Source: Phycisphaerae bacterium RAS2
GTDB lineage: Bacteria; Planctomycetota; Phycisphaerae; UBA1845; UTPLA1
Length of the DNA stretch: 64,000 nt
Reading direction: 5' to 3'
Assembly (NCBI GenBank): GCA_007753915.1
Contig: CP036352.1
Coordinates: forward strand, 1,488,001 to 1,552,000
In this document: positions 1 to 64,000 of the stretch, in pieces
Layout of the letters: each line of letters begins with the position of its first letter
How positions within the stretch are numbered: the first letter of the stretch is position 1
Notes under the pieces: generated by a model
Seen by the model: the letters and a program-made list of their open reading frames with translations, nothing else
Database searches by the model: none
Told to the model about the DNA's origin: nothing
Program-made: the position numbers and the translations under genes

Positions 1-556
1 AGCCGCTGCCGGGTTGGATGATGTGATAACCGTGCTTCATCAGCGCCGCGGCGTTTTCCTGAACGATCGGGTTCTCCCACATGCGCGTGTTCGCGGCCGG
101 GGCGAGCAGGATGGGACAGTCGGCCGACATGATCATCGTACTGACCAGGTCGTCGGCGATGCCGTGCGCGATCTTGCCGAGCATGTTCGACGTGGCCGGC
201 GCGACGATGAACAGGTCCGCGGCTTCGGTGAGTCGCAGGTGCTGTGGGTCGTGATAGTTCGCCTCGCTCCAAAGCGTGGTGAACACCTGCCGCGCGGTGA
301 GCGCCTGGAACGTGAGCGGCGTGATGAACTTCTGCGCGGCGTCGGTCATGGCGACGGTGACGCCGCAGCCGCGCTGCACGAGCGCCGAAACGAGGTAAGC
401 GGTCTTGTAGGCCGCAATGCCGCCGCAAACACCGACGACGACCTCGTAGCCGCGAAGCGGGGCGTCCTCGCGCGAGGCGGCAGCACCCAGCGCCACGGGC
501 GGCGCATCCACGCGGCCGGGGTGCGGCGCAATCGGACTAGGCGTCTTGTTCGCCAC
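1..556 (-). CDS. coaBC: CoaBC, phosphopantothenoylcysteine decarboxylase part (3' end outside window)
   Basis: Flavoprotein that decarboxylates phosphopantothenoylcysteine in coenzyme A biosynthesis; in most bacteria it is fused to the CoaB synthetase. The minus-strand reading gives a typical CoaC domain: the start motif GVCGGIAAYK, then TEAADLFIVAPATSNMLGKI and the substrate-clamp region APAANTRMW, all in one open frame to the window edge. About 185 codons are visible, so the CoaB half, if fused, lies beyond base 1. The chosen start is a GTG at 556 that overlaps the end of rpoZ by 20 bases. It gives about 40 residues of low-complexity leader before the flavoprotein fold, so a GTG further in (about 511) is also possible. 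The cluster yicC-gmk-rpoZ-coaBC is a common bacterial arrangement and supports the call. Confidence 0.9.
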   Translation of the reverse strand, partial: MANKTPSPIAPHPGRVDAPPVALGAAASREDAPLRGYEVVVGVCGGIAAYKTAYLVSALVQRGCGVTVAMTDAAQKFITPLTFQALTARQVFTTLWSEANYHDPQHLRLTEAADLFIVAPATSNMLGKIAHGIADDLVSTMIMSADCPILLAPAANTRMWENPIVQENAAALMKHGYHIIQPGSG

Positions 557-758
557 CGCCGTCCTCGGCATCGTTGTAGGCGATCTTGCCTTCGATGATT
601 TCGCGGATGGCAATTTCCATCGGCGTCATGCGGCCCGGCTCGATGAGCGGGCGCGCGCCCATCATGAGCTGCTTCCAGCGCTTCTGGATCAGCGCGGTCA
701 GGCGGAAACGGCCGCCGACCTTGTTGATGATATCCTCGTTCTTCAGGTCCTGAATCAT
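537..758 (-). CDS. rpoZ: RNA polymerase omega subunit
   Basis: Small accessory subunit that helps fold and assemble the beta' subunit of RNA polymerase. The 73-residue product begins MIQDLKNEDI and has the conserved RFRLTALIQKRWKQL stretch followed by the acidic tail seen in omega proteins. The ATG at 758 is preferred to one 21 bases upstream because GAGAGG lies about nine bases before it. The gene sits directly after gmk and overlaps coaBC, the usual order for this cluster. Small size and moderate conservation are the only limits to the call. Confidence 0.88.
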   Translation of the reverse strand: MIQDLKNEDIINKVGGRFRLTALIQKRWKQLMMGARPLIEPGRMTPMEIAIREIIEGKIAYNDAEDGGGEQDA

Positions 759-771
759 GGTGCGGTTCCTC

Positions 772-1377
772 TCAAGCAATCGCTGGTTGACTTCGCGTCG
801 GGCGCGACAGGATCAGGTCGCGGACCGATTGTACCGTATTTTCCAGATCGTCGTTGACGACGAAGTGATCGTAGCAGCCGGACTCGTTGGCGAAGCGGAT
901 TTCGCCGTCGGCCTTGGCCAGTCGCTCGCGGATCGCTTCGGCGGGATCGGTGTTTCGGCCGACAATTCGCTGCTTCTGGGCCTCGGGCGTGGGCGGCAGC
1001 AGGAAGATCGCGACGGCGTCGGGCATCTTGCGGCGGACCTGGATGCAGCCCTGGATGTCGATTTCGAGAATGATGGAGCGACCTTCGCGGACAGCCTGCT
1101 GCACGGCCTTGAGCGGCGTGCCATATTGGTGGCCATAGACTTGGGCGGTTTCGAGCAGTTCGCCGGCCTTGTCCATGCGAGCGAACTCGTCGGGCGCGAC
1201 GTAGTGGTAGTCACGCGAGTTTTTCTCGCCGGGCCGGGGCTTTCGCGTGGTGACCGAGACGCTGAATTCCGCGGGCAGCAGATCACACAGGCGGTGGCAG
1301 ATCGTGGACTTGCCGACGCCGCTGGGGCCGCTGATGACGACGACGCGGCCGGTGGTTGGTTTGGAATTCGTGGTCAT
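772..1377 (-). CDS. gmk: Guanylate kinase
   Basis: Phosphorylates GMP to GDP with ATP, in the cytoplasm, for nucleotide and (p)ppGpp pools. The 201-residue protein has the P-loop SGPSGVGKST near residue 16, the GMP-binding segment SVTTRKPRPGEKNSRDYHYV, and the lid and core motifs ILEIDIQG and IFLLPP. Length is normal for the family. It lies between yicC (24 bases away) and rpoZ (13 bases away) on the same strand, so co-transcription is likely. The Shine-Dalgarno is weak. Confidence 0.96.
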   Translation of the reverse strand: MTTNSKPTTGRVVVISGPSGVGKSTICHRLCDLLPAEFSVSVTTRKPRPGEKNSRDYHYVAPDEFARMDKAGELLETAQVYGHQYGTPLKAVQQAVREGRSIILEIDIQGCIQVRRKMPDAVAIFLLPPTPEAQKQRIVGRNTDPAEAIRERLAKADGEIRFANESGCYDHFVVNDDLENTVQSVRDLILSRPTRSQPAIA

Positions 1378-1401
1378 GCTGCGTTCGCTCGAAGCCGGAT
1401 T

Positions 1402-2283
1402 CTAGGCGACGTTTTGAACTTGTTCCTTCATGCGGTCGATGGCGGCCTTGATCTCCACGACGTGGCGTGAGATGGCGGCGTCGGCGGCCTTGCTGCCGAT
1501 GGTGTTGGCCTCGCGGAGCATTTCCTGCGCGAGGAAATCGAGCCGCCGGCCGGCTTCCTGACCGGAGCGGCAAATCTCGGCGAACTGATCGAGGTGGCTG
1601 GCGAGCCGGGCGATCTCTTCGTTGATGTCGCATCGTTCAGCGAAGATGGCGACTTCGCGGATGATGGAGTCCTTGTCGAGTTCGACGCTGGCGCCGGCCA
1701 CCAGTTGCTGTAACCGAGCGAGCAGGCGCTTGTGATATTCTTCGACGACGCCGGGGGCGCGGGACTGGATCTCGGCCAGCCGCGAGCGGATCTCGGTGCA
1801 TTGGGCGGAGAGGTCCTTCAGCAGGGCCTCGCCTTCGACGGCGCGCATTTTCAGCAATTTGTCGATGGCTTCGTCGACGATCTTCGATGCGGCGGCGAAG
1901 CGGGCTTCGAGCACTGACTCATCCGGCTCGGCCGATTCGTACACGCCGGGCAGTTCCAGCAGGGAGGCGAGGTCGATGCGAGCGGCGCCGAGCTTGGCGG
2001 CGAGGGGGGCCAGCCGCTCGGCGACCTTTTCCAGCGCGGCCTGATTGATCTGGCTGTCGGCAGCGCCGTTCTCGTCTCGGACGCGCAGATTGAAGACGAT
2101 GCTGCCGCGGCCCAGGCGGGTTCGGAGTTGCTTGTCGAACTCGGCTTCGTAGCGCTGGAGCGAGTCGGGCAGACGCAGGGAGGACTTGAAGTAGCGGTTG
2201 TTGACGCTGCGAATCTCCGTGCGGTAGCTCACGCCGTCAATGTGAGCCTGGGCAGCGCCAAAACCGGTCATGCTGGAAAGCAT
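1402..2283 (-). CDS. yicC: YicC-family endoribonuclease
   Basis: YicC proteins are conserved stress-linked endoribonucleases; the E. coli member has been reported to act on RNA, including small RNAs. The 293-residue product starts MLSSMTGFG, the family signature, and continues with EIRSVNNRYFKSSLRLP. It ends with the conserved C-terminal block containing RRLDFLAQEMLREANTIGSKA, which holds the most conserved acidic and arginine residues. Length is typical. It is the first gene after a 170-base gap containing a 20-bp tandem repeat, and is followed by gmk. The exact substrate here cannot be read from sequence. Confidence 0.93.
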   Translation of the reverse strand: MLSSMTGFGAAQAHIDGVSYRTEIRSVNNRYFKSSLRLPDSLQRYEAEFDKQLRTRLGRGSIVFNLRVRDENGAADSQINQAALEKVAERLAPLAAKLGAARIDLASLLELPGVYESAEPDESVLEARFAAASKIVDEAIDKLLKMRAVEGEALLKDLSAQCTEIRSRLAEIQSRAPGVVEEYHKRLLARLQQLVAGASVELDKDSIIREVAIFAERCDINEEIARLASHLDQFAEICRSGQEAGRRLDFLAQEMLREANTIGSKAADAAISRHVVEIKAAIDRMKEQVQNVA

Positions 2284-2350
2284 CTACAAATGTCTCCTCG
2301 GTCGCGGGGCGGCGGAATCAACTCGGCTGAAAGCGCCCGCTTCCTTGCGG

Positions 2351-2410
2351 TCGCGGCTCGGAAAAACGGATCGCGGCTTTGAAAAACGGGGCGCGGCTCG
2401 GAAAAACAAG
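2351..2410. repeat. Three tandem 20-bp units between secG and yicC
   Basis: Three consecutive units start at 2351, 2371 and 2391. Each reads (T/G)CGCGGCT(C/T)(G/T)GAAAAAC plus three variable bases, and a fourth begins at 2411 before diverging. The array sits downstream of the secG stop and upstream of the yicC start, on the transcribed strand of that operon. The core GCGGCTCGGA recurs in other intergenic gaps (near 12871 and 35371). Function unknown; it could be an RNA processing or termination element. Confidence 0.8.
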
Positions 2411-2452
2411 TCGCGGTGATGAATTCAACGCTCGGAGCGGCGGACCGCGGGA

Positions 2453-2986
2453 TCAGTTCGGCTTCGACTCGCCGGCGGGCGGCGTCGACTGCGCCGGCGG
2501 CTGTGCATTGCCCGATGGCGTCGTCGGTTGGGCCGCGCCCGAACCGGTCGCGGGCGTCGTGTCAGCCGAGTTCTTCGGCGGCTGGTTCACGAGCGGGGCG
2601 GACGTCTGCACGTTGACCGGTTGAGCATCAATCGGTGTGGCGGTCGTATTCGGCGCGGCGCCGCCGGTCGTCAACGGGGCTTCGGCCGGTGCCTGCGTGC
2701 CGGTGGCTGCGTTGACGGGTGTAACGGCCCGCTCAAAGACGAAGACCGCCGAGATGGACAGGATGATGAAAACCCCGGCGAGGCCTACGGTGACCCAGGT
2801 GAGGAAATCGCCGGTCTTGGTGCCGAAGGCGGTGTGCCCGCCGACGCCGCCGAACGCGCCGGAGAGACCCGACCCGCGATTCTTCTGGAGCAGGATCAAC
2901 CCGATCAGCAGCAGGGAGACCAGCACAATAAAGAAGGTCAGAATGACCTGTCCAAACGTCGCAACGAGAAACGTACCGGGGAACAT
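2453..2986 (-). CDS. secG: SecG preprotein translocase subunit with extended C-terminal tail
   Basis: SecG is the small membrane partner of SecYE that assists SecA-driven protein export. The first ~85 residues carry the two transmembrane helices (about residues 10-32 and 63-85) joined by the diagnostic loop QKNRGSGLSGAFGG. The following ~90 residues are low-complexity, rich in Pro, Thr, Ala and Gln, giving 177 residues against the usual 75-120. Such tails occur in other planctomycete and actinobacterial SecG proteins and are probably disordered. The gene follows tpiA by three bases, an arrangement common in bacteria (tpiA-secG). Confidence 0.93.
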   Translation of the reverse strand: MFPGTFLVATFGQVILTFFIVLVSLLLIGLILLQKNRGSGLSGAFGGVGGHTAFGTKTGDFLTWVTVGLAGVFIILSISAVFVFERAVTPVNAATGTQAPAEAPLTTGGAAPNTTATPIDAQPVNVQTSAPLVNQPPKNSADTTPATGSGAAQPTTPSGNAQPPAQSTPPAGESKPN

Positions 2987-2989
2987 GAT

Positions 2990-3796
2990 TCAGTGTGATC
3001 CTTTCGCTCGGAGCGCGGCTTCGATGATCGCGTGGAAATCGGCCGACTTGAGACTTGCCCCGCCGACCAGCGCGCCATCAACGTCGGGGCACTTCATCAA
3101 ACTGGCGGCGTTATCAGGCTTTACGCTGCCGCCGTATTGTATGCGAATTCCCTCCGCAACGCGCGGGCCGCACAAACGGGCCAATTCGCGGCGGATATGG
3201 GCGTGGGCTTCCTGGGCCTGTTCCGGCGTGGCGTTCCGGCCGGTCCCGATGGCCCAGACCGGCTCGTAGGCGATGACGATACCGGCCGCGGCGTCGCCGG
3301 CGAGCCCTGCCAGGCCGCCTTCGAGCTGGCGAGTAAGCACCTTTTCCGTCACCGCCGCATCCCGCTCGGCCAGCGTTTCTCCAACGCAGAGGATCGGGGT
3401 CAGCCCGGCAGCGAGTACGGCCTTGCACTTGGCGTTGATCATCGCGTCGGTTTCGCCGTGGATGTGGCCGTTGGCGTCCTTCGGACCGATGGTGTGTCGG
3501 CGTTCGCTGTGGCCGAGGATGACGTAGGACGCGCCGGTTTCGCGGATCATGTCGGCGGAGATTTCGCCGGTGAACGCGCCGGATTTCTCGTGCCAGCAAT
3601 TCTGGGCGCCGAGCTTGATCGGCGAGTCGGCAATGGCCTTGGCCATGGGGAAGAGGTAGACCGACGTCGGGCAGATGGCGATGTCGATCGTGGGGCTGCC
3701 GCTGATGCGCGCGCGGAGTTCGGCGACCAGCGCGCGGGCTGCGGCGAGGTCGAGGTTCATTTTCCAGTTGCCGGCGACAAAGGGTCTTCGAGCCAC
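2990..3796 (-). CDS. tpiA: Triosephosphate isomerase
   Basis: Interconverts dihydroxyacetone phosphate and glyceraldehyde 3-phosphate in glycolysis and gluconeogenesis. The 268-residue protein shows all signature motifs: AGNWKMN at the N terminus, ILGHSERR (catalytic histidine), AYEPVWAIGTG (catalytic glutamate and flexible loop), and YGGSVKPDN near the C terminus. The start is a GTG at 3796, four bases after the pheA stop, so translation is probably coupled. gap, which encodes the next glycolytic enzyme, lies elsewhere in the window at 13.1 kb. Confidence 0.97.
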   Translation of the reverse strand: MARRPFVAGNWKMNLDLAAARALVAELRARISGSPTIDIAICPTSVYLFPMAKAIADSPIKLGAQNCWHEKSGAFTGEISADMIRETGASYVILGHSERRHTIGPKDANGHIHGETDAMINAKCKAVLAAGLTPILCVGETLAERDAAVTEKVLTRQLEGGLAGLAGDAAAGIVIAYEPVWAIGTGRNATPEQAQEAHAHIRRELARLCGPRVAEGIRIQYGGSVKPDNAASLMKCPDVDGALVGGASLKSADFHAIIEAALRAKGSH

Positions 3797-3800
3797 GGTG

Positions 3801-4880
3801 TTACTCCGTCATGATCTCGGTGGACTTGGGATATGAGCCAAGGACGCGCAAGACAGCGCAGTGCGTGCGTGCGGTTTCGATCGCCGATTTGATCGGCGCG
3901 TCGTCCGCGTGTCCGTCGATGTCTGTGAAAAAGCAGTATTGAGACTCGCCGGCGGCATGCGGGCGTGAGGTAATCATCGTCATGTTGATGCCGGCCTTCT
4001 GAAAAACGAGCAGGACATTGACCAGCGCGCCGGCCTGGTGAGCAGTGATGAAAAGCAGGCTGGTGCGGTCGTTTCCGGTGGGGCGGGGGCCGTCGCCGCC
4101 GAGGACGAGGAAGCGTGTCGCGTTGTTGGGGTTGTCCTGAATGTTCGGCGCAAGGATTTTCAGGCCATAGAGCTTGGCGGCCAAGGCGCTGCCGATGGCG
4201 GCGGCGTGGGGCTGCTGGGCGGCCATCTCGGCGGCCTTGCTCGTGCTGGGCGCGGGGGAGATTTTCTTCGAGAGGCCTGTTTCGCTTAGCCAGCGCTGGC
4301 ATTGGGAAAAGGCCTCGGGCTTGGAGTACACGACGGTGATTTCATCCTGCCGGCAGTTGGCGAGCAGATTGTGGCGGATGGCGCGGGTCATTTCGCTGCA
4401 AATGCGGACATCGTAGTTGGTGAAGGCGTCGAGGGTGTCCAGCACCGCTCCGCCGGTGGAATTTTCAACGGGCACGACACCGTAATCGAGTCGCCCGTTG
4501 GCCACGTCCTCGACGACGCCGCGAATGTCGACGCGAGGCTCGTATTCCACTGATGAGCCGAAGCGGCCCAGGGCGGCTTCGTGCGAAAACGAACCGGCGG
4601 GTCCGAGGCAGCCAACGCGCGGGGCGCGCTGCAGGGCAAACGATGCGGACATGAGTTCCTTGTAGATGGTCGCCATCGCCGCGCGGGTTAACGGCCCCTT
4701 CGAGAGCGCGGCGACGCGCTGAAGCACCTCGCGTTCGCGTTCGGGAGCAAAGACGGCGACGCCGGAGGCGCGTTTGACAAGGCCGATCTCAACCGCGACG
4801 GCCGCGCGCTCATTGAGCAGCTTCACGAGCTGCACATCCAGCTCATCGATGCGTTGTCGCAGTTCATCAAGCGTGGCCAT
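3801..4880 (-). CDS. pheA: Bifunctional chorismate mutase / prephenate dehydratase (P-protein)
   Basis: Converts chorismate to prephenate and then to phenylpyruvate for phenylalanine synthesis. The 359-residue product has a chorismate mutase domain (residues ~1-85, LDELRQRIDELDVQLVKLLNER), a prephenate dehydratase domain starting GCLGPAGSFSHEAA (~95-270), and a C-terminal ACT domain (~280-355). The ATG at 4880 begins MATLDELR; a longer frame reaches 5075 but has no domain content. The GALV part of the phenylalanine-binding site is present (AGALVNVL), but the usual ESRP motif reads TSRP, so feedback control could differ. It is the first gene of the minus-strand run ending in coaBC. Confidence 0.95.
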   Translation of the reverse strand: MATLDELRQRIDELDVQLVKLLNERAAVAVEIGLVKRASGVAVFAPEREREVLQRVAALSKGPLTRAAMATIYKELMSASFALQRAPRVGCLGPAGSFSHEAALGRFGSSVEYEPRVDIRGVVEDVANGRLDYGVVPVENSTGGAVLDTLDAFTNYDVRICSEMTRAIRHNLLANCRQDEITVVYSKPEAFSQCQRWLSETGLSKKISPAPSTSKAAEMAAQQPHAAAIGSALAAKLYGLKILAPNIQDNPNNATRFLVLGGDGPRPTGNDRTSLLFITAHQAGALVNVLLVFQKAGINMTMITSRPHAAGESQYCFFTDIDGHADDAPIKSAIETARTHCAVLRVLGSYPKSTEIMTE

Positions 4881-5018
4881 GTCATGTTCCGCGCTGCCCG
4901 GTCGCGTGCTGCCGCGTACAAAGCCCCGTAGTAGATAGCGGCGGTGGAAAGGTGTCAAAAGCGAAAGGAAGAGAGCTGAATTTCGGCTGCCAGGAGGGCG
5001 GGGGGGCGGTTCGGGCGA

Positions 5019-5047
5019 TTGAGAAAGCACGGTCTTGACGATAGAAT
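5019..5047 (+). promoter_or_regulatory. Sigma70-type promoter for the secreted protein at 5127
   Basis: TTGAGA at 5019-5024 and TAGAAT at 5042-5047 are separated by 17 bases. Each box matches the consensus at five of six positions. The predicted transcript would have a leader of about 70 bases before the ATG at 5127. The rest of the 4881-5126 gap, between the divergent pheA and this gene, shows nothing else clear. Prediction from sequence only. Confidence 0.55.
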
Positions 5048-5126
5048 GGCAGGTTCGAGGGGTGGTCCGACCCATTCCGGATTTGGCGAGCCGTGGATGG
5101 TGTGTTGTTACCGGAGGAGAGCGAAG

Positions 5127-6479
5127 ATGAACCGAATCACTGGATTACTCTGCGCAGGGATCGCGGCCGCTGCCTTGGTTGCCGGTGCGGCGGTGGCGGC
5201 CGGGCCGGATGTCGTGGTGTCTGACAGCACGACGCTATCGAGCTATGGGCCGGTGGGAGCGTTGCGAGCGTATTCGATTGGCTCCAGCACCTGCAACATC
5301 GGGAATCAGAATCTGGCGTGGACGAACAACAACACGCCCGGCTTTGCGATGAATGCCTATCGGCTGCACGACGGGCGTCTGATGCAGATCGGCATGTCGT
5401 GGGTGAAGACGGCGTGCTGTGCATTCGCCGACCCGAGTTGCGGTATGTCGTGCAACGGGGCTGCCGGGAGCCAGCTCGGCGCAGGCTGTCAGGATGTTTA
5501 CACGTCGGGCTGGAACGCGGGACAGGGACGGCTGGCGCGTCGGTCAGGGATCAATGCCTTCACGGGCGCGTTTGCGAATGCCGATGGCGCGACGGGCGAT
5601 GCGATCTTCAAACGCCTGCAAGTACTCCAAAGCGACATGGACCCGGCGAACTTCCCGGGAGCGTTGTTCTTCTTTGAAGGCGTATACGCCGCTTCGGATG
5701 ATGCGACATGGCAGAACTGGCTGAACAACGCCTCGTACAAGCGTGTGACGTTTAACGCGTCGTATGCGCCGACTTATCAGGGCAGCATCTTCCAATTCAA
5801 GGCCGGCATTCACGCATGGAAAGACCACGGACTCGGACCCAATACGCCCGATCCGGCTGTAACAATTACGAACGTAGATATTCCGGCCGAGGGTCGGCTG
5901 ATCCTGGGGCACAAAGTCACGAATCTCGGCGGCGGGCTGTGGCGCTACGACTACGCCCTGTACAACCTCAACTCCGACAAATCGGTCGGCGAGGTCACGG
6001 TCGCCGGGCCGGCCGGCGTGACCTATACGAACATCGGGTTCAACGACGTGAACTATCACTCGGGCGAAATCTACGACAACACCAACTGGGGATCGGCGTC
6101 GGGGCCGGGCGGGGTCACCTGGCAGAGTCCGCAGACCCATGCACAGAATCCCAACTCGAACGCGCTTCGCTGGGGCACGATGTACAACTACTGGTTCACG
6201 GCGAACACGCCGCCGCGCAACGGCTCGGTGGCGATTGGTTTGTTCAAGCCGCATACGCCGCAATCGGTGAGCGCGACGACCCTGGTGCCCAGTTGCTTCC
6301 TCGACGGCGACATGAACGGTGACGGCTCGGTGAACGGCGCCGACGTGCAGGACTACGTCAACTGCGCGCTCGCTCCGGGTCTGCTCACGGCGGGCTGCTT
6401 CTGCGCTGACATGGACGAGAACGACGTCGTCAACGATCTCGACACGACCGCGTTCGTCGCCGCGCTGTTGAACGGCTGA
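5127..6479 (+). CDS. Secreted protein with C-terminal dockerin-like tail, function unknown
   Basis: The 450-residue product starts with a clear Sec signal peptide (charged MNRITG, then a run rich in Leu, Ala and Val ending near VAAGPD), so it is exported. The start at 5127 is set by GGAGGAGAG just upstream; the open frame reaches further back without a signal. The body contains many Asn, Gly and Tyr and several cysteines (CCAFADPSCGMSCNG), and I do not recognise its fold. The last ~60 residues form two dockerin-like calcium-binding repeats, DMNGDGSVNGADVQDYVNC and DMDENDVVNDLDT. No cohesin partner is in the window. Such tails are common on planctomycete exported proteins. It may be an extracellular or cell-envelope protein. 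Confidence 0.85.
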   Translation: MNRITGLLCAGIAAAALVAGAAVAAGPDVVVSDSTTLSSYGPVGALRAYSIGSSTCNIGNQNLAWTNNNTPGFAMNAYRLHDGRLMQIGMSWVKTACCAFADPSCGMSCNGAAGSQLGAGCQDVYTSGWNAGQGRLARRSGINAFTGAFANADGATGDAIFKRLQVLQSDMDPANFPGALFFFEGVYAASDDATWQNWLNNASYKRVTFNASYAPTYQGSIFQFKAGIHAWKDHGLGPNTPDPAVTITNVDIPAEGRLILGHKVTNLGGGLWRYDYALYNLNSDKSVGEVTVAGPAGVTYTNIGFNDVNYHSGEIYDNTNWGSASGPGGVTWQSPQTHAQNPNSNALRWGTMYNYWFTANTPPRNGSVAIGLFKPHTPQSVSATTLVPSCFLDGDMNGDGSVNGADVQDYVNCALAPGLLTAGCFCADMDENDVVNDLDTTAFVAALLNG

Positions 6480-6559
6480 TCCGTTGCGGCGAGCGACCGC
6501 ATCGCATAGCCTGTCGCGCGTTTATCCGGCGTTCATCGGGCCGGCCGCGCGGCGCATTC

Positions 6560-7753
6560 ATGAAAATCGCCTATTTTGACTGCTTCAGCGGAGCGAGCGG
6601 GGACATGATCCTCGGCGCGCTGCTGGCAGCGGGCGCGCCGGAAGCGGCATTTCGCAAGCAGCTTGGCCGACTGGGCGTCGGCGGTTACGAGCTGGGCATT
6701 CAAGCCATCCGCAAGCAGGGCTTCGCCGCGACCAAGGTGGATGTTCACGCAGCCGAGCAATCGAGCCACCGACACCTGCACCATATCGCCCGGATTATTC
6801 ACGACAGCGGTCTGTCCGCCACGGTCAAGGATCGCGCGATAGGCGTGTTTACGCGACTGGCCGAAGCCGAGGCGAAGGTCCACGGCACGTCTGTCGAGAA
6901 GGTTCATTTTCACGAGGTCGGCGCGATCGATGCCATCGTGGATGTCGTCGGGGCGGTCATCGGGCTGGAACTGCTCGGCGTCCGGCGCATCGTCTGTTCG
7001 TCGGTGCCGGTCGGTTCCGGCACCGTGAAGTGTCAACACGGCGTCATGCCTGTTCCCGCGCCGGCGACGGCAGAACTGTTGCGCGGCGTGCCGCTGGCTG
7101 CGTGCGAAGAGTCGGGTGAGCTGACGACGCCAACCGGCGCAGCGATTCTCACGACTTTGGCCGATGCATTCGGTCCCGTACCCGACATGACAATCCAATC
7201 GATTGGGTACGGCGCGGGCACGCGCGACGGGCAGACGCGGCCGAATGTTTTGCGCCTGCTGATCGGCGAGGCCGGCGGACCCGCGGCAGATGCCGAGCGC
7301 GTCGACGAGATCGTCGTACTGGAAACCAACCTAGACGACGCCACCGGACAGCAGGTCGGCCATGCGCTCGATGCGCTGTTCGCGGCTGGGGCGGTGGACG
7401 TGTTCACCACGGCGATCCACATGAAGAAGAACCGGCCCGGCGTCTTGCTGACCGTGCTGGCCCCGGTGGATCGCGTGTTTGCCTGCGAAGAGGTGCTGTT
7501 CACTCACACGCCGACCTTCGGGATTCGCCGGCATGCGTGTTCTCGCACCAAGCTGGAGCGGCGAATTGAAACGGTGGACACGAAGTACGGACCCGTTCCC
7601 GTCAAGGTGGGCATGTGGGCCGGGCGAGTGTTGACCGTCACGCCGGAACACGACGATTGCGTTCACCTTGCGGCCAAGTGCGGTGTCTTGCTCCGTGACA
7701 TATACTTCGCGGCGCAGCAGGCTGGCCGTGCCCGGTACGGTCTGGACCATTGA
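6560..7753 (+). CDS. larC: LarC, nickel pincer cofactor biosynthesis protein
   Basis: LarC inserts nickel into the pyridinium dithiocarboxylate mononucleotide cofactor used by lactate racemase and related enzymes, in a CTP-dependent step. The 397-residue product begins MKIAYFDCFSGASGDMILGA, the family signature, followed by KVHFHEVGAIDAIVDVVG and ETNLDDATGQQVGHALD. It has the His- and Cys-containing C-terminal part expected of the full-length protein. In lactobacilli the gene is split by a programmed frameshift; here it is one continuous frame. larA, larB and larE are not in the window, so the enzyme served is unknown. Confidence 0.93.
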   Translation: MKIAYFDCFSGASGDMILGALLAAGAPEAAFRKQLGRLGVGGYELGIQAIRKQGFAATKVDVHAAEQSSHRHLHHIARIIHDSGLSATVKDRAIGVFTRLAEAEAKVHGTSVEKVHFHEVGAIDAIVDVVGAVIGLELLGVRRIVCSSVPVGSGTVKCQHGVMPVPAPATAELLRGVPLAACEESGELTTPTGAAILTTLADAFGPVPDMTIQSIGYGAGTRDGQTRPNVLRLLIGEAGGPAADAERVDEIVVLETNLDDATGQQVGHALDALFAAGAVDVFTTAIHMKKNRPGVLLTVLAPVDRVFACEEVLFTHTPTFGIRRHACSRTKLERRIETVDTKYGPVPVKVGMWAGRVLTVTPEHDDCVHLAAKCGVLLRDIYFAAQQAGRARYGLDH

Positions 7754-7780
7754 CTCCCGGTCGCCGATCGAGGATGCGAC

Positions 7781-8500
7781 ATGATCACACTGGCGGCGTT
7801 GGTTGATCCTCCCAGTTTTCAGCAATGGGTTCTCATCGGCCTGCTCGGCGCGGCACTGCTGGTGATTGTGTTGCAGAGTCGCCGTCGGAAGGAACCCGGT
7901 CCTGGGCGGCCGTCGGCTCTGGAGCGCGCGGAAGCGGCGCTCGAGCACGCTGCGGCGCGCGATCGGAGCGCCGCATCGCGCGGCGCGGCGAATCCGGGCG
8001 GGGGCGACGCATCGCTGCGCGTGCAGAAGGATTTTGAGCAACTCCTGACGGAGCTGGAGCACCTTTCGGAGCGCATCACGCTGCAGGTTGAGGAGGAGTT
8101 CGGTCGCTTGCAGGGGCTGATGACCGAGGCGGATCGGCGCATTTCGGCGCTGCGGGTGTTGATCGAGGCGAGCCGGCAACTGCGCGAGCCCCTGCGAGGA
8201 GATGCCTCGAATGTGTCACCGAGTCTATCCGCACCGGTGCATACGCCGTCGCTGGCTTCGCATTCCGCGGCCCGATCGGACTTGCGCCCTGCAACGCCGC
8301 CGATGGCGCCCCCGATGCCGCCGGTGATCCCCACGCCGTTGGACGGTGGGCTGGAAGGCGATCCGCGATTCGCTCCGATCTTTCAATTGGCGGACGCGGG
8401 TTATCCGCCGCGCGACATTGCCCAGAAACTCGGAGAAAGCGTCGGCACGGTCGAACTGGTGTTGAATCTGCGCAATCCGTCGCAGCGGTCCGTCACCTGA
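7781..8500 (+). CDS. Membrane-anchored protein with coiled coil and C-terminal HTH-like segment
   Basis: The 239-residue product has one N-terminal membrane helix (about residues 12-30, WVLIGLLGAALLVIVLQ) followed by RRRKE, so the rest is probably cytoplasmic. Residues ~45-140 are rich in Glu, Arg, Leu and Ala and look like a coiled coil. A Pro/Ala linker leads to a C-terminal segment, FQLADAGYPPRDIAQKLGES, that resembles the helix-turn-helix of sigma-like and DegU-like domains. It follows larC by 27 bases. The stop overlaps the end of the convergent gene at 8493 by eight bases. No named family is recognised; a membrane-tethered regulator is one possibility. Confidence 0.65.
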   Translation: MITLAALVDPPSFQQWVLIGLLGAALLVIVLQSRRRKEPGPGRPSALERAEAALEHAAARDRSAASRGAANPGGGDASLRVQKDFEQLLTELEHLSERITLQVEEEFGRLQGLMTEADRRISALRVLIEASRQLREPLRGDASNVSPSLSAPVHTPSLASHSAARSDLRPATPPMAPPMPPVIPTPLDGGLEGDPRFAPIFQLADAGYPPRDIAQKLGESVGTVELVLNLRNPSQRSVT

Positions 8501-9512
8501 AAAGCATGTCCCGCGCGCGCTGCGGCGAAACGCCTTTCTGCCGCCGGGCGTAGGCTGCCGCAGCGCTGTCAAGAAAACCGTCATCGAGCCGACCTGACTC
8601 CAGCGCGTTGAGAATGCCCTCAATCAGGTAGGCCTCGGGCACGATCGGCTCGCGCGCGAACAGCACGGGGTACAGCCCGTGGTGGACGCAGGCCGCGTGC
8701 AGTTGCAGCGCGCTGTGCGATGCCGCAAAAAAGACACCCGTCGGTCGCGGCGCGTCGATTCGGAGTGACGCGAACAAATCGACCGGCTCATCGGCCACGG
8801 CGTTGCGACCGAGGTACCCAACCAGAACCGGCGGCCGATCCAGCATCAGCCCTTCGCGGTCGAGCGTGATGCGCGTCGTGCGACGGCCCATGGCTTGTTG
8901 CACACACGCCAGCATGGCGTTCATTGCGGCGTCGGGCGAATAGGCAACGCCCAGGACGAAAACATCGAACGGCTGACTCACTCCGCGCGCCTGCCACGTT
9001 TCGCCGGGTTGGACCGTCGACCGCAGCAGCGTGGATTCGACGACACCCGCATCGGCTTGGGCTGACCCGGACGCAGGGTCTGCGTGAATCTCAAGATGGA
9101 AATCCTCGACGCGGCGCCAGCCCGGCAGGCGAGCCAGATAAGTCGCGAAGCCGTACATGGCTCCCCAGCGAAGATCGGTCCGCGCGTCGAACGCCTGGCG
9201 CGGTGACTGGCTGCGTTTGCTCGGACCGGCCAAAGCGACATGAACGACGACCAGCACGCGCCGGTCGCGCTGCACTTCATCCACCAGCAAGCGCTCGAAA
9301 GTCTCGGCGCGGCGCTGGACGGCGTACTCCGATGGCGGCCGCACGGGTGCGGTGATCGTGTCATGATGCGACTGCGATGTTGGCGTGGCGAGTCGCGTGG
9401 ACGTGATGTACGAGTAGCCCCCGGCGATCGCCGCCAGCGCAGCCACCCCCGCAGCGACGCCGCCGATTCTCCACCCCGGCCCTCGTCGATTCGTCCGCAG
9501 CAAGGAAGCCAT
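8493..9512 (-). CDS. Membrane-anchored protein of unknown function
   Basis: The 339-residue product starts with a basic stretch and a single membrane helix (residues ~17-37, IGGVAAGVAALAAIAGGYSYI), so most of it is probably periplasmic or extracellular. The body is mixed alpha/beta in composition, with segments such as RRVLVVVHVALAG and ITLDREGLMLDRPPVLVGYLG, but no catalytic motif that I recognise. It ends nine bases before the start region of the metallophosphoesterase-like gene upstream, and both read on the minus strand, so they may be co-transcribed. Codon usage is typical of the window. Confidence 0.6.
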   Translation of the reverse strand: MASLLRTNRRGPGWRIGGVAAGVAALAAIAGGYSYITSTRLATPTSQSHHDTITAPVRPPSEYAVQRRAETFERLLVDEVQRDRRVLVVVHVALAGPSKRSQSPRQAFDARTDLRWGAMYGFATYLARLPGWRRVEDFHLEIHADPASGSAQADAGVVESTLLRSTVQPGETWQARGVSQPFDVFVLGVAYSPDAAMNAMLACVQQAMGRRTTRITLDREGLMLDRPPVLVGYLGRNAVADEPVDLFASLRIDAPRPTGVFFAASHSALQLHAACVHHGLYPVLFAREPIVPEAYLIEGILNALESGRLDDGFLDSAAAAYARRQKGVSPQRARDMLFR

Positions 9513-9521
9513 GTCGAGTGC

Positions 9522-11330
9522 TTATTGCGGAGCGGCCGCCAGCGTGACGTTGAAGGTGGTCAGCCGACTAAGCGGATCCTCAAGGAAGTGGATCTGCATC
9601 GCATGCGGCCCGGGGCTGATGCGCCGAAGCTGAAGCACGAGCGGGATCGGCGTCGTCTTACCCGGCTCCAGGGTCAGCGGCAGGCGGGGCACAGCCTTGC
9701 GGTCGGGGTGCAGTTCGCCGCCGTTTACGCGAATGATCGGCCAGCAGGTGATAGTGGATTTCGCCCGGTTGGTCAGATTGAGCGTGACCTTCTCCGGGCA
9801 CGTGAAATAACTCAATCCAAACTGCGTGGACTTGGGAGAAAACGACCATTCGCGCGGGCCTTCGAAGGCCACGTCAATCGGCAGGGCCGGCGGCACGTCG
9901 TCCGCGTTGTTGGACGCCACCAATCGCACGGCGCTCTTGTCGGGCACATCGACTGCCACGTTGCAGGCCCAGTAGTCGCCGGCATCGAGCGTGTTCAGCA
10001 CGCGACCCGGCTCGATGGTCGGTTTGGCGTCACCCTTCTTGGCGACGCGCAGCCAGACCTGCGCGTTGTCGAAGCCCTGATTCAGTGCGTTCTGAATCGT
10101 GACGCCGACCCGTGCCGCAGTGCCGTCGTTGGGGGAATCGAAAAACGTGCGCAATCGCCCGCTGGGAATCGAGTGCTGGAGTTTCTCGGCCGCGTTGTCG
10201 TCAGGATAGACGAAGGCAAGTTGATCGCCCTTGACTTCGATGACACGATAATGGCTGATGCCCAGGGCCCGATCGCGCAGCGAGGTGCTCGATTGGTGCG
10301 TGCGCACGAATTGAAGGGTGGGCACGCCTTTGAGCCGATCGGCGAATTCCTTGAAATCCCAGTCGGTCGATCCGCCGGTGAGGAACAATCGAATCTTGTA
10401 CTCCTCGATGAAGGTTTCGAGGTTGCCATTGGCTCGCCAGATATCCAGCAAGGCCAGCTCGTCGCTGTTGGTGCAGAGGAAGGTCAGCTTTTTGTTCTTG
10501 TTGCGCCGCAGATCGTTCTCGATCCACTGCAATTGTGAGAAATCCTGATCGATCGGGCTGCCGGGGTGATCGAGAAGCAACAGGCCGTGGTACGCGCCGT
10601 AGTCAATCGTGCCGATCGGGCGGCTGGCGACGTATTGCGTGAAGCTTTCCTGGTGGTCGTGCTGACCGCAGAGCATGAAGACCGGAGCGTTGAATTGCTG
10701 GAAGTACGTGAGCACGGTGCGCCAACTGGTCGCGTCGTCGCGGGCGCGGGCCCACTCGGTGTAGTCGCCGGTGGCGATGATGAACTCCGGTGCGAGCAGA
10801 TTGATTTCCCGAGGGAGTGTGTCGTCAAAGGCGGGCGCCGTGAGGTCGCCAATGTTCATGTTCGACAGATGAACAAAACGAAACTCCGTCCTGAACGTGT
10901 CAACGATTTTCACGCTGCGCCGCGAGTAGAAGTTGCCGCCGGGCGCGGCCAGCTCGAGATCGTACAACCCCGGCGTCGCCTCGGCGGGCACCATCAGCAC
11001 CATGCTGCAATACTCGTCGTTGTATGAGGGCGGGGTCGTGGCTTTCAGCGGCACGCGCACGGTCGGCTCAATGGCGTGGCGAAGGAGAAACCGCACGTCG
11101 CCATGGACCTGCGGCCCGCGCTGCATGACGAAATAAAACGTTTCGCCGGGCGTAATAAAAATCGGTCGACCCTGCGAAGGCTCGCGGATGACGGTGTAAG
11201 CCTCTGCGTGCGTCGGGCCGGATTGATTCGCCGTTGGGCCTTTTGGCTCTGACGCGGCAACCGTGGCATTGAGCGCCAACGCCAGGCCTGTGCCACAAGA
11301 GAGCCGTTTGAAGAATCGATAAAGCGTCAT
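9522..11330 (-). CDS. Secreted metallophosphoesterase-fold protein with degenerate metal site
   Basis: The 602-residue product has a signal peptide (MTLYRFFKRLSCGTGLALAL) and a calcineurin-like phosphoesterase region at residues ~150-330. The start at 11330 has AGAGGGA upstream; the longer frame from 11420 is less likely. The order of motifs fits the fold, but most metal ligands are changed. The first DxH position reads SNMN (~155). GDYTE keeps the GD of the second block (~188). GQHDH replaces GNHD/E (~222). The terminal GHxH position reads GGST (~320). Flanking regions look like beta-sandwich domains. It may bind without catalysing, or use an altered site. Confidence 0.7.
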   Translation of the reverse strand: MTLYRFFKRLSCGTGLALALNATVAASEPKGPTANQSGPTHAEAYTVIREPSQGRPIFITPGETFYFVMQRGPQVHGDVRFLLRHAIEPTVRVPLKATTPPSYNDEYCSMVLMVPAEATPGLYDLELAAPGGNFYSRRSVKIVDTFRTEFRFVHLSNMNIGDLTAPAFDDTLPREINLLAPEFIIATGDYTEWARARDDATSWRTVLTYFQQFNAPVFMLCGQHDHQESFTQYVASRPIGTIDYGAYHGLLLLDHPGSPIDQDFSQLQWIENDLRRNKNKKLTFLCTNSDELALLDIWRANGNLETFIEEYKIRLFLTGGSTDWDFKEFADRLKGVPTLQFVRTHQSSTSLRDRALGISHYRVIEVKGDQLAFVYPDDNAAEKLQHSIPSGRLRTFFDSPNDGTAARVGVTIQNALNQGFDNAQVWLRVAKKGDAKPTIEPGRVLNTLDAGDYWACNVAVDVPDKSAVRLVASNNADDVPPALPIDVAFEGPREWSFSPKSTQFGLSYFTCPEKVTLNLTNRAKSTITCWPIIRVNGGELHPDRKAVPRLPLTLEPGKTTPIPLVLQLRRISPGPHAMQIHFLEDPLSRLTTFNVTLAAAPQ

Positions 11331-11376
11331 AGTCGATCGTCCCTCTGTTTTTTTCCCGGCGGCTTCAATTTTTTCA

Positions 11377-11404
11377 TTGTGAACGCGACTTGGGTCGGTA
11401 TTAT
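11377..11404 (+). promoter_or_regulatory. Sigma70-type promoter for the dehydrogenase at 11488
   Basis: TTGTGA at 11377-11382 and TATTAT at 11399-11404 are 16 bases apart; the -10 box matches five of six consensus bases. It lies between the divergent starts at 11330 and 11488 and points to the plus-strand gene. Prediction from sequence only. Confidence 0.5.
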
Positions 11405-11487
11405 ATGGTATCGGCGGCAAAGGGCCATTCAGATTCCTAGACGGCCGCCGGGATCACTACCACCCCATGTCTTACGGAGGAACGGAC

Positions 11488-12450
11488 ATGCCGGGAAGCA
11501 AGCAGTTTCATGTCGTCGTTGCCGAGCCGTTCGACTCCAGGGCCCTCGCGCGCCTGGAGGAAATTGCCCGGGTCACGATCCTGGAAGACTCTGCACCGGA
11601 AACGCTCATCAGCGCGATGGCCGATGCCGATGCGCTCTGCGTCCGGGGGAAGGCGCATGTCACCGCGCGCGTGATCAACGCCGGCGACCGTCTCAAGGTC
11701 ATCGCCCGCGCCAGCCCCACGGTGGATCACATCGACCTTCGCGCCGCCAGCCGCAGGAATATCCACGTTGTGTACGCGCCGCATGTGGCCGTCGCCTCGA
11801 CGGCGGAATTCACTCTGGGTCTGATTCTGGCTCTTCACCGGCGCATTCCGTTCCTCGATCGCGCGGTGCGTGATGGCGAATTCGAATCGCTTCGCGTGCC
11901 TGCCGGCCGCGAACTGGCCCATATGACCCTGGGCTTGCTGGGTCTGGACCCGGTCGCCCAGCGGCTGGGGCGGATGGTCGCCGCCGCGTTAGAGATGCCG
12001 ATCATTTATCACGATCCGGCCGGCGGGACGCCGACGGATTTCTCGGGCCGCGCCGTGACTCTCGACGAGTTGCTCGCCGAGAGCGACGTCATGAGTCTGC
12101 ACCTGGGTCTGTCGAACGACACGCGCGGCATCATCAACGCCCAAACGCTGGCTAAACTCAAATCCACCGCGCTGCTCGTAAACACCGCACGCGGTCCGCT
12201 GGTCGACAGCGCTGCCCTGGCGCAGGCGCTTCGCCGCAAGTTGATCGGTGGCGCGGCGCTGGACGTATTCGACCTGGAACCGCTCCCGGCCGATCACCCG
12301 CTTCGCCGCGTGCCCAACTGCATCCTCACGCCGCACGTCGCCGGGGCTACGCTCGACGCCAGCAGCGAGCGGTTTACTGTCGCGGAGGATGTCGTGCGCG
12401 TGCTCTTGGGCCAGCCGCCGGCCTATCCCGTCGCGCTTCCGGATGGGTGA
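11488..12450 (+). CDS. D-isomer-specific 2-hydroxyacid dehydrogenase (SerA-like)
   Basis: NAD-dependent oxidoreductase of the D-2-hydroxyacid dehydrogenase family, close in layout to 3-phosphoglycerate dehydrogenase catalytic cores but without an ACT domain. The 320-residue product keeps the catalytic residues: Arg in NTARGPLVD, Glu in DVFDLEPLP, His in LTPHVAG. The nucleotide-binding glycine motif is degenerate: the region corresponding to GLGxIG reads GLLGLDPVAQRLG. The ATG at 11488 is chosen because GGAGG lies nine bases before it, between it and an earlier in-frame ATG at 11467. The substrate is unknown; a role in serine synthesis is only a guess. Confidence 0.85.
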   Translation: MPGSKQFHVVVAEPFDSRALARLEEIARVTILEDSAPETLISAMADADALCVRGKAHVTARVINAGDRLKVIARASPTVDHIDLRAASRRNIHVVYAPHVAVASTAEFTLGLILALHRRIPFLDRAVRDGEFESLRVPAGRELAHMTLGLLGLDPVAQRLGRMVAAALEMPIIYHDPAGGTPTDFSGRAVTLDELLAESDVMSLHLGLSNDTRGIINAQTLAKLKSTALLVNTARGPLVDSAALAQALRRKLIGGAALDVFDLEPLPADHPLRRVPNCILTPHVAGATLDASSERFTVAEDVVRVLLGQPPAYPVALPDG

Positions 12451-12806
12451 GTGCCAATGCGATTGCACCCTTTCCCGGTTCGGGAGAGGGCCGGGGCCGG
12501 TGTTACCCGGTTGACGGATTTCTCTTTGAGTCGCCTGCATGTTTCCCTGATGCACAAGGGCTCTGGCAAGGAGTCGAGCCGCCTGCGGGTGCAAACGGGG
12601 CGGCGGGAGATTCGATTGCGGCGAAGCCGAAGGCGGCATCCGGCTCATCGGAAGATGCGAAGTCGGCCGCCGGCGAAGATGAGCGGCTGACGCCGGCGAT
12701 CAAACCGCAGTCGATGCGCGACGGCCGCCCGGCGCCGCTGCCGCAGCGCGACCCGCGCCGGTCGCCGCAAGCAGGGCCGCGCACGCCGACTCCCGCGCGA
12801 CCCTAA
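12447..12806 (+). CDS. Possible small proline-rich protein coupled to the dehydrogenase
   Basis: A 119-codon frame begins with a GTG that overlaps the dehydrogenase stop (GTGA at 12447-12450), a pattern of translational coupling. The first third shows no obvious coding character. The last ~70 codons have GC-rich third positions and encode a low-complexity stretch rich in Pro, Ala, Arg and Lys (KPKAASGSSEDAKSAAGEDE, then PAPLPQRDPRRSPQAGP). No domain or signal peptide is visible. It could be a real disordered protein or chance open frame in GC-rich DNA. Confidence 0.3.
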   Translation: MSANAIAPFPGSGEGRGRCYPVDGFLFESPACFPDAQGLWQGVEPPAGANGAAGDSIAAKPKAASGSSEDAKSAAGEDERLTPAIKPQSMRDGRPAPLPQRDPRRSPQAGPRTPTPARP

Positions 12807-12856
12807 TAACGATTCCTGGTGTGCGCTAGCGCGTGACCGAGGTCAAGGAAGAACCC

Positions 12857-12880
12857 GCCCCCTCCCGGTCGCGGCTCGGA
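12857..12880. repeat. Copy of a dispersed GC-rich intergenic element
   Basis: The segment contains CCCTCCCGGTCGCGGCTCGG ahead of GATCGG. A 15-base core, CGGTCGCGGCTCGGA, is shared exactly with 2348-2362 at the start of the tandem array downstream of secG. The 10-base core GCGGCTCGGA also occurs at 35371. All copies are intergenic and in the same orientation. On the other strand it can be read as DREGA-like peptide, which I remember as a recurring spurious translation in planctomycete genomes. Confidence 0.55.
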
Positions 12881-12943
12881 TCGGCGCGGCAACAGCGAAA
12901 TGAACGCCGAAGCAAGTGATTTCGCAAGCGTTTTTGGCAATTC

Positions 12944-12972
12944 TTGACGACCCATTCACGCGCTTCTATTCT
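12944..12972 (+). promoter_or_regulatory. Sigma70-type promoter of gap
   Basis: TTGACG at 12944-12949 and TATTCT at 12967-12972 with a 17-base spacer give a good match to the vegetative consensus. A leader of about 100 bases then runs to the gap start codon at 13079, which has GCGGAGG just upstream. The remainder of the 12807-13078 gap holds only the dispersed repeat listed separately. Confidence 0.6.
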
Positions 12973-13078
12973 CATACGCCCTCGGCGTTTGCGGTCGTAA
13001 CTTGATTCATTCTCCTGGCGCGAACACCCGGCGACCGGCGGACGCGAGGCAACGTAATCTTCTGCGGAGGCGTGCAAC

Positions 13079-14137
13079 ATGGCAGCGGTGAAGGTCGGCA
13101 TCAATGGCTTTGGTCGAATCGGTCGCATGGTCGCCCGCGCGATGGCGATGCGCCCGAAGGAGTTTGAAATCGTCGCGATCAACGACGTCGGCCCGCCGGC
13201 GAAGATTCACGCACACCTCTTCAAGTACGACACCGTCCATGGCAAGTGGCAGGGTGAAGTCGGTCATACCGATAATTCGCTCATTGTCGACGGCCGCTCC
13301 ATTCGCGTCTGCGGCGAGAAGGACCCGACCAAGCTGCCGTGGAAGGAACTCGGTGCGACGGTCGTCATCGAGGCAACGGGCGTCTTCACCGGCAAGCGCG
13401 ACGCCGCCAAGGGCAAGGCCGGTTACGACGATCACATCACGGCCGGCGCAAAAAAGGTCATTCTCTCAGCGCCGTCGAAGGATGCGATCGACGCGACCGT
13501 CGTCCTCGGTGTGAACGATGAGACGCTCAAGCCCGAGCATACGTTTGTCAGCAACGGAAGCTGCACGACAAACTGCCTCGCGCCGCTCGTGAAGGTGCTG
13601 GCCGACAACCCCGCCGTCTTCGGCGAGAACATCACCGGCATGATGACGACAGTCCACGCCTACACCAACGATCAGCGCATCCTCGATCAAGTCCACGGCG
13701 ACGATCTGCTTCGCGCCCGCGCGGCCGCGATGAACATCATTCCGTCGTCCACCGGCGCGGCCAAAGCCATCGGGCTGGTCGTCCCCAAGAAGACGATTCA
13801 ACTCGACGGCTTTGCTTTGCGCGTGCCGGTCATGGACGGCAGCGTCGTCGATCTGACCGTCTCGCTGGATAAGGAAGTGGACGTGGATACGGTCAACGGC
13901 ATCTTTAAGAAGGCCGCCGCCGAGCCGAAGTTCAAGGGCATCCTTCAGTATTCGGACGAGCCGATTGTTTCGAGCGACATCATCAATAACCCGCACAGCT
14001 CGATCTTCGATTCGACTCGGACGATGACCGTCCCCAAGGGCAAAGGCAAGATGCTTAAGCTCATGAGCTGGTACGATAACGAATGGGGTTTCTCCAACCG
14101 CGTGTGCGATCTCGCTGTGCGCCTCGCGGCCATGTGA
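13079..14137 (+). CDS. gap: Glyceraldehyde-3-phosphate dehydrogenase, type I
   Basis: NAD-dependent conversion of glyceraldehyde 3-phosphate to 1,3-bisphosphoglycerate in glycolysis. The 352-residue product has the N-terminal Rossmann motif INGFGRIGR, the catalytic cysteine in SNGSCTTNCLAP, the following HAYTNDQ, and the C-terminal WYDNEWGFSNR. GCGGAGG is placed well before the ATG and there is a good promoter ~110 bases upstream, in keeping with high expression. The gene appears monocistronic. Length is slightly above the usual ~335 because of small insertions near GEKDPTKLPW and AAKGKAGYDDH. Confidence 0.97.
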   Translation: MAAVKVGINGFGRIGRMVARAMAMRPKEFEIVAINDVGPPAKIHAHLFKYDTVHGKWQGEVGHTDNSLIVDGRSIRVCGEKDPTKLPWKELGATVVIEATGVFTGKRDAAKGKAGYDDHITAGAKKVILSAPSKDAIDATVVLGVNDETLKPEHTFVSNGSCTTNCLAPLVKVLADNPAVFGENITGMMTTVHAYTNDQRILDQVHGDDLLRARAAAMNIIPSSTGAAKAIGLVVPKKTIQLDGFALRVPVMDGSVVDLTVSLDKEVDVDTVNGIFKKAAAEPKFKGILQYSDEPIVSSDIINNPHSSIFDSTRTMTVPKGKGKMLKLMSWYDNEWGFSNRVCDLAVRLAAM

Positions 14138-14303
14138 CCCCGACGGATCGACCTGGACCCGCGATCCTGGCCCGCCGGAAGTGAAGTACAGTCTCGCCGA
14201 TTCCGGCCCGAATACACCTCGCAACCTGAAACGGCCTCGCGCCGACGCCTGCGCCCTTTTCCTGTCGCGAACGGGGGTGGGGCGAGGTGCCACAAGATAA
14301 GAA

Positions 14304-15170
14304 ATGAAGCGATACCTGGCCTTTACCCGCTGTTCCCCCTCCTGGACGAAATGCCTCCATTCAGGCACGGCTCGCCTTCTTGTCGCGTTGATGATGACTT
14401 TGACGGGGTGTTTGGCCGGCTGCGGCGTGCAGCAACCGCCATCGTTGCCTTACGAGATTTGGAGTCCGCCCGAGGCGACCGACGCGGAGTTGGACCGGGG
14501 CCTGATCATTCTCTACCCCGGCCTGTTAAGCACAACGAATGAGATGATCACGCTGTACCTCGTGTTGCGCGCGGTGGGGATTGATCGCGCGATCGACATT
14601 GGCGTGTGGGGGCGGTTTCTCGAAGGCATCGAGAACATCAACGCGTACGAGCGGAATCTGGAATGGTCGGCGGCCGAGGCAGCGCGCATCGCTGAATACG
14701 TCCGCGCGCATCCGGGGCGACCGGTGACGCTGATGGGTTTCTCGGCCGGCGCGGCAATTGCGATCTGGGTCGCGGAGGCGCTGCCCGATGACGTGCAGGT
14801 GGACCGCGTGATTCTCATCAGTTCCGGCGTATCGCCGAATTACGATCTCGACGCGATGCTGCGACGCTGTCGCCGTGGCGCGGTGAGTTTCTGGTCGTCA
14901 CTGGACGTGCAGGGCGCGCTGGCGGCGCTTGTCTTCGGCACGATGGATCGCATCAACGAAATCCCCGCCGGTACGCTCGGTTTCACCATGCAGCGGCCGG
15001 ACCTTGTGCAGATACCCTACAGCCCGGAGATGGCGGTCTATGGACTGACGGGCAATCACTACGAATTGATGGATAATCCGCTCTGGATTCAGGACTATGT
15101 CGTGCCGTGGGTGTTGTACGACGACGGCCCGCGAGCCTCCGACACGCCGCAGAAGCACCACGCGCCGTGA
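14304..15170 (+). CDS. Alpha/beta-hydrolase-fold lipoprotein
   Basis: The 288-residue product has an N-terminal hydrophobic stretch followed by two possible lipobox cysteines (LTGC and LAGC, residues ~34-40), so it is probably an exported lipoprotein. The hydrolase core has an Ile/Leu-rich first strand (GLIILYPG), the nucleophile elbow GFSAG (~145), and a late histidine in TGNHYELMDNPLW, consistent with a serine hydrolase triad. A second start at MMTLTGC (14391) would leave a short signal and is possible. Substrate is not predictable. It lies alone between gap and a zinc-ribbon protein, about 165 bases from gap. Confidence 0.7.
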   Translation: MKRYLAFTRCSPSWTKCLHSGTARLLVALMMTLTGCLAGCGVQQPPSLPYEIWSPPEATDAELDRGLIILYPGLLSTTNEMITLYLVLRAVGIDRAIDIGVWGRFLEGIENINAYERNLEWSAAEAARIAEYVRAHPGRPVTLMGFSAGAAIAIWVAEALPDDVQVDRVILISSGVSPNYDLDAMLRRCRRGAVSFWSSLDVQGALAALVFGTMDRINEIPAGTLGFTMQRPDLVQIPYSPEMAVYGLTGNHYELMDNPLWIQDYVVPWVLYDDGPRASDTPQKHHAP

Positions 15171-15369
15171 ACCGACTTCCAATTCAACCGACGCGCGATA
15201 TTATTTTGCAGAGCCGGGGCGTATCGCCCCAGTGAATGCGTGTAACCTTCAATCCTCCGGTCCGACACGGGCCGATTCCAAATATCACGTCGTTGGCTGC
15301 CAATTGGGCGCCGATACAAACCGCTAGGTCACGGTCGATCGCCCCTCGATTTCCGCGATTCACCGGCGT

Positions 15370-16341
15370 ATGCTCTGTTGCATGCCGGAGACCCCCGCCG
15401 AAGACGTCGCGCCGCAGCAACCGATTGAAGGCCCCGACTGGTCGGCCGTGGAGTTCCATCCGCAGTGCCCGCTGTGTGAGTACGACTTGTTTGGGTTGTC
15501 TGCGCCGCGATGTCCGGAATGCGGCTATGGGTTCGAATGGCGCGATGTCTTGGACCCCCGCGCGGCCGAGCATCCGTACTTGTTTGAGTATCAGTCGCGT
15601 CGGCGCATTCGTTCATTCGTACGGACGGCTTGGCACGCGGCGGCGCCGCGCGGGTTTTGGAAATCCCTGCACCCGTCCCTTCGTCCACGGGCGGGTCGCC
15701 TTGTGACTTACTTTGTCGCGGGTCTATTCCTGCATGTGATCGCTATCTTAATCGCGGCGTTCCTAGAGGTTGCCGCGATGTATGCGTCTTGGGGGCGCAT
15801 GTCTTTCATTTACAAACCGTCGCCCGGCGGAGGTGCGGTCGACCGGCTCCTCTCCAGCATGTCAGATGCGCTATCGACAACTCATCTTTATCCTGAAATG
15901 TATCTGGAAACCGCGGCGCGATTCGCGGGTGCGCCGGTCCTGATGATCGCGCTGATTCTTGTTTCACTGGCGAGTTTTCGGTTCTCGATGAAACGCGCTC
16001 GAATTAAGAGCTCACATGTTTTGCGATGTATCACCTATTCGCTTGATCCGTTCGGCTGGGCGGTGACGGGATTCGTCCTGTCGCTGCTCTTGGTCGTCCT
16101 AATCCTGGCGGGAATCCCGCAAGTCTGGGATTCGAGCTACTCGGTAGTCCTTGCAATTATCTGGATTCCGTATTCAATGATTCGCCTCTATTGCGCTTAC
16201 AGGTTTTACCTTCGTTTTGAACACCCTTTCGCCACGCTAAGTGCCGTCGCAATCATCGTCACTTTGCTGTTTGCAATCATGTTTCCGGCCGATCTCGTGA
16301 AGGTGCTGGCATTTGTCCAGCATGGTGTCTGGCTTTATTGA
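15370..16341 (+). CDS. Zinc-ribbon membrane protein
   Basis: The 323-residue product opens with a four-cysteine zinc ribbon (CPLCEYDLFGLSAPRCPECG, residues ~36-57), a small metal-binding knuckle seen at the N terminus of many planctomycete membrane proteins. It is followed by several hydrophobic helices (LVTYFVAGLFLHVIAILIAA, APVLMIALILVSLASF, AVTGFVLSLLLVVLILAG and two near the C terminus), so it is an inner-membrane protein with a cytoplasmic metal-binding head. The start could instead be 12 bases further in. The second protein of this design in the window, at 32622, differs in sequence. Function unknown. Confidence 0.7.
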   Translation: MLCCMPETPAEDVAPQQPIEGPDWSAVEFHPQCPLCEYDLFGLSAPRCPECGYGFEWRDVLDPRAAEHPYLFEYQSRRRIRSFVRTAWHAAAPRGFWKSLHPSLRPRAGRLVTYFVAGLFLHVIAILIAAFLEVAAMYASWGRMSFIYKPSPGGGAVDRLLSSMSDALSTTHLYPEMYLETAARFAGAPVLMIALILVSLASFRFSMKRARIKSSHVLRCITYSLDPFGWAVTGFVLSLLLVVLILAGIPQVWDSSYSVVLAIIWIPYSMIRLYCAYRFYLRFEHPFATLSAVAIIVTLLFAIMFPADLVKVLAFVQHGVWLY

Positions 16342-16372
16342 ACCAGGACCATAGTTGAGGCCGTGTCGGCAC

Positions 16373-17815
16373 TCACCGACTTTTCCGCTTCCGATCGCGC
16401 CGCTTGTCCTTCTTGCTCGGCTGATACTTCGGCCGGCTCGGCGCTTTGAGGCTCGGCATTTTCCCACCGGCCATCGACATTTGCGCGAACTGCGAGCCGA
16501 ACTTCATCCGGTCCATCATCGACATGCCCGCCATGTGCTTCATCATGTCGCGCATCTGGAGAAACTGCTTGCACAGGCCGCTCACGTCTTCCGTGTCCGT
16601 GCCGCTGCCGCGCGCGATCCGCCGCCGCCGCGACGAGTCGATCAGTTTCGGATTGGTCCGCTCCTTCGGCGTCATCGACTTCACGATCGCCTTCATGCGC
16701 GTGATCTCGCCCTCGTCGATCTGCATCTCGGTGTCACGCATCATGCTCCCCACGCCGGGAATCATCTTCAGCATGTCCTTCAGCGATCGGCCGCTCATCA
16801 CCTTTTCCATCTGGCCGATGAAATCGTCCAGCGAAAGGTTGCCCTTCTTCATCTTCTCTTCAATGCGGGCGGCTTCTTCGACGTCCACCTGCCGCTGGGT
16901 CTGCTCCACGAGCGAGACGATGTCGCCCATGCCCAGGATGCGGCTGGCCATGCGATCCGGGTGGAACTCTTCCAGCCGGTCGAGCTTTTCGCCGACGCCG
17001 ATGAACTTCACCGGTTTCTGCACGATGCTCTTGACCGACAGAATCGCGCCGCCGCGCGTGTCGGAGTCGAACTTCGTGAGAATGACGCCGTCCAATTCCA
17101 GCCGTTCGTTGAAATGCCGGGCCGTGCTGACCGCGTCCTGGCCGGTCATGGCATCGAGCACGAGATAGATCTGATGCGGTGAGACGGTGTTCGCGACGTT
17201 CGACAGCTCGGTCATCAACTCGTCGTCGATGGCGAGCCGGCCGGCCGTGTCGAGAATGACCACGTCAAGCAATTGCTTCTGCGCCGCGGCGACACCGTTG
17301 CGGCAGACTTTCATCGGGTTCTGGTGATCGCGCTCGGCGTGGACAGGCACGCCCAACTGCTGACCGAGCACTTCAAGCTGATCGATGGCCGCCGGGCGTT
17401 TCAGGTCCGCCGCGACGAGCATCGGCTTCTTGCCGCGGTCCTGGCAATATTTCGCAAGCTTGGCGCAGGTCGTCGTCTTACCCGAGCCTTGCAGGCCCGC
17501 CATCATGATGACTGTCGGCGGGGTGGCGACCCACGGAATTCGAGAATCGACCGGCCCCATGAGGCCGATCAACTCGTCGTGGACGATCTTCACCATCACC
17601 TGTTCGGGGTGCAGTGTCCCGATGACTTCCGAACCGATAGCTTTTTCGGTGACTTCCTGCGTGAATTTCTTGACGACATCGAGGTGAACGTCTGCCTCAA
17701 GCAGAGCCGTGCGCACGTCGCGCATCACCTCGCGCACGTTGTCCTCGGTGATTCGCCCGCGGCCGCGCAGGCGGCGGAAAACGTCGTTAAAGCGATCGGT
17801 CAGGGCGTCAAACAT
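16373..17815 (-). CDS. ffh: Signal recognition particle GTPase Ffh
   Basis: Ffh binds signal peptides and the SRP RNA and delivers ribosomes to FtsY for co-translational membrane insertion. The 480-residue product has the N domain, the G domain with P-loop GLQGSGKTTTCAKLA, DTAGRL and TKFD motifs, and a methionine-rich M domain (MGDIVSLVEQTQ through MKHMAGMSMMDRMKFG) ending in a lysine/arginine-rich tail. The start MFDALTDRFNDVFRRLRG at 17815 matches other Ffh proteins; an upstream ATG at 17881 adds 22 unrelated residues. GGAGAAG lies upstream of the start. Confidence 0.97.
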   Translation of the reverse strand: MFDALTDRFNDVFRRLRGRGRITEDNVREVMRDVRTALLEADVHLDVVKKFTQEVTEKAIGSEVIGTLHPEQVMVKIVHDELIGLMGPVDSRIPWVATPPTVIMMAGLQGSGKTTTCAKLAKYCQDRGKKPMLVAADLKRPAAIDQLEVLGQQLGVPVHAERDHQNPMKVCRNGVAAAQKQLLDVVILDTAGRLAIDDELMTELSNVANTVSPHQIYLVLDAMTGQDAVSTARHFNERLELDGVILTKFDSDTRGGAILSVKSIVQKPVKFIGVGEKLDRLEEFHPDRMASRILGMGDIVSLVEQTQRQVDVEEAARIEEKMKKGNLSLDDFIGQMEKVMSGRSLKDMLKMIPGVGSMMRDTEMQIDEGEITRMKAIVKSMTPKERTNPKLIDSSRRRRIARGSGTDTEDVSGLCKQFLQMRDMMKHMAGMSMMDRMKFGSQFAQMSMAGGKMPSLKAPSRPKYQPSKKDKRRDRKRKSR

Positions 17816-18183
17816 GGGGTGGGTTCGCTTCTCCGGGTGGCTATTCTGATGACGGATGGAAGATACGGGTGCGAGTGGCACGGTTCAAGCGATGTAAGAA
17901 TTGGGCCGGAAAATCGAATCGCATTCGCACTGACCCATCCAAACGTTGCCGGAATCAATCGATCATATCGTAATCGTTGCATCTGAATAACGTTGCGCAA
18001 AATCTGATCGACATCGATCAACCTGAATATCATCACTCGTCGATGGAACTTTCGGAGTTCGATTGGCGTATGATCCGCAGGTCGGGCTGCCAGCGGACAT
18101 GAAGACAGAGTTGGAATGGCGTGAGGCTTCTAACTCATTGTTTTTAAGGAGCTTATGAGTTATTGGCACGCTGGCAAAAACCA
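17816..18183. other. Intergenic region between ffh and the pyrK leader, no gene seen
   Basis: About 370 bases separate the divergent ffh start from the putative pyrK-leader promoter. The stretch is more AT-rich than the surroundings and has short partial palindromes such as GATCGACATCGATC near 18007. It probably contains the ffh promoter on the minus strand, but no pair of boxes is convincing. No open frame with coding character and no SRP RNA signature was found. Confidence 0.5.
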
Positions 18184-18212
18184 TTGACACCGCTTCGGCG
18201 TGCGATTAAGTT
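18184..18212 (+). promoter_or_regulatory. Sigma70-type promoter ahead of the pyrK leader RNA
   Basis: A perfect TTGACA at 18184-18189 is followed, after 17 bases, by TAAGTT at 18207-18212. Transcription would begin near 18219 and run through about 120 bases of hairpin-rich sequence to a strong terminator before pyrK. The -10 box is weaker than the -35 box. Confidence 0.5.
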
Positions 18213-18218
18213 CGCCCC

Positions 18219-18340
18219 AGATGTGAGTGGGGGTTGAAGGGCCTTTCGATTGCAGCTAACCGCTACGGATAACGGCTTTCTTAGCCGTGGCGCTCCTCCG
18301 GATCGGAACACGGTGTTCCGATCCGGAGGTTTCTTGTTTT
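18219..18340 (+). ncRNA. Putative structured leader or small RNA upstream of pyrK
   Basis: About 120 bases between a promoter and an intrinsic terminator contain no plausible reading frame but have ordered secondary structure. CGCTACGG (18261-18268) can pair with CCGTGGCG (18285-18292), including one G-U pair. The shorter ACGGCT/AGCCGT hairpin (18272-18288) uses the same 3' bases, so the two are mutually exclusive. A 17-bp terminator stem follows. This is the layout of an attenuator or riboswitch, or of a free-standing small RNA. No known riboswitch class or PyrR-binding motif was recognised. pyrK starts 38 bases after the terminator. Confidence 0.45.
18295..18340 (+). terminator. Intrinsic terminator before pyrK
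   Basis: A perfect 17-bp inverted repeat (18295-18311 and 18313-18329, arms beginning CCTCCGGATCGG) with a single-base centre is followed by TTTCTTGTTTT. No plus-strand protein gene lies upstream within the gap, so it terminates either a small RNA or the pyrK leader transcript. Confidence 0.8.
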
Positions 18341-18378
18341 GTGGCCGGTAAGATTATTGTTTTCAATAGGTTGCGCGA

Positions 18379-19269
18379 GTGGAACCCGCCTCCGAATTGC
18401 GACCCGCGATCAGTGATTCGACGGTTACCGGATTTCGCATTCCCTGTCGCGAACATTTCGAGCTTGCGTTGAGCATTGCGGCGTTTCCCTCCGCGAGGCC
18501 TGGGCAATTCGTTCAGGTTCTCTGCCGGGAGCCGGTCCAGTCGCTGCGAGATGGGCAGGCGATGCTTCGCCGGCCGTTCAGCATCGGCGGGCTTCGCCGG
18601 GGGGCGAAGGGCGTTGAAATAGACATTCTTGGAAGAGTCGTCGGCCCGGGGACGGCGTGGCTGGCGACGCGGCGGCCGGGCGACGTGGTAAATCTGCTGG
18701 GTCCGCTGGGACGCCCGTTTTCGATTCCTACAAATGGCGAAATATCAGTTCTCGTGGCGGGCGGCGTGGGACTGCCGCCGATCCGCTGGCTGGCCCAGAC
18801 GCTGGTCCGCGCCGGCATGATGCCGTCGTTCATTTGCGGCGCCCAGTCGCGTGATCTGCTGGCGATCGGACTGGCTTGCGAGCCGCCGGTCGATGGGAAA
18901 ATGAGCGAATGCATTAAGGAATTCGCCGGTTTGGGCATCCCGGCGGCGATCACGACCGACGACGGATCGTGTGGATTGCGAGGGCGCGTGACGGATGCGC
19001 TGACGCGCCAACTGGATGCCAGCACAGGGCGTGCAGCGCGGGTGTACGCATGCGGACCGGAGCCGATGTTGCACGCGGTGGCGTCGCTCTGCGCGCGGCG
19101 CGGTGTTGCGTGCGAGGTGGCGATGGAGCGCGTGATGGGCTGCGGCATGGCCACGTGTCAGTCGTGTGTTGTCCCGGTGCGCGAGGGCGCGAGCGCGGAT
19201 GGCTGGCGGTACGCGCTCTGCTGCCGCGAGGGTCCGGTGTTCGACGCGGCGACGGTGATCTGGTCGTGA
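18379..19269 (+). CDS. pyrK: Dihydroorotate dehydrogenase electron-transfer subunit PyrK
   Basis: PyrK is the FAD and [2Fe-2S] subunit that passes electrons from dihydroorotate dehydrogenase (PyrD type 1B) to NAD+ in pyrimidine synthesis. The 296-residue product has an FAD-binding barrel with RRPFSIGG, an NAD-binding fold with VAGGVGLPPIRWLA, the motif VYACGPEPML, and the iron-sulfur ligands CGMATCQSC (from residue ~254) plus a later cysteine in ALCC. The start is a GTG at 18379 with a poor Shine-Dalgarno. Placement just after a strong terminator suggests attenuation control. The pyrD partner is not in the window. Confidence 0.9.
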   Translation: MEPASELRPAISDSTVTGFRIPCREHFELALSIAAFPSARPGQFVQVLCREPVQSLRDGQAMLRRPFSIGGLRRGAKGVEIDILGRVVGPGTAWLATRRPGDVVNLLGPLGRPFSIPTNGEISVLVAGGVGLPPIRWLAQTLVRAGMMPSFICGAQSRDLLAIGLACEPPVDGKMSECIKEFAGLGIPAAITTDDGSCGLRGRVTDALTRQLDASTGRAARVYACGPEPMLHAVASLCARRGVACEVAMERVMGCGMATCQSCVVPVREGASADGWRYALCCREGPVFDAATVIWS

Positions 19270-19317
19270 AGCGCGCGGGGGTTGGGGGGAGATGAACGCG
19301 CGACGAATCCGGAAAAT

Positions 19318-19998
19318 TTATTTTTTTTGGACCCGGCGAGGCAATTCGAGGGGGTCTTCCAGAAAAAAATCGGGTGATTCGGCGCGCAGCACGTCGGAAT
19401 TTTGATATCCCCAGGTCACGGCGACGGAAATCATTCCGGCGTTTCGCGCCGTGCGAATGTCGGCGACGGAATCCCCCACGAGCGCGACGTACGCCGGCGA
19501 CTCGCCCATGCTCTGCGCGAGCCGGCGCGCGGCGCGCGGGTCGGGTTTTTTCTCCTCTTCGCTCCGGTAACCGACCACGTCAACGAAGTACGGCATCAGA
19601 CCGAGGTGGCGAACGGATTCAACGGCCAATGCATGCGGTTTGTTGGTCAAGACCGAACAAAGCACGCATTTAGCTTTCAGTAAGTCGAGCATTTGCATGA
19701 TGTTGGGAAACGGCCTCGTTTCGTCGACAACATGTGCCGCGTAGTGCGTTCGCGCGTGCTCAATGAACATCTCCAGCGCGGATTTGTCGAGTTGCGGCAC
19801 CGCGCGGCGGCATAGCGCGGGCAATCCATCGCCGATCCAGCCGCGCGTCTGTTCGCGGGTCACGGGAGGCAATTTCATCGCGCGCAGCGCGTGCGATAGC
19901 GCCTCGTGAATGTCGGGTAACGAGTCCACGAGTGTGCCGTCGAGGTCGAAAATGCACGCGCGTGGGGGTGTGCCGGGAGGTGAGTCGGTCGGATGCAC
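19318..19998 (-). CDS. gph: HAD-family phosphatase, phosphoglycolate phosphatase-like
   Basis: HAD hydrolase of the Gph/PGP type, which removes phosphate from 2-phosphoglycolate or similar small phosphates. The 226-residue product has all four HAD motifs: FDLDGTLVDS near residue 17, the threonine of LTNKPHA, the lysine of KKPDP, and GDSVADIRTARNAG with the acidic residues. The helical cap between motifs I and II (~residues 30-100) is the size expected of phosphoglycolate phosphatases. The gene is convergent with pyrK. HAD substrate calls from sequence are unreliable, so the enzyme class is surer than the substrate. Confidence 0.85.
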   Translation of the reverse strand: MHPTDSPPGTPPRACIFDLDGTLVDSLPDIHEALSHALRAMKLPPVTREQTRGWIGDGLPALCRRAVPQLDKSALEMFIEHARTHYAAHVVDETRPFPNIMQMLDLLKAKCVLCSVLTNKPHALAVESVRHLGLMPYFVDVVGYRSEEEKKPDPRAARRLAQSMGESPAYVALVGDSVADIRTARNAGMISVAVTWGYQNSDVLRAESPDFFLEDPLELPRRVQKK

Positions 19999-20056
19999 TC
20001 ATGTATTTGACCTCGGCGCGCCGAAAAAAGAAATGACGAGCGACCAAACTTTTTTG

Positions 20057-20084
20057 TTGACAAAGTTTTGGGTCACTCTAGACT
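20057..20084 (+). promoter_or_regulatory. Sigma70-type promoter of the small lysine-rich peptide gene
   Basis: TTGACA at 20057-20062 and TAGACT at 20079-20084 with a 16-base spacer; the -35 box is perfect and the -10 matches four of six bases. It lies 27 bases before the start codon at 20111 and just upstream of the divergent gph. Confidence 0.65.
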
Positions 20085-20110
20085 TTGCGAAAAGAAAGGA
20101 GGTGACGCTA

Positions 20111-20176
20111 ATGGCTAAACGCAAGAAGAAGAGCGCCACCAAGAAGAAAGCCACCAAGAAGAAGGGTCGGAAGTAA
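20111..20176 (+). CDS. 21-residue lysine-rich peptide
   Basis: The product reads MAKRKKKSATKKKATKKK followed by GRK: 12 Lys and two Arg in 21 residues, like the tails of histone-H1-like and nucleoid-associated proteins. The Shine-Dalgarno AAAGGAGGTGA (20095-20105) is essentially a perfect anti-16S match and the spacing to ATG is ideal. A promoter stands 27 bases upstream and a terminator about 100 bases downstream. Longer in-frame starts lie inside the divergent gph and would precede the promoter. It may bind DNA or RNA, or ribosomes. The function is inferred only from composition. Confidence 0.7.
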   Translation: MAKRKKKSATKKKATKKKGRK

Positions 20177-20240
20177 CACTTCCACCCGCGGGTAACTCGC
20201 AGACGTGATCGAAACACTTCGACGCGATCCTGCGACACCC

Positions 20241-20313
20241 GGGTCTTCACATCGTTGAAGACCGACGAATGCATGGAAGGTGCTCCTGCCACGGCGGCAC
20301 CTTCCATTTTTTT
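20241..20313 (+). terminator. Hairpin and intrinsic terminator after the small peptide gene
   Basis: GGTCTTCA and TGAAGACC form a first hairpin around 20242-20263. Then an 11-bp perfect stem, ATGGAAGGTGC (20273-20283) with GCACCTTCCAT (20297-20307), runs into a T tract to 20313. The second stem is a typical Rho-independent terminator. The 3' untranslated region between the peptide stop and this point is about 100 bases; nothing coding is seen there or in 20314-20441. Confidence 0.8.
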
Positions 20314-20441
20314 ATGCGCTTCGCTCGCTCCCGCATTTCTCCCGTTCGATACAAGTCCGCCGACGGAACAATCAAACGCGATTGTTGCGCATCGCCCTCC
20401 GGCGAGTGCTGTACGTTACGACTAATCGCCTTGCGCCAAAC

Positions 20442-21527
20442 CTACGGCTGCAACAGCCACGCACGCGTGAACGTTACATGCTCAATGTGCGTCAGATTCG
20501 CGGAATACACCACGTGGATGCGGCCATCGGCGGATTGCATTGCACTGGGGTAGGAAAGTTGCGGCGGGCCGTCGGCGATGATCTTCGGCGATGACCACGA
20601 TTCGCCGCCATTAGTAGATAGGGCGGCTACCAGCGGCGTGCGCTGCGATGTGCTGTCGTTATAGATGGCAAGCAGTTCGCCGGTTCGCAATCGAATCAGC
20701 TCAAGGCCGCTGTTGGGATTCGGCAAGTCGCCCCGCTCGCGGACAGACCAGCCGATGCCGCACGCGTCGCCCCGAGCCTGAAGCATTGTGCCGGTGTTGG
20801 AGCCGTTTCGCATCAGGGCGAAGAGCGAGCCGTCGGGGAGTTGTGCCGCCGCGGGCTGGAGGTTGAGCGGAATGGAGAACAATTTGCCGGAAGGTTGCCA
20901 GGTCGCGCCGCGGTCGGCGCTTCGCCAGAACTGCGACTGATAGACGGCCTGTTCGTAGGCTGGAAGGATCCAAGTGCCGCCGGCGGTGATGATGGGGCGG
21001 TTGCGCAGAAGGATGCAGACGGCATCGAGCAGCGGGCGCGGAGTCGTCCAGGTTGCCCCACCGTCGGTGGAATCCATTTGCATGGAGCGGCCGAGGCAAA
21101 AGTTGTCGCCGAACATCTCCACGTAGTAAAGGTGCAGCGTGTCGGCATCGTCGCGAAACAAGACGCAATTGGCGTCGGCGAAGTCGAGTTTGTCTGCCAG
21201 AGTCGCCGGTGACGACCATTCATGGCTGCCGGCCGGGCGGCGCGAGGCGACAATTCGTGTGTCGGGCGCCAGCTCGAAGGACCCCGCGCCCCAGGCGACG
21301 AGCAGGTCGCCGCCGGGTAATTCGACGATGGAAGCCGTGTGGTTGTAAGGATAGGGCGGCGCGCCCGTGGGAGTTGAAGAGATACTCCCGTTTGTGAACT
21401 CCGCCGGTAGGAAATCGTCCGGCTGCGGGGCCGGCGGAAACGCCGTTGGGCAGGACAACAGCGCGAACCAATCCTGAATTCCGCAGCCGCTGCTTGAAAA
21501 TGCGATCGACGCTGCCAGAAAAATCAT
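20442..21527 (-). CDS. Sialidase-like (BNR/Asp-box) beta-propeller lipoprotein
   Basis: The 361-residue product has a lipoprotein-like signal (MIFLAASIAFSSSGCG, cysteine near residue 15) and a six-bladed propeller of the exo-alpha-sialidase-like family. Three Asp boxes are visible: STDGGATW (~156), SADRGATW (~200) and STNGGESW (~305). The C-terminal PPQLSYPSAMQSADGRIHVVYS is also characteristic of this group. The ATG at 21527 gives the signal peptide; a longer frame to 21884 would cross a perfect palindrome and lacks a signal. Related planctomycete proteins are annotated as neuraminidases or glycosyl hydrolases, but the true substrate is unknown. Confidence 0.75.
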   Translation of the reverse strand: MIFLAASIAFSSSGCGIQDWFALLSCPTAFPPAPQPDDFLPAEFTNGSISSTPTGAPPYPYNHTASIVELPGGDLLVAWGAGSFELAPDTRIVASRRPAGSHEWSSPATLADKLDFADANCVLFRDDADTLHLYYVEMFGDNFCLGRSMQMDSTDGGATWTTPRPLLDAVCILLRNRPIITAGGTWILPAYEQAVYQSQFWRSADRGATWQPSGKLFSIPLNLQPAAAQLPDGSLFALMRNGSNTGTMLQARGDACGIGWSVRERGDLPNPNSGLELIRLRTGELLAIYNDSTSQRTPLVAALSTNGGESWSSPKIIADGPPQLSYPSAMQSADGRIHVVYSANLTHIEHVTFTRAWLLQP

Positions 21528-21915
21528 TGCCGCGAAGAACTTGCCATGTGGAGCGCACCCCACCGGAATCCGACGGATTGCAATCCGTCGGATTCGTGCC
21601 TGGGCTTGTCGGCTCCGTACCTGAATCCGTCGGCCTTTCAGTGAGTGTGCGTCAAACATGGAATCAAATCGCGCGGAAGTGTTGCAGGAGTTATGGGGCA
21701 TGACGGCTGCCAACTGGTTGGTGCCGGGTGGATAAGATACGATGACCAGCCGATGAATCCCAGCGCCGCGCGAAAGCGATAAACTGGGTTCCGGACAGCC
21801 ATTTGCGCGCTGGCCGCAATGCATAAACGAAGGGTGCGTCGTCGACGCACCCACAGACGGAACCGCAAATTCGCACCCCGCCAATGGTGCTCACGTATCT
21901 GATGTGGTTATCAAA
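21528..21915. other. Intergenic gap between the sialidase-like gene and wecB
   Basis: This 388-base divergent gap should hold promoters for both neighbours. The only clear element is the palindrome at 21566-21595. A minus-strand frame stays open through it but its translation looks unlike protein and has no ribosome-binding site at its early starts. No convincing promoter pair was found for wecB. Confidence 0.4.
21566..21595. repeat. Palindromic element, copy A
   Basis: A perfect 14-bp inverted repeat (GAATCCGACGGATT, then GC, then the complementary arm). A related palindrome at 39017-39046 has the same length, the same GC centre and the same core CGGATTGC...ATCCGTCGG, with compensating changes in the arms. 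A further half-copy (GAATCCGTCGG) lies near 21623. The pattern fits a REP-like dispersed palindrome. Confidence 0.75.
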
Positions 21916-23016
21916 ATGTTGAAAGTCATGTGCATCTGTGGGGCGCGGCCGAACTTCATGAAGATCGCGCCGTTGGTGGAGGCGTTTCGAGCGACCGGCC
22001 AAATCGCGCCGATCCTCGTCCATACGGGCCAGCACTACGACGAAAAGATGAGCGACCTCTTCTTCCGCGATCTGGGAATTCCCAAGCCCGATGTGAACCT
22101 GGAGGTCGGGTCAGGCAGCCACGCCGTGCAAACGGCCGAGATCATGCGGCGATTCGAGCCGGTCCTGGTGGAACACAAGCCGGATTGGGTGGTCGTCGTA
22201 GGCGACGTGAACAGCACCATCGCCTGTGGGCTGGTGGCGGTGAAACTGGGAGTGAAGCTGGCGCACGTCGAGGCGGGGTTGCGGAGCTTCGACCGCACGA
22301 TGCCGGAAGAAATCAACCGAATTCTGACGGACGCGATTTCCGATTTGCTGTTGGTGAGTGATCCGAGCGGCGTGGAAAACCTGCGACGCGAAGGCGTGCC
22401 CGATGAAAAGGTGCGTTTTGTCGGCAACGTGATGATCGACACGCTGCTGAAGAATCGTGCGCGGGCGGATCAATCGACGGTGCTTGAGACATACGGGCTG
22501 CGGCCCGGCTGCTACGCGGTGGTCACCCTGCACCGACCCAGCAACGTGGATGACGCGAAGACGCTGGGCGGGATTCTCGATGCGCTGGCGACGATCGCGC
22601 GCGACATGCCGATTATCTTTCCCATGCACCCGCGAACGCGAAAGAACATTGCGGCGATGGGCCTGGAGCCGAAGGTCGCGCGGATCGCGGGATTCCAGAC
22701 GCCCGAGCCGCTGGGTTATCTTGATTTTCTCAAGCTGACGGCCGAGGCGGCGATTGTGCTCACGGATTCAGGAGGCGTGCAGGAAGAGACGACGATCCTT
22801 GACGTGCCGTGCCTGACTTTGCGAGAGAACACAGAGCGTCCTTCGACCATTACGGACGGCACAAACAAGCTCATCGGTCCATCGCCCAGCGCGATTCTTG
22901 CAGGGTATCATTCGCAGCGTGAAGCCGGTCGCGGATCGGGCCGCAAGCCGCCATTGTGGGACGGCCGAGCCGCCGTGCGAATCGCCGATGTGTTCCTGGA
23001 GTTGAGTAAGCCGTAA
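21916..23016 (+). CDS. wecB: UDP-N-acetylglucosamine 2-epimerase (non-hydrolysing)
   Basis: Interconverts UDP-GlcNAc and UDP-ManNAc for cell-surface polysaccharides. The product (366 residues) has the family N terminus ([17 protein letters not shown]), [12 protein letters not shown], the catalytic-region motif [19 protein letters not shown], and the UDP-binding segment [28 protein letters not shown]. The ATG at 21916 is preferred; an in-frame GTG lies 12 bases upstream. The C terminus carries a short extension rich in Arg and Gly. gmd follows after 94 bases, and both could feed the polysaccharide locus at 45-64 kb. Confidence 0.95.
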
Positions 23017-23110
23017 TGCGTGCCCTCAACGCGCGCAAGTTAGGGTAGGCGCCGCTGACTTTTGTGCTGGTGCTGAACTCCTGCCGGGTGAACCCGGAGA
23101 CAACGAGAAA

Positions 23111-24130
23111 ATGGCCAAGAAGGCGCTGATCACGGGCATCACCGGGCAAGACGGCAGCTACCTCGCCGAATTGCTGTTGGAGAAGGGCTACGAAGTCCAC
23201 GGGTTGATCCGGCGGTCGAGCAGCTTCAATACGGGCCGAATTGATCACCTCTACCGCGATCCGCACGACAAGAACGCGCGATTGATTCTTCATTTCGGCG
23301 ATCTGCTGGACGGTTCCAGCTTGCGCCGGGCGTTGACAGCGGTCGGTCCGGACGAGGTTTATAACCTCGCGGCGCAATCGCATGTGCGGGTGAGTTTCGA
23401 TCAGCCGGTTTATACGGTTGAGACTGGTGCAATCGGCACGCTGATGCTGCTCGAGGCAATACGCGATACAAACGTGCCGGCGAGGTTCTATCAGGCGTCG
23501 AGCAGTGAAATGTTCGGGGCGTCGCCTCCTCCGCAGGATGAGCATACGCCGTTTCGCCCCCGAAGCCCATACGCCTGCGGCAAGGTATTCAGCTACTGGC
23601 AGGTCGTGAACTATCGCGAGGCGTACGGCCTCTTCGCTTGCAACGGGATTCTGTTCAATCACGAAAGCCCGCGGCGAGGCGAGACGTTCGTCACGCGAAA
23701 AATCACGCGGGCAGCCACACGCATCAAGGAGGGCTTGCAAAGCAAGTTGTATCTCGGCAATCTCGACGCACGGCGCGACTGGGGATTCGCCGGCGATTAC
23801 GTCGAGGCCATGTGGCGGATGTTGCAGCAGAACACGCCGGATGATTATGTGATCGCGACGGGGCAGACCTTCAGCGTGGGAGAGTTCGCCGAGGCTGCGT
23901 TCCGACACGTCGGGCTGGACTGGAGTCAATTTGTAGAGATTGACGAACGGTACAAGCGGCCGACCGAGGTGGATGCACTTCAAGGAGACCCGTCCAAAGC
24001 GCGGCGGGTTCTAGGCTGGCAACCCCAGGTTGGTTTTTCAGACCTGGTGAAGATGATGATTGAGCACGATTGGGCGCTGGCAAAGGAAGAGCGTGTGCTG
24101 GCACACCACCGAGAAACAAGCAGGCCATGA
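23111..24130 (+). CDS. gmd: GDP-mannose 4,6-dehydratase
   Basis: Converts GDP-D-mannose to GDP-4-keto-6-deoxy-D-mannose, precursor of fucose, rhamnose-type and perosamine sugars. The 339-residue SDR protein has the NADP motif [14 protein letters not shown], the GDP-mannose contacts [14 protein letters not shown], the SSSEMFG catalytic segment, the YxxxK pair within [12 protein letters not shown], and the [17 protein letters not shown] block specific to Gmd. GGAGACAACGAG precedes the start. The C terminus is ordinary. A GDP-fucose synthase or RMD partner is not in the window, so the final sugar is unknown. Confidence 0.95.
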
Positions 24131-24470
24131 CGCGTGCTGACTTCAAATCGTGACGAGCCGGACTGCTCCGGTCGCGAATCGGCATAAGTATTGAAGCCGT
24201 GGGGGATAAGGCGTAGCCCGTCAGATAACCATTCCCGATGACTTGCTCCGAGAAAGCCCGTGCCCTTTATCGTGAATAATCTCAAATGCAGCAGTCCATT
24301 GGCCCACATTCGTCCGGCTGGGTTTGTCCGGACGCTTCAGAATTGGTAGAATCGAGGGCAGCGCCCGAACACCTTGACCAGGCGCGATGTGGGTTATTGG
24401 TTTGGGCAATGGAGGAGCCGCATTGGCACCGGGCACCGGTCCGCCGTGTGGGTAGAGAGAGGGTTCGTCC
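24131..24470. other. Intergenic region upstream of the DUF1800 gene
   Basis: 340 bases without a convincing gene. Apart from the promoter listed at 24324-24352, I see only a small imperfect hairpin near 24163 (CGGACTGCTCCG). The last ~115 bases would be the leader of the DUF1800/DUF1501 transcript. Confidence 0.45.
24324..24352 (+). promoter_or_regulatory. Possible promoter of the DUF1800/DUF1501 pair
   Basis: TTGTCC at 24324-24329 and TAGAAT at 24347-24352 are separated by 17 bases. The -10 box matches five of six consensus positions and the -35 box four. It lies about 115 bases before the DUF1800 start codon. Confidence 0.45.
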
Positions 24471-26024
24471 ATGGGACTGGCTCAATGGATGGCGAAGAAC
24501 GCGGGAGTTTCCTGGACCGACGTCCTGGGAGAATCAGCCGCGAGTTGGGGTGCCGGTGCGAGCAAGAATTCTGAATCGCAGAACGACCTGCTTTCACGAC
24601 GCAAGTTGCTGCTCGGCGCGCTGATGGCCTCGGGGCTGTCGCAGCGCGAAGCGCAGGCGGCGCCGACGACCAGCGCAACGCGCTGGCTGATCAACCGGCT
24701 GACTTATGGTTGGACCCAGGCTGAACAGACGCGAGCGGATCAACTGGGTTATCACGGGTACCTTGAGTATCAGCTCAATCACGCTGCAATCGATGACTCC
24801 GCGTTGACGCAGCGGCTCAATCCATATTTGTATATTCGACTGACCGCGGCACAACTGTACTCGATCTCGATGCCGAGCTACATCATTCACCAGGTGGTGG
24901 AGTCCACGTTCATTCGCTCCGTGCACAGTAAAAGGCAGTTGTATCAGAAGATGGTGGAGTTCTGGACCGACCATTTTCACATCAGCATTACGAACGAAGT
25001 GAATGCGTGGATCCGTTATGTGGACGTGCGCGATGTCGTCATGCCGAACGCGTTGGGCAAATTTCCCGACATGTTGAACGCGAGCGCGCGCAGCGTACCG
25101 ATGTTGTTGTATCTGAACAACTTCGAGAATACGTGGTGGGCCATTAACGAAAACTACGCCCGCGAGCTGCTGGAACTGCACACGCTTGGCGTGGACGGCG
25201 GTTACACGCAGCAAGACGTGATGGAGGTCGCGCGCTGTTTCACGGGCTGGGGCACGACCGGATACGATGGCACGGCCAACACGTTCACTTTTCTCTATTA
25301 TCCGCACAAGCACGACAACGGCCCCAAGACAGTTCTTGGATACAACATTCCCGCCGGCGGCGGCATGAACGATGGGCAGATCGTGCTGGATATCCTCGCG
25401 AACCATCCCAGCACGGCTCAATACGTCTCGAAGAAGCTTTGCCGACGGTTCTACGATTACGATCCGCCGGTGAGCCTGGTGAACAGCGTTGCACAGACCT
25501 ACACGGCAACGGGCGGCGACATCAAGGCCATGCTTCGCACGCTGTTCAACAGCATCGATCCGCAAACGGCGCCCCCAAAACTGAAGCGACCTTTCAATTT
25601 GTTTACTTCGGCGTTCCGGACGACCGGCGCCGATGTGGTGGATTTTCCTCAAGGCTGGTCGACACAATTGCGAAGCCTGATGTCGGACTGCGGGCACCAG
25701 CCCTTCCATTGGGGACCGCCCGACGGTTTTCCCGAATCGTTGGAATTCTGGGTGAACCTCCTCACGCCGCGCTGGGCGTTTGCTTCGATCCTCGGGTCCA
25801 TCGGGATTTTCCAAGTCAGTCTCGACATTTCAGGGTTCATGAGCGGATTGTCGTCGGCAGACAGCATGGCCGATCGGATCGAATCGCGACTGTTCCCCTA
25901 TGGGATGACGTCGCTGGAAAAGACCCTTGTGCGCGATTATCTCGCAACGAACCCGACGTCCCCCGTCGTACAGCGCGAGGCGTTGGGACTGGCGGTTTCG
26001 TCGCCGTCCTTCCAATGGGAATGA
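24471..26024 (+). CDS. DUF1800-family protein, Tat-exported
   Basis: DUF1800 proteins are large exported proteins of unknown biochemistry found almost always beside a DUF1501 gene, especially in planctomycetes and myxobacteria. The 517-residue product has a twin-arginine signal (SRRKLLLGALMASGLS near residue 42), the N-terminal LINRLTYGWT block, and the conserved core KMVEFWTDHFHI, ENYARELLELHTLGVDGGYTQQDV, VARCFTGW and LCRRFY. The RELLELHTLG block is the family hallmark. The DUF1501 gene follows after 39 bases, so they are probably one operon. Confidence 0.88.
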   Translation: MGLAQWMAKNAGVSWTDVLGESAASWGAGASKNSESQNDLLSRRKLLLGALMASGLSQREAQAAPTTSATRWLINRLTYGWTQAEQTRADQLGYHGYLEYQLNHAAIDDSALTQRLNPYLYIRLTAAQLYSISMPSYIIHQVVESTFIRSVHSKRQLYQKMVEFWTDHFHISITNEVNAWIRYVDVRDVVMPNALGKFPDMLNASARSVPMLLYLNNFENTWWAINENYARELLELHTLGVDGGYTQQDVMEVARCFTGWGTTGYDGTANTFTFLYYPHKHDNGPKTVLGYNIPAGGGMNDGQIVLDILANHPSTAQYVSKKLCRRFYDYDPPVSLVNSVAQTYTATGGDIKAMLRTLFNSIDPQTAPPKLKRPFNLFTSAFRTTGADVVDFPQGWSTQLRSLMSDCGHQPFHWGPPDGFPESLEFWVNLLTPRWAFASILGSIGIFQVSLDISGFMSGLSSADSMADRIESRLFPYGMTSLEKTLVRDYLATNPTSPVVQREALGLAVSSPSFQWE

Positions 26025-26063
26025 CCGAAACCCTGCAAGCAGATTGAGCAAAGAGGTGCGGGA

Positions 26064-27554
26064 ATGAGCCACGCGGATTGCCAGGGATGCAGCGAATACC
26101 TGCAACTGACTCGTCGCCAATTCATGGCGGCGGCAGGAGGGACCGCGCTGGCGGCGTCGGCGCCGGCGTGGCTGCCGCGCGTGGCGCTGGCGGATGATTT
26201 CTGCTCCACACGGGACGTGCTCGTTTACATCTTCCTTCGCGGCGGCGCCGATGGCATGTCCCTCTGTGCGCCGTTTGGCGAAAACGAATACTACGTTCGC
26301 CGGCCGACCCTCGCGATTCCCCCGCCCGACAGCGGGCACCCGATGGCTGCGATTGACTTGGACGGCTTCTTCGGATTCCCGAAGGTCTTTGAGCCTTTGA
26401 TGCCTGCATACCAGGCCGGGCAACTGCTTGTGGTCCATGCCTGCGGCATTAACGACACGTCACGATCGCACTTCGACATGCAGCGTTTTGCAGAAGTCGG
26501 CAAACCGGCCGATATCACCCTGGGATCGGGATGGATCGGCCGTCATCTGGCGAGCGTGCCCCCGATGATGCCGGGTTCAATCCTGCGCGGCGTGGGTGTC
26601 AACTACGGATTGCAGCAGTCTTTGGTCGGCGGGCCGAAGTCGATTTCCGTTCCCAAACCGGAGCAGTACGGCCTGGGCGGCGATGTCGCATCGCTCGCGG
26701 CTCGCAAGGTAGTCTTGCAGCAGATGTACGCCAGTGTCGGTGATCCGTTGCAAACAAGTGCCATCACGTCGCAGCAGACGATCGAATTGCTGAATTCAAT
26801 CGATTTCAACGGCTACCAGCCGGGTGGTGGCGCGGTCTATCCAAGCAGTTCCCTGGGATTGTCGCTTCGCTCGACGGCGGCCCTCATCAAGGCTGATGTC
26901 GGCGTCGAAGCGATTGCCGTTGATAATCTCAACAGTTGGGACACGCACGTTTCCCAAGGTTCAATCCAGGGTGGCATGGCAAACAGCATGGCCACGTTGG
27001 CCTCGGCCCTGGCAGCGTTCCACGCCGACATTTACGCCGGCAACGGACGCAACGTCACGATCATCGTGCAGACAGAATTCGGCCGGCGACTGCAAGAGAA
27101 CGGCGGCATGGGCACCGATCATGGCCACGGCGGTGTCATGTTCGTCATCGGCGGCAACATCACCGGCGGGCGCGTATTGAGCCACTGGCCGGGGCTCCAG
27201 CCCGAGCAGCTCTTTGAGGGGCTGGATCTCGCCGTGACGATTGACTACCGCGATGTGCTTGCGGAAATCGTCCAGAACCGGCTGGGCAACCCGAACCTGG
27301 CGTTTGTCTTCCCTGACTACACGCCGAAGTTTGAGGGCGTCACGGCCCAGTGTCAGGCGACGGCCGGCGACATGAACTGCGACGGCGCGGTGAACGTTGA
27401 TGACGTTTCACCGTTTGTCGGCGCACTGATCGACCGCGACGCGCAACAGGCGGAATCGCCGGCGTGCGATGTCATGCGCGCCGATGTCAACGCCGACGGC
27501 CAGATTGACGGCCGCGACGTTCAGCAATTCACAAACAAAGTGTTGGGAATGTAG
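26064..27554 (+). CDS. DUF1501-family protein with dockerin-like tail, Tat-exported
   Basis: DUF1501 proteins have an alkaline-phosphatase/sulfatase-like fold and are exported by Tat; their substrate is unknown. The 496-residue product has a Tat signal (TRRQFMAAAGGTALAASAPA, residues ~15-35) and family segments VYIFLRGGADGMSLCAPF, HACGINDTSRSHFDMQRFAE, TEFGRRLQENGGMGTDHGHG (metal-site-like His cluster) and IGGNITGGRV. The last ~70 residues are two dockerin-like calcium repeats (DMNCDGAVNVDDVSPFVGAL, DVNADGQIDGRDVQQF). The tail resembles those at 5127 and 27615. It is probably co-transcribed and co-localised with the DUF1800 protein. Confidence 0.9.
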   Translation: MSHADCQGCSEYLQLTRRQFMAAAGGTALAASAPAWLPRVALADDFCSTRDVLVYIFLRGGADGMSLCAPFGENEYYVRRPTLAIPPPDSGHPMAAIDLDGFFGFPKVFEPLMPAYQAGQLLVVHACGINDTSRSHFDMQRFAEVGKPADITLGSGWIGRHLASVPPMMPGSILRGVGVNYGLQQSLVGGPKSISVPKPEQYGLGGDVASLAARKVVLQQMYASVGDPLQTSAITSQQTIELLNSIDFNGYQPGGGAVYPSSSLGLSLRSTAALIKADVGVEAIAVDNLNSWDTHVSQGSIQGGMANSMATLASALAAFHADIYAGNGRNVTIIVQTEFGRRLQENGGMGTDHGHGGVMFVIGGNITGGRVLSHWPGLQPEQLFEGLDLAVTIDYRDVLAEIVQNRLGNPNLAFVFPDYTPKFEGVTAQCQATAGDMNCDGAVNVDDVSPFVGALIDRDAQQAESPACDVMRADVNADGQIDGRDVQQFTNKVLGM

Positions 27555-27614
27555 GCTGTTCGGGACGCGCAGCGCGAGGCCTCGGCCGATTCGTCGCTCG
27601 CTCCGGTTCCGCGC

Positions 27615-28802
27615 CTATTGATTGAGCAGCAGTGTCACAAGCGCCGGGATGTCCGCTTCGTTGACAAACGTATCTTCATTCACGTCGCAGGCGCACGTCT
27701 CGTCAGGCGTGCCGCTTCCGCCAGTGAGGATTCGCACGAACAATTGGGCGTCTCGGCCGTCCACGATCCCGTCGCCGGTGGTGTCGCCGGGCCGCCTGAA
27801 CGGGCAGACATCGCAGGCGTCGCCCCGGCCATCGCTGTCGGCATCGGCTTGATTGTCTTCGCCGGGTCCATTGGGGACATTGTCGCAATTGTCGCACCCG
27901 TTCATGACGGAATCGCCGTCGGAGTCGAACGGGCAGCCGGCACCATTCACGATGGCACAAGTCGGTGTGTCGGGGCAGTTGTCCGCATCGTTCAGCACGC
28001 CGTCGCCGTCGTTATCAAGCGTGGAACAGCCCGTGGCGTTAATGGGATCGCCGGCGGCTGTGTTCAGGCAGGAATCCTGGCTATCCGGCACGCCGTCGCC
28101 GTCGCCATCCGCCATCGCGCGCACCACGAAATTGTCGAAATAGGCACTGTCGTTTCCACCGGCGTCGACGTGATAAAAGTCGACGTCCGCGAGGATGTCG
28201 TTGGCACCCAGACCGAAGGCTCGCCGGTAGGCGACACGGGCGCCATTGAAATAAACTGAAGTGTTTCGCTCGCCGGCTGCGTAGTTGAGGTTCATCCGGA
28301 ACAGGCCCCACGTATTGGGCGGCACGATGACTCCGGTGTCGACAAAGGCCACGGAATCCCACACCAACAGATGATTTGACGTGTCAATCGCGATGGTGGC
28401 GACTCGCCGCGTGAGGGGCAGAGAGCCGTCGTAAATGTCGACCCCCCATAGCGTGCTCGCGCTGCCCGATGCGCGATCCACATAGATCATGCATTCGATC
28501 TGAATGACCGTCGCCGATCCGTGAATCGAATGATTCAGCGGCGTCCACCACCAGTTTGAGTCGATTGTCTGGGAAGCGTTGATTCGAACGGACCGACTGG
28601 GGCTGAAGCTGAAGCTGCCCTGCACGGTGCCAAGAAACGGAGTCTCGGGCGAGTCCGTAGTGACCCACCCATCCTGACCGGACAGGTTTCCGTTAACAAA
28701 CGGCGAGCCATCAAAGCCGGTTGTGTAGAGCGTTTGGGCCTGGCTCGCTGAAACCGCAACGCCGAGAAGGCCGGCAATCACCCATGTCAGCGCTTTGCGC
28801 AT
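27615..28802 (-). CDS. Secreted protein with thrombospondin type 3 repeats and dockerin-like tail
   Basis: The 395-residue product begins with a signal peptide (MRKALTWVIAGLLGVAVSAS). GAGG lies before the start at 28802; other ATGs upstream are not supported. Residues ~20-200 look like a concanavalin/LamG-type beta-sandwich (FDGSPFVNGNLSGQDGW through YFDNFVVRAM). Then come thrombospondin type 3 calcium repeats (DNDGDGVLNDADNCPD, DSDGDSVMNGCDNCDN, ADSDGRGDACDVCP), followed by two dockerin-like repeats (TGDGIVDGRDAQLFVRIL, DVNEDTFVNEADIPALV). It is an extracellular calcium-binding protein of unknown role, convergent with the DUF1501 gene. Confidence 0.8.
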   Translation of the reverse strand: MRKALTWVIAGLLGVAVSASQAQTLYTTGFDGSPFVNGNLSGQDGWVTTDSPETPFLGTVQGSFSFSPSRSVRINASQTIDSNWWWTPLNHSIHGSATVIQIECMIYVDRASGSASTLWGVDIYDGSLPLTRRVATIAIDTSNHLLVWDSVAFVDTGVIVPPNTWGLFRMNLNYAAGERNTSVYFNGARVAYRRAFGLGANDILADVDFYHVDAGGNDSAYFDNFVVRAMADGDGDGVPDSQDSCLNTAAGDPINATGCSTLDNDGDGVLNDADNCPDTPTCAIVNGAGCPFDSDGDSVMNGCDNCDNVPNGPGEDNQADADSDGRGDACDVCPFRRPGDTTGDGIVDGRDAQLFVRILTGGSGTPDETCACDVNEDTFVNEADIPALVTLLLNQ

Positions 28803-29174
28803 GGTTCTTCGCCTCATCCTGAATTCGGGCGGGTGTCCGATGCGGGGTTCCTGCTGAATCGGCCACGCCCCTGGAAGAACGTGCACCTCGGCCGCGGCGA
28901 GACCCCCGAAAAAGCCGCGTCCTGCTTCTATCGATCTTACCGGTTTGAGGCTGATGCTTCAAGAAAATCGGCCGGCTTCGGCGCTCATGCGCTGTGCCAG
29001 CGGGCACGATCTGGTGTGCATTATGGGCCGCGCTGAATTGCGATGTCCGTGTGCCGGGCTGCCCCGGTCCATTCCGTCCTGGCGGACCATCCGGCAGTGA
29101 TGCCGGCGCGATGCACTTCGTATTACGCTTGGTTGTTGGCAGTGATTGCCGACCTTGCCGGGCAACAATCTGCG
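28803..29174. other. Intergenic region upstream of the dockerin-tailed gene, nothing seen
   Basis: 372 bases between the transketolase 3' end and the start at 28802. Short frames occur but none has a ribosome-binding site or coding composition. It should contain the promoter for the minus-strand gene at 28802; no convincing box pair was found. Confidence 0.4.
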
Positions 29175-31124
29175 CTAACCGGCGACGATCGACTTGGCGC
29201 GATCGGCGATGTCGCGCGCCGAAAGCCCGGCCTTCGCAAGAATGTCTTCCGTCGATTTTGCGCTCTTGGGGATTCGGGTGACGGTCATGGCATGGACCCG
29301 GACGCCGCCTCCGTCGGAGTTCGCCGCCGCCTCGGCCAGGGCGCCCGCCAGGCCGCCGAGGTAGTTGTCCTCCACGCAGAGGATGTGTCCGCCCGCCTTG
29401 CGGGCCGCCGCCAGCACGGGCGACGCATTGAGCGGGAAAGAATAAGCGTCGATCAGGGTGCACTTCGTGCCGGCTGCCGCCAGCATCTCCACCGCCTGTT
29501 TGCAGACATGCACCATGTAACCGGCCGACACAAGGGTAAGTGCATTGCCTTCAGCGAGGACGTGCGAGCCGCCAAGTTCGAAATGCGTCTCGGGCGCGTA
29601 AAGCAGCGGCACATCGGGCCGATGCGTGCGCAAGTAGCACATGCCGACGTGATTGGCCATGAGCCAGGTGCAGTGAAACGCGCTGACGGCATCGGATGGA
29701 TGAAACACGGCGCAGGCGGGGCGGCCTTGGCCGTTGTCGGTCTGCGAGGCGCAGCGGAAATAGGCGACGTCGTGCAGGCTCATCTGGCTCGGGCCATCGG
29801 CCGCGAGCGAAATGCCGGCATGCGAGCCGGCGAGTTTGATGTTGGCGCGGGAGATCTGCGCCATCTCGATCTGGTCGTAGGCGCGCGACAAGAACTTGGC
29901 GAACGAACTGACGAAGGGGATGTAGCCCGCGGCGGCCATGCCTGCGGCGGCCGACACCATGTTCTGCTCGGCGATCTTGCACTCCACGAATCGTTCGGCG
30001 TGCCGTTTTGCGAATATGTCTGCAAATGTCGAATTGCTCACATCGCCGTCCAGTGCCACGATTCGCTTGTCGGCATCGCCCAGCGCTGCCAAGGCCGCGC
30101 CATAGGCCCGGCGCGTCGCGATGGCATTCTTGCGGATGGCGTCCATGAGACCGGCGGCCTCCATCGCGACCTCGAACTTGACCGGCGCGATGGCGCGCGA
30201 TTCAACACGTGTCGAGGATGGCGGCTTGCCGGGCGTGCATTCAAATCGTCCGGCTGAAGCAGCTCCGAGTTTGGCCGCCGTGGCGTCCAGTTCGGTCAGC
30301 GCGGCATCGAGCTTGTTTGTCGCCACGGGTTTGCCATGGTTGGACTTGTCGGCCAGCGACGGACAGCCCCAGCCTTTCTGCGTCTTGGCGACAATCGCCA
30401 ACGGCGTGGGGCGCGGCAGACCGCTTGTCAGGGCCGACTTGATTGCCTGCGGGTCGTGACCGTCAATCACGGCAACCTGCCAGCCGAAGGCCTTGCACTT
30501 GGCGGCGAGACTGTCCGCTGATTGTTGCGCGGACACATAATCGGCCTGCCCCTGACCATTGCTATTAAAGATCGCCACGACATTGGTGAGCTTGCGCTCG
30601 GCGATCATGTCCATGGCTTCCCAGATCTGACCCTCGCGGGATTCGCCGTCGCCGATCAGGCAGTAGATTTGTTTGTCGATCCGGTCGAGTTTCGCCGCGA
30701 GCGCCAACCCGGCCGCGACGCTTAGCCCCTGCCCAAGCGAACCGGTCGCGGCGTCGAAAAAAGGAAATCCTTCGGCGGGGTTCGGGTGCCCGTCGAGGAT
30801 GCTATCGGCTTCGCGCAGGCTTGCCAGATCGGCCTTCGTGAGCGGTTTGGCGCCGTCGCGGCGCTTGCCGACCAGTCCTCCCAGATCGGCGTACGCGGCA
30901 TAAACGGCCGGTACGGCGTGACCTTCCGAAAGTACCAGGCGGTCATTGCCCGGGTGCCAAGGGTCGTCGGGAGCGAAGCGCATCACGTCGTGCATCAGCA
31001 CAGTGACGAGGTGGATGATCGACAGGCCGCTGGACGGGTGACCTGAACCGGCGGCGGTGGTCATGCGAATCACGTCTTTGCCGAGTTCGACGGCCTTCTG
31101 GTGAATCTGCTCGGAGTACGGCAT
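29175..31124 (-). CDS. tkt: Transketolase
   Basis: Thiamine-diphosphate enzyme that transfers two-carbon units between sugar phosphates in the pentose phosphate pathway. The 649-residue product has the N-terminal GSGHPSSGLS motif, the ThDP-binding GDGESREGQIWEAMD...FNSNGQGQ segment, and a pyrimidine-binding domain with AEQNMVSAAAGMAAAGYIPFV, where the Glu is the catalytic one. The C-terminal domain follows. GGGAGAAGC precedes the ATG at 31124; the frame extends 31 residues further without family similarity. It is divergent from murA. Confidence 0.93.
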   Translation of the reverse strand: MPYSEQIHQKAVELGKDVIRMTTAAGSGHPSSGLSIIHLVTVLMHDVMRFAPDDPWHPGNDRLVLSEGHAVPAVYAAYADLGGLVGKRRDGAKPLTKADLASLREADSILDGHPNPAEGFPFFDAATGSLGQGLSVAAGLALAAKLDRIDKQIYCLIGDGESREGQIWEAMDMIAERKLTNVVAIFNSNGQGQADYVSAQQSADSLAAKCKAFGWQVAVIDGHDPQAIKSALTSGLPRPTPLAIVAKTQKGWGCPSLADKSNHGKPVATNKLDAALTELDATAAKLGAASAGRFECTPGKPPSSTRVESRAIAPVKFEVAMEAAGLMDAIRKNAIATRRAYGAALAALGDADKRIVALDGDVSNSTFADIFAKRHAERFVECKIAEQNMVSAAAGMAAAGYIPFVSSFAKFLSRAYDQIEMAQISRANIKLAGSHAGISLAADGPSQMSLHDVAYFRCASQTDNGQGRPACAVFHPSDAVSAFHCTWLMANHVGMCYLRTHRPDVPLLYAPETHFELGGSHVLAEGNALTLVSAGYMVHVCKQAVEMLAAAGTKCTLIDAYSFPLNASPVLAAARKAGGHILCVEDNYLGGLAGALAEAAANSDGGGVRVHAMTVTRIPKSAKSTEDILAKAGLSARDIADRAKSIVAG

Positions 31125-31272
31125 TGCTTCTCCCGGAAACGGTGATGTCAAAAGGTGGAACGGCGAACAAACCGGCGCGTAGCCTAACCGGTCGGCGCTG
31201 CACGGCCAACACCGCATGAATTAGGCCTTGGAGGGCTTTTGTGGCGGCTTCACCAATGCCGATGTCTTCGGT

Positions 31273-32625
31273 ATGATGACTCAACTGATTACCCCTCCCT
31301 CGCCCGCGAAAAGGCATGGAGGCTCTGCGCGTTCGACCGTTCCGGTCAGGGGTGAAGACGTGGATTGCTTTGTCATTACCGGTGGCAACCGCCTTCGGGG
31401 GACGACTTCGGTCAATGGGGCAAAAAACGCCGCGCTGCCGATTATGGCGGCGTCGATCCTGACCGAAGGCGAGACCGTCCTGAAGGGCGTTCCGTACCTT
31501 GAAGACATCAAGCACCTTGCCGTTCTCCTGGAGCGGCTGGGTGTGAGCGTGTCGCGAGACGAAAAAGGTCATATCCATCTGAAGGTGGAGGATGAGCTGA
31601 ATTGTCACGCGGAATACGAACTCGTGCGCAAGATGCGCGCCAGCGTCTGCGTGATGGGGCCGCTGCTGGCCAAGCGCCGCCAGGCGCAGGTCAGCCTTCC
31701 CGGCGGGTGCAACATCGGTGACCGACCGGTGGAACTGCACGTCATGGGGTTGCAGGCCCTCGGCGCCGAAGTCGAGCTGATCAGCGGCGACATTCATCTT
31801 AAAGCGAAGCAGTTGAAGGGCACCGAGATGTTTCTCGGGGGACCGTTCGGCTCGACGGTGCTCGGTACGGCCAACATCATGATGGCGGCGTGCCTCGCAA
31901 AAGGCACCACCATCATCGAGTCCGCGGCCTGCGAGCCGGAAGTCGTCGATCTTGCGAATTATCTGAACGCTTGCGGCGCGCACATCACCGGCCACGGCAC
32001 CCCGCGTATCACCATTGAAGGCGTCAAGTCGCTGCACGGCTGCGAATACACCGTCATTCCTGACCGCATCGAGGCCGGCACGATCATGACGGCCGCCGCC
32101 GCCACGAATGGCGAGGTGACGATTCCCAACTGTCGGCTCGATCATCTTCTTGCGTTTGTGGACCGGCTGCGCGCGATTGGTGTCAACGTCGAACGTGATG
32201 CCGGCGGGGTCACGGTTTCGTCGTCGCGACGGCTCATGCCGGTCAGCGTTACGACCCAACCGTATCCGGGGTTCCCGACTGACTTGCAGGCGCAGATCAT
32301 GGTGCTGCTCTGTCTGGCCGATGGGAACAGCATCATCACGGAGAAGATCTTCCCCGACCGATTTGTGCACGTGGCCGAGTTGAGCCGCATGGGAGCGCGG
32401 CTGCGTAAGGAAGGGCCGACCGTCATCGTGGAGGGGGTCAAGAGCCTGGTCGGGGCGCCGGTCATGGCGAGCGATCTGCGAGCCTCGGCGGCGCTGGTGC
32501 TGGCGGGCCTTGTGGCCAAGGGACAAACCCGGGTCTCCCGCGTGTATCATATTGATCGCGGCTACGAGCGCTTTGAGCAACGGCTCAATGCTCTGGGGGC
32601 CGACATCAAGCGGCTGCCGGAATGA
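31273..32625 (+). CDS. murA: UDP-N-acetylglucosamine 1-carboxyvinyltransferase MurA
   Basis: First committed step of peptidoglycan synthesis, adding enolpyruvate to UDP-GlcNAc. The product (~450 residues) has the N-terminal GGNRLRGTTSVNGAKNAALP with its lysine-asparagine pair, RMRASVCVMGPLLAKR, and the catalytic loop PGGCNIGDRPVELH with the fosfomycin-target cysteine. The C-terminal part has YPGFPTDLQAQIMVLL and the closing YHIDRGYERFEQRL. The start is uncertain: ATGs at 31273 and 31276 or the upstream frame to 31228. The next gene overlaps its stop by four bases. Its presence fits the finding that planctomycetes do have peptidoglycan. Confidence 0.95.
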   Translation: MMTQLITPPSPAKRHGGSARSTVPVRGEDVDCFVITGGNRLRGTTSVNGAKNAALPIMAASILTEGETVLKGVPYLEDIKHLAVLLERLGVSVSRDEKGHIHLKVEDELNCHAEYELVRKMRASVCVMGPLLAKRRQAQVSLPGGCNIGDRPVELHVMGLQALGAEVELISGDIHLKAKQLKGTEMFLGGPFGSTVLGTANIMMAACLAKGTTIIESAACEPEVVDLANYLNACGAHITGHGTPRITIEGVKSLHGCEYTVIPDRIEAGTIMTAAAATNGEVTIPNCRLDHLLAFVDRLRAIGVNVERDAGGVTVSSSRRLMPVSVTTQPYPGFPTDLQAQIMVLLCLADGNSIITEKIFPDRFVHVAELSRMGARLRKEGPTVIVEGVKSLVGAPVMASDLRASAALVLAGLVAKGQTRVSRVYHIDRGYERFEQRLNALGADIKRLPE

Positions 32626-33476
32626 ACTGCGTCAAGTGCAATTACCTTCTTTGGGATCTTCCGGACAATCGCTGCCCCGAATGCGGGCATCTCTTTGAGA
32701 CGACGGACTACGCCTTCAAGCCGCGATCGGTGCATTTCATCTGCCGCGCGTGCCATCAGCCCTACCTCGGGACGGATTTCGATGGATTGCCGTATCCCCG
32801 GCGCTTCACCTGCGTCAGTTGCGGCGACGCGCTGGATGCGGCGAACCTGATGGTGCATCCGCTGTCACCCGATGCTGTGGCCGAGCCGACGCGCGAAGGC
32901 ACGCCTTGGGAACTGCGCGCTCGCGTGGGCACGGCACGAGCGTTCGTCGACGGCCTTGCACGGCTCGCGACCCAACCGGGCGAGTTCTTTCGCATGTCGG
33001 TCGCCAGCAGCGGCCACGGGGCGACGCTCTTTTCCGTCGCGTGTGCCTACATTGCCGTGTTCATGGTGGCCGGCGTGTTCACGTTCTTCCGCAAGGCCGG
33101 GTTGATCAACTGGCTGCCGGACGTGGGGGCGTGGATGGCGATGCCGCAGGGGCTGGTTCTGCTCGCGGCGATTCCATTGATCCAGATCGGCTGGAATTAT
33201 CTGTTCGGCACGCTGATTCAGACCGTGTTGTGGGGGTTAGGGCAATCGGGATCGGAGCTGGATCATTCCGTGCGCGCCGTGGCCTTCGGCAGCGCGGTGC
33301 TGCCGGCGGTCTTCCTGCTGCCGCCGGTCGGATTGCTCTGGTACGTCTTCGTCGTCTCGTGCGGGATCGAGCATTATCAATCCACGACGCGCAGCCGTGC
33401 CGTCGTGGCGACACTTATTCCGATGCTGCTCGCGGCCAACGTCGCGCTCGCTGTGACCTACGCGGTTTTTTATTGA
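32622..33476 (+). CDS. Zinc-ribbon membrane protein coupled to murA
   Basis: The ATG overlaps the murA stop (ATGA), which implies translational coupling. The 284-residue product has two zinc-binding knuckles: CVKC and CPECG near residues 3-22, then CRAC and CVSCG near residues 43-66. A hydrophobic C-terminal half follows with about four or five helices (LFSVACAYIAVFMVAGVFTF, LVLLAAIPLIQIGWNYLFGTL, AVLPAVFLLPPVGLLWYVFVV), similar to Yip1-type membrane domains. It is similar in design to the protein at 15370. The function is unknown; the coupling suggests a role near cell-wall synthesis, but this is inference. Confidence 0.75.
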   Translation: MNCVKCNYLLWDLPDNRCPECGHLFETTDYAFKPRSVHFICRACHQPYLGTDFDGLPYPRRFTCVSCGDALDAANLMVHPLSPDAVAEPTREGTPWELRARVGTARAFVDGLARLATQPGEFFRMSVASSGHGATLFSVACAYIAVFMVAGVFTFFRKAGLINWLPDVGAWMAMPQGLVLLAAIPLIQIGWNYLFGTLIQTVLWGLGQSGSELDHSVRAVAFGSAVLPAVFLLPPVGLLWYVFVVSCGIEHYQSTTRSRAVVATLIPMLLAANVALAVTYAVFY

Positions 33477-33479
33477 TTG

Positions 33480-35306
33480 CTACGCCAGGATCGGCAGCGG
33501 CAGGACGCCGGGCGCCGGCGACGGTTGCGCCGTCTTGGCAAACACGTCGGAATACTGGTCTTCCAGGTAATCACGCTTCGGGCCGGATCGAATGTGGTCC
33601 CACGGGAGGATTTCATCGGTCGCGCGTTCGCGATGGGCATACCAGTCCGGGTCAACGCCCGTCGCCTCGAACGCGCGCAGCCAGACTGCGTAGTCGAATG
33701 TCTCATCCCACCCATCAAACCGCGCGCCGAGTCGATAGGCCTGTTCCACCGTCGCGCAAAGCCGCCGATCGCCGCGCGACAGCACCGCTTCAAGGATCGA
33801 CCGCTTTGCGTCGTGGGTGCTGACGCGGACGGCCTTGGTGCGGCCTGCGTGCACGGCTGCCGCGAGAATTCGCCGGGCTTCCTGAAAGTACTCGATGCGG
33901 GGCTGCGCGGCCCACTGAAACGGCGTGTACGGCTTGGGCACGAGCCAGCCGACGCTCGCGTTGATGAACGCGGGCGGCTTGCCGATGCGCTTTCGCGCGG
34001 CCGACATTTCGCGCGAAAGTTCGTAGATTCCGCGAATATCGTCCGCCGTCTCTCCGGGGAAACCGACCATGAAATAGGTTTTGATGCGGTTCCAGCCTGC
34101 TTTGTACGCCTCGACGAGGCCGTCCATCAGGTTACCGTCGGTGACTTTCTTGCGAATCGCGGCGCGGAGCGTGTCGCGCGCGGCTTCGACGGCGATGGTC
34201 AGCCCGCCCTTGCGCACGCTGCTTGCCATCCACGGTATGTTCTGCAGCATCTTATCGACGCGAAGCGACGGCATGGAGATGTTGACGTGTCGCCCCGCAA
34301 AGCGCTCATTCACGCGGGCCGAGAGCTCGCGCAAATGCGGGTAATCGGCGGTGGAAAGACTCAACAGGCCGATTTCTTCCTGCCCCGTTGCGGCGTATTG
34401 ATCTTCCAGGATCGAGAGAATCTTCTCTACGCTTCGCACGCCGACGGGTCGCTTGGTATAGCCGGCATGGCAGAAACGGCAGCGCTGCGGGCAGCCGCGC
34501 ATGACCTCCACGGCCATTCGGTCGTGAACCACTTCGGCAAAGGGAACGAGCGGCCGCGTGGGAAACGGCGCGTTCTCAAAGTCCGGCGTCTGACATCGCT
34601 CGATCTGCGTCGGCAGGCCGACGGCGCGGGGAATTACGCCTGCAATCGTGCCGTCGGCGTGGTAGGACACGTCGTACAGGCTCGGGGCATAGGCCCAGGG
34701 AAACCGCCGCGCCATGATCTCGATCATGTCGCGCCGGCGCACGCCGTTTGATTTAAGCTCTTTGTACAGTTCGAGAATCGCCGCCATCGCCCCTTCGCCG
34801 TCGCCGATGACAACGAGGTCCACGAAGTCGGCCACCGGCTCGGGGTTGTCGGCCTGCGGCCCGCCGACGATGACCAGCGGGTGACGGTCATCCCGTTCCG
34901 CCGCGCGCAATGGAATGCCCGCGAGATCGAGCAATTGCAGAAATCCGGTAAAGCCCAGCTCGTACTGGAGCGAGACCGCGAAAAGGTCCGCCTCGCTGAC
35001 CGGCCGGCGCGTGTCCCAGGTGAAAAGCGGAATACGTTTGTCGCGCATGACCTGCTCGGCGTCGGTCCAGGGACAATAGACGCGCTCGGCGCAGACGCCG
35101 GGGGTGTGATTGCACAGCCAGTAAAGGATCTGGCAGCCGAGGTGCGACATGCCGATCGTGTACGCATCGGGGAAGCCGACCACGACGCGCACCTGCGCCG
35201 CGTCCCAGTCGCCGTCGCGCGCGAGCTGATTGAACTCGCGTCCGATGTATTGGGACGGTTGCTTCACATAGGGAAGCAGTTCATCGCTGATTCGTTGAGC
35301 CAGCAT
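33480..35306 (-). CDS. B12-binding-type radical SAM protein
   Basis: Radical S-adenosylmethionine enzyme of the widespread uncharacterised family that has an N-terminal cobalamin-binding-like domain and often sits beside or fused to a DUF2344 partner. The 608-residue product has QVRVVVGFPDAYTIGMSHLG at the start of the N-terminal domain, the cluster motif CPQRCRFCHAG (C-x3-C-x2-C, near residue 272), and downstream segments such as KTYFMVGFPGETADDI. In many genomes the DUF2344 domain follows; no separate DUF2344 gene is next to it here. A role in tRNA modification or ribosome maturation has been suggested from context in other organisms, but is unproven. Confidence 0.85.
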   Translation of the reverse strand: MLAQRISDELLPYVKQPSQYIGREFNQLARDGDWDAAQVRVVVGFPDAYTIGMSHLGCQILYWLCNHTPGVCAERVYCPWTDAEQVMRDKRIPLFTWDTRRPVSEADLFAVSLQYELGFTGFLQLLDLAGIPLRAAERDDRHPLVIVGGPQADNPEPVADFVDLVVIGDGEGAMAAILELYKELKSNGVRRRDMIEIMARRFPWAYAPSLYDVSYHADGTIAGVIPRAVGLPTQIERCQTPDFENAPFPTRPLVPFAEVVHDRMAVEVMRGCPQRCRFCHAGYTKRPVGVRSVEKILSILEDQYAATGQEEIGLLSLSTADYPHLRELSARVNERFAGRHVNISMPSLRVDKMLQNIPWMASSVRKGGLTIAVEAARDTLRAAIRKKVTDGNLMDGLVEAYKAGWNRIKTYFMVGFPGETADDIRGIYELSREMSAARKRIGKPPAFINASVGWLVPKPYTPFQWAAQPRIEYFQEARRILAAAVHAGRTKAVRVSTHDAKRSILEAVLSRGDRRLCATVEQAYRLGARFDGWDETFDYAVWLRAFEATGVDPDWYAHRERATDEILPWDHIRSGPKRDYLEDQYSDVFAKTAQPSPAPGVLPLPILA

Positions 35307-35741
35307 TCATCCAATCCTGAAGGGGGCCAGGGGCGCCCAAGCCATTTGAGCTTGGTCATTCTAGCCGAGCGCGGCTCGGAGCGGTCCGAATAAGTAGCCG
35401 GTTTACGGACTCGGCATGGCGACGTCGCTTAGAGACACGTGGGAGCGTCCTACAACATAGCCGGAGCGGTTCGCAGCCGGTCATTTCCGACCTGCCGGTC
35501 CGGCTGCATTGCACGCCTCGCGAGCCAGGGGTCACAGGTTATGGGGGCGAAACGCGGTTCGTCTATCTGTTGGAGCGCAAAGTAGTTGTGTGACACGGGT
35601 TTGCGAGTTGCGGCGGCTTGACCGCGGGCCGCACCGCAGAATACCATAGGGTGGCTGCAAGGTAGTCCCACCACACCCGCCTTGCCACACGCCGGGGGGC
35701 GCACGCCAAGGTTTCGAGCCAGACCGGGAGGATCGGCCCAA
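35307..35741. other. Intergenic region upstream of the FG-GAP protein, with one dispersed-repeat core
   Basis: 435 bases between the divergent radical SAM and FG-GAP genes. A GCGGCTCGGA core lies at 35371-35380, inside a short inverted repeat (CCGAGCGCGGCTCGG, 35364-35378), as in other gaps. No tRNA-like fold, no convincing gene and no clear promoter were seen. The last ~60 bases encode in-frame residues upstream of the chosen start but have no signal peptide. Confidence 0.45.
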
Positions 35742-38700
35742 ATGTCTCTACGTCGTCAAACTTTCCGCCTGTTCAAATCGGCCTCGCTCTGGACGTGCTG
35801 TTTGGCCGTCGCGGCGCTCGGCACGACCTGCCCGTTCCTCGGCGGCGATGCATCGCCGTTCCCCACGCCGACCGGCGGCAACACCGCGCCGCGCATGCAG
35901 ATTACCAACGTCATCACCGACTTCGGCAACAACTTTGTGCAGCAGGGCGATCCGGTCGTCATTCAGTTCAACGGCAGCGATGCGGAGGATGCCTGCGTCG
36001 CGCGGATCTTTGCGTCGCAATCGGCCAACCCGACGGCGGGCCAGCAGGTTTCGGTTAGCGAAGGCATCGAGATCGGCCCCGGCTTCGGCAGCGGCATCGC
36101 GCAGTGGGACACGACCAACGTGCCGATCGGCGCGTACACGATCTTCGGCGAAATCGACGACGGTAGCTTTGATCCGTTGAGCGGCACGGGCAACCAGCCG
36201 GTGCGCGTAGCGTACGGCTCGGTGATTTCCATCGCGCCCCGCGGGTCGCAGCCGCTGAACAGTCCGCCGCGGCTGACGTTTCTGGAGCCGCTTGCGAACT
36301 TGGGCCTGTCGGTGCAGGACGAAGTCACGGTGCGCTACATCTACGCCGACACGGATAGCAATAACGTGCAGATCACGCTCCTGCTTGATAAAGACCGCAT
36401 CCCGACCAATGACGACGTGAACAACCCCGGCGACCCGCTTGACCCGGCCAGCAACATCATTATTCTGCCGTCGGCCGTGCGATTAAACACCGACCCGACG
36501 TTTGACGGCGACCCCGCGCCGCCGGTCGACCTTGCCCAGCTTCAGTCGGCTGACAGCATTGAGCTTCGCACGAATCCACGCACATTTGGCGCGCCGACCG
36601 TGCCGGGGCTGCTGCCGTTTCCCGGCGCGCCGCAGGACGGCGAGTTCAAGGAGTACCGTTTTACCATCGACTTCGCGCAGATTCCGGTCCGCACCCAGCC
36701 GTACTTCCTCCGCGCAACGATCACCGATGGCGTGGTCACGGCCCATGCGTATGCGACCGGCTCGATTACGATTTCATCGCTGGCGAGCGGATTGGTGGAT
36801 GTCGGCGCACTGGGCTTCTCGCTGGCCGGGGCGCGGTTCCAGGGCTTCAGCGCCGGTGAGAATCTCGGGTCCATCATGCAAAGTGCTCGGGATCTCGATG
36901 GGGACGGTGTGGATGACTTTCTGCTTGCGGGGCGATTCGCGAGCCCTCGAAATCGTTTCCAGTCGGGGGCGGCGTATCAGATTTTCGGTCGATCAAAGCT
37001 TCCATTTCCCTTGGATACCAATGGAAACGGGATCCCGGATGTGCCCGCCGTGGACGGGACACCCATCGATTTCCCGACGCCGCCTGACTATCTGCCGACT
37101 CCGTACGACGCCGCGAACGTCGGCCGTTTCGGCGGCATCATCAGCATCAACAGCGTGGGATCGTTCTTCCGCGGGACAACGTACGGCATGCCGCTTGGCC
37201 GGTTCCCGGTGCCGGCGGTCCCTGGGCCGCTTATGGATGGAGCGCATCCTTTTTCCACGTCTGCCGGGCTGACTTCCATCACGCGGCTTGATGTCACGCT
37301 TGACGGAATCGACGACATGGTATTTGGGCTTCCATACGTCGGTGGCGCGCAAGACCACGGTGACGACGATCCAGGCGACGCCGGCTGTGATGTTCCTTAC
37401 AGCGACAATTTCCCTAACGAGGGGAATTGCAGCATGGCCGGAAATGATGACATAGGTCTCACGTTCGGCGGCTTGGTCGTTATGGTGGACGGAACGAACA
37501 ACATCGTGACAAATTTTCCGCAGTTTGTTGACGCGGGCACGGCAGGTCAGTTTGATCCACAGGCAATCCTCGACGACGAAGGCTTCGTTCAAGGCGGTGG
37601 ATCGATTCCAGAAGGCGCGAGACTCCGTGGTTCGTATCTCGATGAGAATGCTCCTCAAGTGGTCGTCGACAATGAGTACGGGCGTACTGTCGGAGTGTTG
37701 CCGGCGTTCTCGAACACGAACCTCGATTCACTCGTGATTTCGTCGCCCGGGTATAATCTGCCGGGATTCCCGCCGGTTGTGACGCCCTTGGCGCGATGCG
37801 GCAAGGTTGTCATTTTTGAGCCGAACACTTTCATCGCGGCAGGCCTCGTTCTCGATGGCGTTCGATCGTTTCCGACGTTCGGAATTTGCCCAGCCGGCGC
37901 ATGTGTCGGCATGATGCCGACGATTTGCTGTCGCACTTTCAGGCCCATGCCGAACTGGGTAAATGTGGTCGGCGCTGCGGCCGGAGATGAACTAGGATTC
38001 GCCGGACCAGCCGGTCAGTTCAATCAGGATGGTCGGGCAGATGTCCTCATGGGCGCGCCGGGCGCAGATCGACGCATCGCCGCGGGCGGTCCGATCCTGT
38101 CCAACAACGGCGTTTTCTATGTGCTCTTCACGCCATCCGGTGGATTCGGCAATTCGCAATTGACTGTTCTGGATCCCGATAGTCCGCCGCCTCCGGGCGC
38201 GCCCATCGGCCCGCCTCGGCTGGAGATTCGGGGATCCCACGCAGAAGACCGGTTTGGCGCGATCCAGACAGCCATTCAAGATGTGAACGGGGATGGGCGT
38301 GATGATGTCGCTTTCGCGAGCCCCAGCTATGATCACGCAGTTGTCGGGGCCGATGCAGGTTACGTCGGTATCATTTTCGGCAACCGACCGCTGACCGGTG
38401 AAAACGGCTTTACGCCGGAGCAGGTTGGAACCGCGGCGCTGGCGGGGGTTCGGTTTACCGGTGCGCACGGCGGTGCCATGGCTGGGGCAAGCATCGCGAG
38501 TGCGGGCGACTTCAATCGTGATGGCTACGGCGATCTTCTGATTGCCTGCCCCGGCGAGGTGCGCGTGATCAATGGCGTGCCGCGAAAGGGCGTGGCCTAT
38601 CTTGTCTTCGGCAGTGCTTCTCCGACCTTCCTGACGAACAACAGTGGCCAGGGATTCAGCCTCGCGCAGGTCGGAGTCAAAGTCGGTAACGTGACACCGC

Positions 38701-38936
38701 TGCCGGGCATCGTCTTCGTCAGCCGATTCGCGCAGGGCACGATCGACGAAGCGCCGCTCGATTCGGTCGGCGGCCTGGGTGACATCGACGGCGACGGATT
38801 TGATGACATCGGTGTAGCGGCCATGCGAGCCGATTTTGTGAATCCGTCGTCGCCCAATCAGCGCCGCGACGAAGCCGGCGAGGTGTACACCATCTACGGC
38901 AACAATCAGGGGACGAACAACCTCGGCGGCGGATGA
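35742..38936 (+). CDS. Large exported FG-GAP (integrin-like) beta-propeller protein
   Basis: The 1064-residue product has a signal peptide ending near a Cys (LAVAALGTTCPFLGG), possibly a lipoprotein. GGAGG stands before the ATG at 35742. The N-terminal ~350 residues look like Ig/PKD-like domains with repeated acidic loops (NGSDAEDAC, YADTDSNNVQITLLLD). From residue ~380 to the end are six FG-GAP calcium-binding repeats: DLDGDGVDDFLL, DVTLDGIDDMVF, FNQDGRADVLMG, DVNGDGRDDVAFA, DFNRDGYGDLLIA, DIDGDGFDDIGVA. The repeats are separated by long insertions. Likely an extracellular adhesion or scaffold protein. A heptamer repeat and a palindrome follow the stop. Confidence 0.82.
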   Translation: MSLRRQTFRLFKSASLWTCCLAVAALGTTCPFLGGDASPFPTPTGGNTAPRMQITNVITDFGNNFVQQGDPVVIQFNGSDAEDACVARIFASQSANPTAGQQVSVSEGIEIGPGFGSGIAQWDTTNVPIGAYTIFGEIDDGSFDPLSGTGNQPVRVAYGSVISIAPRGSQPLNSPPRLTFLEPLANLGLSVQDEVTVRYIYADTDSNNVQITLLLDKDRIPTNDDVNNPGDPLDPASNIIILPSAVRLNTDPTFDGDPAPPVDLAQLQSADSIELRTNPRTFGAPTVPGLLPFPGAPQDGEFKEYRFTIDFAQIPVRTQPYFLRATITDGVVTAHAYATGSITISSLASGLVDVGALGFSLAGARFQGFSAGENLGSIMQSARDLDGDGVDDFLLAGRFASPRNRFQSGAAYQIFGRSKLPFPLDTNGNGIPDVPAVDGTPIDFPTPPDYLPTPYDAANVGRFGGIISINSVGSFFRGTTYGMPLGRFPVPAVPGPLMDGAHPFSTSAGLTSITRLDVTLDGIDDMVFGLPYVGGAQDHGDDDPGDAGCDVPYSDNFPNEGNCSMAGNDDIGLTFGGLVVMVDGTNNIVTNFPQFVDAGTAGQFDPQAILDDEGFVQGGGSIPEGARLRGSYLDENAPQVVVDNEYGRTVGVLPAFSNTNLDSLVISSPGYNLPGFPPVVTPLARCGKVVIFEPNTFIAAGLVLDGVRSFPTFGICPAGACVGMMPTICCRTFRPMPNWVNVVGAAAGDELGFAGPAGQFNQDGRADVLMGAPGADRRIAAGGPILSNNGVFYVLFTPSGGFGNSQLTVLDPDSPPPPGAPIGPPRLEIRGSHAEDRFGAIQTAIQDVNGDGRDDVAFASPSYDHAVVGADAGYVGIIFGNRPLTGENGFTPEQVGTAALAGVRFTGAHGGAMAGASIASAGDFNRDGYGDLLIACPGEVRVINGVPRKGVAYLVFGSASPTFLTNNSGQGFSLAQVGVKVGNVTPLPGIVFVSRFAQGTIDEAPLDSVGGLGDIDGDGFDDIGVAAMRADFVNPSSPNQRRDEAGEVYTIYGNNQGTNNLGGG

Positions 38937-38942
38937 GAAAGG

Positions 38943-38963
38943 CCAGTTGCCAGTTGCCAGTTG
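38943..38963. repeat. Heptanucleotide tandem repeat
   Basis: Three exact copies of CCAGTTG run from 38943 to 38963, followed by two degenerate units (CCAGTGG, TCAGTGA). The array starts seven bases after the FG-GAP gene stop. Short seven-base tandem arrays of this kind are known from several bacteria, including cyanobacteria; here it is intergenic and of unknown role. Confidence 0.8.
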
Positions 38964-39016
38964 CCAGTGGTCAGTGAACGGCGATTGGTCGCGGGAAAAC
39001 TGAAAATAAGCATCGC

Positions 39017-39046
39017 GAAGCCGGCGGATTGCGATCCGTCGGCTTC
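39017..39046 (+). terminator. Palindromic element, copy B, probable terminator
   Basis: GAAGCCGGCGGATT and GATCCGTCGGCTTC flank a GC centre and would pair in RNA along all 14 positions using G-U pairs. TTTCTTT follows immediately, so the copy may terminate the FG-GAP transcript. Its layout and core match the palindrome at 21566-21595, so it is also counted as a copy of a dispersed element. Confidence 0.65.
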
Positions 39047-39100
39047 TTTCTTTAATCCGATCCATTTATCTAATTCGGCTTGCCGATTATCATGTCGCCC

Positions 39101-41038
39101 ATGGATCGCCGTTTTGAAATCATCGTCATCGGCGGTGGCCACGCCGGCGCGGAGGCCGCCTGGGCTGCGGCGCGCCTGGGAATTCCCACGGCGATGATCA
39201 CCATGCAGCGCGAGGCCATCGGCCGAATGAGCTGCAATCCGGCCATCGGCGGCATCGGCAAGGGGCAGATGGTCCGCGAGATCGACGCGCTGGGCGGTCT
39301 GATGGGACTTGCCACCGACCGCGCGGGCATTCAGTTCCGCATGTTGAATCGCCGCAAGGGGCCGGCTGTGTGGGCGCCGCGGGCGCAGTGTGATCGCGAC
39401 CTGTACGCGGCAGCGGTGCAGGAGCTGCTCGCACTCACACCGAATCTCGACATCATCGAGGGAACAATCGAGGCGATTGAAACGACCGACACGAGTCCGT
39501 CGCCGGAAGCGAACGGCGGTGTAGCGTCGAAATCTGTCAAAGCCGTTCGCCTGACCGATGGCCGCGTGCTGGCGTGCCGGTGCGTGATTGTGACGACAGG
39601 GACGTTCCTCCGCGCGCTGATGCACACGGGCAAGGCGAAGGCCGAGGGCGGGCGGATCGGCGAAGGCAGCGCGGTCGGGTTGAGCGCCTGCCTGCGCGAG
39701 ATGGAACTGGAACTGGGTCGCCTGAAGACGGGCACCCCGCCGCGCATTGCACGGGATTCAGTGGATTACACCGTGCTCGAGGAGCAGCCGGGCGACAACC
39801 CGCCCGAGCCGTTCTCGTTCCTGACGGACCGCATCGATCAGCGACAGGTGTCTTGTTGGATCACCTACACCGGCGCGCCGGCGCACGAATTGATCCGGGC
39901 GAACCTGCATCGCGCGCCGATGTACACAGGGCAGATCGAATCGCGCGGGCCGCGTTATTGCCCGAGCATCGAGGACAAGGTCGTTCGCTTCGCCGACAAG
40001 GACCGGCATCAGATTTTCCTGGAGCCAGAGGGCTACGAGAGCGACCGCATCTACTGCAACGGCATCAGCACGTCGCTGCCGGTCGATGTGCAGGAGTGCG
40101 TGGTGCGGTCGATTGTCGGGCTGGAACGGGCGCGGATTCTGCAATGGGGTTACGCGGTGGAGTACGACTTCGTGCCGCCGCATCAGATCGACGCGACGTT
40201 GCAGGCAAAGAACGTTGCCGGACTGTATCTCGCGGGCCAGATTAACGGCACCAGCGGCTACGAGGAGGCGGCTGGTCAGGGGCTGCTCGCGGGGATCAAC
40301 GCGGCGCGGCGCGTGCTGGGGCGCGAGCCGGTCGTTTTGCAGCGCGATCAGGCCTACATCGGCGTGATGATCGACGATCTGGTGACGCGCGGCGTCATCG
40401 AGCCGTATCGCATGTTCACGTCGCGCGCGGAATATCGCCTGCTGCTTCGAAGCGACAACGCTGATGCGCGGCTGACGGCGCTGGGGCGGGAGATCGGCCT
40501 TGTGGACGACGCGCGGTGGGCGCGCTTTACGGCCAAGCGCGACGCGATCACCGCGATCCGGAGTTGGTCCGAGCGAACGGTCATCGACGGTGTGCCGCTT
40601 TCGCGGTGGCTGGCGCGGACGGACGGCGAATCAGTCGAGCGCGTGCCGTGGCGAGCGTGGCGCTTCGACGGAAGCGGGCGGGATTCAAGTGGCGGCGGAT
40701 TGGGAACGCTTCCGGCGCTGCCGGATGACCTGGCGGGCGTCTGCGGTCGCTTGCTCGATGAGGCGTTTGAGTCGGCTGCAATCGAGGCGAAGTATGGCGG
40801 ATACGTTCGGCGGCAGTTGCGTGAGGTCGAGCGCTTTCGAAAGATGGAGTCGCGCCGGATACCGGACGGACTGGATTATCACACGATCCGGCAACTTCGA
40901 TTCGAGGCGCGCGAGCGATTGAGCAGCATCAATCCGCGCAGCATCGGCCAGGCCCAGCGGATCAGCGGAATCAATCCGGCCGATATCGCGGTGCTGCTGC
41001 TTCATCTGGAGTCGGCCCGGCGGACCGGCAATCCGTAA
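39101..41038 (+). CDS. mnmG: tRNA uridine-5-carboxymethylaminomethyl modification enzyme MnmG (GidA)
   Basis: FAD-dependent enzyme that with MnmE modifies the wobble uridine of certain tRNAs. The product (~645 residues) has the FAD motif IIVIGGGHAGAEAAWAAARLG and the signature SCNPAIGGIGKGQMVREIDALGG. Later come VQFRML-type RAGIQFRMLN, LKTGTPPRI, and the C-terminal helical domain ending in RISGINPADIAVLLLHL, which contacts tRNA and MnmE. The ATG at 39101 (MDRRFEIIVIGGG) fits the family best; an ATG at 39092 and a TTG at 39080 are alternatives. There is an insert rich in Gly and Ser near residue 530. mnmE is not in the window. Confidence 0.95.
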   Translation: MDRRFEIIVIGGGHAGAEAAWAAARLGIPTAMITMQREAIGRMSCNPAIGGIGKGQMVREIDALGGLMGLATDRAGIQFRMLNRRKGPAVWAPRAQCDRDLYAAAVQELLALTPNLDIIEGTIEAIETTDTSPSPEANGGVASKSVKAVRLTDGRVLACRCVIVTTGTFLRALMHTGKAKAEGGRIGEGSAVGLSACLREMELELGRLKTGTPPRIARDSVDYTVLEEQPGDNPPEPFSFLTDRIDQRQVSCWITYTGAPAHELIRANLHRAPMYTGQIESRGPRYCPSIEDKVVRFADKDRHQIFLEPEGYESDRIYCNGISTSLPVDVQECVVRSIVGLERARILQWGYAVEYDFVPPHQIDATLQAKNVAGLYLAGQINGTSGYEEAAGQGLLAGINAARRVLGREPVVLQRDQAYIGVMIDDLVTRGVIEPYRMFTSRAEYRLLLRSDNADARLTALGREIGLVDDARWARFTAKRDAITAIRSWSERTVIDGVPLSRWLARTDGESVERVPWRAWRFDGSGRDSSGGGLGTLPALPDDLAGVCGRLLDEAFESAAIEAKYGGYVRRQLREVERFRKMESRRIPDGLDYHTIRQLRFEARERLSSINPRSIGQAQRISGINPADIAVLLLHLESARRTGNP

Positions 41039-41347
41039 GCAAGGCATTCTTATTCACGTTGCGCCGTCGCTGCGGTCCGCGTCTTCGTCGGCCGACCGAG
41101 GATGCAATCGCCCTTGACCGCGGCGAGGCCTGTCGGCGCGCATCAGGGCCTGTCGCCCGGTCAAAGCCCCAGAATCCCAGCGAGTCCTGTATTGATAAAG
41201 CCGCGCGTGGGTCGGCCCGATAGGGCGCGAGTTGTTAATTTGGGGGCACTGGGTAATATGTTGCAACATCCACCGGGCGGGGACAGCGCCGATGCGGGGG
41301 CGGCGGCGGTAGCCGAGGCGCTGGACGCGGCGAAGCGGGGCGGAAAC
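41039..41347. other. Intergenic region upstream of the HTH-receiver gene
   Basis: About 310 bases hold the promoter and palindrome described separately. The region between 41259 and 41347 would be the 5' leader; its frame is open and low-complexity (Ala/Gly) but not a recognisable protein extension. The stretch 41039-41230 shows nothing I can name. Confidence 0.4.
41232..41269 (+). promoter_or_regulatory. Promoter with palindromic operator-like site for the HTH-receiver gene
   Basis: TTGTTA at 41232-41237 and TAATAT at 41254-41259, spacer 16, form a plausible sigma70 promoter. A perfect 12-bp palindrome, ATGTTGCAACAT (41258-41269), overlaps the -10 box and the expected start site, where a bound repressor would block transcription. 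The downstream product is itself a DNA-binding regulator, so autoregulation is possible. Confidence 0.45.
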
Positions 41348-41911
41348 ATGAAATCTGTCTATACGACGGGCGAGGTCGCCGAGATCTGCAGCATCAGCCA
41401 GCAGACGGTGATTCGCTGTTTCGACAGCGGTCGTCTCAAGGGCTTTCGCGTGCCGGGGTCGAAGTTTCGCCGTATTCCGCGCGAGTCGCTGCTGGCGTTC
41501 ATGCGCGAGAACAACATACCGCTGGAGAATCTCGCGGCGGGCAAGAAACGCGTTCTGATTGTGGATGACGACGCCGAGATCGTCTCAATGATGTCGGATA
41601 TCCTCGCCGGCGACGGGCGATTCGAGGTGCGCACGGCGAGCAACGGGTTCGACGCCGGAGCGCAGACGAAGGAGTTCCGCCCCGACATCGTCCTGCTGGA
41701 TTACATGCTGCCGGACATCAACGGGAACATCGTCTGCCAGCGGATTCGCAGCGATCCGGAGCTATCGGGTACGCGCATCATCATCGTCTCCGGCGCCGCG
41801 CGCGAGGCGGAGGTCGCAATGCTTCGCGCCGCCGGGGCGGATGATTTCGTCAAGAAGCCGTTTGACATCATGCAATTGCTCAACCGAATGGTCGAACTGG
41901 TCGGCGCGTAG
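41348..41911 (+). CDS. Response regulator with N-terminal excisionase-type HTH
   Basis: The 187-residue product starts with a MerR/excisionase-like winged HTH (VYTTGEVAEICSISQQTVIRCFDSGRLKGFRVPGSKFRRIP, residues ~4-45). A complete receiver domain follows (RVLIVDDDAEIVSMM, phospho-acceptor Asp in LLDYMLPD, Ser in IIVSGAA, Lys in VKKPFD). This is the reverse of the usual receiver-then-output order and is common in planctomycetes and deltaproteobacteria. The ATG at 41348 starts directly before the HTH; the frame is open further up but only low-complexity. The histidine kinase gene follows after 23 bases and is the likely partner. Confidence 0.85.
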   Translation: MKSVYTTGEVAEICSISQQTVIRCFDSGRLKGFRVPGSKFRRIPRESLLAFMRENNIPLENLAAGKKRVLIVDDDAEIVSMMSDILAGDGRFEVRTASNGFDAGAQTKEFRPDIVLLDYMLPDINGNIVCQRIRSDPELSGTRIIIVSGAAREAEVAMLRAAGADDFVKKPFDIMQLLNRMVELVGA

Positions 41912-41934
41912 CGCTTCGCGCCGGTGGGACGCGG

Positions 41935-44163
41935 ATGGACATGAACCGGCGAGCCGCGCACGAATCGCAAATCCTTCAGATCGAGCGGGTTTTTGATCTG
42001 CTCGATGCGCTCGCGCCGCCGCCGGCCGATCTCTTAAGCCTGTTGCGATTTCCTGCCCGACTGGAACCGTTGGAGCGGCCGGCAATGGGGCCGAACGACG
42101 CGCCGAGACGGTGGGGCCTGGTGCGGGGGCTTTGTGAATGGAGTCGCGCGGGTGTATCGAGTGCTGCGGCGCGCCGCATTAATCTTGAGACCGAGTTTGA
42201 TTGGGCGGACTACTGGGCACATGGCGTGGCGGCGGGCTTGGCGGCGACGGCCGGTGTTGCGGCGTCGCGGGCGGGTGAGTTGTTTCTCTGCGGCCTGCTG
42301 CACGATCTGGGCAAGGCGGCCTTGGCCCGTGTGATGCCCAAGGGATACGCGCGCGTTGTGGGTCGCGCGATCAACGAGTCTCGCGCTGCTCAATCCCCCA
42401 TGGTGTTCTCGCACGGAAATGAGAACACCCATATCGAGCGGCTGCTGCTTGGACTGGATCATACACAGGCCGGTCGCCGCGTCGCGGAGCGTTGGGCGCT
42501 TTCGCGTACGTTGGTCGAGTGCATCTGGCTTCATCATACGCCGGGCGAAGCGCTGCCCACGGCTTGCTCGCAGGATGGTTCCGTTCAGATCATGCAATGG
42601 GCCAATTCCGTCGCGGGTTCAACAACCGGCGCACCGGATGAACGACTGATCGAACAGGGAGTCGGGTTGTTTGCGCGATACGGCGACGGCATGCTGTCGA
42701 GCGAGCAACTGGAGGGGTGGCTGGAGGCGGTTCGTGAAGAGGCGACGGCCCTTCGCCAATGGCTCGCAGAATTCGCGCCAACCGGCCGGAACGAATCGCA
42801 TCGACCGGAAGCTAGTCCGTCCGCCGGCGCCGTCGACGTTCGTGGAGAACTGGAGGCCAGCCGCCAGGTGGTCGCGCAACAAGCGGCGTGCCTGAAGGCG
42901 ATCAGCAACTTCGCCGAATCGACCCAGCGCGGGAGCTCGTTGCGGGAAGTCTGCGGCGAGGCGGCGCGGGCGTTGGGTGCGTGGTACGGTTTGAAGGCGA
43001 CAGTTGTCTATTCAATGCGGGACGATCGCCCGTGGCTGGAGTTTGCTTCAAGAGGAACGAGCGTCGAACGAGGCGTGATCGATCTCGTGTCCGAGGGGGG
43101 CGGGGGAGCGACGTGGCCGGATGGCGAGTCTGCATTGAATGATGCCGCCGATTGGCGGGAGCTGGAAGCCGGTCGGTTGGGGGTGCTGGCTTCCCGGTTT
43201 CGCTTGCATTTGGGTGAAGGGCCGCTGTGGCATCTCTCTTTGTGTCATGGCGGCGAGGTTGTGGGCGGTGTTTTGACAAGCCGCGCAGCGAGGCCGACTG
43301 CTTCGGCGTGGAGCGAAGATCGCGGCGCGCCCGAATCGTCTTCGATGCCGCTGCTTGGCGTGATTTCCATGGCCCTGGTGCAGGGGCGAACGGAGTCTGC
43401 GCTGGCGGCGATGCGCGACGATCTCGCCGAGGTGAACCGCCGGGTCGTTGCAATGCGGGAGCAGGTTGTTCGGGCGCGGGCGGTGGATTCGCTGGCGTCG
43501 CTCGCGGCCGGCGCGGCGCACGAGTTGAACAATCCGCTGGCGGTGATATCGGGTCGAGCGCAAATGCTTCGCGGACGTGCCGCGACGCCCGAGGACCGAG
43601 AAGCGCTGGATCAAATCGTTCGTCAGGCGCACGCCGCGAGCGAGTTGGTGTCGAGCCTGCTGGAGTTCGCGGAGCCGCCGGCGCTGCGATGGCTGCCGAT
43701 CGAACTGGGCGCGTGGCTGCCGAGGGCGGTATCAGCATTGCTGGAAGCGCGTTCAATTCCGGCCGGCTCGTGCTCCGTTTCGATATCGTCCGATACGCCG
43801 GCGGTGTTCGGCGATCCGGACCTTCTGACACGCGCGATGGGCGAACTGATCGATAACGCGTGGGCCGCGATGGAGGGCAGACCCGCGCGGCTGACCATCA
43901 AGGCCTTTGGCGATTGTGCCGAAGAGTGTGGAGTCGTGCAGGTGATCGACAACGGTCGCGGCATGACGCCGGACGTGCAGGCGCGGGCGTTGGACCCGTT
44001 CTTTTCCCACGGGCCGGCCGGACGCAGACGGGGGCTGGGCCTGGCGCGCGTGCAGCGTTGGGTTCTGGCCGGCGACGGGAGCGTCCGGATTCGCAGCGTG
44101 CTCGAAGGGGGCACGACCGTGGAGCTTCGGCTGCCGTCGAAGCGTCCGGCGAATCGGGGGTAA
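41935..44163 (+). CDS. HDOD-GAF-like sensor histidine kinase
   Basis: Probable phosphodonor for the neighbouring regulators. The 742-residue product has an N-terminal HD/HDOD-like domain (residues ~20-260, with LLHDLGKAALARV and WLHHTPGEAL), then a GAF-like region (~305-480, LREVCGEAARALGAWYGLKATVVYSM). The histidine kinase core has the HisKA helix ASLAAGAAHELNNPLAVISG (phospho-His near 529) and an ATP-binding domain with GELIDNAWAAM, IDNGRGMTPD and GLGLARVQRWV. No membrane segment is seen, so it is probably cytoplasmic. HDOD domains occur in signalling proteins; coupling one to a kinase in the same chain is uncommon. It follows the HTH-receiver gene closely. Confidence 0.85.
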   Translation: MDMNRRAAHESQILQIERVFDLLDALAPPPADLLSLLRFPARLEPLERPAMGPNDAPRRWGLVRGLCEWSRAGVSSAAARRINLETEFDWADYWAHGVAAGLAATAGVAASRAGELFLCGLLHDLGKAALARVMPKGYARVVGRAINESRAAQSPMVFSHGNENTHIERLLLGLDHTQAGRRVAERWALSRTLVECIWLHHTPGEALPTACSQDGSVQIMQWANSVAGSTTGAPDERLIEQGVGLFARYGDGMLSSEQLEGWLEAVREEATALRQWLAEFAPTGRNESHRPEASPSAGAVDVRGELEASRQVVAQQAACLKAISNFAESTQRGSSLREVCGEAARALGAWYGLKATVVYSMRDDRPWLEFASRGTSVERGVIDLVSEGGGGATWPDGESALNDAADWRELEAGRLGVLASRFRLHLGEGPLWHLSLCHGGEVVGGVLTSRAARPTASAWSEDRGAPESSSMPLLGVISMALVQGRTESALAAMRDDLAEVNRRVVAMREQVVRARAVDSLASLAAGAAHELNNPLAVISGRAQMLRGRAATPEDREALDQIVRQAHAASELVSSLLEFAEPPALRWLPIELGAWLPRAVSALLEARSIPAGSCSVSISSDTPAVFGDPDLLTRAMGELIDNAWAAMEGRPARLTIKAFGDCAEECGVVQVIDNGRGMTPDVQARALDPFFSHGPAGRRRGLGLARVQRWVLAGDGSVRIRSVLEGGTTVELRLPSKRPANRG

Positions 44164-44467
44164 GAGACAGTCGTATAATTAAACCGGCATTCAGGGGGGC
44201 CGGGGCGTTCCGCGCGATAGAAGGAATCTTGGTATCCGGGCCGGGCGGGTCGCGTAGGCCTCTCTCCTCCTCCCCTCGCTCTCACGGCTGAAACGTCCCG
44301 CCTGGCACTATTGTCACGACCGGATCAAGCCGACATAGGATCGCGTAAATAGCACGCACTGGTAAAACTCGGGCCGAACAGGGTGTCATGAATCGAGAGA
44401 TGCCCGGGGGCAGGAAGCAAGAAGCAGGCAGCAAGAAGCAGGCAGCGGGAAAGGAAGCGAGGCAAGG
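44164..44467. other. Intergenic region with a short tandem duplication
   Basis: About 300 bases between the kinase and the next receiver gene. The only notable feature is the purine-rich duplication at 44417-44444. No promoter pair with acceptable spacing and no terminator hairpin with a T tract were found. Confidence 0.4.
44417..44444. repeat. Perfect 14-bp tandem duplication in a purine-rich leader
   Basis: GCAAGAAGCAGGCA occurs twice in direct succession (44417-44430 and 44431-44444), inside a longer stretch composed of AGCAG, AAGAAG and GGCAG units, ending about 25 bases before the receiver gene start. Purine-rich slippage-prone sequence so close to the ribosome-binding site could affect translation. 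Confidence 0.75.
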
Positions 44468-45040
44468 ATGAATCGCCACGACGTACAGGTATTGCTCGTC
44501 ACGGAGGACGCGGATCTCGTCGTCACGCTGGGGCACGCGTTGATGACCGGCCTCTCGGCCAATCTCACCGTTTCAGATCGCGTGGAACAAGCCGGCGTCC
44601 TCGCCGAATCGAATTCGTTTGATGTCATCGTCGCAAGCCAGCATGTCTCCGACGGCACGGGCTTGTCGATGCTCGCCGACCGGTCCGATGACGCAGCGTC
44701 TCCGGTCATCCTGCTCGATGAGGGGATGGACGCACAGCGGATTCTCACCGCCCTGCGACTCGGCGCGGCGGATGTGTTCGTCAAGCCGTTCGATATGCCG
44801 CGATTGGTCAATTCGGTTCGACGTGCGGCCGATCGGCGGCGAAAACACCGGCAGGACACCTCGCGTGCCAATCGGCTGCGAAAGGTCTCGTCGCGGCTGG
44901 TGAAGGATCGCAAGGAACTGCGAGATCGGGTGGACCTGATCTGCCGCGACCTCGTGCAGGCCTATCGCCGGTTGGCCGAGAAGGTCGTCGAGATCAGTCC
45001 GGGAAGCTCCGAGCCTGAAAAGACGGGCGAACTGGTCTGA
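44468..45040 (+). CDS. Receiver-like protein lacking the phospho-acceptor Asp
   Basis: The 190-residue product has a CheY-like fold in residues ~5-120 (VQVLLVTEDADLVVTL, FDVIVASQHVSDGTGLSML, SPVILLDEGMD, AADVFVKPFD). The usual DD pair near the N terminus reads TE, and the phospho-acceptor Asp at the end of the third strand reads Ser (VIVASQ against the usual xLLDxx). The conserved Lys of KPFD is kept. A basic, charged coiled coil follows (~125-175, RRRKHRQDTSRANRLRKV, then RDRVDLICRDLVQAYRRLAEKVV). It is therefore a pseudo-receiver, probably controlled without phosphorylation. It follows the HDOD kinase gene and may work with it. Confidence 0.75.
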   Translation: MNRHDVQVLLVTEDADLVVTLGHALMTGLSANLTVSDRVEQAGVLAESNSFDVIVASQHVSDGTGLSMLADRSDDAASPVILLDEGMDAQRILTALRLGAADVFVKPFDMPRLVNSVRRAADRRRKHRQDTSRANRLRKVSSRLVKDRKELRDRVDLICRDLVQAYRRLAEKVVEISPGSSEPEKTGELV

Positions 45041-45252
45041 TCGCTGCAGCGCGATTTCTTGGCGCTGCTTCAAATCACCCTTCATGTTGACATAACTCAA
45101 CGCTGCTCGTGACGTTGATTGTCGCGGTATGCGCCATCGGTTCGCGCTGGAACGAATCCGATGCATGCGAGCGGTTCTTATCGCGCCCGCTTTGAGGATT
45201 CCCGCCGCCCGGCCCACGGAATGCAACTTGCATCTTCTCTCCTCGGGGAGCG

Positions 45253-45663
45253 ATGCCTGTGGGCTGCGTGGGGGCGATATCCAGTTATTCCTATCTTCGC
45301 GGGTGCATGCCGCGTTATTGGTACGGCCTGCCGCCGTGGCCCGGTGGTTTGTATGCGTGGCGGCGGCAGTTTGACGCCAGTGCGATTCACCCCGGCGTTC
45401 GGGCGGGCGACGCGGTATTCGACGCGAGCAATCGGCCATATAGCTATTTCGCCGGCCGGCGAGCACAGGCGTTGGCCGATGCAGATGCCGCATATTCGGC
45501 ACGCATGTCCGAAATTGGGAATCGTGATACAACGGTCGGCGAATGCGAACGGAAGCGCCTTTGGCCTTTCCGATGGCCGGTTGTTGACACGCCTCGATCC
45601 ATTTCGGCCGCGGACTTTGTTTCGCCGCCGGGGGTTGGGCAGGTACTCGATGTGACGGCCTAG
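45253..45663 (+). CDS. Possible small protein of unknown function
   Basis: A frame of up to 136 codons, possibly starting at a second ATG at 45307 (MPRYWYGLPPWPGGLYAW). The codons use GC-rich third positions and the translation has a normal mix of residues (RRAQALADADAAYSARMSEI). A competing frame from 45119 has an Arg- and Ser-rich translation that looks unlike protein. No ribosome-binding site or domain is clear. The stretch 45041-45252 upstream is otherwise empty. Confidence 0.35.
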   Translation: MPVGCVGAISSYSYLRGCMPRYWYGLPPWPGGLYAWRRQFDASAIHPGVRAGDAVFDASNRPYSYFAGRRAQALADADAAYSARMSEIGNRDTTVGECERKRLWPFRWPVVDTPRSISAADFVSPPGVGQVLDVTA

Positions 45664-45816
45664 CCGAGAATTCCCTCGATCCGCTCATTTGATTCCATGG
45701 CGATTGTTCATGTCGCCGCTCCACCTCGCGAGCCGATGAAAGACCGTATGATGGCGAAGAATTGCCATCGCCGTACAATGGCGCGAGTCATTCATCCACC
45801 GGGGACGGAGCATTTC

Positions 45817-47592
45817 ATGTTGAGCATTCTTCATGTTTCTCACGAAGCGGTTCACAAGATCGGCGGCATCGGATCGGTACTCGAGGGGTTGATCACCTCG
45901 CGCGACTATGCCCATGCAGTGGATCGCTCGATTCTCCTTTGTCCGCTCTTCACGACGCAGGGTCGCCCCGAGGACCGGCTGGGGCCCGAGGGAGAAGTGC
46001 TTTACTCATCCCTGGACGGCCGCACGAATCACCCGCTGGCCGAGGCGTTCCGCCAGATTCAGCAGCGCTTCAACGTTGAGATCGTGTACGGGCGAAGGTT
46101 GTTGCGGGACCCGTTGACCGGCGCAGAAGAGCGCCCGGAGGTGGTGCTGATTGAAGTGAGCCGGGCGAATCCCGCGGAGACGAACGGGTTGAAGCACCGA
46201 CTGTTTGAGTCATTCGGTATCGACTCGGTGCGCTACGAACAGAGCTGGGATTACGAGCAATACGTACGACTTGCGGAGCCGGGTCTGGCGGTAGCACGGG
46301 CGCTGGGAGCGATGCACGGAACGTGCGTCGTGGTGTCGCACGAGTTCATGGGGATGCCGACGGCGCTGGCGGCGAAGCTTCACGGGGGCGCGTCGATTCG
46401 CACGGCGTTTCACGCGCACGAAGTGGCGACTGCGCGGCGGATCGTCGAGGAGCATCCCGGCCATGACACCATGTTCTACAACGTGCTGGCGAAGTGCGCG
46501 AGCGAAGGGAAGTACGTGACGGACGTGTTCGGCGATCAGCACGGGTATTACCGCCATGCGCTGGTCGAGGCGAGCCGGCATCTCGATGTGACGCTGGCTG
46601 TGGGCGATGACGTGGTGCGCGAGCTTCGATTCCTGTCGCCGGAAATGGCTCGTTCGAACATTCAACTGGTGTACAACGGAATTCCGGCATATGAGAACGC
46701 CGAGCGTGAGTCGCACGCGAGCAAGGAGCGGTTGCAGGATTACGCTGAGGCGCTGTTGGGGTATCGGCCGGACTACGTTTTCACGCACGTCACGCGCATG
46801 GTGCCGAGCAAAGGGATGTGGCGCGATTTGAACGTGATGGGGCACGTCGATCGGGCAATGCAGGCGAGCGGTCAGACGGCGGTGCTGTTTGTGCTGTCGA
46901 CGGAGATCGGCGGGCCGCGGCCGTCGGAAGATGTTCTGGAGATGGAGCGCTGGTGGGACTGGCCGCTGGCGCACCGCGAGGGGATGCCGGATCTGACGGG
47001 CGGCGAGGCGTTGTACTACGCGGGGGTGCAGGCGTTCAACGCGCGGGGCCGGAATTGTAAGATTGTCTATATTAATCAGTTCGGCTTCGACCGTTCCTGT
47101 TGCGGCAGCCGGATGCCGGCCGACATGGCGTTCTGGGACATCCGCAAGGGCAGCGACGTTGAGTTTGGTCAGTCGATCTACGAACCGTTCGGCATCGCGC
47201 AGCTCGAAGCGCTGTCGTTCGGCTGCATCTGCGTGATGACGAACGTGTGCGGGTGCGCGGGGTTTGTGCGGCGTGTCGCCGGGCCGCAGGGCACGCCAAA
47301 CGTGATCGTCGCGGACTACACGGCCTATCGCGCGGAGCATGATACGATCGAAGGGTACCTGGCTCTGAAGCGAGAGGCGCGAGAGGCGTTCGACGCGCGT
47401 GTGGCGGAGCAAGTGGCGCGGGAGTTGATGAGTCGCCTGCCGCGCAGTCGCGAAGACAAGGCGGCGTTCATCCGCCGGGGGTATGAGTTGGCCGCGCAAA
47501 TGAGCTGGGACGTGATTTCACGAGAATACTTCCTGCCTGCCCTGGGGGTAGGGCGATCGGCGGGCGCGAACGGAGTCTCGGGCGCGGCGTGA
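45817..47592 (+). CDS. Glycogen-synthase-like glycosyltransferase
   Basis: The 591-residue product is a GT-B glycosyltransferase related to glycogen and starch synthases. It begins MLSILHVSHEAVHKIGGIGSV, where KIGGIG corresponds to the KxGG(L/I)xD nucleotide-binding motif. It has a C-terminal domain with THVTRMVPSKGMW and the nucleotide-sugar motif YEPFGIAQLEALSFGCICVMTN. ACGGAG precedes the ATG at 45817; the frame continues upstream without similarity. Unusual features are long inserts in the middle (VYINQFGFDRSCCGSRMPAD, with several Cys). It may make storage glucan or act in the adjacent polysaccharide locus; the donor cannot be told from sequence. Confidence 0.8.
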   Translation: MLSILHVSHEAVHKIGGIGSVLEGLITSRDYAHAVDRSILLCPLFTTQGRPEDRLGPEGEVLYSSLDGRTNHPLAEAFRQIQQRFNVEIVYGRRLLRDPLTGAEERPEVVLIEVSRANPAETNGLKHRLFESFGIDSVRYEQSWDYEQYVRLAEPGLAVARALGAMHGTCVVVSHEFMGMPTALAAKLHGGASIRTAFHAHEVATARRIVEEHPGHDTMFYNVLAKCASEGKYVTDVFGDQHGYYRHALVEASRHLDVTLAVGDDVVRELRFLSPEMARSNIQLVYNGIPAYENAERESHASKERLQDYAEALLGYRPDYVFTHVTRMVPSKGMWRDLNVMGHVDRAMQASGQTAVLFVLSTEIGGPRPSEDVLEMERWWDWPLAHREGMPDLTGGEALYYAGVQAFNARGRNCKIVYINQFGFDRSCCGSRMPADMAFWDIRKGSDVEFGQSIYEPFGIAQLEALSFGCICVMTNVCGCAGFVRRVAGPQGTPNVIVADYTAYRAEHDTIEGYLALKREAREAFDARVAEQVARELMSRLPRSREDKAAFIRRGYELAAQMSWDVISREYFLPALGVGRSAGANGVSGAA

Positions 47593-47598
47593 CCGCGT

Positions 47599-50493
47599 CT
47601 AAGATGCCTTGGCAATCAGCGGTGCGCTCGGAATCGATTCGCGGTCCGTCTGGGGCGGCATTTGAATGGCGGTCGCCTGTTCTTCGCCGAGCACTTCTTT
47701 GAGCCACGCGTTCAGTTTCTGGTTCTTCTGAACAAGCTCACCCAGCGAGCCTTTCGCGAAGGTCTCCTGTGAGGGCGCCGCAGGTTGCGTCTCCGCTTCG
47801 GGCGTTTGGGCTGTTGTGTCCGACGTCGCAGCGGTCGCGCGCGGACGCGATGGTGGAGCCTGTTTCGGCTGAAGCGGCGACGTTCGTACCGGTGCAACCG
47901 GAAGAGTGCCAGCGTTGGACTTCGTTGGTTGCGTGGGTGCTTCGTTGGCGTTGCGTGGTGCAACGGCGTCCGGCTGTTCGCCCGTCGTCATGCGCGCGAG
48001 GCGGTCGGAGTCGGGAAGTTCCAACGGCGGGCCCTGGAAGAATTGATCGGCCTGGGCGAGGCCGTATCGCAGACCCTGCACGCGCGCGTCGATGGAGCCG
48101 TAAGCCTGCCGCACGATGCCGACAAGCTGACCCAGCCGCTGGGAATGGGCGCGGATGAGCTGGATGCGGTCGTCGGCGAGGGTGTTCTGTTCGGAAAGCT
48201 TTTCGCAACGATCGTGTGCCACACCGCCGGCATCGGCGAGCTTGTGGATCACACCGGAGACCGAGCGGGAGAGTTTCGCGAGAACTTCTGTCTGGCGAGC
48301 GGCGGCTTCGACGACTTCGCGCGGGGCCGCGAGGTAGGCATGGGTGTTGTCGTGAATTTTCTGCGCTCGTTGCAGCAATTCGCCGGCGCGGGCGCAGGTC
48401 TGCGCCTCAAAATCCTGAACCAGCCGTGCGGCCCGGTCGGCCGGTTCACGGAGTTCGAGCGCGTACCTGGCAGCGGCCTGGTTGATCGTCGTTTGTGAGA
48501 CTTCCGCGTCGTGCAGGATCACGGCGTGCAGCTCGCGCATCTCCTCGATGTAGGACTGCGCCCGTTCGGCGAGTTGGGCGGCCTGGGCATCGGCGACGCG
48601 GCGTGCCTCGGAGAGTTTGGCGTCGATCTGTGCGGCGCGACGGTCGCACTCCTCGCGAATGTTGTTGCCGCACTCCAGCAGGATTGTGGCGCTGGCCTGC
48701 ACGCGATTTGCGAGCGTGTTGATCTCCTCGAGGGACTGGCGGCCCTGGTTTTCAATGCGGCGTTCGTGATCGGCCAGGTTCGCGGAGGCGTTTTGCGAGT
48801 TGAATCGCAGTTCCTCGCCGACTTCGCGCAGCTCACGGCGGATGCGATCGGCCGCCTGGTGAATCTGAAGCAGGCAGGCGCGAACCTCGGACACCGATCG
48901 CCGCCCTTGTGACTTGATCGATGTGACAACCTTCTCACCGAGGGCGACCGCGGCATCGGCCTTGGAATGCAACTCGATCAGTTGCTTCCCACTCCCCGAA
49001 AGCGACTGCTGCACGGATTGGGCTCGCTGCATGACCTCCTGCGCCGTGCGGATGTCTTCGTTGGCAGTTCGGATCTCGTCGCGCGTGGCCTGGGCCTGCG
49101 ACTCGATGTAGCCGAAGGTTTCATCCATCTTGGCGCGCATCTGGGCCATGAACTGTTCGAGCGTCCTGGCGGCGTCGGTCGTGCGCGTGTCGGTTCGGTG
49201 CGAGACATGGTCGATTTGAGCGGCGATGGCCCGGGCGCGCTCTTCAAGCTGATCGGAAATGGTGCGAGCGCGCTCATCGAGCTGAGCGATGGCGTCGTTG
49301 TGGCGGCGTTCACCGATGTCGCGCTGATCGGTCCATCGCATCAGGGTCTGGCGCATTTGCCTGTCCAGCTCGGCGAACTTTCGTTGCTGATCCGTGAGAA
49401 AGTGCTCGATCCGGGCCTGTTCGGAGGCCGACGCGGCGGACATTCGGGCGAGTTGGGCTCGCATTTCCTCCTCGAGCCGCGCATCGATGCGCGGCGGCGC
49501 GGGCGGCGTCGGCATTGGTGGAATCGCGATGGGTTGCGGAGGTTGCTGAATCGATGCCCAGGCTTCGGGCGCGGCAGCCGGAGTCGGTGCCGGCATCGGG
49601 CGAGGCTCCGGTGCGACGGGCTGCGGGAACTGCATGGCATGCTTCGCGAGCGCGCCGCGCGGCGAAGCGCTCGCGACCTGCTGCGGCGCGAGCATCTGCG
49701 AGACGACCTCCTCAACAATCGCCTTGGTAACGGTCGCGGCGTTGTCGGCGTAGGCAGCGAGCAGCGCGTTGTCCGCGATCTGATTGATCAACCGGGGCAG
49801 GCCCTCGGAATGAGCGTAGACCGCTTCGAGCGCCGCGTCATCGAACAGCTTCCGCCCCGCCGACAGGCCCGCGATCTGCAGCCGATGCTGGATATAGCCA
49901 AACGTCAATTCCCGCGTCATGGCCCGCAGGTGAAACGTTCGGAACAGCCGTTGCTGAAGCTGACGCATGTCGGGGCGGCGGAAGGTCTCCTGCAATTCCG
50001 GCTGGCCGAGGATCAATACCTGAAGCAGCTTCGCGTCATCGGCCTCGAGGTTGCCGAGCAGGCGAAGCTCCTCGAAGGCGTCATGCGGAAGATTCTGCGC
50101 CTCGTCGATCGTGACGACCACGATGCCGTCGCGCGCGTATTGCTCCATCAGGAAGGATTCGAGTTTCAATGAGAGCTCGGCTGCGGAGGCTCCGGAGTCG
50201 ACAGTCAAACGGAACTCGCGGCAGATCGCGGCGAGCAATTCGCGGCCGGTCACGCGCGAATTGGTGATCGTCGCGGTCTGGATGTTGGACTCAAAGCGCG
50301 AGAGGACGATTCGGCTCAAGAGCGTCTTGCCCGAGCCGACTTCGCCGGTGACGAGGACGAAGCCCTTTCGTTCGTGCGCGGCATAAATCAGCGAAGCGAG
50401 CGCCTCTTCGTGGTCGGGCGTATTGAAGAAGAACTTCGGGTCGGGCGTGTTGTTGAACGGCGGGACCGACAGACCGAAAAAATCGCAATACAT
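47599..50493 (-). CDS. GspA/ExeA-type AAA ATPase with very long coiled-coil extension
   Basis: The first ~270 residues match the AAA ATPases of the GspA/ExeA type that occur in exosortase-associated exopolysaccharide loci: MYCDFFGLSVPPFNNTPDP at the start, P-loop GEVGSGKTLLSRI (~47), Walker B VVVTIDEAQNL (~130), LILGQPELQETF and sensor-region segments RPDMRQLQQRLFRTFHL. The family is usually about 270-400 residues. Here ~690 more follow: a Pro/Ala linker, then ~500 residues of charged, Gln/Glu/Arg/Ala-rich coiled coil (from MRAQLARMSAASASEQARI to AQADQFFQG), and a short Pro-rich tail ending MPPQTDRE. The ATG at 50493 has GGAGT upstream; earlier codons add no domain. It is divergent from the Wza-like gene. 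Confidence 0.82.
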   Translation of the reverse strand: MYCDFFGLSVPPFNNTPDPKFFFNTPDHEEALASLIYAAHERKGFVLVTGEVGSGKTLLSRIVLSRFESNIQTATITNSRVTGRELLAAICREFRLTVDSGASAAELSLKLESFLMEQYARDGIVVVTIDEAQNLPHDAFEELRLLGNLEADDAKLLQVLILGQPELQETFRRPDMRQLQQRLFRTFHLRAMTRELTFGYIQHRLQIAGLSAGRKLFDDAALEAVYAHSEGLPRLINQIADNALLAAYADNAATVTKAIVEEVVSQMLAPQQVASASPRGALAKHAMQFPQPVAPEPRPMPAPTPAAAPEAWASIQQPPQPIAIPPMPTPPAPPRIDARLEEEMRAQLARMSAASASEQARIEHFLTDQQRKFAELDRQMRQTLMRWTDQRDIGERRHNDAIAQLDERARTISDQLEERARAIAAQIDHVSHRTDTRTTDAARTLEQFMAQMRAKMDETFGYIESQAQATRDEIRTANEDIRTAQEVMQRAQSVQQSLSGSGKQLIELHSKADAAVALGEKVVTSIKSQGRRSVSEVRACLLQIHQAADRIRRELREVGEELRFNSQNASANLADHERRIENQGRQSLEEINTLANRVQASATILLECGNNIREECDRRAAQIDAKLSEARRVADAQAAQLAERAQSYIEEMRELHAVILHDAEVSQTTINQAAARYALELREPADRAARLVQDFEAQTCARAGELLQRAQKIHDNTHAYLAAPREVVEAAARQTEVLAKLSRSVSGVIHKLADAGGVAHDRCEKLSEQNTLADDRIQLIRAHSQRLGQLVGIVRQAYGSIDARVQGLRYGLAQADQFFQGPPLELPDSDRLARMTTGEQPDAVAPRNANEAPTQPTKSNAGTLPVAPVRTSPLQPKQAPPSRPRATAATSDTTAQTPEAETQPAAPSQETFAKGSLGELVQKNQKLNAWLKEVLGEEQATAIQMPPQTDRESIPSAPLIAKAS

Positions 50494-50812
50494 GGGTGAC
50501 TCCATTGGCGGCGGTTGCACCGCGCGCAGGGATGGTCCGGCAGCGAGTTTCGATGCGACTTCGCGCGCCGAATCGTTGTAAGTGTTATCGGAATCGAAAC
50601 TTCCCGCGCTTGACGCATTGCGCACGGGTCGATCCGGCCCAGCGCATGCTGGAAACAAGGCCAACCAGCGCAGAAATTGCCGACTTCCCTGTCTTGCAAT
50701 CCCGAAACAGGCAATTCGATTCGAGCGGGCCGATTGAATCTCGGTCCCTTGATTGTTCAGTTGCCCCCGGACTCACCCGATAAGGCCGCGGGAGAGAAGC
50801 GAGCGAGGAGCC
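50494..50812. other. Divergent control region of the polysaccharide locus
   Basis: About 320 bases between the coiled-coil ATPase and the Wza-like gene must hold promoters for both directions. An inverted repeat is visible at about 50678-50718: AATTG...CCTGT paired with ACAGG and CAATT around an unpaired centre. I found no convincing sigma70 pair and no sigma54-type GG-N10-GC site, though such sites control exosortase-linked loci elsewhere. Confidence 0.45.
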
Positions 50813-51631
50813 ATGGACGGCAACACACATCGAAGTGTCGGCGCGCCCGCTGGGGCACTCACTGGTAACCGGAATTCGCGCACGAAACGGGGATGCGCCG
50901 CCCTGGCGGTGTTATTCCTGTCCGGAATTGTTACGGGAACCGGCTGCTCATCCACGCCGAACGACCGCGAGGTCAACGCCTTCATTCATGACTGGGAGGC
51001 GAACGTGTCGGCGGCAGAGTATCGCGTGCAGCCGCCGGATTCGATCGAGATCAGTTCTCCGCAATCTCCGGAAGTCGATGGCGAGATTCAGACGATCCGC
51101 CAGGACGGCAAGATTTCGCTGCGTCTGTTGGGCGATGTGCAGGTCGCGGGACTGACTCCGGCCGAGATCGCCTTGAAACTCGAATCCCTGCTGGCGACGT
51201 ATTACGAAGCGCCGCAGGTGAACGTTCGCCTGGCCGACGGCATGAGCAAGAAGTATTACGTCTTTGGGCAGGTCGAGCAGCCCGGCGCGTTCCCCTATTC
51301 CGGGCGGGACACGCTCATTACGGCGCTGGCCAAGGCCCGTCTGCGATTCATCGCGGCGGAGGACAAGATCACCGTCATTCGCCCCAGCCAGCATGAAGAC
51401 AAGCGCAGCGTTGTTTGCGTCAATGCCAAACGCATGATCGAAGACGGCAAGATGGATCAGAACCTCCTGTTGCAGGAGGGGGACATCATCTATGTGCCGC
51501 CGACGCCGCTCGGGAAACTGGGGCTGGCCATCGCCGAATTGACGTTCCCACTTGGCCAGGCGTCGCAGTCGGTCATGGTCTCGGGCGGAGGGATGGGCGC
51601 GGGGCGTGTTGTCAGCTCTGCGGCCCCCTAA
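50813..51631 (+). CDS. Polysaccharide export lipoprotein (Wza-like)
   Basis: The 272-residue product has a Sec signal ending in a lipobox (VLFLSGIVTGTGC, cysteine ~44), so it is lipid-anchored, probably in the outer membrane. The mature part has the Wza/Poly_export domain (YRVQPPDSIEISSPQ, ...IRQDGKISLRLLGDVQVAGLTPAEIALKLES) and one SLBB-type repeat (YYVFGQVEQPGAFPYSG), followed by EGDIIYVPPTP. AGGAG lies very close (three bases) to the ATG at 50813. It is shorter than E. coli Wza (~380), as usual for this branch. It heads the plus-strand polysaccharide run. Confidence 0.9.
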   Translation: MDGNTHRSVGAPAGALTGNRNSRTKRGCAALAVLFLSGIVTGTGCSSTPNDREVNAFIHDWEANVSAAEYRVQPPDSIEISSPQSPEVDGEIQTIRQDGKISLRLLGDVQVAGLTPAEIALKLESLLATYYEAPQVNVRLADGMSKKYYVFGQVEQPGAFPYSGRDTLITALAKARLRFIAAEDKITVIRPSQHEDKRSVVCVNAKRMIEDGKMDQNLLLQEGDIIYVPPTPLGKLGLAIAELTFPLGQASQSVMVSGGGMGAGRVVSSAAP

Positions 51632-51702
51632 GGCAAGTGTGAGACAGAAATAGTATAGGAATGTGACCGGCACGTGCGGGCAGACAAGGAAGTCGGCAAG
51701 CC

Positions 51703-53400
51703 ATGCAACATCAGTTTGACGAATACTCGGTAACAGACATTCGACACACCGTGGGCGAGGTGCTCCGTGTCATCCGCGAGCGGCGGTGGCACTTCTATGT
51801 GCCCTTCTGCGTGGTGGGCGCGATGTTGTTCGCGGCGTCGCTGTTTGTACCGCGGCAGTACACGGCTACGACGGTCCTGCGCCGTGACAACGACGCGGTT
51901 CTGGCGAACATGATGGGCCGGTCCTGGAAAGAGCCGTACACCGAGATCAAGGCGCACATGGCGACGGATCTGAAGGACGAGGCCACGCTCCTGGCCGTGC
52001 TGGACGAACTGAACCTGCCGATCGACGCCGCGCGATTCGACGACGGGAGCCTGATGCCGGCGGGCGATGCGGCGCGGCTGCGTCTGGCGAATGAAGTCGC
52101 GCGCGGCCTCACGGTTAAATCGCAGGAGGCGTCCGCGGCGCGGGATGTCGTCAGCCTTTCGCTTTCGATGGCCAACCCGTCTCTTGCGTCGCCGATTCTG
52201 GCGACGCTGCGTGATGTGTACCTTGAGAAGTCGCGCCGGCGCACGACGGAGATCCTCGACGACGCCCAGCGATTCCTGGAGTCGCAGGTTGAATCCACCC
52301 GCGCCGAATTGTCAAACGTTCGTGGGCAACTGACAGCGCTGGAGTTGCAATACCCCGGCATCGACCCGTCGGCGGTGGATCCGAATCAGTCCGAGTTGAC
52401 CGCGCTGGGGATGGAACGCGTGGCCCTGGAACGCCAGCGAGAGCAATTGGAACACCACCGACAGGCGCTGGAAGAAGCCCGCTCGGCAAAGAAGGGCGAC
52501 GTCATCACCGCGCCCGCGGCGTTGCTGTCCTCGACTCCGAATCCTCGCCGCGCGGAACTGGTCGCGTCGTTGGGGAAACTGCGGCAGGAACTGACCACGC
52601 TGCGAACGACCAAGCGCATGACCGAGGCGCACCCTTCGGTGGTGCAACTTCGATCATCGGTCGAGGCGATGGAAGCGGAGCTGGCGCAGACGCCCGAGCG
52701 CGTCGAGCTGGGCGACGACGTTGTTGCCGGACCGGTCTCACTTGATCGAATCGAGCAGCAACTGGCGGACCTGGACGGAAAGCTGGCGGCGACGCGTGCC
52801 CGACGCGAGACGGTTCAGCGCATGACGGCTGAAGTGGAGTCGCGGCGCGCCGACGTCCTCGGTCACCGCGATGAATACCATCGCCTCCGACAGAAGGCCG
52901 ATCGGATTGAGAGCGAATTGAAGTCGTGGCAGGACAATGTCAAACCCGTGGCCCAGATGCGCACGGCCCAGCACAGCGGGCGATCGATTCACTTCGCGAC
53001 GATTCGCGACGTGGAGCAGAGCAGCCGGCCGACCTATCCCGCGGCGCTGCTGGTGATCGGCATTTGCCTGGCGGTCGCGGCGGCAACGGGAGTGGTGACG
53101 GTGCTGGCCCGGGAGTTCCTGGATCATTCGTATCGCACGGTCAAGCATCTTTCCAGTTCGCTGGGGGTGCCGGTGATCGAGAGCATCGACCTGATCGTGA
53201 CGCGGGCGCAGCGCAAGCGGCGGCTTGCCTGGAACATGCTGGCGATGCCGGCCCTGGCGGCGTTGCTGTTTGCGGCACTGACCGGCGCCGGCACTGCTGC
53301 GTACTTGAGCCTCGAGCAACCGGCGAAGCTGGTGGAGATCAAGTCCAAGCCGCATCGCGCGATTCAGATCGTATTTGAGCCGGGTGTGTCGGACGACTAA
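51703..53400 (+). CDS. Wzz-like chain-length determinant / polysaccharide co-polymerase
   Basis: Inner-membrane protein that with the tyrosine kinase controls chain length and export. The 565-residue product has a Wzz domain with a first membrane helix near residues 29-48 (FYVPFCVVGAMLFAASLFV) and a long coiled-coil periplasmic part (~200-420, EILDDAQRFLESQVESTRAELSNVRGQL...). Membrane helices return near 445-468 (YPAALLVIGICLAVAAATGVV) and 510-532. The tyrosine-kinase gene follows after 11 bases. The C-terminal cytoplasmic tail lacks a P-loop, so the kinase is separate, as in Gram-positive-type or split BY-kinase systems. Confidence 0.85.
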   Translation: MQHQFDEYSVTDIRHTVGEVLRVIRERRWHFYVPFCVVGAMLFAASLFVPRQYTATTVLRRDNDAVLANMMGRSWKEPYTEIKAHMATDLKDEATLLAVLDELNLPIDAARFDDGSLMPAGDAARLRLANEVARGLTVKSQEASAARDVVSLSLSMANPSLASPILATLRDVYLEKSRRRTTEILDDAQRFLESQVESTRAELSNVRGQLTALELQYPGIDPSAVDPNQSELTALGMERVALERQREQLEHHRQALEEARSAKKGDVITAPAALLSSTPNPRRAELVASLGKLRQELTTLRTTKRMTEAHPSVVQLRSSVEAMEAELAQTPERVELGDDVVAGPVSLDRIEQQLADLDGKLAATRARRETVQRMTAEVESRRADVLGHRDEYHRLRQKADRIESELKSWQDNVKPVAQMRTAQHSGRSIHFATIRDVEQSSRPTYPAALLVIGICLAVAAATGVVTVLAREFLDHSYRTVKHLSSSLGVPVIESIDLIVTRAQRKRRLAWNMLAMPALAALLFAALTGAGTAAYLSLEQPAKLVEIKSKPHRAIQIVFEPGVSDD

Positions 53401-53411
53401 GAGGGGCGACC

Positions 53412-54299
53412 ATGGGACGCATTGCAGATGCATTGAAGAAGGCCGAGCAGGAGCGCGCGATCCGCCAGGCGGAGCGTGCCGAAACGACGCCCGCCCCCGA
53501 GACCTCGGGCGGCGCGGCGGACGTGCAGCCGGTCCCGCCGAATGAACTCGTGGATCGTCCAGCCGTTCTGACCTCCGGCGCCGCGCCGGGCGGTTGCCCC
53601 GTGATTGCGTCGAATCAGGTGGACCCCAGCGTAGTCGCCTGGACGGATCGCAGCTCGCAAATCGCGGAGCAGTATCGCGCCGCGCGCACCTGGCTGGTTT
53701 CGCGCACGAAGCCCGGAGATCGCAACTGCATCGCCGTCACCAGCAGTGTGTCGCGCGAGGGCAAGAGCGTGACCACGGCCAATCTCGCCGTGACGCTCGC
53801 CGAGATTCGACACATGCGCGTTCTCGCGATGGATGGCGATTTGCGAGGCGGCGTGCTGGGCGGCCTCTTTGGGGTTTCATCGTCCCCGGGCCTGGCGGAT
53901 CTGCTGATCGGCCGAAGCAGCTTGTCCGAAGTGCTGGTCAAAACGACGTTGCCGAATCTCTGGGTGATGCCGGCGGGCCGCGCGGGCGACCCCTCCGGCG
54001 TGGCGGAATTGCTCAATTCAAAGGCCCTTTCACGAACGATGGAGCAGATCCGCGAGAGGTACGACTACATCCTTGTCGATACACCTCCGGTGCAACGGTT
54101 GGCGGATGTCGGCGTGATGGGTGCTCTATGCACGGGAATCATCATGGTGGTTCGGATGCACAAGACGCCGGCCCACCTGGTTCGGCAGTCGGTGAGCTGG
54201 CTCCAATTGAACCGGCTCAACGTGATCGGCTGCATCGCGTCGGCCTGCCAGATGCCTTCGGCACGCTACTCGTACGACCCGGCGGACCGCGCGGCCTGA
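53412..54299 (+). CDS. Tyrosine-protein-kinase-type ATPase (CpsD/CapB-like)
   Basis: Bacterial tyrosine kinase or MinD-like ATPase working with the adjacent Wzz-like protein. The 295-residue product begins MGRIADALKKAEQER, typical of BY-kinases in exopolysaccharide loci. It has Walker A SSVSREGKSVTTANLA (~111), Walker A' LAMDGDLRG (~137) and Walker B YILVDTPPV (~220). Autophosphorylating kinases usually end in a tyrosine cluster; here only two tyrosines (ARYSYDP) are near the C terminus, so kinase activity may be weak or absent. It sits directly downstream of the Wzz-like gene and overlaps the FemAB-like gene. Confidence 0.88.
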   Translation: MGRIADALKKAEQERAIRQAERAETTPAPETSGGAADVQPVPPNELVDRPAVLTSGAAPGGCPVIASNQVDPSVVAWTDRSSQIAEQYRAARTWLVSRTKPGDRNCIAVTSSVSREGKSVTTANLAVTLAEIRHMRVLAMDGDLRGGVLGGLFGVSSSPGLADLLIGRSSLSEVLVKTTLPNLWVMPAGRAGDPSGVAELLNSKALSRTMEQIRERYDYILVDTPPVQRLADVGVMGALCTGIIMVVRMHKTPAHLVRQSVSWLQLNRLNVIGCIASACQMPSARYSYDPADRAA

Positions 54300-55375
54300 C
54301 CGAAGGTCGAGCGAGCGGTCGAGCGCGATCCGCTCCGGCCGTTTCCATTCACGAAATCTCGCGCGAGGATGAAGCTGCCTACGCGGAATACGTTCGCGCG
54401 CATCGCGACGCAACCGTGTTTCATCGCCTGGCATGGCGGCGCGCGGTCGAACAAGCGTTTGGTCATCGACCAGCCTATTTCATGGCGCGGCGCGGGCGCG
54501 AAGTCGCCGGTGTTCTCCCGCTGTTCCAAGTTGAAAGCTGGCTTGCGGGCAGGCTTCTCGTCAGCGTGCCGTACGGCGTGTACGGCGGTGTGCTGGCGAG
54601 CGACTCGACAGCGGCGGATGGCATGCTCGCAGCAGGGAAGCGCCTGGCGGAACAGCTGAATGCCCGCTCGCTGGAGTTTCGCTCCATGACGCCGGTGGAT
54701 GAGACGCTTCCCGTAACGAGCGGCCATGCGTCGTTTCGCCGGGATCTGCCGGGCTGCGAGTCGGGATTGGAGACATTTCTCCCGCGCAAGGCACGAGCCG
54801 CCGCGAGGAAGGCGACCGAACGGCACGCGCTGACGACGGTGTTTGGCGCGAACCACCTCGACGCCGTATGGCATTTGTATGCCCGCTCAATGCGGCGGCT
54901 CGGCTCGGTGAATTATCCGATGCGATTTTTCCGCGCGTTGGCAGCGCAGTTCGATTCAGACATGGTCGTGCAGGTTGTGCGTTACTCCGGGAGGCCCGTC
55001 GCGGGGCTGGTTTCATTCGTTCATCGCGATGAATTCATGCCGTACTTTGTGGGGTTCGATGAGCGCGTTGATCTGTACGGCGTGAGCCAGTACCTGTATC
55101 TCGAATCGATGCGATGGGCCGTTCGGAACGGGTGCCGGGTTTACGACTTCGGGCGAAGCCGAGTGGACAATCACGGCGCGTACGAGTTCAAGCGATTGTG
55201 CGGCTTTGAGCCGCGCCCGCTGGGTTATCAGGTGTATGTGCCCGGGGGTCGCCCAGCGCCCGATCTGTCGGCGGGTTCGGCGAAGTGGCGCATGGCCAGG
55301 CAGGCGTGGAAGTATCTACCATTGGCGGTGGCGCGACCGTTGGGCGCGTGGCTGTCGAAGTCGATTCCGGGGTGA
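54296..55375 (+). CDS. FemAB-related acyltransferase, exosortase-locus type
   Basis: GNAT-fold protein related to FemAB and similar to the FemAB-related proteins of PEP-CTERM/exosortase loci. Its N-terminal segment (AAYAEYVRAHRDATVFHRLAWRRAVEQAFGH, then GVLPLFQVESWLAGRLLVSVPYGVYGG) is characteristic. The C-terminal half has GVSQYLYLESMRWAVRNGCRVYDFGRSR...YEFKRLCGFEPRPL. There is no ATG, GTG or TTG in frame near the expected N terminus. The only start in a sensible place is a CTG at 54296 overlapping the kinase stop as CTGA, giving 359 residues; an ATT at about 54350 is another option. The frame is open for 700 bases upstream only as a shadow of the kinase gene. Confidence 0.8.
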   Translation: MTEGRASGRARSAPAVSIHEISREDEAAYAEYVRAHRDATVFHRLAWRRAVEQAFGHRPAYFMARRGREVAGVLPLFQVESWLAGRLLVSVPYGVYGGVLASDSTAADGMLAAGKRLAEQLNARSLEFRSMTPVDETLPVTSGHASFRRDLPGCESGLETFLPRKARAAARKATERHALTTVFGANHLDAVWHLYARSMRRLGSVNYPMRFFRALAAQFDSDMVVQVVRYSGRPVAGLVSFVHRDEFMPYFVGFDERVDLYGVSQYLYLESMRWAVRNGCRVYDFGRSRVDNHGAYEFKRLCGFEPRPLGYQVYVPGGRPAPDLSAGSAKWRMARQAWKYLPLAVARPLGAWLSKSIPG

Positions 55376-55380
55376 GTTTC

Positions 55381-56706
55381 ATGGCACGACCGCGCGTATT
55401 GTTCCTGTCTCCGCGTCCGCCGTTTCCGCCGAACAAAGGCGACAAGATTCGGACGCACCAGGCGTTCTGCGCGCTGGCGGATTCGTGCGACGTGTACACC
55501 GCGAGCTTTGTTTCGAATGCACAGGAGCGGGCGGACTTCGCGCAGGTCGCGGCTTGCTGCGCCGATTCACTGGCCGTGTCGCGCCGGGCGTTGATCGGCC
55601 TGTTGCGCGGCGCGGTGGAACAACTGCGCGGCGGCACGGTCACGCTGGGTGCATACGCAAGCTGGGCGCTGCACGCGCGTGTCGCGGCGTGGACCGCCGA
55701 GTCGCCGTTCGACGCGGTTTATGCATTCGGCGGGGCGATGGCGCCGTATGCACTGGCGGCCGGCGCACGGCGGCGCGTGCTGGATCTTTGCGATGCCGAC
55801 AGCGAGAAGTGGCTAAGCTTTGCTGGCCTGCGCGATCAAGAGGCAGATGAAGCATGTCAGACGACGGCGAACGTTTTCTTACGGGCGGTGTACGCGCGCG
55901 AGGGGCGTCGCCTGCGGGAGCGCGAATTGACCTGGCTGGACGCGTTTGATGCGGTGACGGTCGTGACCCGGCGCGAGGCAAGCGTGCTGGATCCCGCCGG
56001 CGCGAGGAAGAATCTGCACGTCTTGTCCAACTCCGCGCCGATCATTGAATCGGCCCCGCCCGCGTCACACAGTCGACCGATTGTTTCGTTCACCGGCGCG
56101 CTGGATTACAAGCCCAACGTGGACGGGCTTCTTTGGTTCGTGCGGGAGGTCTGGCCGCTTGTTCGCCGGCAGGCGCCGGCGGCGCGATTGCGGATCGTCG
56201 GCCGCGCGCCGGTGCGACCCTTGCGTCAGATTCACGGCATCGACGATGTCGAAGTGATCGCGAATGTCCCGAGCATTTCGCCGTACCTGCTGGCGTCGCG
56301 CGTGGCGATCGCGCCGATGCGCGTCTCGCGCGGATTGCCGAACAAGGTGCTCGAGGCGATGGGGGCCGCCCGGCCCGTCGTTGCGACACCGGCGGTTGGC
56401 AAGAGCCTTTGCGCGAAGAAGGGTGAGGGCATTCTGATCGCGGAGAACGCGGCGGAATTCTCCGGGGAAGTGGTGCGGCTGCTTCGTGATGACGAAGCCT
56501 GCGATCAAGTAGGGGAGTCGGGCAGGGCCTTTGTGCGCGGGAATCATGACGTGGACGTGATCCACGCTGCATGGCGAACAATGGTCATGAAAGGACACGA
56601 CGGCGCGTGGACAGATACAGGTGAGCACGCTGCCCGTCCTATAACGGCGCATCGCTCGGCAGCTCAACCCGGCCGCTCCCGGCCACGCATTCCTGCCGCG
56701 ATCTGA
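55381..56706 (+). CDS. Sugar transferase, exosortase-associated stp1-type (GT4)
   Basis: Glycosyltransferase that probably adds a sugar during polysaccharide assembly. The 441-residue product opens RPRVLFLSPRPPFPPNKGDKIR, a distinctive start of the stp1-type sugar transferases found in exosortase-linked loci. It has the GT4-like C-terminal domain (IVSFTGALDYKPNVDGLLWF, VPSISPYLLASRVAIAPMRVSRGLPNKVLEAMGA). It starts five bases after the FemAB-like stop. The last ~55 residues (from GHDGAWTDTG) look disordered. Acceptor and donor are not predictable. Confidence 0.85.
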   Translation: MARPRVLFLSPRPPFPPNKGDKIRTHQAFCALADSCDVYTASFVSNAQERADFAQVAACCADSLAVSRRALIGLLRGAVEQLRGGTVTLGAYASWALHARVAAWTAESPFDAVYAFGGAMAPYALAAGARRRVLDLCDADSEKWLSFAGLRDQEADEACQTTANVFLRAVYAREGRRLRERELTWLDAFDAVTVVTRREASVLDPAGARKNLHVLSNSAPIIESAPPASHSRPIVSFTGALDYKPNVDGLLWFVREVWPLVRRQAPAARLRIVGRAPVRPLRQIHGIDDVEVIANVPSISPYLLASRVAIAPMRVSRGLPNKVLEAMGAARPVVATPAVGKSLCAKKGEGILIAENAAEFSGEVVRLLRDDEACDQVGESGRAFVRGNHDVDVIHAAWRTMVMKGHDGAWTDTGEHAARPITAHRSAAQPGRSRPRIPAAI

Positions 56707-56753
56707 CTTCAGTTTGGCATCACCGGTCTCGATAGAACATAGAGTGCGGCGAT

Positions 56754-58328
56754 ATGGGACGCGACGGGGTGGACCGTGCGCGCCGGTTGCCTTTGCACGC
56801 GCGCAAGGATGCGCCGGTGATTCATCCGATCGAACAAGACAATGATCAATTAACGCGCGACCGTCCGAGCCTGCGCCTGCATCGTGGCCGTGAAGTGGGG
56901 ATGGGCGGTCGAGAGGCGGCCGCATCGGTCATCGGCCGGCCGGTGAGCGCAGGCGATGCCGCGATACCGCGGAAGCTCCTTGTCATCGCCAGCCGCTTTC
57001 CGCCCGTCGCTTCCGTTGGCGCGATTCGCATTCGCAAGTTCGTGAAGTATCTGCGTGAGCACGGCTGGGAAAGCGTCGTCGTGACCGGCGCTCAACGGCA
57101 GCCGCAGCCCTCGAGTGAAGACGCGCGGCGAGCCTGCGACCTGTCGAGTCTTCAGGACGTGCCGGCTGATCTGGAAGTGCATCGTCTCGGCCCGAATGCG
57201 GACGATGGACCGCGCCGATGGAGCCGCGAGCTGGGCGCGTTAATTGGTATCCCTGGTTCGCTGGTGGGCTGCGACGCGCAGCGGTGCACCGATTGGCTCG
57301 CGTGGCGCATGCAGGCGCTCGGTGAGCGGCTGGCGTTCCCCGATCGGGGAATCTGGCGGACTTCCGAGGCGGTTCGGCTGGCGGTGGCGCTTCATCGGCG
57401 GCACGCCTTCGATGCGATTTTCTCTTCGGGTATGCCGTTCAGTGATCACGTGATCGCGCTGCAGGTGCAGGCGCGGTTGCGCCGGCCCTGGGTGGCCGAT
57501 TTTCGTGATCCGTGGGTGGAGTACATTCACTGGCCGCAGTGGACGACGCGGCTCGGTGCGGGGCTGACGCGTCTGGCCGAAGCGGCGGTGATCTGGCGCG
57601 CGGCGGCGGTCGTGAGCGTGAACGATCACATGACGCGGCGATTCAGCGAGCGTTATCGCCGTGCCGCGGGGAAGTTCGTCACCATTGAGAACGGCTTTGA
57701 CCCCGGCGATTTTCCCGCAGCGCCGCAGGCCGCGCGGCGCGAGTTTCAACTGTTGTACGCCGGTTCGCTTTATGGCCAGCGCGGGCCGGATACAGTGCTC
57801 GCTGCGTTTCGCCGTTTCGTGGAGCGAACGCCCGGCAGTGCCTCGCACGCGCGATTTGATTTCATTGGTCGCGTCGGGCCGTTTGCCGATCGGTTTGATC
57901 GCGCGGAGGACGCGGGACGTGTGCGCTACCTCGGAATGAAGCCGCACCGCGAAGCGATGGAAGCCATGGCGGGCGCATCGGCCAACGTGGTCCTGCTGCC
58001 TCGGACGGCGGGCGGCGAAGGCGACAGCACGGCAAAAATATACGAATGCATTGGTATTGGGCGGCCGATTCTCGCCGTCGTGCCGTCGGGCGGGGAGGCG
58101 GCGCGGCTGCTCGAGGGCATGGCCGGTGCACAAGTCTGCGAGCCGGACGACGCGGAGGCGATCAGCCGCGGAATCGGCGTGCTGTACACGCGCTGGCTGG
58201 CGGGGGCCGATCACGTTTCGCATCCGGCGGACCGGTTGGTGGCGATGACGCGGCAGCATCAGGCCGGTTGCCTCGCGGGCGTTTTGAATCGCGTGGTCGG
58301 TCGGCGCGCCGGCAAGGGAGCGGTGTGA
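56754..58328 (+). CDS. Glycosyltransferase (GT4-like)
   Basis: Putative GT-B glycosyltransferase. The 524-residue frame has an unusual ~70-residue N-terminal stretch rich in Arg with no domain, then KLLVIASRFPPVASVGAIRIRKFVKYLREHGWESVVVTG, a typical GT4-type start. Further on are PWVADFRDPWVEYIHWPQW and the C-terminal LLYAGSLYGQRGPDTVLAAFRRF...STAKIYECIGIGRPILAVVPSGGEA, which is the nucleotide-sugar-binding part. The true start may be at about 56901 (MGGREAAASV) instead. It follows the previous gene by 47 bases. It shares overall plan with the one at 60421. Confidence 0.78.
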   Translation: MGRDGVDRARRLPLHARKDAPVIHPIEQDNDQLTRDRPSLRLHRGREVGMGGREAAASVIGRPVSAGDAAIPRKLLVIASRFPPVASVGAIRIRKFVKYLREHGWESVVVTGAQRQPQPSSEDARRACDLSSLQDVPADLEVHRLGPNADDGPRRWSRELGALIGIPGSLVGCDAQRCTDWLAWRMQALGERLAFPDRGIWRTSEAVRLAVALHRRHAFDAIFSSGMPFSDHVIALQVQARLRRPWVADFRDPWVEYIHWPQWTTRLGAGLTRLAEAAVIWRAAAVVSVNDHMTRRFSERYRRAAGKFVTIENGFDPGDFPAAPQAARREFQLLYAGSLYGQRGPDTVLAAFRRFVERTPGSASHARFDFIGRVGPFADRFDRAEDAGRVRYLGMKPHREAMEAMAGASANVVLLPRTAGGEGDSTAKIYECIGIGRPILAVVPSGGEAARLLEGMAGAQVCEPDDAEAISRGIGVLYTRWLAGADHVSHPADRLVAMTRQHQAGCLAGVLNRVVGRRAGKGAV

Positions 58329-58331
58329 GTC

Positions 58332-59336
58332 ATGAGTACGTTTGTGCAAGGCCGAACGTTTGAGACATGGACCGGACGGGTGGTGCGAAAGCTTCGCCGC
58401 CGGCGAAACGAAACGTGCATTCACGTTCTCGCGTATCACAGCATTTCCGCGCGGCCGTCGGTCTTCACGGACGGCACGGGCCTGCGACACGAGCCGGCGG
58501 AGTTTGAGCGGCATCTGGACTACCTCCTCGCGCACTATGAGCCGATGCGTTTGAGCGATGTCGTCGCGCGGTTGGAGCGCGGCGAGCCGGTGCATCGATC
58601 CGTGGTGATCACGTTCGATGACGGCTTCGCCGATGCCATGCACACGGCCGGGGCCATCACGGTCCGGCGTCGCGTTCCGGTGACGATTTTTCCGGTGACG
58701 GGGGTTGTCGGGAATCAGGACTTGATGTGGCAGCACAAACTGGCGTGGCTCTGCGCGAACGGGCACGGGGATCGCGCTGGGCAGGCGCTGTCGGCTGCGG
58801 GAGTCGGATCGCGCGGGGCCGAGGAAACGGTGGAGTCGTTCGCGCGAAGATGTTTTCATGCGGGCGTGCCTGAACTGCTGGAGGAAGTCGTGCGGCGCGT
58901 CGGCAGCAGCGGGCGAGAAATCGCGTCGTCGCTGCGACCCTATCTCGAGCCGGAGGACATCGCCCGCGCCGAGCCGGACCTGTTTGAATTCGGCAATCAC
59001 ACGCATCGACATGTCATACTTTCGGCACTGGATGAAGCCGGTCAGCGTGCGGAGCTGGAAACGGCGCGCGATTTGCTGCGTGCCTGGACCGGTGCGGCGC
59101 CGATCGCGCTGGCCTATCCGTTCGGGCTGAAGCGGCACTACACGCAGCGCACGACGCAGCTGGCCGTCGAGACCGGGCATCGTGCCATGCTCGATGCGCG
59201 ACGTCGCGTGAATGTGACCGGTCGCACGCGGGCGACCGAGTTGAGTCGCAAGCCCGCACCCGTAGGCTCCCAGATCGATTTCGAAATGCTGGTCGAGGAC
59301 TGGCCGGCGAACTCGGCGGCGCTTGAGCAACGATGA
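58332..59336 (+). CDS. Polysaccharide deacetylase (NodB/CE4 type)
   Basis: Removes N- or O-acetyl groups from polysaccharides. The 334-residue product has an N-terminal basic region with a CE4 catalytic domain: HVLAYHSISARPSVF, then VVITFDDGFADAM (TFDDG, catalytic Asp near residue 94) and FEFGNHTHRHVILS (metal-binding HTxxH-type motif, near 222), followed by IALAYPFG. A roughly 80-residue insert between the two motifs is richer in charged residues. No signal peptide is clear, so the acceptor may be a lipid-linked precursor. It begins three bases after the previous stop and its own stop overlaps the next start (ATGA). Confidence 0.88.
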   Translation: MSTFVQGRTFETWTGRVVRKLRRRRNETCIHVLAYHSISARPSVFTDGTGLRHEPAEFERHLDYLLAHYEPMRLSDVVARLERGEPVHRSVVITFDDGFADAMHTAGAITVRRRVPVTIFPVTGVVGNQDLMWQHKLAWLCANGHGDRAGQALSAAGVGSRGAEETVESFARRCFHAGVPELLEEVVRRVGSSGREIASSLRPYLEPEDIARAEPDLFEFGNHTHRHVILSALDEAGQRAELETARDLLRAWTGAAPIALAYPFGLKRHYTQRTTQLAVETGHRAMLDARRRVNVTGRTRATELSRKPAPVGSQIDFEMLVEDWPANSAALEQR

Positions 59337-60424
59337 CGATGCGTGACTGGAATTCATCCGTGCGCGGTGGGCTTCAGCGCGAGGGCGCGGCGCCTGTGCT
59401 TGTCGTTGCGCCGTACGTGGGTGAGTTCGGTTGGGAGCTCATGAACTGGCAGGGACGCGTGCGATGGGAAACCCAGCGCGGCGTCTGGCGGCGCGTGCTG
59501 ATTTGCGCTCCAAGCGGCCGAGGGGAATTGTACGACGCGGGCGCATCCGCGTGCGCCGACGACGTGCAGTCGACGAGTATGCGTTTTCTGCCGGCGGAGA
59601 CGGATGATGCGCCGGGAGAGGCGAGCGAGGATCATCGCATCGCAGCCGACGGTCGGCCGATGGAGCCCAAGTGCCTGGAAGAATACGCGCGAGTGCGGTG
59701 CATCGCGGCATGCGAAACAGCGGGTGAGCATGAGATCGCGGACGCGCTGCGAAGTTCTGATTCATCGCATGTGCGACTGCTGACACCCGGATTTCACGGG
59801 GAATTGTGGCCGGCGACGGATCGGCATCAGCAGTTTGTGTCATATCGTCGGCCGCGTGCAGTCGCGCTGGATGTGCTGCTAGTGCCGCGGACGCGGAGCA
59901 CGGCGACAGAGCGGAATCAACCCGCAACCTGGTGGGATGAACTGGCGGATCGATTGCGCGAACGCGGGCTGCGAGTTGATCGCTATGCCGCGACTCTTGA
60001 CGAGGCGATTGAGCAGTTGTCGGCGACGCGCTTGGCGGCTGGCGCTTCGACCGGCGGCTTGCACCTGGCCAGTCTCTGCCGGTGTCCGCATTTTGTGTGG
60101 GGCCCCGGAGATGAGCGGCGCTGGACACGGCTGCGCATGACGAATCAGCAGCGCTACGAGACGATCTGGAATCCGCTCGGCACGCCATGCAGGTATGAAC
60201 CGTGTGGCTGGACGCCGGCGATCGAAGCAATCGAGCGCGGAATCGTCCGCGCGCTGGAACAGATTGGACTACCCCGGGGGGCCGGCGCGCGGGGCAGTGT
60301 TTCCAACAGCCGGTGGCGGGCAGCATGGCGCGTGCGGCGTGGCTTGTCGCGATTGATGTTTGCGCCCGTGGACAGCGCCGTGCCGTGGCGGTTGCGAGAG
60401 TTTGTGAGGAACAGCGTGGTATGA
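59333..60424 (+). CDS. Putative GT-B glycosyltransferase-like protein
   Basis: The ATG overlaps the deacetylase stop. The 363-residue product has a notable N-terminal motif VAPYVGEFGWELMNWQGRVRW and a C-terminal GASTGGLHLASLCRCPHFVWG, which resembles the donor-binding turn of ADP-heptose transferases (GT9). The two suggest a GT-B enzyme of unknown family; the middle is poorly conserved in appearance. The C-terminal ~60 residues are basic (RWRAAWRVRRGLSRLMFAP) and may be membrane-associated. Its location between a deacetylase and GT4 genes supports a role in polysaccharide synthesis, but activity is inferred. Confidence 0.55.
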   Translation: MTMRDWNSSVRGGLQREGAAPVLVVAPYVGEFGWELMNWQGRVRWETQRGVWRRVLICAPSGRGELYDAGASACADDVQSTSMRFLPAETDDAPGEASEDHRIAADGRPMEPKCLEEYARVRCIAACETAGEHEIADALRSSDSSHVRLLTPGFHGELWPATDRHQQFVSYRRPRAVALDVLLVPRTRSTATERNQPATWWDELADRLRERGLRVDRYAATLDEAIEQLSATRLAAGASTGGLHLASLCRCPHFVWGPGDERRWTRLRMTNQQRYETIWNPLGTPCRYEPCGWTPAIEAIERGIVRALEQIGLPRGAGARGSVSNSRWRAAWRVRRGLSRLMFAPVDSAVPWRLREFVRNSVV

Positions 60425-61890
60425 CGGATCGGTGTCCACAACCCGGTCGGCGGCGCGTGCTGCTATTGAGTTATCACTACCCGCCGATGGGCGGCAGCGG
60501 CGTGCAGCGTGCCGCATTTCTGGCACGCCATCTCTGCGAGCTGGGTTGGGACGTGCATGTGCTTCGCGCCGGACACCGGCACCATCCTCTGCGCGATGAG
60601 TCGCTGGCGGGCAGCGATCGGGATTCATCGGGGCCGGCGGTGCACAACGTCTTCGGATGGGATGCCGGGGGCGCAGCGACGAAATTGGCCCGCTGGATTC
60701 CTGTCGCCGCGCCGCGAGCCTGGGTGGAAGATCGGATTTACTGGCGACTTGATCGTTGGCAGCGCCGGTCGGTCGGCGCGGAGCCGCAGCAGTGGTGGAC
60801 CGGAGCGGCGGTTCGCGCCGCGGTGCACCTGGCGCAGAACAAACCGTTTGACGCAATCATCTCGACGTCGCCTCCGCACTCGGTGCACCGGGCCGCGATT
60901 GAAATCGCCCGGCGGCTGTCGAATCCGTGGATCGCCGACCTGCGCGACCCGATCACGGACAATTTCGCGTATCAGCCGCGGTGCAGCGCCGAACACGAGC
61001 AATGGTCGGCGCTGGAGCGCGACATCGTGTCGCGCGCCGAGATCGTGGTCGTAACGTGTGAAGACTTGAGAGACCGACTCTCGGCGCGATACGGGCCCGG
61101 CGAAGCGATTCGGGTGATCCCAAATGGCTACGACGAGGCGGCAGGCGCGACGATTCAAGGAGCCGGCGAGGGGTTGCGAGAGTCGCTTCAGCGGTCACGT
61201 CCGTCCGAGTCGCTGTGCATCACCAGCGTCGGTTCATTTTACCGAGATCAGTCGGCGGGCCTGTTGCTGGGAGCCTTGCGGCGAGTCAATGCCGGGGCAG
61301 CCGAGCCGCGGGTGCGATGGCGCATCGTGGGCAGCGTTTCGGCGCAGCAGCAGGCGTTGTTTGAGCCTGGCGATTCGCGCTTTGTCGAACGCGTCGGATA
61401 TGTCTCGCACGGCGAAGCGCTGGGGGCGATGCGTCGGGCGGACGTGCTCTTTCTGATGACGCCGGCGAATGCGGGCGGGGCATTGTGCATTCCCGCGAAG
61501 ACGTTCGAATACCTCGCGTCGGGGCGGCACGCGCTGGCTGTCGTTCATCCCGGAACGCACTTGCATCGGATCCTGCTCGCCGCTGGAAACGTGACGATTG
61601 TAATGCATGGCGACGATGCTGACGAATCGCTGGCGCGCGCGCTGGAGACCTGCCGATCGCGTTTCATCGCCGGACAATTGCAGGCTTCGCGCGATGTTGC
61701 GTTCGTCAACCGCTTCACGCGACGAGCAATCGCGGAGCAATTCGCGCTGCTGTTGGAGGGGTTTGAGGGCCGACGCGGGATTGATGCGACCGCGCAGGCT
61801 CGTCAATCAGCGCAAGCGGAACGTTGCAACCAGGAATGCACGGTAGCCTCGCATTCAAGTCGCTCATCGCGAAAGGGGGCTGCACGATGA
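60421..61890 (+). CDS. Glycosyltransferase family 4
   Basis: Starts with an ATG that overlaps the previous stop (ATGA). The 489-residue product has the GT4 N-terminal motif VLLLSYHYPPMGGSGVQRAAFLARHL, a substrate region IISTSPPHSVHRAAIEIARRL, WIADLRDPITDNF, and the C-terminal domain LCITSVGSFYRDQSAGLLLGALRRV and ALCIPAKTFEYLASGRHALAVV. Shared layout with the gene at 56754 suggests duplication. The C-terminal ~50 residues (GRRGIDATAQARQSAQAERC) are low-complexity. The donor sugar is unknown. Confidence 0.85.
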   Translation: MTDRCPQPGRRRVLLLSYHYPPMGGSGVQRAAFLARHLCELGWDVHVLRAGHRHHPLRDESLAGSDRDSSGPAVHNVFGWDAGGAATKLARWIPVAAPRAWVEDRIYWRLDRWQRRSVGAEPQQWWTGAAVRAAVHLAQNKPFDAIISTSPPHSVHRAAIEIARRLSNPWIADLRDPITDNFAYQPRCSAEHEQWSALERDIVSRAEIVVVTCEDLRDRLSARYGPGEAIRVIPNGYDEAAGATIQGAGEGLRESLQRSRPSESLCITSVGSFYRDQSAGLLLGALRRVNAGAAEPRVRWRIVGSVSAQQQALFEPGDSRFVERVGYVSHGEALGAMRRADVLFLMTPANAGGALCIPAKTFEYLASGRHALAVVHPGTHLHRILLAAGNVTIVMHGDDADESLARALETCRSRFIAGQLQASRDVAFVNRFTRRAIAEQFALLLEGFEGRRGIDATAQARQSAQAERCNQECTVASHSSRSSRKGAAR

Positions 61891-63248
61891 ACGTGCTTTG
61901 GCATATGCCGACGCTGCGCGCCAACACGTGCGGCTTATCACGTCGTGCGCTTCGATACGCCGGCGCGCTGCGCGAGGCGGGGCACGACGTGAGCTTTCTC
62001 GTCCGGCGTGACAGCACCGACATCGTAGCCGAGTTGGACGGATTCCCGGTGCATCGTGTCGACACACGCCGAGCCGAGGCGCCGCACTGGTCGCTTCAGG
62101 CGCTGGCTCGCCGCGCCGCCGTGAAGCGCGTATTGCGCGGGCGCTCAACAGATTTTGACTTGTTCGTCACATGCCAGCCGGAGGCGGTGCTCGCGCACGA
62201 GTCCGGGCGGTCGGCCGCGCCGTGCGTGTTTGTATGCGGCGGCTCGACGCTTCTGCATGACGATGCCCTGGCCGAGCGCATGCTGGATCGCTGCGCTGGC
62301 GCACGGCGATTGTGGAATAGCGCGGCGCTGGTCGTCGATCGGTGGTTCAAACGCGACGCAGAACGGCGAGCGATGCAGCGAGCGGACGCCGTGGTGTTCA
62401 ACAGCCAGACCACGTTTTGCCGAGCGCGTGAGAGCTACGAGATCGACAGCCCGAAGATGACGGCAATCGTAGGCGGCGTTGATACGCGGGTGTTTCGTCC
62501 ACCGACCGGCACGCAACGGGACGCGGCTCGCGCGGCGCTGCGATTGCCCGCCGATTCATTCGTTATCGCGTGGACCGGTCGAATTTCAGCCGAGAAGGGT
62601 GTTGAGCGGCTGCTGGAAGCCGCACAGGCGGTGTCCGGTTTGGCGATGACCGTGCTGCTTGCCGGAGATGGTCCGGAGCGAACGGCGATGGAAGCGCTGG
62701 CGCGACGGCTCGGGCTGGAAGCGCGAGTTTGCTTTGTCGGTGCGTTGGGTGATGTACGGCCGATACTGCACGCAGCCGACGTATTCGTGTTTCCGTCAGT
62801 CGGAGAGTCGTTCGGCAACGCGATGGCCGAGGCGATGGCGTGCGGACTGCCGTGCATCGGACTGCGTTCCGACGGGCGAGGCGTGAAGAATGCGAATATT
62901 GAATTGCTCGACGACGGGCGGGCGGGGTTGCTTGTGGACCCGGCCTCACCCGTTGGATTAGCCCAGGCCATTGGACAGCTTGCCGCATGTGCCCGACTGC
63001 GAGAGGAACTGGGTCGGGCGGCGCGTGCCCGCGCCGTGACCGAGTTTTGCTGGCGTGCGGCCGAGGCGCGATTCGTCCGACTGGCCGAGCGCGTGGCGCG
63101 CGTTGCGCGAGGCGCCACTGTTTGCCCGGCCGAATGGGATGCGGCGCCTGCTCCGGGGACTTCCATGTTTTCAAACAGACTCGTTTCGGCCATGCAAGCA
63201 AAGCAGGACGCCGCCGCGCGCGAGCGCCTGCAACTTCGAACTTCGTGA
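61887..63248 (+). CDS. Glycosyltransferase family 4
   Basis: The ATG overlaps the previous stop (ATGA); GGGGG lies a little upstream. The 453-residue product is a standard GT4 enzyme: VLWHMPTLRANTCGLSRRALRYAGAL at the N terminus, AIVGGVDTRVFRPP in the middle, AWTGRISAEKGVERLLEA for the start of the donor domain, and VFVFPSVGESFGNAMAEAMACGLPCIGL with the EX7E-type acidic pair. The last ~60 residues are charged and probably disordered. It is followed after 10 bases by the ligase-like gene. Confidence 0.9.
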   Translation: MNVLWHMPTLRANTCGLSRRALRYAGALREAGHDVSFLVRRDSTDIVAELDGFPVHRVDTRRAEAPHWSLQALARRAAVKRVLRGRSTDFDLFVTCQPEAVLAHESGRSAAPCVFVCGGSTLLHDDALAERMLDRCAGARRLWNSAALVVDRWFKRDAERRAMQRADAVVFNSQTTFCRARESYEIDSPKMTAIVGGVDTRVFRPPTGTQRDAARAALRLPADSFVIAWTGRISAEKGVERLLEAAQAVSGLAMTVLLAGDGPERTAMEALARRLGLEARVCFVGALGDVRPILHAADVFVFPSVGESFGNAMAEAMACGLPCIGLRSDGRGVKNANIELLDDGRAGLLVDPASPVGLAQAIGQLAACARLREELGRAARARAVTEFCWRAAEARFVRLAERVARVARGATVCPAEWDAAPAPGTSMFSNRLVSAMQAKQDAAARERLQLRTS

Positions 63249-63258
63249 GGTCCGTTTC

Positions 63259-64000
63259 ATGCGTTTCGCCATTTATGTCGGCATCCTGATCGCGATCATC
63301 CCGCTTGTGTTCTCGCGGCCGTTCTTCGGCCTCTGCGCGTACCTCGTGGTGTCCATCCTTCAACCGAAGTACCTCTGCTGGCAACCGGATTTTCAGGATG
63401 CCTTTCTTGTAGGGCTCCCGCTCGTCATTGGAGCAGTGGCGATCGGCGTCAAGCGGCACGCCGTTCGGCCGGTACGGGATGGACGGGGTCAGGTCACGGC
63501 GTTGAAGTCGATTCAGGAGCGCGCTCCATTGTTTGAAATGGCCTGGCCGCTGCTGGTGCTCGGGCTGCTGATCGCTTACATCGGCGCGACGCGGCCGCTC
63601 TCGGGGTATCCGCTTGCCGAGACCTCGTCGGCGTTTCGAAGTTTGTGCAAGGTGCTAATCGTCACGGCGATCCTGACGGGGATGTGCTCCGAGGCGAAGC
63701 GATTTCGAATCCTTTATGGTGTGGTGGCGGTCTCCGCGGCATTCTGGGCGATCAAAGGGGGATTGAAAGTCGCGCTGCTGGGACCGCATCAGGTTTACGG
63801 CAAGACGTATGACAACAACTTGTTCGCCCTGACGTCTGCGATGGCCTTGCCTATGTTGTTTTATTTCGGGCAGTCGCTGAAGCGACTTCGCTGGCGATGG
63901 CTGTTTGCCGCGGGTTCGGGTCTGACCTGTCTGGCGATCCTCGGGTCTGGCTCGCGCGCGGGGTTTGTGGCGCTGGCGGTCGTCCTGTGGTGCATGGCGT
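63259..64000 (+). CDS. O-antigen-ligase-like membrane protein, exosortase-associated type (3' end outside window)
   Basis: About 247 codons are open to the window edge. The translation is very hydrophobic: helices start at FAIYVGILIAIIPLVFSRPF, continue through MAWPLLVLGLLIAYIGATRP, and include LCKVLIVTAILTGMC, ILYGVVAVSAAFWAIKGG and WLFAAGSGLTCLAILGSGSR. The segment KTYDNNLFALTSAMALPML and the later GSGSRAGFVAL match what I know of the O-antigen-ligase/Wzy-like proteins of exosortase A loci (DUF5935 N-terminal region). It would ligate or polymerise the polysaccharide at the periplasmic face. The start is an ATG at 63259, 10 bases after the GT4 stop. Confidence 0.75.
   Translation, partial: MRFAIYVGILIAIIPLVFSRPFFGLCAYLVVSILQPKYLCWQPDFQDAFLVGLPLVIGAVAIGVKRHAVRPVRDGRGQVTALKSIQERAPLFEMAWPLLVLGLLIAYIGATRPLSGYPLAETSSAFRSLCKVLIVTAILTGMCSEAKRFRILYGVVAVSAAFWAIKGGLKVALLGPHQVYGKTYDNNLFALTSAMALPMLFYFGQSLKRLRWRWLFAAGSGLTCLAILGSGSRAGFVALAVVLWCMA

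Follow-up and report, generated by a model that had tools for sequence, protein, structure and literature searches.

Does a reading frame of 21 residues, surrounded by what look like all of the signals needed for its expression, encode a functional peptide, mark a functional RNA, or do both? We addressed this question for a locus in Phycisphaerae bacterium RAS2, using a 64,000-nt window (the whole stretch of DNA that was analyzed, positions 1488001-1552000 of the 4.32-Mb single-contig genome) and comparisons to relatives.

Layout of the cassette

The cassette is flanked by two genes on the opposite strand, encoding a HAD phosphatase (19318-19998) and a BNR-repeat protein (20442-21884). Its elements, in window coordinates, are:

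20057..20084, + strand: promoter-like sequence (TTGACA at 20057-20062, a 16-nt spacer, and TAGACT at 20079-20084)
20093..20105, + strand: Shine-Dalgarno sequence AGAAAGGAGGTGA
20111..20176, + strand: candidate gene for a lysine-rich small protein, peptide MAKRKKKSATKKKATKKKGRK (recurrence in relatives and third-position bias)
20189..20241, + strand: 3'-UTR hairpin H1 (fold of 20177-20317)
20242..20263, + strand: 3'-UTR hairpin H2, GGTCTTC...GAAGACC (fold of 20177-20317)
20273..20307, + strand: terminator hairpin H3 with a conserved apex (models R1 and R2, covariation, and fold)
20288..20295, + strand: apex GCCACGGC, with a CACG tetraloop (20290-20293) closed by two pairs
20307..20313, + strand: T7 tract of the terminator (fold)

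A sequence-only reading of this locus had proposed a complete expression cassette, and most of the parts that it named are present. The frame runs from the ATG at 20111 to the stop codon at 20174-20176 and contains two arginines, as described, and 11 lysines rather than the 12 reported. The Shine-Dalgarno sequence, which we take to be complementary to the 3' end of 16S rRNA, was found, as were the two hairpins and the terminator. The promoter fared less well. The -35 box is perfect, but the -10 box, described as good, has four of six consensus letters, and a match of this kind (10 of 12 consensus letters for the pair) is by itself at the level of chance in the region (1 found versus 1.1 expected). 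It is conservation across relatives that lifts the cassette above chance. The sequence-only reading had suggested a look through planctomycete genomes for short KKK-rich frames whose upstream signals are conserved. TTGAC lies 110 to 25 nt 5' of 54 of 57 relatives' frames (one of the three exceptions is masked), and GAAAGGAGGT precedes 48 of the 57.

H3 has the G+C-rich stem and following U tract that define an intrinsic terminator, termination itself being predicted; it was not among the terminators found by a simple terminator scan of the region. A bulge (CCT, 20285-20287) separates the apex from the H3 stem. The inner two pairs of the apex are partly open in the minimum-energy single-strand fold, and we assign them as structure ourselves. 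The RNA from 20091 to 20318 had a folding energy of -87.2 kcal/mol, compared to -61.0 (sd 4.4) kcal/mol for shuffled sequences (z of -5.96; 0 of 200 shuffles). In its fold of lowest energy, the 3' arm of the terminator is the pairing partner of the Shine-Dalgarno region, and its centroid structure consists of separate hairpins. There were no tRNA or tmRNA genes in the 64-kb window. Elsewhere in the window, at 18295-18329, a hairpin of 16 pairs closes a loop of 3 nt and has a T-rich stretch behind it.

The hairpin is widespread in the order and found in part of the class

A DNA search matched the cassette in 38 of 61 genomes, with some of the matches covering the AAG-rich part only. A covariance model (R1) built for the 45-nt terminator matched 90 of the order's 114 genomes, and 56 of 65 among those of good quality. 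Second matches within a genome were mostly antisense of the same place, along with a few weak matches on other contigs. We examined 79 of the 90 genomes and left out the other 11. A second hairpin model (R2), built from 79 hairpins and containing no frame, matched 136 genomes in a set of 397 taken from the class, and the hairpin is thus far from universal there. R2 also matched eight of 392 genomes drawn from the phylum. Four of the eight were outside the class, and we rejected these four as chance terminators that have neither the CACG apex nor a lysine-rich frame. The terminator pattern was also found in 11 named records, labeled Phycisphaerae, Phycisphaerales, Planctomycetota, or uncultured planctomycete. 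R1, R2, and the apex model R3 (described below) were all built on apex-bearing loci, so loci that have lost the apex are under-sampled in these counts.

A lysine-rich frame usually lies beside the hairpin

Outside of one family (f4, described below), a lysine-rich frame was located just 5' of the hairpin in 57 of 59 loci of the order, 55 of them with MAK. These frames were 18-113 residues long and ended 24-191 nt ahead of the hairpin. The two exceptions were G048, where the sequence is masked by N, and G030, whose only frame there is short and weakly basic. Results were similar in the class outside the order: 53 of 55 loci matched by R2 had a lysine-rich frame (15-140 residues, 20-166 nt ahead of the hairpin), and 51 of the frames start MAK. 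The exceptions here were a frame of 12 residues, too short for the length cut (G272), and a locus with neither frame nor apex (G312). Using a strict MAK rule, we found a frame at 104 of 132 hairpins versus 1 of 943 control windows taken from these loci, and f4 accounts for 20 of the 28 hairpins without one. With a looser rule, the numbers were 109 of 132 versus 9 of 954. Loci with runs of N (G022, G048, and G208) and the four out-of-class matches were left out of this comparison.

Changes within codons were concentrated at third positions. In five genomes of family f1, compared over 17 codons, we counted 4 pairwise differences at first, 8 at second, and 57 at third codon positions; this test used gap-free frames only, and two of the five are identical. 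In the first six codons after the ATG, all 16 members of f1 gave 91, 172, and 360 differences, from pairs that are non-independent. Among relatives, the frames vary from 12 to 140 residues and are almost pure Lys, Ala, Thr, Arg, and Val, and the MAK start and the strong Shine-Dalgarno sequence are kept over this range of lengths. Together, the third-position changes and the recurrence across the class support the notion that the frame is under selection.

Some loci depart from the common form. In family f25, the frames in four of eight loci (L156, L163, L174, and L188) have 12-16 residues, for example MAKKKAKKKVAKKKK, and they still have the Shine-Dalgarno sequence and the hairpin. The short frame of G030 (L099) is lysine-poor with a weaker Shine-Dalgarno sequence, the hairpin is kept, and there is no lysine-rich frame after smc. 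The sequence 5' of the hairpin reads N in two genomes (L093, L128, L034, and L035). Besides the cassette, only ribosomal protein L11 matches the pattern GAGGT-MAKxKK in the genome of the window; this pattern is narrow, matching in just 10 of 40 genomes.

Searches of Pfam and NCBIfam with frames of 21, 78, and 113 residues gave no match up to an E value of 1, the low complexity of the frames weakening the search, and PHROGs and PDB contained no match to the lysine-rich proteins. Because there is no family match, we use "H1-like" for a resemblance in composition alone. Rfam release 15 had no match in the window, with one sub-threshold match at the element that was far below the cut-off, and it found five tRNAs only in 20 related loci. 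Within the open-licence literature, we found nothing on this element by title or start of abstract.

A nearly constant apex in the hairpin

The hairpins share a geometry of stem, bulge of 3-4 nt (longer in f4), GC[CACG]GC, and stem. Among the 79 hairpins, 95.5% of cells were paired, versus 85.5% in shuffles, and both sides had changed in 12 of 14 pairs. The apex hardly varies while the stems change by compensation: GCCACGG is present in 75 of 79 hairpins from the order and in 50 of 55 from outside the order.

The apex is not confined to the terminator. In family f8, a copy of GCCACGG lies upstream in 24 of 29 transcripts, 21 of which have both copies and three the upstream copy only. By script, 23 of the 24 upstream copies are enclosed by a stem (none in G104, and four pairs only in G099); three upstream copies in f12 had no enclosing stem by the same script. 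We also searched the 23 genomes of the order without an R1 match. A pattern search found the frame in nine of these, and seven of the nine have the apex in an upstream hairpin; of the remaining two, the apex letters are in a weak stem in G110 and missing from G018. The other 14 gave no lysine-rich frame with this pattern, which also misses known frames. The frame was present and the apex absent in G018, G144, G217, and G349. Because the apex sits in upstream hairpins that are not terminators, the apex rather than the terminator as such seems to be the conserved element.

We used an apex model (R3, alignment A6) made from 49 of 66 distinct apex copies, each with at least six of seven outer pairs. 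The pairing of 98% in these copies is biased upward because they were preselected for outer pairs. Across 36 genomes, the best R3 match was at the locus in 23 and elsewhere in eight, and five had none. R3 misses the f4 hairpin, with its longer bulge. Matches away from the locus were weak (E values of 4.9e-4 or worse, and of 4.9e-4 to 0.2 for the best match in the eight genomes). The four that we inspected had no lysine-rich frame nearby and lie within frames of at least 390 codons, three of which, in our judgement, read like real proteins; the fourth, rich in G+C, is ambiguous. We set aside a regulon of CACG hairpins, of which there was no sign in the 36 genomes, and also an anti-Shine-Dalgarno role for the stem, whose sequence is replaced in families f13 and f17. 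In the genome of the window, one other match to GCCACGGC...TTTTT was found, and it does not fold into the apex.

The hairpin and a lysine-rich frame are at separate loci in family f4

All 20 of the f4 loci that we examined have the hairpin without the lysine-rich frame. In its place, 5' of the hairpin, there are variable hairpins and what appears by eye to be promoter-like sequence. The same 20 genomes have a lysine-rich MAK frame of 15-96 residues that starts 31-59 nt after the stop codon of smc, compared to 0 of 36 genomes of other families. The identity of SMC was confirmed by Pfam. Four of 60 rows were set aside in this comparison: G059, for contig ends, and G120, G094, and the second match of G086, for which there was no recognized smc end; G028 has no smc match. 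The smc-linked frame has a different Shine-Dalgarno sequence, of the GAGGTTGCGCC type. The frame has a single alternative place in these genomes, and for this reason it is likely to be the same gene moved; sequence this simple puts orthology beyond proof. The split is probably derived, since families outside the order have the linked form. A tRNA gene lies no more than about 1 kb from the stand-alone hairpin in five of ten f4 loci scanned (L073, L077, L083, L084, and L089).

Based on the covariation and the f4 loci, we conclude that the RNA structure is conserved and appears to be selected independently of the frame. The sequence-only reading had proposed either a basic peptide expressed at a high level or an RNA of dual function, and the third-position changes, the recurrence, and the RNA covariation indicate selection on both parts. 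It had also named an RNA conserved without its frame as a sign against coding. We did not see this in general; f4 has such an RNA, and has the lysine-rich frame behind smc.

A proposed transcript with two products

We believe, with a probability of roughly 0.6, that one transcript from its own promoter gives rise to two products under separate selection, one a small basic protein and the other an RNA hairpin. The 5' part would serve as mRNA for an H1-like protein, small and rich in lysine, whose probable role is to coat nucleic acid, the chromosome being the most likely target. The remainder, on the 3' side, would be a structured RNA in which the stem, bulge, and GC[CACG]GC apex, located in the terminator hairpin or in one upstream, most likely form a putative binding site for a partner. 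The comparison of genomes shows that both the frame and the RNA structure are conserved, that they are closely linked outside f4, that the apex can occupy either of two hairpins, and that f4 has its own arrangement. From these, we infer that the cassette is transcribed and translated, that the protein binds nucleic acid, that the apex serves as a binding site, and that the RNA acts in trans. The 12-16-residue frames of f25 are short for a protein that compacts DNA and count against this explanation. So do the negative family searches, the partly open inner pairs of the apex, the genomes that have the frame and lack the apex, and the different Shine-Dalgarno sequence of the f4 frame.

We know of no need for a fixed loop sequence in terminators, which counts against an ordinary gene for a small H1-like protein in which the apex would be retained to make termination efficient or the mRNA stable, and we find such a gene to be quite improbable as the whole explanation. 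It would fit the conserved frame, the long stem and usual T-rich tract of H3, and the account of CACG as a loop of a stable type in the text that we cite (PMC5633025). However, f8 also has the apex in a hairpin that is not a terminator, f4 keeps it although no lysine-rich frame precedes it, and the other terminator-like match in the genome of the window does not form it. The converse, that the locus makes a functional RNA only and that an AAG-rich spacer happens to read as a frame, would explain the f4 RNA without a frame and the weakly basic frame of G030. We consider it very improbable, given the third-position bias, the start and ribosome-binding signals kept over such different frame lengths, and the lysine-rich frame that f4 keeps behind smc.

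The lysine-rich protein, or another protein, might instead bind the hairpin in its own mRNA and tune translation or decay. Such autogenous control in cis agrees with how closely frame and apex are linked outside f4, with the weakness of the apex-model matches away from the locus, and with the pairing of the Shine-Dalgarno region with the terminator in the minimum-energy fold of the whole RNA. Yet in f4 the mRNA of the lysine-rich frame does not contain the hairpin, so pure control in cis is not the whole function unless the f4 RNA is a decoy, and the stem sequence able to pair with the Shine-Dalgarno sequence is replaced in f13 and f17. We think that this explanation is unlikely.

A gene for a ParA-type ATPase is 3' of the cassette in seven of 16 f1 loci (identified by Pfam in one). 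Neighbors differ in other families, the window with its phosphatase and BNR-repeat protein among them. The smc (f4) and parA neighbors, which we count in favor of the two-product explanation, suggest a connection to chromosome organization, in a phylum whose nucleoids have been described as unusual. The two-product reading can be extended. Protein and CACG-hairpin RNA might be subunits of one chromosome-organizing ribonucleoprotein of the Phycisphaerae, in which the protein or a third factor binds the RNA, and the RNA brings the protein to the nucleoid, or regulates it there, with SMC and ParA; the subunits would usually come from one transcript and, in f4, from two loci. This is speculative, and we regard it as rather unlikely. 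The findings would bring to light a recurring gene for a small basic protein, together with an RNA motif for which Rfam release 15 gave no match, and the natural split in f4 makes separate roles of protein and RNA testable.

Comparison with known systems

SgrS/SgrT and SR1/SR1P are dual-function small RNAs. The cassette has two of the three defining features of such RNAs, a small protein that appears to be under selection and an RNA that appears to be selected independently of the frame. VcdRP of Vibrio cholerae, as presented in the cited text, combines a 29-residue protein with a base-pairing RNA (PMC8672173). The cassette resembles this type in its short transcript, tiny frame, and conserved RNA part. 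It differs from VcdRP as described there in that its frame can have anywhere from 12 to 140 residues, almost all of them Lys, Ala, Thr, Arg, and Val, the conserved RNA is the apex of a hairpin, and the two parts are separate in f4.

In the chlamydial protein Hc2, the lysine-rich repeats vary strongly in length, giving proteins of 165-237 residues according to the portion that we cite (PMC2848022). The relatives' frames similarly consist of lysine-rich repeats in variable number, the hallmark shared with Hc1 and Hc2; in contrast to Hc2 as described there, they are shorter and match no curated family model in Pfam.

For the ribonucleoprotein, a precedent is naRNA4 (REP325), which works with HU, a nucleoid protein of E. 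coli, by the account cited (PMC6907758). It provides a model in which a structured RNA and a basic nucleoid protein act together. That RNA derives from a repeat element, whereas the RNA here is linked to a protein gene, and we claim no relation in sequence.

The apex loop matches the YNMG consensus, and the tetraloops of this class include a site of protein binding: in domain d of the enterovirus oriL, CACG has been proposed as a ligand of protein 3C, in the part of the work that we draw on (PMC5633025). The loop type alone is common to the two, and stem, bulge, and partner differ. Because CACG belongs to a loop class that has been discussed as a ligand of a protein, we would simply guess that the RNA described here has a protein as its partner.
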